Source of the DNA: Saccoglossus kowalevskii
Taxonomy: Eukaryota > Hemichordata > Enteropneusta > Harrimaniidae
DNA: 20,931 nt
NCBI RefSeq assembly: GCF_000003605.2
Contig: NW_003120920.1
Coordinates: 730,298 to 751,228 of the forward strand
Direction of reading: 5' to 3'
In this document: piece by piece, positions 1-20,931 of the stretch
Position numbering within the stretch: the first letter of the stretch is position 1
Layout of the letters: each line of letters starts with the position of its first letter
Program-made: the position numbers and the translations under genes
The notes under the pieces: model-generated
What the model was told of the DNA's origin: nothing
What the model saw: only the letters and a program-made list of their open reading frames with translations
The model's database searches: none

Positions 1-322
1 GTAGTCGTTTAAAAGATATACTAATAAACTGTATTTTAGATGACGAGCACATATTTGAGCGACATTGTTTGACATATTTACGTCATTTTTACGAAATAGA
101 AACTATCAATATAGAACATGCGATCTGTATAAAAGCGTTACGAGTGTGTCCAAGCCTGATTGAAATTAAAACATAAGCATTGAAAAACATGTTACACAAG
201 GACAGTTTGCGTATATTTTGTCTCAGACATGCGTTTCCTGTTTTCTGGGGTACATCATTAAATTTTCCTCTTTTAAAAAAAATGAATAATTTGTGATCAT
301 CTCATAGTTTCTATTAGAATGC
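1..322. other. 3' flank of the E2 gene, nothing recognised
   Basis: This AT-rich stretch lies downstream of the E2 stop codon on the minus strand and should hold its 3' UTR. I see no AATAAA or ATTAAA on the minus strand here, so the cleavage site is either non-canonical or beyond the window. No coding exon is supported. Confidence 0.4.
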
Positions 323-1736
323 TCATTTGGCTTTTCTGGCACTTTCTCTGGCTCTGTCATCATATGTCCACCTGAAATGGTGGTAATTATTAAGTATTTC
401 GTGGTCGAATGCATTATCTTCTTCCGGTTTGATGAGTATTGAAAATAAAGCATTGGGCACCTGTTCCATGTTTCCACTGGCAACCCATGTGTCATTATTC
501 AACAATCCGAGACAGACCTGCCCTCCATTCTGACTCACGTTCAGGTGGTAGATCGGGGTCAGAAAGTGGACCTATAAACACAATCAATACCATTGTTATT
601 AAGTAATATTACATATTCTCATGTTTTCATGAACCACGCACGGTGAACGTTGAATTCTGAAAGAATTATACATACATGAAAATGTCCTGCTTATCAAAAC
701 AAAAGTTTCATATTTTTCATCACTGCACTGTAGAGACGGGCATTAATTATTCAACGGGTTTTACATTTACTAGATTCACCGATAGTCAAATAAAAAATCA
801 AAATTCTCGTGAATAGGTTAAATGCTCAAATATCAAATATTAAAAATTAATGCTTTTTTACAGTATATGGTATACATGTAACACGGGTAACACATGATTG
901 GATGTTTGTTGTAGGAAAAAATGTGCAAGACTCACCAGTGGTGGCGCCATCGGGTAGTTATCTCTATAAATAAGGTTAAAGAAACAATAATTCGTATAAT
1001 TTGTATATTGAATGTCTGTGTAAATTTATTTGTAATCTTGGAGTGGTAACAGAACATGTGTCACATGACAAACAAAATGTGTAATTAAAGGATACGGAAA
1101 TGATATCTGTACTTTGAATTTTCCTCCTGAAAGAAATCAAATTGGACATTACTCTTTGCATAATTAGCATTGTAATCATCAAAAACGCGACGTTTCCCAG
1201 GCTTGGGATTCTTAGAATGTTCAGATTGTGTATGCAAACAATATTTTTTTTCTTTTGCCTATTTATTAAAAATCGATATTTCACACAATTTGAGTACCTA
1301 AATGTAATATCATCGATTTCAAAACACGAAATAAGTTTTCCAATTATTAAAGATTAGTTTTTAAACTTTGTGGCAACTTTAAAAATTAGTGGTCAGATGA
1401 TGAGTGTGCCAAATTACCTTTATACAGTGATTGCTTAGGACCAGGTATTTCTGCGTTCCATAAATAAAGATTATCTGATAGTAGCTGGACTTTGATACCG
1501 CACGGTGGGCTTTTCTGCACTAAGGTCAGCTCCTTTTGTAATCTGCGTGATAAAACATCTTCTGGGTCAGGTTATGTTATTTATTATGTTAACACGGACT
1601 GGGCGTGAAAGATATACATATAGTACATTTCTCACTGTGCATTCATATATGCTTGACATACTTCATTGCTTTGCCAATAAACTTGTAGTCAAAGACAATT
1701 ATTAAGCAATAACATACCGCTTTTACGAATCATCAT
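323..1736 (-). CDS. Ubiquitin-conjugating enzyme E2, five exons, complete
   Basis: Coding exons on the minus strand are 1736-1718, 1561-1418, 1126-1096, 963-936 and 571-323. All four introns are GT-AG and all phases agree, giving 156 aa. E2 enzymes take an activated ubiquitin-like protein from an E1 onto a catalytic Cys and pass it to an E3 or a substrate. Visible E2 hallmarks in order: helix 1 with SRRLQKEL (about 10-17), PPCGI (about 25-29), the W-x-A-x-I-x-GP segment (about 41-48), Y-x-GG-x-F, FPDNYP (64-69), PPLVHFLTPIYHLN ending at 85, and catalytic Cys94 in VCLGLL (codon 514-512). The C-terminal helices follow, ending in ARESARKAK. Length is that of a bare E2 core. The usual HPN triad is HLN (83-85), and one extra residue sits between it and the Cys. 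The start is the first of two adjacent ATGs; an in-frame TAG lies at 1751-1749. The SRRL-x-KEL opening recalls UBE2L3, the E2 most tied to RBR ligases, but the subfamily is not assigned. It is divergent from the ubiquitin-like/RBR gene at 2391. The two short internal exons make it easy to miss. Confidence 0.9.
727..864. mobile_element. Degenerate CTGTA-type foldback element in E2 intron 4
   Basis: The left end reads ACTGTA then ATTAATTATTCA-CGGGTTTTA, and the right end is the inverse, TTTTTTACAGTA. The inner text matches the element at 9071 (ATTAATTATTCACTGGGTTTTA). It lies wholly within the last E2 intron (935-572) and has no coding capacity. I read it as an old copy of a non-autonomous TIR element, probably TA-flanked. 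Confidence 0.5.
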
Positions 1737-2390
1737 TTCGAAGGCATGCTACGTACTATAATTTGCTTTATAGTTACCCGTAATGACGACAATTGCAATG
1801 GTCAGTATGCCGAGAGAATATAATAGTTACCTGCCAGTTAACTGCTTACTCAAGCTCATTCTGACGTCTCAATACTCTTACTAGTATGTATATATCGTAG
1901 TACATATAAGGACATATAAAACGCGACTAAATTGTTATATGAACGCGTCAAATGTAGTTTATAACTATGTATATTGTTCCGCATATGGCAGGCAGTTGTG
2001 TTTTCCCCGTACGTCTAAATATGGAATATACGTAATGTGTTTTTAATTTAATGGCGTAATCACCTGTAGGACTCGTATATCAATACGCCTTATTGCGTGA
2101 TATTCGATAATGACTCTTCTGTAACAGTGTGCACCTAAAACGGTTTTTGAATCGTATTATAACTATATTAAGAATCTAAACTTACAGTAATTATTAGTTT
2201 TAAACTACCATGTCGAAATTCTCTAACTATTTTAAAAGGCGGAAGAAGCACCTGTTGTTTGCACAAGTAGGTACCCGAACACTCTAGACTCCTATATAAG
2301 GACAAGAGTTTTAACATGTGCGTCACTGATCTGGACGCAGTCGACGCTATATACCTTTATTGTTGATTTCACCGTTCTCATCACATCAAC
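1737..2390. promoter_or_regulatory. Shared upstream region between divergent E2 and ubiquitin-like/RBR genes
   Basis: This 654-bp interval separates the two start codons. For the E2 (minus), CTATAAAG reads leftward at 1773-1766, which would put transcription start only about 5 nt before the ATG. For the RBR gene (plus), see the TATA box at 2293. Further AT-rich TATA-like strings lie at 1891-1920. A κB-like GGGGAAAAC occurs on the minus strand near 1993-2001 but misses the full consensus. No coding exon is seen. Joint regulation is inferred from the layout only. Confidence 0.45.
2293..2300 (+). promoter_or_regulatory. TATA box of the ubiquitin-like/RBR gene
   Basis: TATATAAG lies 98 bp before the ATG. 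The A of TCACT at 2325 is about 32 nt downstream, the normal TATA-to-start distance, and would give a 5' UTR of about 66 nt. An in-frame TGA at 2364-2366 shows the leader is untranslated in this frame. Confidence 0.5.
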
Positions 2391-3797
2391 ATGTCTGAAC
2401 CCCGTGATCCAAATCTCTGGCAGTTGTTTATAAATGGGGTTGAAGGGAAGACGGTAACTGTGGATATCCATAAGGTAATCATGTGTATATATTGGGGCGG
2501 AAAACCCGGAACCAGGTGTCTCTAAATTCTGCCCGTACTCGATTTCAGTGTCCACGGTAAATTGAATTATTCTGGGTTCGCATGAGTTTTGATTCTCTGC
2601 TCACCTGGTTCCCTAGTCTATAGAATTCTTCTAACCCTTAGTATGGTAGGCAATCCAATCCTGGGTAACATTCAATGATTTGTATCTATATATACATGTT
2701 TTATGTGACAATTTGAATACGCCCCTTCTAATTCAGATTTATGATATGAGCACCCCACCCGAACACCCCCATAGTCCTCTCTCCGAACTCTAATACTAAA
2801 TAAACAGTGTGTACTGACATAGAACACGGGCTCTTTTCAGGATGCAACTGTGGATGACCTTCTTAGGAAAATCAAGGACAAGAACAGACTACCTGTTGAA
2901 GAACAACGAGTGGTGTATGGGTCAAAACAACTACAAGCAGGCCAAGGCAAGCACCTGTACGATTATTATATAGAAAACAACTCAACGCTGTTTGTTGTTC
3001 AACGTCTACGGGGTGGGTCGACCGAAGAGCATGCCAAGCAGTTGGACGAAGACGTAGAGCTTACAGATGCGCCGGACATGATTACTTGGGATGATGATCC
3101 AGAAAACAAGCGAGCCAAGATGCCATGCGGCCATGCAATCGGGCCAGAATCTCTTACTGCATTTTGTAGAAGCCTGTTGACTAGTGGGAAATTCCGTTTT
3201 CTGTGCCCCTACGTTAGCAACGATTACACGTCGTACTGTAATGAGGAGTGGGCGTACGTGGACGTCAGGCGATTGGCGGTCCTCACCCCCGCAGAGAAAA
3301 AGGAATTTGAAACTAAGATAGCTACAAACTTCCTTCGCAAAGCTCAGGGAATCCAAGAATGTCCACAATGCAAGACGCTTTGTGAGCGCATTGACAAAAA
3401 GAATTTACGCTGTATATGCGCCATATGCACTCATAAACGCAGCAAAACGTTCGAATTCTGCTGGTTTTGTTTGCATGAATGGAAGACTAAAGGCAGCATT
3501 TCCAACTGCGGCAATAGCAGCTGCAGTGGTGAAGACCCGCGTCTGAAGATTCTCCGTACATGCCCCAAGAAGACCATCGTGGGCGTCCCCAATTGTCCTT
3601 CTCGTCGTGCTTGTCCTTCATGTGGCATGCTGATTGAACACGACAAAGCCTGTAAGCATATGGTATGCTTCTGTGGGAAGAAATTCTGCTTCATCTGTCT
3701 GACAAAACCTGATGCTAAAGGTAGTTACCAGTGTGGATCGTACAACACTAAGTGTACTATTGCTGCCATCCAGACAAAGATACCTGGCTCAGATTAG
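2391..3797 (+). CDS. Ubiquitin-like domain fused to RBR-type E3 ligase, two exons, complete
   Basis: Exons 2391-2474 and 2841-3797 join in phase 0 across a 366-nt GT-AG intron (acceptor CTCTTTTCAG), giving 346 aa. Residues 10-87 form a full ubiquitin-like fold: QLFI, GKT-x-T, I-x-DK, QR-x-x-Y-G-x-KQL, D-Y-x-I-x-x-x-STL, ending in RLRGG (83-87, bases 3003-3017). Against ubiquitin, equivalents of K11, K29, K33, K48 and V70 are kept, I44 is Val, and K27 and K63 are lost. After an acidic linker (about 88-118) comes an atypical RING1 (C124-x-H126, C137, C150, C161), then an IBR (C202-x2-C205, C219/C221/C224, C235-x2-C238, C251, C256). RING2 follows: C286-x2-C289, C299-x-H301, C304, C306, C311-x2-C314, with C326 and C333 as possible extra ligands. 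C299/H301 match the thioester Cys and His of parkin (C431/H433), so a ubiquitin-relay E3 activity is likely. The tail Q-x-x-IP recalls a family of RBR-like proteins I associate with fish and molluscs. The ATG has A at -3. An E2 gene is divergently placed just upstream. Confidence 0.9.
2475..2840 (+). other. Intron 1 of the ubiquitin-like/RBR gene
   Basis: The donor is AAG|GTAATC and the acceptor is CTCTTTTCAG|GAT, with a branch-point-like CTGAC near 2815. The intron is phase 0 and interrupts the ubiquitin-like domain after residue 28, at the equivalent of ubiquitin position 19. Confidence 0.85.
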
Positions 3798-4158
3798 AGT
3801 GACACTCACCAGCGAGCAGTACATTACTCGGACTTCACAGTCATCTGGGGTGACCCACACTCTTCACATCTATTGTATTCAGGACAACGCATTAGACTAC
3901 CTAGGATTCGAATCAGCTATCGGATTTTTTTGGGGGTGTTGAAATTGATAAGCAAAAGATAATAGGAAATATTGGGGGATACGAATTCAAAAATGTCGTC
4001 ATGCTGATGTACCGGACTTTACATCTCCCAGATAACAAATGGACAACCACCGACAGTCACGTAATCCTGATTACATATCACCTGACAGCGGTAATAATGC
4101 ATTGATTAGTTCTATCCCCTGTGGGTGGATCGAACATATTATGATCCTTTTTAATACT
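3798..4158. other. 3' flank or 3' UTR of the RBR gene, nothing recognised
   Basis: No coding frame is supported here. Frames that stay open just after 3797 overlap the end of the RBR gene in another frame and lack protein-like composition. Confidence 0.5.
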
Positions 4159-4159
4159 T

Positions 4160-4283
4160 TTTAAAAGGTACTTACCATTAGCCGGGTTCTTTTATATCAT
4201 GGGAAATTGTAAGTTTACGAAAACTGTTTTAAAGGTACTTACCATTAGCCGAGTTCTTTTTTTATCATAGGAAATTGCAAGTT
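4160..4283. repeat. 67-bp tandem duplication
   Basis: Two adjacent copies begin TTTTAAA-GGTACTTACCATTAG at about 4160 and 4227. They share the string from GGTACTTACC through GGAAATTG-AAGTTT with a few mismatches; GGTACTT occurs at 4167 and 4234, a period of 67. It has no coding content. Confidence 0.8.
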
Positions 4284-6640
4284 TTTGCAAATTCACAATT
4301 TGTTAACAAGCAATTTTGCAAGAACATACATATGTGATCTCGTATAGTAAGGATAACTATGGTTTTGTATAAATGTATTGTGGTCGGCGAGACTCGTTTT
4401 CTTGATAAAGCCGTCTCCCAATCAATTGTATGTTTTTGGAAGCCCCGATGAATTGATTGTTTGAATTACTTCGTAAACTCAAATATGTGGGTGTCTACTT
4501 TGAGTTATGCATTTACACGAAAACCTGTACTTACATTATCAATGAAATACATGTATATTAGAACAACAACACGTTTTTTTGTATTTTGTGACGCCATTGT
4601 TAAGCAGGCATAACGCATGCGTACATAGATCAATGTTGATCGTTAGTCTACAAATACGCACGTTCTACCCTCTTACATGAACTAGAGATTTTCCAAATCC
4701 AACGTATTCCATAACTGTGCGATTCATTGCGTAATCATAGTTTCGTTTGCAATCAGTTGTTGAAATTCACAAAATTGACGAAAACATAAATGAATGGTCG
4801 TAATTTGGCAAGAGCACCTCCGACTTGAATTTATGTGCAAATAAAGTTTTGGACCTGACACGCCCATGTCACGTTCCCTTTTCCATAACATTTGTTAAAT
4901 ATCATATGACATGATAAATATTTGATGTCGGTTTCGTTTGAGCATGATTTAAAAAACAAACAAATTCCGGGAGTGACGATATTTATCTTCTAGTTTTACT
5001 ACTAGTTAACAAATGCTTCTTTTTTTCGAGTATGTGTGTCAAACACTAGCACCATAAAACGTGCGTGGGTAAACGAAAGCTCAGGCCGCTGAAGAATTTT
5101 CACGGTGTTCTGAGACGACCGCAAATTGCAGGCATTCTACATTTCTTTTGCATACGCCCTCTATCGAGAGTAACAGCGCCTCATCGTGCGAGGGCGCACA
5201 TCATCTTAAAATATGTATGGGAAATAGAAGAGTGCATGAAAAAAAATAAATCAATAGACAAACAATCACATGTACGGTTTTATTAGTCTGAAATAATAAA
5301 AATTACATATTTTATTTTCCCACAAAAATATGACGCTACACCTATACACCATAAACCTTAGAAAGAAATGTTTCAATGTTTCTAGATGCCAAATTCATCA
5401 GTTATATGCATTAATAGGAGAAAACGTTGCAGTGGGAGTTGACAGTCCCTGATTACTATAAGTCTGAGGTTTACATCGAGTGCGATTTTGGACGACGCAT
5501 TTGTAAATTTCAATTCTGTATATATTTTATTATAACGCCAGTCATCTAAACACACTATTAAAACAGTCATTGTATTGCAATTTCCGGTGGCGTTTGAGTG
5601 AATTTATGTCAATTCGCTAACATAAACAAGCGATCACGAATTCGATACGTAACGGACCTTATAGCGGAAGTTTGCTCCTTTCGACCATATGACGCATTCT
5701 CATATATTGGTGATCAACATTTTAAAAATCGACTTGAAACCGATCCTATTTGCCTGGAAAGGTGATATTTAATTCCGTTTCCCGTGACTATATTCTACTT
5801 TGCTGTATAACAGGCTCATCCACAGACAGAATGATATGATACGGCAAGTTGTGAAGAGCTGGGGCGTTTCATTAATCGTAAACATTTCATTTGAGAAGGT
5901 CGTATATCAGGATGGCGCTGGGATTTCATCTAAAATTATGTAATACAAGATGGGTCCTTTCAGATTTGGCATAACGCCTAGATAGTCGGTGAACCATTTG
6001 CAACCACATAAATTCTTGAATAGACAATAGAAAAGGGTTGTAGTAACTTGATATGTACGCTCACAACAGCCGTGTACATACGTTCTCAAAACCTGTTCCC
6101 CATTCATTAACATGGCTGCCACTTTATGTGTACAACGCATTCACTTTTTAAAGCAAAAGTCCTGTTTTGAAGTCGGTTGTTTAATTCTGATACGTTTTCC
6201 GCAAAGTTGTTCTCTTCCGAGAACACTGACTCCCACTCAACAAATAAAAACCGCCCACAGTTGGTTCATTGTACGCTTCAAATGAGTGGACCGCTCAATG
6301 ACAGTCAAAGTGTATCATTGAGGGTGTTCTTGTTTTTTGCATGTGCAGGTTGATTGGTTGTTTACTTATGTAAATTTATGCAAATCGTAAGTTTTAATAA
6401 ATGGCTTGTTTTCCATTCACACGCTTTGTTGGGGAGCGGTTAAACTTAGCAGTTACACTTGCTGCCAGCCTCCCTTCAATATCAAAGACTTCAAAATTAT
6501 TACATCATGATTCTGGGAAAATATTTTTCATAGATGATTCTAGAAATATATTTTTAACATTATGATATGCTTAAAAATTAACAAAACATATCTAGATGGA
6601 AATAGTCACATAATTGTAAGAAATCTGTTACGGTTAAACG
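4284..6640. other. Non-coding interval between the RBR gene and the WAVE-homology gene
   Basis: This is AT-rich sequence with no recognisable exon. A somewhat GC-richer patch at 5060-5200 contains the inverted pair CGCCCTC (5155-5161) and GAGGGCG (5190-5196), which may be a remnant of a small repeat. The remainder shows only short chance ORFs. Confidence 0.5.
4840..4845 (+). terminator. Candidate polyadenylation signal, AATAAA
   Basis: I noticed no canonical AATAAA on the plus strand between the RBR stop codon and this one, about 1.04 kb downstream. Use by the RBR transcript is plausible but not shown. Confidence 0.3.
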
Positions 6641-6645
6641 GGAGG

Positions 6646-6706
6646 ACTTCCGGTAACGGTAAGAGCGGGGCCGGTTGGCGCTATGTGGTCATAGCACAAA
6701 ATGGCG
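6646..6706 (+). promoter_or_regulatory. CpG-rich promoter with ETS and YY1/TISU sites
   Basis: ACTTCCGG at 6646-6653 is a strong ETS site. CAAAATGGCG at 6697-6706 fits YY1 and the TISU start element used by short-leader housekeeping transcripts. The surrounding 6640-6800 is clearly richer in CpG than its neighbours. It lies directly upstream of the WAVE-homology exon at 6795. Confidence 0.55.
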
Positions 6707-6769
6707 TCGGTCGCGTACATGGAAGTGTTGAAACTCAGGTGCGCTGTTTTAATTGAAAATCGCAAATGA
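6701..6769 (+). CDS. Upstream ORF, 22 codons, in TISU context
   Basis: The ATG at 6701 sits in CAAAATGGCG and opens 22 codons (MASVAYMEVL start) ending at TGA 6767-6769, 26 nt before the main ATG at 6795 and in another frame. If the transcript starts upstream of 6701 this would be translated first and could limit the downstream protein. Alternatively it is a first exon, since CTCAG|GTGCGC inside it could be a splice donor. I cannot tell which. Confidence 0.35.
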   Translation: MASVAYMEVLKLRCAVLIENRK

Positions 6770-6794
6770 TCGTGTCGTTCCACGTATATTCACG

Positions 6795-7065
6795 ATGCCG
6801 TTCGTTAAAAGGAAAGTATTGCCGGTCGCTTTGAGCAAGAAACCGCTGGACAAGTCAATAAGCAATGAGCTAGAAGCCGTGACCAATAACACACTGTGTG
6901 GAGTTCTGCATCAGCTCTCCAGTCTATCAAAACATGCGGTTGCGATATTTGATGATATTACAAGTGAGGCTAAATTAATCCAACACCGATCTGCCCGACT
7001 ACATTCGCGAGTGACAAATTTAGAAGATCTTGTCAAGTGTATGGACGCAAAATCTGTGAAAGTTC
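6795..7065 (+). CDS. First coding exon of a WAVE-homology-domain protein (WASF/NHS superfamily), partial
   Basis: The exon encodes 90 aa plus one base of a split codon and ends at a strong donor, TTC|GTAAGT. The ATG has A at -3. The N-terminus MPFVKR (1-6), then ELEAVTNNTL (25-34), QLSSLSKHA (40-48), IF-x3-TSEA and helical R-x2-RL-x2-RV-x2-L, followed by MDAK (83-86), is the WAVE homology domain layout. WASF proteins begin MPLVKR with a ...QLSSLSKYA... core and nucleate the actin-regulating WAVE complex; NHS proteins begin MPFAKR. Both relations are visible and I do not choose between them. The split codon begins with C, which would allow Pro, as in the V-P-V-S that follows in NHS proteins. 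No convincing second exon was found downstream, so intron 1 is probably long. Confidence 0.75.
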
Positions 7066-9070
7066 GTAAGTATTTTTTAAAAATTTACGCGATCTATTGA
7101 TCGCAAAATACCGCAATCTGTTCCCGCAGTGCATTTAAAAAACGGACACCTCAGGTCAGCCTTTGAAATTTCACAATAAAAGAATTACCGATTTCAAATG
7201 TACTCTACAACAACATTAAATATTGAAAAAAAATATCCACGTCTTTTGGGATTGGGTTTGATTTAATTGGTGGCTTACATCATGAAAATATTTCATATTT
7301 GCGATGAGTAACTTTCGTTTTTATTATCAACTTTTAAAACATAGAACACATGCCTTTATGTACGTACAATATATCGCTTCTTCGTGTCCGTGAAAAGTAA
7401 TCGTAGAGTTATTTACACTAATAATAGCTGACATTTATTTTGAGTTGCTTAAAATAACACATGTAGGCAGTCGAGCACACAGTCCAAACTCTGTATTTTT
7501 AACGCCCCAATTCACATCCAATTAAATGATAATGTTCCACGAATAAAACTATAAAAGGCATTGTGACAACCCAGGAAGTCTTGTGCACGTGTCATAGGAA
7601 AAGCTGGTAGCGATTAATTGCTTTTTCAACAACAAAACTATTGTTTTAATTTCCCATATAACTGATAATTAAAATACTGGACAGCCAATAATAGTAGGTT
7701 TAGGGTTAAACTAGATGAACTGGATCGTATAGCTGGCAGATCTCATCTGTTGTGATTTAAAATAAGACAGGGTTGACCTGTTGATGCTGATAGACCATAC
7801 CTAGTCAGTTCTACAGTTTTGAGACCATGCAGGCAAGTGAGTGCAGTCAGCCACAATAAGCAACGAGTCTTGCCTGTGAGGACTTCATAGAAGACTTCGT
7901 ATGTACTGTGGCACAATGGAACTGTTAACAAACGCAGTCACTGCTTGTTTTGATATGCTGTGCTGGTGGCTGTCAGCGGCAGCTCACTGGCCTATGACAT
8001 TACAGCTAAACAGACGAATCAATGTAGTCACTGTTGCAAAGCATGAATGTGACACTGACAATGCTGTCTGTATATGTAGTTTTTACCCCCTGATGTTCCT
8101 AATGTCTATGTCTAATAAAACCACAACATCCACTGGTGGAACTAAAAATACTGGTGAACTTTAAACTATTTTTGAGTGTTTTTAATCGAGCGAGGAGATA
8201 TAAGATCGTATTGTAGTAATTTAGATGTTATGATATTGCAATACACATGCAAGTACAAAAAAAAATTATTTATAATAATGGCCAGTATTATAATTGTGGC
8301 TGGTATATGGTTTTAATTTCACTGAGATGAAAACAATGTATTGTATGGTTCACTTGTCTTTAGTTTAATTCCTTTTTCAATGTGCAAAGTTGTACAAAGT
8401 TAAGAGGAAGTTGGCTTGAGAATATTGTTCTATTACGGTAAATCACGTAGTTGGAAAGTTTGAAAAAAAATGACGAAAATACTAACAAATGCTCATTATA
8501 TCTGCGGAATGTTCTACAAGCTTTTTTCTTTTTATTTTCTTCTATAAACATAGAAATATATATTAATTTCTACGAGCTATCAGCAAAATGAATAAAAATA
8601 AAACCTAGCTATAATGATTAAAATTCTTAGGGAGAGGCTTGGCTTGATTGCATATGAATATCGCGCTACATTGTATTTTCAAAATAGGAGTAAATTTTGA
8701 GGTTGGTTTGTGAACTTTTTAATATTTATGTCTGAAATTTACTTGTGTAATGTCTGACCTTGTGTTCACCTTCATCAAATGTTTCCATATCCTTACACCC
8801 TGGTTTCCAGTGCGCATGTCTTGCGAATACCATATGTTTGCCAGCAAAATATAATTGATAATTCTAGGATGTTTCAATCTCTCTGCATGCATCATAAGGA
8901 CAGGCCAAAAAATACAACCTGGTGATATTGGTAAAAAAAGCATTTCCTTTAATAATTAAATTCATAATTATATAAGGCTTGCCATGAACAGAATTCTCTA
9001 CAAAATTATATTGAGAATTCTCTGAGATTTCTCAGAATGGTAATATGTGTAGGCATGCTAGCTACATTGT
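7066..9070. other. AT-rich intron or intergenic DNA
   Basis: Probably the start of intron 1 of the WAVE-homology gene. Short open frames at 7743-8164 on both strands have no protein-like pattern or splice support. Similar text GCGAGGAG...ATCGTAT occurs near 8189 and 9621, perhaps remnants of a dispersed repeat. Confidence 0.4.
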
Positions 9071-9278
9071 ACTGTAAAAGGATTAATTATTCACTGGGTT
9101 TTAATTTTGCTTATTTCGCTGGCTAAAAAATGAACTAAATTAAAACCAAGTGAATATGTAAAATTTAGCATAGAACACATTATCTAAATGATGAAACTGT
9201 GAATTTAAAACCCACTGAATATGCCTGAAATGGTAAATCAGCGAAATTTAAAGCCAGTGAAAATGGTCATTTTACAGT
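9071..9278. mobile_element. CTGTAAAA-type MITE
   Basis: The left end ACTGTAAAA...TTCACTGGGTTTTAA...TTTCGCTGG mirrors the right end, whose reverse complement reads ACTGTAAAA...TTTTCACTGGCTTTAAA. The imperfect inverted repeats are about 50 bp each and the element is about 208 bp, with no ORF. Left flank TA and right flank TG suggest a decayed TA target duplication. Confidence 0.65.
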
Positions 9279-12200
9279 GATAAATATGTGGGCATGTATT
9301 GTTTCTACAGTTTAGAAATTCCGAGACAATTACCCATCTAAGTGGAACTTAAGAAGACATTGAGTATTTTATTCCCTATATAGTGGTGATTGTGTACTCA
9401 AATTTTCAATCTGAAAACTGGTTTGAATAAAATTTTACATAATTTATAAATTGTGATTTTTTTTTTCATATTTTTGGGCGACACTTTGTCTCTTGACAGC
9501 AAAAAACATGGGAAATGTCTCATGTCAGAGAACTTGCTGCATTTTACATACATTTTCCTTTTTTTTTTCTATAAATTTAGAAATATAAGAATTTCTATCC
9601 AGTGATAATTTCTATTATCTAGCGAGGAGTAAATCGTATGAACTATTAGACCAACCATATCAGAATATAATCTAAACTCATATTAATCAGACATAGTGAG
9701 ATCAGTAAATGTTTCATGCCTACAACAAATTCTTTAGATACTTAAATAGTTGGTACAAAGGGCATTGTATGGTCCACCCTTTGGGAAAAAGTCCTGAATA
9801 TTGACCTTGACCAAGACATTTGTCTTGAGACCACTTAACTGTGAGTGAACATAAATTACTGGTACATTAAGTTTTTCTAATCAAAGGAGAGGAAAACTGT
9901 CTTGGAGTAGCAATCGTAAGTGGCCTACATTTGCACAAAGTATGGAAACCAGGAACCCAATATGATTAGGAGTGGGGCAAGTGGTTGTTCTTTTTTAACA
10001 AAAATTCTTCTTTTCTTGTTCGAGTGTGTTTATATGCAGTACAATAGCCGAGTCCTGTCTTGCCTTTGTTTGAATGCCCACTGTAGTGTCGGTAATTTCT
10101 ATTGTCCGCATAAAACCTGCCGTTCCCATATTTAAGTTTGCAAACTTGATATATCCTAGCGGAGTTGCTTTCTTAATTTCATTTCATTGATTTGATAAAA
10201 CACATAAAAAAATGTAATTAATTTAATGGTATATTTTGAAAGAATTATAAATTGTTCCAAATTTTACTGTAAATGAAACCTTATTGTACTATTAATACAA
10301 TTGTAATGCCCTATTCAAGGTACAGTAGTCTACTTTGCAAAATTTACCAGTATATGTGGGATGTTTTGAATTCATACAGTCTGCTAAAACTTGTACAGTC
10401 ATTACAGTAACAAAATATATTATAACATGGTAAATTCCCATGAAAAATCCAAAAATGATTTAACTATCACTGACAGATGGCAGGCTACTTTCTTTATTGT
10501 ATCTTGTTTCTGTTAGGCCTTCTTTTAGAGAAACATTTGAATTTTAAGGTGACCTTACTTTTGATTTATCAGGGTCCCTTCGGATGTGTGTTAAACAGTT
10601 CAGTGAATATCACCTTGAAGATCAGTCAGTCATATTTAATGTGCAACTGAACTGTTTGGTCTAATCTCTTTCTTCAACATAACTGTACTAATTGGGCCTT
10701 GTACTTGCATTAATTACTTAAAGTCATATTGGTTATTTAGCTTATCTCTATGTACTTGACCACTTTGTTAGTCCTGGTGGGTTGGTTGAATCACACTTGT
10801 TACAATGTTTGTTAGTTTGGATTACTTTATCTGGAAGTCTTGAAGACACAATACTCATAGATGGAAGCAATGTCACTTTAAAATAATATGGTAATCTGAT
10901 CCTAAGACTAACTTTGGGCTCATACAAATGTAGCATTAGTTTATATTATTCACAGAGATTGTTTATGATTCTTGTAGTTCCTACTGCATGTGGTTTATAT
11001 CTGTTGCAGATATTTGCAAACGACAATAATTTTTATAAATAAGGCCTATGTGAGCTACATGTACACATTCATTGACTTTATAGACTATATGGTAATTTAC
11101 AGTGTTCACATCCTTGCTACTAATTTGCATATTATAAGCTTACCCCTTACCTAAAAGATAATCCTAATAAACATGCTAACAGCTGTAATACTGATCTAGT
11201 CCATGGCATGACAGGATAGTTCATTTCTCACTGCTGCCATTAGTCTATTAACCAATCAGCAGTTGGTAGGAAGCGGTGGATAAGTGGTACACATGATTGC
11301 TACTAAATTTTCACGTTGGCTTCACTCAATAATATATTCATAACTGTGTCTCCTCCCCTGCTTGGTTTTGTCATTCAAGTGATATACTAAAAAGAGTTTA
11401 AAAAGTGGCATTTTCTTTGGCAACAGCTTGGGAGAATAGCCATCTGGATGAAGGAAACCAATAAATTTTCTTTTCTCATCCACATGCAAGAAGTGCATTC
11501 TGAATACTGTATTTAGTGAGACAAATTTTTGCAAAATTCACGAAACTGTTTTTCATGAATGCGCTAAAATCTCCAAATTCTGAAAATGCATGCAATAGCG
11601 AAAATCAAGCAATGTAGTAAAGTCTCTCATATGTTTGAGTAGCTATGAGGAGAAATCCATGCATTGATTTTTTTTCTTTCTGTATATTAATCTAATAGAC
11701 CTTAAGTATGTCCTTATAATTTTATTTTTTCATGGAAATTTGAGATGAAATTCCTGTTGACACTGTGGACATGTGTGGAAGACATTATTATCACATACTT
11801 TGCTAAATGATGGGTATACTTAGCAGTTAATCTTGGAGTATTAATGTTTACTTTACTTTTGAACCCAAAGTCAACTTTTGTCGCCTTTGACAAAAAAAAC
11901 ACATGTTTCCCATATTCGTCTGTCAAAAATTGTGATTAATGCCTGTAATTAGGAATTATGTTCATTTTTGTCCAAATTTAGAAAAAAAATTCTCGAAAAA
12001 TGTTGTTCAAAAGGTTAATTCAAGTCATTACATTCTTCTCCTGGTTGAGTCATTGCATTTTGTTTATTTTTTTTTCCCAAAAGTATATTTTATACTTTAA
12101 AGCAGGAGAGTTGTCACCTGTGCATGCGACAATAACAACACACGCGACAATAACACACGCTAAAAACGCAAAAGTTTATGGGTAGCCGCTTGTTTGTAAA

Positions 12201-13562
12201 CAATGACACCCTATGGCCATCTGACGCATGCGCAGGTGATGACTCCTATTAAAAAAATGTAGCAGTATTTCATGTTCATGTTTTTCTAGTTTTTACATGC
12301 TACATCGTAACTGTCTACTCACAGTCGAAGTGCATCTTATTTATTCGTGTGTCAAGTAGATTTTGCAGAATTAACATAAAAAAAAATTTAAATAGGTAAA
12401 GTACAGTTGTTGTACAGTTGTCTTGTTCAATAATGGTTTTCTGTATACAATGTAAGTAAAGTAAACTGTTGACATAAACATGTACTTCCTAACTGCTGCT
12501 TTAAACCGTTATTTTCAGTGAAATAAAAGCTAATAATAAAAATATTTCCTTGTTTTTATACTTTTTTCATTATGTATCTTTTAAACCTATTGTTAATGAG
12601 GAATAGGCTTATAGGACAATTGAGAAAGGTGGTCAACAGATGTTTTTTTTTATGAATTCATGTATTATTTTTAGTATACATGTATATATAAGGAGAAAGC
12701 TTTTGTTGCATGGCCGTATATGTGAGGCTTTCATGTTTAAAATGCATAAAAACCCCATTAATTAATTTTACTATTGGTGTTGCCTTGAAGGACACAACAT
12801 TGTGCTATATTGGTTTATGCTCTTTATAGTAATTATTTTAATAGGGGTACTTGATTTATGGTGGTGACCCATGCTTTAACCCTGTGTCTACCAGTATGTA
12901 TGAGGACAGACTAAATTGGCCATCATTTTGTTTTATGATGTGTAGTCTTATTGCAGACACAGAGTCTGCAGCAAAGGCAGATGGTGGAACTAGTCATGTG
13001 TGGTAGGTAGACTGGCAATCGGTTTAAATTAAAAAAAAAAATTAAATATCAGAATTAAAATAACTCATGGTAATTATGCATGTTATTTATTATTTACCCA
13101 CTTCCTTCTTTGCAAATGCAGTTTCCTGTGTTAGTGCTGTCTAAATTTAATAACAATTATATTAGGTCGTTTTCAAAGCAAATTACTGAAAAAAAAAGTG
13201 GCCACTTTTATTTTGAAAAAATCATGTTCAATTCAATTATGCCATGGGGCTAAAAGCTAATGACAATACCTTGCCAGGAATATATCAGCATTGACCTTAT
13301 TTGTATTGGCAAATTCCATCAATGAATTTTTAGTTTGTATTTCTACTCCCACTCGGAATGACGCACATACACATATGGTGGCATTCAGAATAAAACATTG
13401 CAGGATAAAATGTTTCTCTCCAGTGGCCAAAGAATGTGATACAAGTTACATGTAACCAAGTATACCAGTAAAAAAAATACTTGAGTTATACTATCACTGC
13501 TTTGTTTATTTTCTTTATATTCTTTTGGGAGAAATTGTTTGTGCAGCTCTAAGACACCTTCA
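9279..13562. other. AT-rich intron or intergenic DNA
   Basis: No exon is convincing. Noted: a palindromic CGCATGCGCA (NRF1-like) at 12225-12234 inside a small GC-richer patch, and a 46-nt segment 12957-13002 between TTATTGCAG and GTAGGT that could be an exon but matches nothing I know. Everything else is low-complexity AT-rich sequence. Confidence 0.4.
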
Positions 13563-13759
13563 GATCCAACCACTGTTCCCTTTAACTTTTTTGAATTCTG
13601 AGAATACTGTGAAAATTTGCCCATTTTCCCCTTGAAATGTTTTTTCTGCATACAAAATGCATGGAAAGTTTCTCAAAAGACAAAATTTCACTGAGAAACT
13701 ACAATTGAATCTGAGAAAATTGAGCGAAAATAAGGCTTAGAGGGAACACTGGATCCAAC
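13563..13759. mobile_element. hAT-like MITE with 8-bp target site duplication
   Basis: Element 13571-13751 (181 bp) has terminal inverted repeats CACTGTTCCCTTTAA (left) and CAGTGTTCCCTCTAAGC (reverse complement of right). It is flanked by perfect copies of GATCCAAC at 13563-13570 and 13752-13759. The 8-bp duplication and CAGTG-type ends are typical of hAT transposons. There is no transposase, so it is non-autonomous. Confidence 0.85.
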
Positions 13760-14461
13760 CCATGCTTGTGTATCATTGTTCACATTTCAAGCAACATTAT
13801 CCTTGTCCTTGTCCTTGTTGCACCATGAGGTTTTGGTCCCTATTGATTTGGATTGATAATTATGCATATACCCAATGGTCATATTCATTTCTATTTCTAA
13901 ACTTTATCTGTACACAATAACACAAGTTTCTAAACAGTTAACAAAGTAATATTTTATTAATGTAGTAGTTATTAAACCTGGTGGGTTACTAGTATATCAT
14001 TTACTTTATTAACTCACCAAGGTCTGAACAGTACTACAGTTTGCTGATTTGCACATAATTGATTATAGAGATAAGCTAAAATCAAGGTTCCCGATCGCTA
14101 TGGCAATGACCAGCAGATTGCAGTCTTTATTCTGTTTACCTTGGGCAGATAATAGTAATGTTGCAACCTGACAAAAGTGCTGCTTCCCTGTTAAGGACAA
14201 TTCAAAGTGTACTACAAATTGAAAATTAAATGTTCCTGTTTGTAGGTATCTCTCAATCAAAACAAAACAAACTTTTTTGCTTTTTTTTTTTAAATTCGGA
14301 TTTCTTTGTTTGTACAACATGCACATAATAACCCATGTTGATATGGTTTGCAATTCAATGTTCTTGAAAGTAGTCGGGGAATTAGTTTTCAACTTTGCTT
14401 ACCTACATTTGTATGTACGGAATGTCCATGTGTATAACCTCCAGCAAAGTAATAAATGGCT
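13760..14461. other. AT-rich intron or intergenic DNA
   Basis: Contains three copies of CCTTGT near 13803-13820 and nothing else recognised. Open frames on both strands at 14063-14468 overlap each other and look like chance. Confidence 0.4.
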
Positions 14462-14646
14462 ACTGTAAAATAATTTATTTTCGCTTGGAATTAATTTTCG
14501 CTAAAGGAATGATTCAGTGAAAATAAAATCCAGTGAATATACCTTTTTTCCTATATTTTACATTAAACTTGACAAAAATCCGTGAAAATAAATGCCATAC
14601 AAAACACCCAAAAAGTCATTTCAGCGAAAATAAAGTATTCAACAGT
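14462..14646. mobile_element. CTGTAAAA-type MITE, second copy
   Basis: Left end ACTGTAAAATAATTTATTTTCG is matched by the reverse complement of the right end, ACTGTTGAATACTTTATTTTCG. TA dinucleotides flank both ends. The interior repeats TTTTCGCT-type text like the copy at 9071. About 185 bp, no ORF. Confidence 0.65.
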
Positions 14647-15310
14647 ATTATGCAAATATGGTAAAACACATAACTCTGTACATTAAATTCACACCTAATT
14701 CATCTTGTCAGTGTTCACACTTCTGATAACAGTTTGGCACAAACAATTAATTAAATTGAAGGCTATCTGAACACATGCTCAAAAGTTGACAGTTAATCTA
14801 CTTGTATTGCATATTTGATAGTTTATTGGACACACATGCTGTAAACCTTTTAATTTTTGCTGTTGGAAATATTCGCAATTTCTGTATTTAATGGTATTCG
14901 TGAAGACAAAATTTTAAGAAAGTCTTTGTGTTGTAGCCCCAGAGGAAGTTTCAGTGTTAGAAAATTTTGTGATTTTCAATGCATGAAGTTGTTTATAGTA
15001 GTTTAGTATTGATGGTTAAAAACTATTGATACCAAATCATTAAGTTTAAAAAATATATATATATTTCTCTGAATATATTTAATATTGCTTTAATGGATAG
15101 CCAGTCCATCGCGTAATATTAATTAAATAAGATGGACAGTTTTGGAGTGATTCTAGAAGCTACTGGATTCAGCTATTGCTTCGCTAGTCGCAAATGGCAC
15201 ATTTTATTTAGATTCAAAACATAGATTTTCTATGAAAATATCATCCTCTCTAAAGCATGTCATCACCCATCACAAATTTGAATTAAGAATAGGAAACATA
15301 ATGCTTGATA

Positions 15311-15648
15311 GTGTGTAACCAGGAATCGAAATACCCTGGTGCACACTGCACTATGCACATAGATTATTAGCTAGTGTAAATAAACTCAAAATATAATGTG
15401 CACGCTGTGCATGTAGAAATAAAATTTTCTCATTATATTCACTAAGCCTAAATTTAAGTTCAACCAACATTGTGAAACAACTAAAAAAAAACAATTCTTT
15501 CGTGATCGCATCAATCGAGAACCCGTAAATTTTATTTAAACTTTAAAAGTAGTGCATTTCACAACATGTTAGTGCAGGTAAATTTCAAATTCAACAAGCA
15601 CACTACGCATGCAGGGAAAAAATTCTATTTCAATCCCTGGTAACACAC
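15311..15648. mobile_element. CAGGG-type TIR element, 338 bp
   Basis: The left end at 15311-15333 and the inverse of the right end at 15626-15648 agree over 23 bp with a few mismatches, sharing ACCAGGRATYGAAATA. GTAAC borders the CAGG ends on both sides. The CAGGG start and GAAAT are hAT-like, but a clean 8-bp duplication is not visible. There is no coding content. Confidence 0.6.
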
Positions 15649-16600
15649 GTCAGTGCCCTACACAAATCTAACAATATTTTTGATTTTTCATTTAATTTAT
15701 GAAGTGGCTCAACAAGTTGATAATTAGTTTAAAAAAAACAACCTAGTATTAGCGACGTACATGTAGTATTGTATATTATCACACCAAATATAAATTATTT
15801 GAAATGTGTAGGTTTTACAAAAAAAAAAAAAAAAACTGTTTTCATGATGGTAAATTTTCTCACTTAAAACACCAATACACACAGAATTAATTAGGTGCCG
15901 TACGCGAACGCCGGTTCGAGTCACGCACGCAGTACGTATTTACTATAATTAGACATAGTCTTTACCTTGCCGTTTATTCGGTGTTATTTGCTTACTAATA
16001 CACACAGAATGACTGGCTGATTATTATCTTCCCTGCATTTACACAAGCCTTTCCGACCTGGAAATTGGAAAGTCAAACTTTTTTTTCTGCAGCTTCAAAT
16101 AAACCTATTGCTGAGATGACAGTGTATAAAAAAACAAACGTTCTTCACCATTTTCAGACTCTGTCTTTGATTAACAGTGACTTCTGTTGGTTTGGCCCAA
16201 CACTCACATGAAACTATGAACAAGTAACATTTTTTGCATTTGGATAGTTACAACAGACTCTTTGTTTTCACATCCTGTCTATTTTCTGTTGCTATTTCTG
16301 TTTTTGGTAATTGTAAAAATTGTCAGCTATTTCTGTCGAACAGAAACTTTGCCTGGGTAGCTTTTAGACCACATACTTGTATGTAGAGTATTATGGTGGA
16401 AAACAATACCCTGGCTAAGGTTGATGGTATGCAGAGTCTTGTTACAATCATGTAAAGGTCGTAATAGTTTATTGTAACATCAGAGGATGGCATCATGCTG
16501 ATATCTGACAGGACATGTGGTCTACATCTCGGACAAAGTTACAGTTTAAAATCTAGGCTTTACTTATACGATTACCCTTGTATGATGCAGTGAAATCCGG
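15649..16600. other. AT-rich DNA, nothing recognised
   Basis: Holds a poly(A) run at about 15820-15835 and a GGTTCGAGTC string that lacks a tRNA context. No exon is supported. Confidence 0.4.
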
Positions 16601-17385
16601 CTATATAACTGAACACCAGAGAGACTGATATAGTGAAGCCTGTCTAAACTGAACACCAGAGAGACTGATATAGTGAAGCCTGTCTAAACTGAACACCAAC
16701 AAGACTGATATATAAGTAAAGCCTGTCTAAACTGAACACCAGAGACTGATATAGTAAAACCTGACTAAACTGAACACCAAAGAAACTGATATATAGTGAA
16801 GCCTGTCTAAACTGAACAACAAAGAGACTGATATAGTGAAGCATATCTAAACTGAACACCAAAGAGACTGATATAGTGAAGCCTGTCTAAACTGAACACC
16901 AGAGACTGATTTAGTTAAACCTGTCTAAACTGAACACCAATACGACTGATATAGTGAAGCCTGTCCAAACTGAACGCCACAGACTGATATAGCAAAACCT
17001 GTCTAAACTGTACACCAAAGGGACTGACTGATATAGTGAAGCCTGTCTAAACTGAACAGCAAAGGACTTGATGTAGTGAAACCTGTCTAAACTGAACACC
17101 AACAGACCTGACTGATATAGTGAAGCCTGTCCAAACTGAACACCACAGACTGATATAGCAAAACCTGTCTAAACTGTACACCAAAGGGACTGACTGATAT
17201 AGTGAAGCCTGTCTAAACTGAACAGCAAAGGACTTGATGTAGTGAAACCTGTCTAAACTGAACACCAACGGACCTGACTGATATAGTGAAGCCTGTCTAA
17301 ACTGAACACCAAAGGACTTGATGTAGTGAAACCATGTCAAAACTAAATACCAAGGACCTGATACAGGTAAACCTCTCTAAAAAGA
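16601..17385. repeat. Minisatellite, 40-bp unit, about 18 copies
   Basis: The unit runs CTGAACACC-A-GACTGATATAG-TGAAGCCTGTCTAAA. CTGAACACC recurs at 16609 and 16649, a period of 40, and copies vary by small indels (for example a doubled GACTGACTGA). Units at about 16960-17125 and 17127-17290 match each other as a block of four units (about 166 bp). Long open frames on the minus strand here are by-products of the repeat. Confidence 0.9.
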
Positions 17386-18353
17386 TAGTATACTTACTAA
17401 ATTTGAACATTTTAAATGAAATACACTGCTCTACGTTTGAATACCAAGCTGGTCATTAGTGAAGACTTCTCAATCAGACCATTACCCAAGTGATTCAACA
17501 TGTTGAGTTGTCTGAGATTATTTAATGGTAATGTGACAATTTCTGACCCATCAGTCACAGTCCAGTGTGCCTGGCTCCAAACAGCCGCGACGCTTCGCAC
17601 CAGTTTGACCTAATGTCTTTTTTGTTTTGTTACGTGGTGTTTTAGATATCGTTCACAGACATAGTTACTGTGTGTGTCGTTTCAGTTATTGTCCTGAACT
17701 CAACCACAACAACTTGTCGAATTACTCAGTTACAAGGGCTGCTGTGTTTTCGATTTCTGTCATTCTGTTTAAACTTTGGGAGTTGATCCTTTGTGACAAC
17801 AGTTTGACGTATGCAATGAGTGAAAGCTTAGACTGTTATTGGTTGTATGGCTTGTGGTGTCTTTAACCTGCTTGTCATATGACACGTCCCTCAATGCAGT
17901 CTGTCAGTTACCGCTACCCACTTGTGTCCATAAACAGGCCTGAATAAAGCAACAACATCAACATATTGTCAATCCCGATATGTTGTGGTGTGTAAATTGA
18001 TATAATAACACTTGTTATTAAATTATGTACTTTATTAATCAACTATGCTCTGTCTTCTTTAAGTCTAAGCCAATCAAAAATAAGCAGCTGGATCATTTCT
18101 ATGATTTTGACAAGGGTGATTAAAACGGATTGTATGTTACACTTTTTAGTTATTTGTATTGTTGTTAATATCACATTAACCACGCCTTTACAATATTTTG
18201 AAATACAATGTAGCCCCTACAACAATAAATGGTTTCTAAATGTAGTCATTTGTTCATTCATACCAATCTGTCATGCTGTAATGTTTCCAATATTATGTGA
18301 AGGATTCTGTGGATTGAGGAGTAATGCATGTTTAAAGTTACTAATTTGAGTTT
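17386..18353. other. Spacer between the two minisatellites
   Basis: Unique AT-rich sequence. A plus-strand AATAAA occurs near 17944. No frame has protein-like composition or splice support. Confidence 0.4.
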
Positions 18354-18987
18354 ACCCAGCTGCTACCAACAGCTTCTACCAAGGAGTCTACCCACAAACC
18401 CAGTTTTTACCATGGGGTCTACCCACTAACACAGCTTCTGCAATGGAGTCTACCCACTAACCCAGCTTCTACCATAGAGTCTACCCACAAACCCAGTTTC
18501 TACCAAGGGGTCTACCCACTAACACAGCTTCTACCATAGGGACTACCCACTAACCCAACCTCTACTAAGGGGTCTACCCACTAACCCAGCCTCTAACAAG
18601 GGGTCTAACCACACACACATCTTCTACCAAGGGGTCTACACGCTAACACTGCTTCTACTAAGGGTTCTACCAACAAACCCAGTTTCTACCAAGGGGTCTA
18701 CCCACTAAAACAGCTTCTACCATGGAGTCTACCCACTAACCCAGCATCTACCATAGAGTCTACCCACAAACCCAGTTTCTACCATGGGGTCTACCCACTA
18801 ACACAGCTTCTGCAATGGAGTCTACCCACTAACCCAGCTTCTACCATAGAGTCTACCCACAAACCCAGTTTCTACCAAGAGGTCTACCCACTAACACAGT
18901 TTCTACCATAGGGACTACCCACTAACCCAACCTCTACTAAGGGGTCTACCCACTATCCCAGCTTCTAACAAGGGGTCTACCCACTAA
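18354..18987. repeat. Minisatellite, 31-bp unit, about 20 copies
   Basis: The unit is CAGCTTCTACC-AAGGGGTCTACC-CACTAACC (31 bp), with variants CATAGAG, CAATGGAG and ACAAACC. The variant TCTGCAATGG recurs at 18438 and 18810, a shift of 372 bp or exactly 12 units, and the units after it repeat in the same order. The array thus contains a duplicated multi-unit block. The top strand is poor in G. Confidence 0.9.
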
Positions 18988-19159
18988 GGCCTAAAATAAA
19001 AAAAAAAGTGGTGTGTTTCCGGTAACCCGACCCTACCTAAAAATACGTCCTGATCCTAATTTTTTTTTCAACATATATAAGATTTTAATTTATTACACAG
19101 TTTAAATTAAAAAAAACAAAAAAACTTGCTATTTGATGATGACGTTTCGTCTCGTCCCG

Positions 19160-19266
19160 ACTTCCGATGGTGTTTGGAAATGTGTGGTCGATGATACGTC
19201 TTGTAGCCAATCAGCGATCGCATACCACATCACGTGCCACCATTTTACCTATTTTTAGATTCCAAA
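19160..19266 (+). promoter_or_regulatory. Promoter with ETS, NF-Y, E-box and YY1 sites
   Basis: In order: ACTTCCG (ETS) at 19160-19166, AGCCAATCAG with CCAAT at 19207-19211 (NF-Y), CACGTG at 19231-19236 (E-box), and CCAAAATGGCCGCC spanning the ATG at 19267 (YY1/TISU-like). This array is typical of housekeeping promoters and points to a plus-strand start here. Confidence 0.6.
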
Positions 19267-20931
19267 ATGGCCGCCTCCAGTGCAAGTGCGGCCGTCGTTT
19301 GTGCGATAAAAAATGTATGTTCAAAGCACAATGTTCGGACATCGAGGTCGTTTATTTCTCTAACAACTGAAACTTTTGAGGATTTAGAAGATTTGTACGC
19401 ATGTACGGGACAATCGTTCTGTGAGTTTGCGTTAGCAGAGAACGAACATGGGCCGTGAACAAAAATCGGAAACGCGGACTCGATGTTCAAATCGCCCGTG
19501 CCGAGCGTTGTCAATTCATTTGGGACTAAATTCATAAAGCTCACTTGTGTCCCTGAGCCGGACAGCACGATGTGTTCGGGACTTGATAAATGCACAGAAC
19601 CCGCATCGCCATAGACGAACAATCCATTCCAAGTACTGATGTCTGCTTCGACTAAGAAAAAGTCTCTACCATTGATCAAAACCACAAAGTACGTGTATAA
19701 ACTATGGCGCTCTTATAAATAACGTTCGGTATTTATTTTTTACCTGTATTCAGGAAATATAAATGAGTTACTTTTAATTTGTAACTGAATTTGACAATCC
19801 ATTAAATTTTAATATAAAGTGCTTACAAATTATTCTGTCCAATTATAAGATTAATTAGGCTTCGTTATTCCGGGAATTTGACGTATTTATGTGTACCTAT
19901 ATATATTTGCAAACTTTATTATAATGTAAAAACGGTGTGTTTTATAGCAATAAATGTTATAAATAGTCTTTTTTTTAATTGATTTTATACAACTGTAAAA
20001 AATTAGAATAGCATAATTATATATTTTGTATATCCTAAAAACAACACACTTGCAAGTTGTAGGTCAATTTAATATTTGTTTACAGTTCGGACGTGAAGAA
20101 TGCAGCAGGTATACATTTTGTATCAAGGAAAGATGACCTGCATGCACCAGTGAAGGGTATCTCCCATGCTGCACGAGACTCTATAAATAAATGAACATTG
20201 AACATGGAAACTTGAATAAAACTTGAATATCTTTGAAACTTGTCTTTTTTCACATTCTATTTAGTTGGCCTCAGTTGAACTAGATATCAACAATTGTCCT
20301 CAATGGCTGTTTTTGAATTCTGAGATCAACAAGATCCATTGAGTATGATACTTGATATCTTGGTGGTGTCATTAATTTGAAACTACAAATGTAACTAATA
20401 TCAGTTGCCCATGTGAGCAATTTTGAACAATAGAAAGTTTTATCATCTCAAAATATAAATTCAATTAATATTTGGGCATTGAATAAAGACCCAGATATAT
20501 TCATGCTAATTATATTTTTTCAGCAAATTGTATTTCAACTTGTCGAAATTGTTTGAATGCAAAAAAAAAAGAAGATTAATAAAAAAAAAGAAATCTGACC
20601 TACCCTACCTATTTTTTTCTAGCTCGTTACCTGAAACACACCTTTTTTAGGCCTAAATGGAAGCGTCAATGGTCATGCAGTTGCTGCGATGGCACATCAA
20701 ATCGCCAGTAAATTGGAGTCAGGATTGCTGTCTTTGCCAGAGAATCTGATAACTCAACTGTCCGCACAACTATGGGAAGCAGTGACGTCAGGAGATAAAG
20801 AGAAAACGTGTTCAGCCTACAATGAACATGTTTGGGACTGGGTTTTATACAATTTTAATCAACAAAGCCATGACACAGTCTTTATTAATGTTTGCAAAGT
20901 ATGTTTTATTGATAATGCCCAACGTGATGAA
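19267..20931 (+). CDS. Unidentified gene, 5' part, runs off the right edge
   Basis: The ATG in CCAAAATGGCCGCC opens MAASSASAAVV... Exon 1 probably ends at 19420 (TTCT|GTGAGT, phase 1) after 51 aa. A downstream exon starts at 20651 (TTTTTTAG|GC) in the matching phase, giving a split Cys followed by LNGSVNGHAVAAMAH. It stays open for 93 codons to the window edge, with a possible donor AAA|GTATGT at 20899. The second exon looks helical and has no motif I recognise. An alternative model uses a weaker donor at 19347 (AG|GTCGTT) joined to an exon at 20086-20156, which also fits phase into 20651. That middle exon can instead end in a stop at 20192-20194, just before AATAAA at 20215, giving a short isoform of about 62 aa. 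Unspliced, exon 1 would stop at 19458. Function unknown. Confidence 0.5.
20215..20220 (+). terminator. Candidate polyadenylation signal, AATAAA
   Basis: It lies 21 nt after the TGA at 20192-20194 that would end the short isoform using the exon at 20086. A second AATAAA overlaps the last codons at 20186-20191. Use is unproven. Confidence 0.35.

Follow-up and report, generated by a model that had tools for sequence, protein, structure and literature searches.

Two divergent genes encoding an E2 enzyme and a putative ubiquitin-like/RBR-type E3 in Saccoglossus kowalevskii

Gene models and the region between them

The window, a 20,931-nucleotide stretch of the Saccoglossus kowalevskii genome, contained two genes in head-to-head orientation, each recovered as a spliced model with a complete frame. 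An E2 ubiquitin-conjugating enzyme gene of 156 amino acids occupied positions 323 to 1736 on the minus strand, and a gene of 346 amino acids, recognized by its spliced frame, a Pfam ubiquitin match, and a subthreshold IBR_2 match, occupied the plus strand (exons at 2391 to 2474 and 2841 to 3797, separated by a single 366-nt GT-AG intron at 2475 to 2840). The start codons were 654 bp apart, with positions 1737 to 2390 as the intervening stretch, so that the spliced models reproduced to the base the head-to-head spacing given in a preliminary description of this DNA. The gene models are not chance products. Among titles and the openings of abstracts, in a body of literature covering few of the subscription journals, no description was found of this pair or of a UBL-RBR protein in which the ubiquitin-like domain (UBL) ends in RLRGG.

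The E2 gene consisted of five exons on the minus strand (1718 to 1736, 1418 to 1561, 1096 to 1126, 936 to 963, and 323 to 571), with the ATG at 1736 to 1734 and a TGA at 325 to 323. All four introns (156, 291, 132, and 364 nt) had GT-AG ends. The first exon (19 nt), placed by its ATG and GT-AG ends only, is the least certain part of the model. The gene had been described as concealed in short exons, and this was confirmed by two microexons of 31 and 28 nt (positions 936 to 1126, with the 132-nt intron between them) that keep the frame and encode GKFKVQISFP and DNYPMAPPL. The predicted protein matched the Pfam UQ_con profile at 130.4 bits (4.5e-38) over positions 1 to 138 of 140, nearly the full length; since the microexons supply the GKFKVQISFP-DNYPMAPPL core, this score would be hard to reach were they wrong.

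The divergent intergenic region (1737 to 2390) stood out in base composition, with a CpG observed/expected ratio of 1.41 versus 0.69 for the whole window, and contained TATATAAG at 2293 to 2300 on the plus strand. A ratio of 1.41 was reached in 14 of 406 overlapping 654-bp windows, the region's own windows counted; other CpG peaks lay in windows starting at 6501 to 6751, which run into exon 1 of a WAVE/WASF gene, and at 19001 to 19451. The CpG-rich stretch between the two genes fits a promoter, whether common to both or not, and the E2 and RBR genes are possibly under one promoter. Bacterial promoter scans are not meaningful for an animal gene.

Other features were seen elsewhere in the window. 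At 6795 to 7058 (plus strand), the start of the WAVE/WASF gene (MPFVKRK...) matched WASF1 (3p8c; 1.9e-11), with no Pfam match for the open frame. Overlapping frames in CpG-rich sequence at 19245 to 19685 (minus ORF) and 19167 to 19458 (plus ORFs) are perhaps a first exon and promoter; the minus ORF had no Pfam match over the cutoff. Tandem arrays were found at 18370 to 18987 (31-nt unit, 19.9 copies, within a strong C-over-G skew) and at 16607 to 17381 (units of about 40, 84, and 166 nt). An open frame at 20689 to 20931 (plus strand), cut by the contig end, had no Pfam match over the cutoff and no PDB match.

The E2 protein

The E2 aligned with UBE2D1 at 35% identity (50 of 143 aligned positions), and UBE2D-type enzymes made up the majority among the best 60 of the 304 PDB sequences that it matched. 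The catalytic cysteine reported earlier was recovered as Cys94 (codon at 512 to 514, minus strand), within HLN...QVCLG and aligned with Cys85 of UBE2D1. The HPN motif, which is common among E2s though not universal, reads HLN here with the Asn kept. Against UBE2D1, C85 and N77 are kept and four other positions are changed (P76 to L, D87 to G, N114 to E, and D117 to N), which leaves the E2 without equivalents of the acids D87 and D117. The E2 also differs from UBE2D1 at F62 (M), S94 (V), P95 (A), and A96 (S), four positions that we take to be E3-docking sites.

As far as is known, UbcH7 (UBE2L3) also lacks both acids. D117 of UbcH5B is named among the acidic residues near the E2 catalytic cysteine (PMC6063727). 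UbcH7 is described as transferring ubiquitin solely by transthiolation, and UbcH7 and UbcH8 as the E2s most often found with RBRs (PMC3305615); the E2 described here may resemble UbcH7 in being confined to transthiolation. With those acids lost, it would pass ubiquitin to a cysteine E3 of the RBR or HECT class, for which its residue changes appear to suit it.

Other E2 exons in the genome were at most 43% identical to this E2, or 52% identical across one 34-residue stretch. The best scoring of them belonged to an unnamed type, UBE2L3, and UBE2C (names read from the translations), at 38 to 42% identity. With only distantly similar exons elsewhere, no parent gene is evident.

Two further observations concern other E2 loci. 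E2-like exons at one locus (L006, G000:C1952:48584-49076) carry Gly at the position of the catalytic cysteine (GDIGLDSI), possibly an inactive E2 variant. Three E2 loci share an "IYHCNINxAGRICHSIFDR" type of sequence: L046 on C2076, and L043 and L048, which lie about 23 kb from each other on C3729.

The ubiquitin-like/RBR protein

The plus-strand protein begins with a UBL (residues 10 to 87; positions 2418 to 3017, the intron at 2475 to 2840 included) that matched the Pfam ubiquitin profile over residues 14 to 85 (43.6 bits, 2.5e-11). Residues 11 to 87 aligned with ubiquitin at 31 of 75 positions (41%). The RLRGG ending noted earlier is present at residues 83 to 87 as a complete ubiquitin tail (R72-L73-R74-G75-G76), followed by serine. 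Among the ubiquitin lysines, K11, K29, K33, and K48 are kept and K6, K27, and K63 are lost; S65 is kept, and L8, I44, and H68 are replaced by Val, Val, and Phe, respectively.

Only 36 residues separate the end of the UBL (residue 87) from Cys124, the first ligand of a reduced RING1 (3120 to 3239). The list of Cys and His residues gave C124, H126, C150, and C161, which we assign to the second zinc site on what we take to be the RING cross-brace pattern; the first-site ligands are missing, which leaves four of the eight zinc ligands of a canonical two-zinc RING1. The IBR_2 match scored 24.8 bits against a Pfam cutoff of 27. In the whole-genome IBR_2 search the gene's two stretches had E values of 0.46 and 0.73, at a maximum E of 1, a setting that also gave matches in 4 of 14 prokaryote control genomes, and the gene was absent from the PF01485 matches in the genome (E up to 1, 10 candidates scored). 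IBR support that is below the cutoff in Pfam and near noise genome-wide counts against reading the protein as an RBR E3.

The best match of the RING2 stretch among solved structures was ARIH1 (Ariadne/HHARI; 6.4e-7), with Cys299 (codon at 3651 to 3653) as the candidate catalytic residue; a single Lys separates it from His301, so that the Cys-x-His pair given in the preliminary description holds as Cys299-Lys-His301. The likeness to ARIH1 is confined to this stretch; the RING1 and IBR regions had no significant match. As judged from sequence, the candidate transfer site is complete and the putative E2 dock is reduced, and the protein is RBR-type by predicted domain order and RING2 despite its departure from a canonical RING1. 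Structure prediction for exon 2 alone, from its single sequence, was uninformative (mean pLDDT, 33.8), and no NCBIfam match exceeded the cutoff.

With parkin, the protein shares an N-terminal UBL, the RBR order, the RING2 Cys-x-His pair, and, in its UBL, the Ser65 of ubiquitin. In contrast to parkin, the 36 residues after the UBL leave no room for RING0, for which there was also no Pfam match; the UBL ends in RLRGG; and RING1 has one zinc site. At the position of what we take to be parkin Glu444, the plus-strand protein has Lys. Since RING0 is missing, this protein is not parkin, and the label "parkin-type" used at first is too narrow.

The protein presumably resembles the many RBR-like proteins of fish and invertebrates in which RING1 is reduced; this likeness, a lead only, is why we refrain from naming the protein a new variant. 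In the genome it matched its own two exons only (six candidates scored). Elsewhere in the genome, a 666-aa open frame (L029, G000:C1644:1273333-1274610) contained five ubiquitin-domain matches after a coiled-coil-looking stretch.

Genomic context and readings of the pair

The genome searched comprised 572 Mb in 4,830 contigs, and the following counts are lower bounds, as genes match exon by exon. Profile searches returned at least 30 E2 matches on 17 contigs, 19 ubiquitin-type matches on 12 contigs, and 5 IBR_2 and 8 PF01485 matches (E up to 1) on 7 contigs; six of these 7 contigs, all but the window's own, had a match over a curated cutoff. The window's contig was the only one common to E2 and IBR matches and also the only one common to E2 and ubiquitin-type matches. 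As a control, 74 zf-RING_2 matches included one contig (C3134) that also held an E2, about 52.5 kb away. With 28,000 genes assumed and 18 E2 and 7 IBR loci counted in the genome, 0.009 E2-RBR neighbor pairs were expected (0.04 if 40 and 15 are assumed instead), and random placement within 3.5 kb gave 0.0015 and 0.007, respectively; for an E2 beside any E3 the expectation was 1.7 (40 E2s, assumed 600 E3s). The arrangement had been called unusual for animals; the E2-RBR adjacency is mildly so and was picked after the fact. Duplication of the pair was considered and set aside, as the RBR protein had no match beyond its own exons among the six candidates scored and the E2 had no close paralogue.

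Modifier, E2, and E3 had also been placed together within 3.5 kb as a possible self-contained conjugation cassette. The genes and domains lie within that distance, but they do not make three separate parts: the UBL is a domain within the E3 polypeptide and hence not an independent colocalized modifier, which leaves two linked genes. Searches of the genome for E1-type (ThiF) domains gave 10 matches on five other contigs and searches for USP gave 46 matches, all on other contigs; none of either lay on the window's contig (C1342), in which positions 700001 to 730297 read N. As masked sequence on this left side begins at 700001 or earlier and the window reaches the contig end, the absence of E1 and USP from the contig is not complete proof; the cassette reading is not supported.

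The proposed resemblance to prokaryotic operons is not supported either. Like this locus, the BilABCD operon and the Caldiarchaeum ubiquitin cluster encode a ubiquitin-like protein and an E2 near each other, and they also encode an E1 and a deubiquitinase (PMC11354881). The locus described here differs in having spliceosomal introns, divergent transcription, a UBL fused to an RBR, and no E1 or USP seen on the contig, the masked flank aside. An origin of the genes in prokaryotes or viruses was rejected on scans that reach close relatives only. In prokaryotic genome contigs these scans pattern-matched 46 and 10 stretches for the two proteins, and none was confirmed. With the same reach, no relative of either protein was confirmed in viral contigs, and a tblastn search of phages with the RBR protein returned no relative.

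The locus is, on balance, probably a pair of divergent, apparently intact ubiquitin-pathway genes, one for an RBR-type E3 with a UBL in cis and one for an E2 suited to transthiolation, perhaps with a common promoter. The E2 keeps its cysteine but lacks the acids that in UBE2D flank it and favor direct transfer to lysine. E2~ubiquitin would dock on the reduced RING1, and ubiquitin would pass to Cys299 of RING2 and from there to substrate. The fused UBL would work in cis in a regulatory or recruiting role, by analogy with the UBL in parkin, and the CpG-rich promoter region may be common to both genes. The missing D87 and D117 equivalents and the noncanonical docking surfaces of the E2 and RING1 would fit a working pair; joint action is possible and is not needed to explain the locus. 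The altered E2 docking residues and the lost RING1 zinc site could equally mean that E3 activity has been lost.

A stronger form, a dedicated and coinherited E2-E3 pair with a bidirectional promoter, mutually fitting noncanonical docking surfaces, and an E2 serving mainly this RBR, is rather unlikely. It is consistent with the sole colocation of E2 and IBR among 17 E2 and 7 IBR contigs, with E2 residues suiting transthiolation, with changes on both sides of the E2-RING1 interface, and with the CpG-rich divergent region, but the next gene found, WAVE/WASF from about 6795, has no evident tie to ubiquitin, and the window's own IBR matches are under the cutoff. Less likely again is that the genes are neighbors by coincidence, at least one of them in decay or weak in catalysis; the altered E2 docking residues and the loss of half of the RING1 zinc ligands point that way, against intact frames over five and two exons and the retention of both catalytic cysteines.

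Cleavage of the UBL after RLRGG for use as a separate modifier, served by the adjoining E2 and by the RBR once freed (the sense of the original cassette), is improbable: the intact tail followed by serine and the production of ubiquitin itself as RLRGG-ending fusions, of which this genome has an exon that reads like one (L031), are set against a domain fused to an E3, only 41% identity to ubiquitin with three lysines lost and L8, I44, and H68 altered, a contig with no E1 or USP match (masked flank aside), and a tail that may also stem from capture of ubiquitin. More doubtful still is a private animal conjugation module that would combine a bidirectional promoter, a transthiolation-only E2, an RBR with a cleavable UBL, and coadapted E2 and RING1 surfaces.

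At present, the locus yields two gene models, one of them concealed in microexons, and a list of residues for testing. If the E2 and the RBR cooperate, the locus would give an example from animals in which an E2 is kept beside its cysteine-type E3 and would offer a natural test of E2 docking by a one-zinc RING1 and of an RLRGG-ending head inside an E3.
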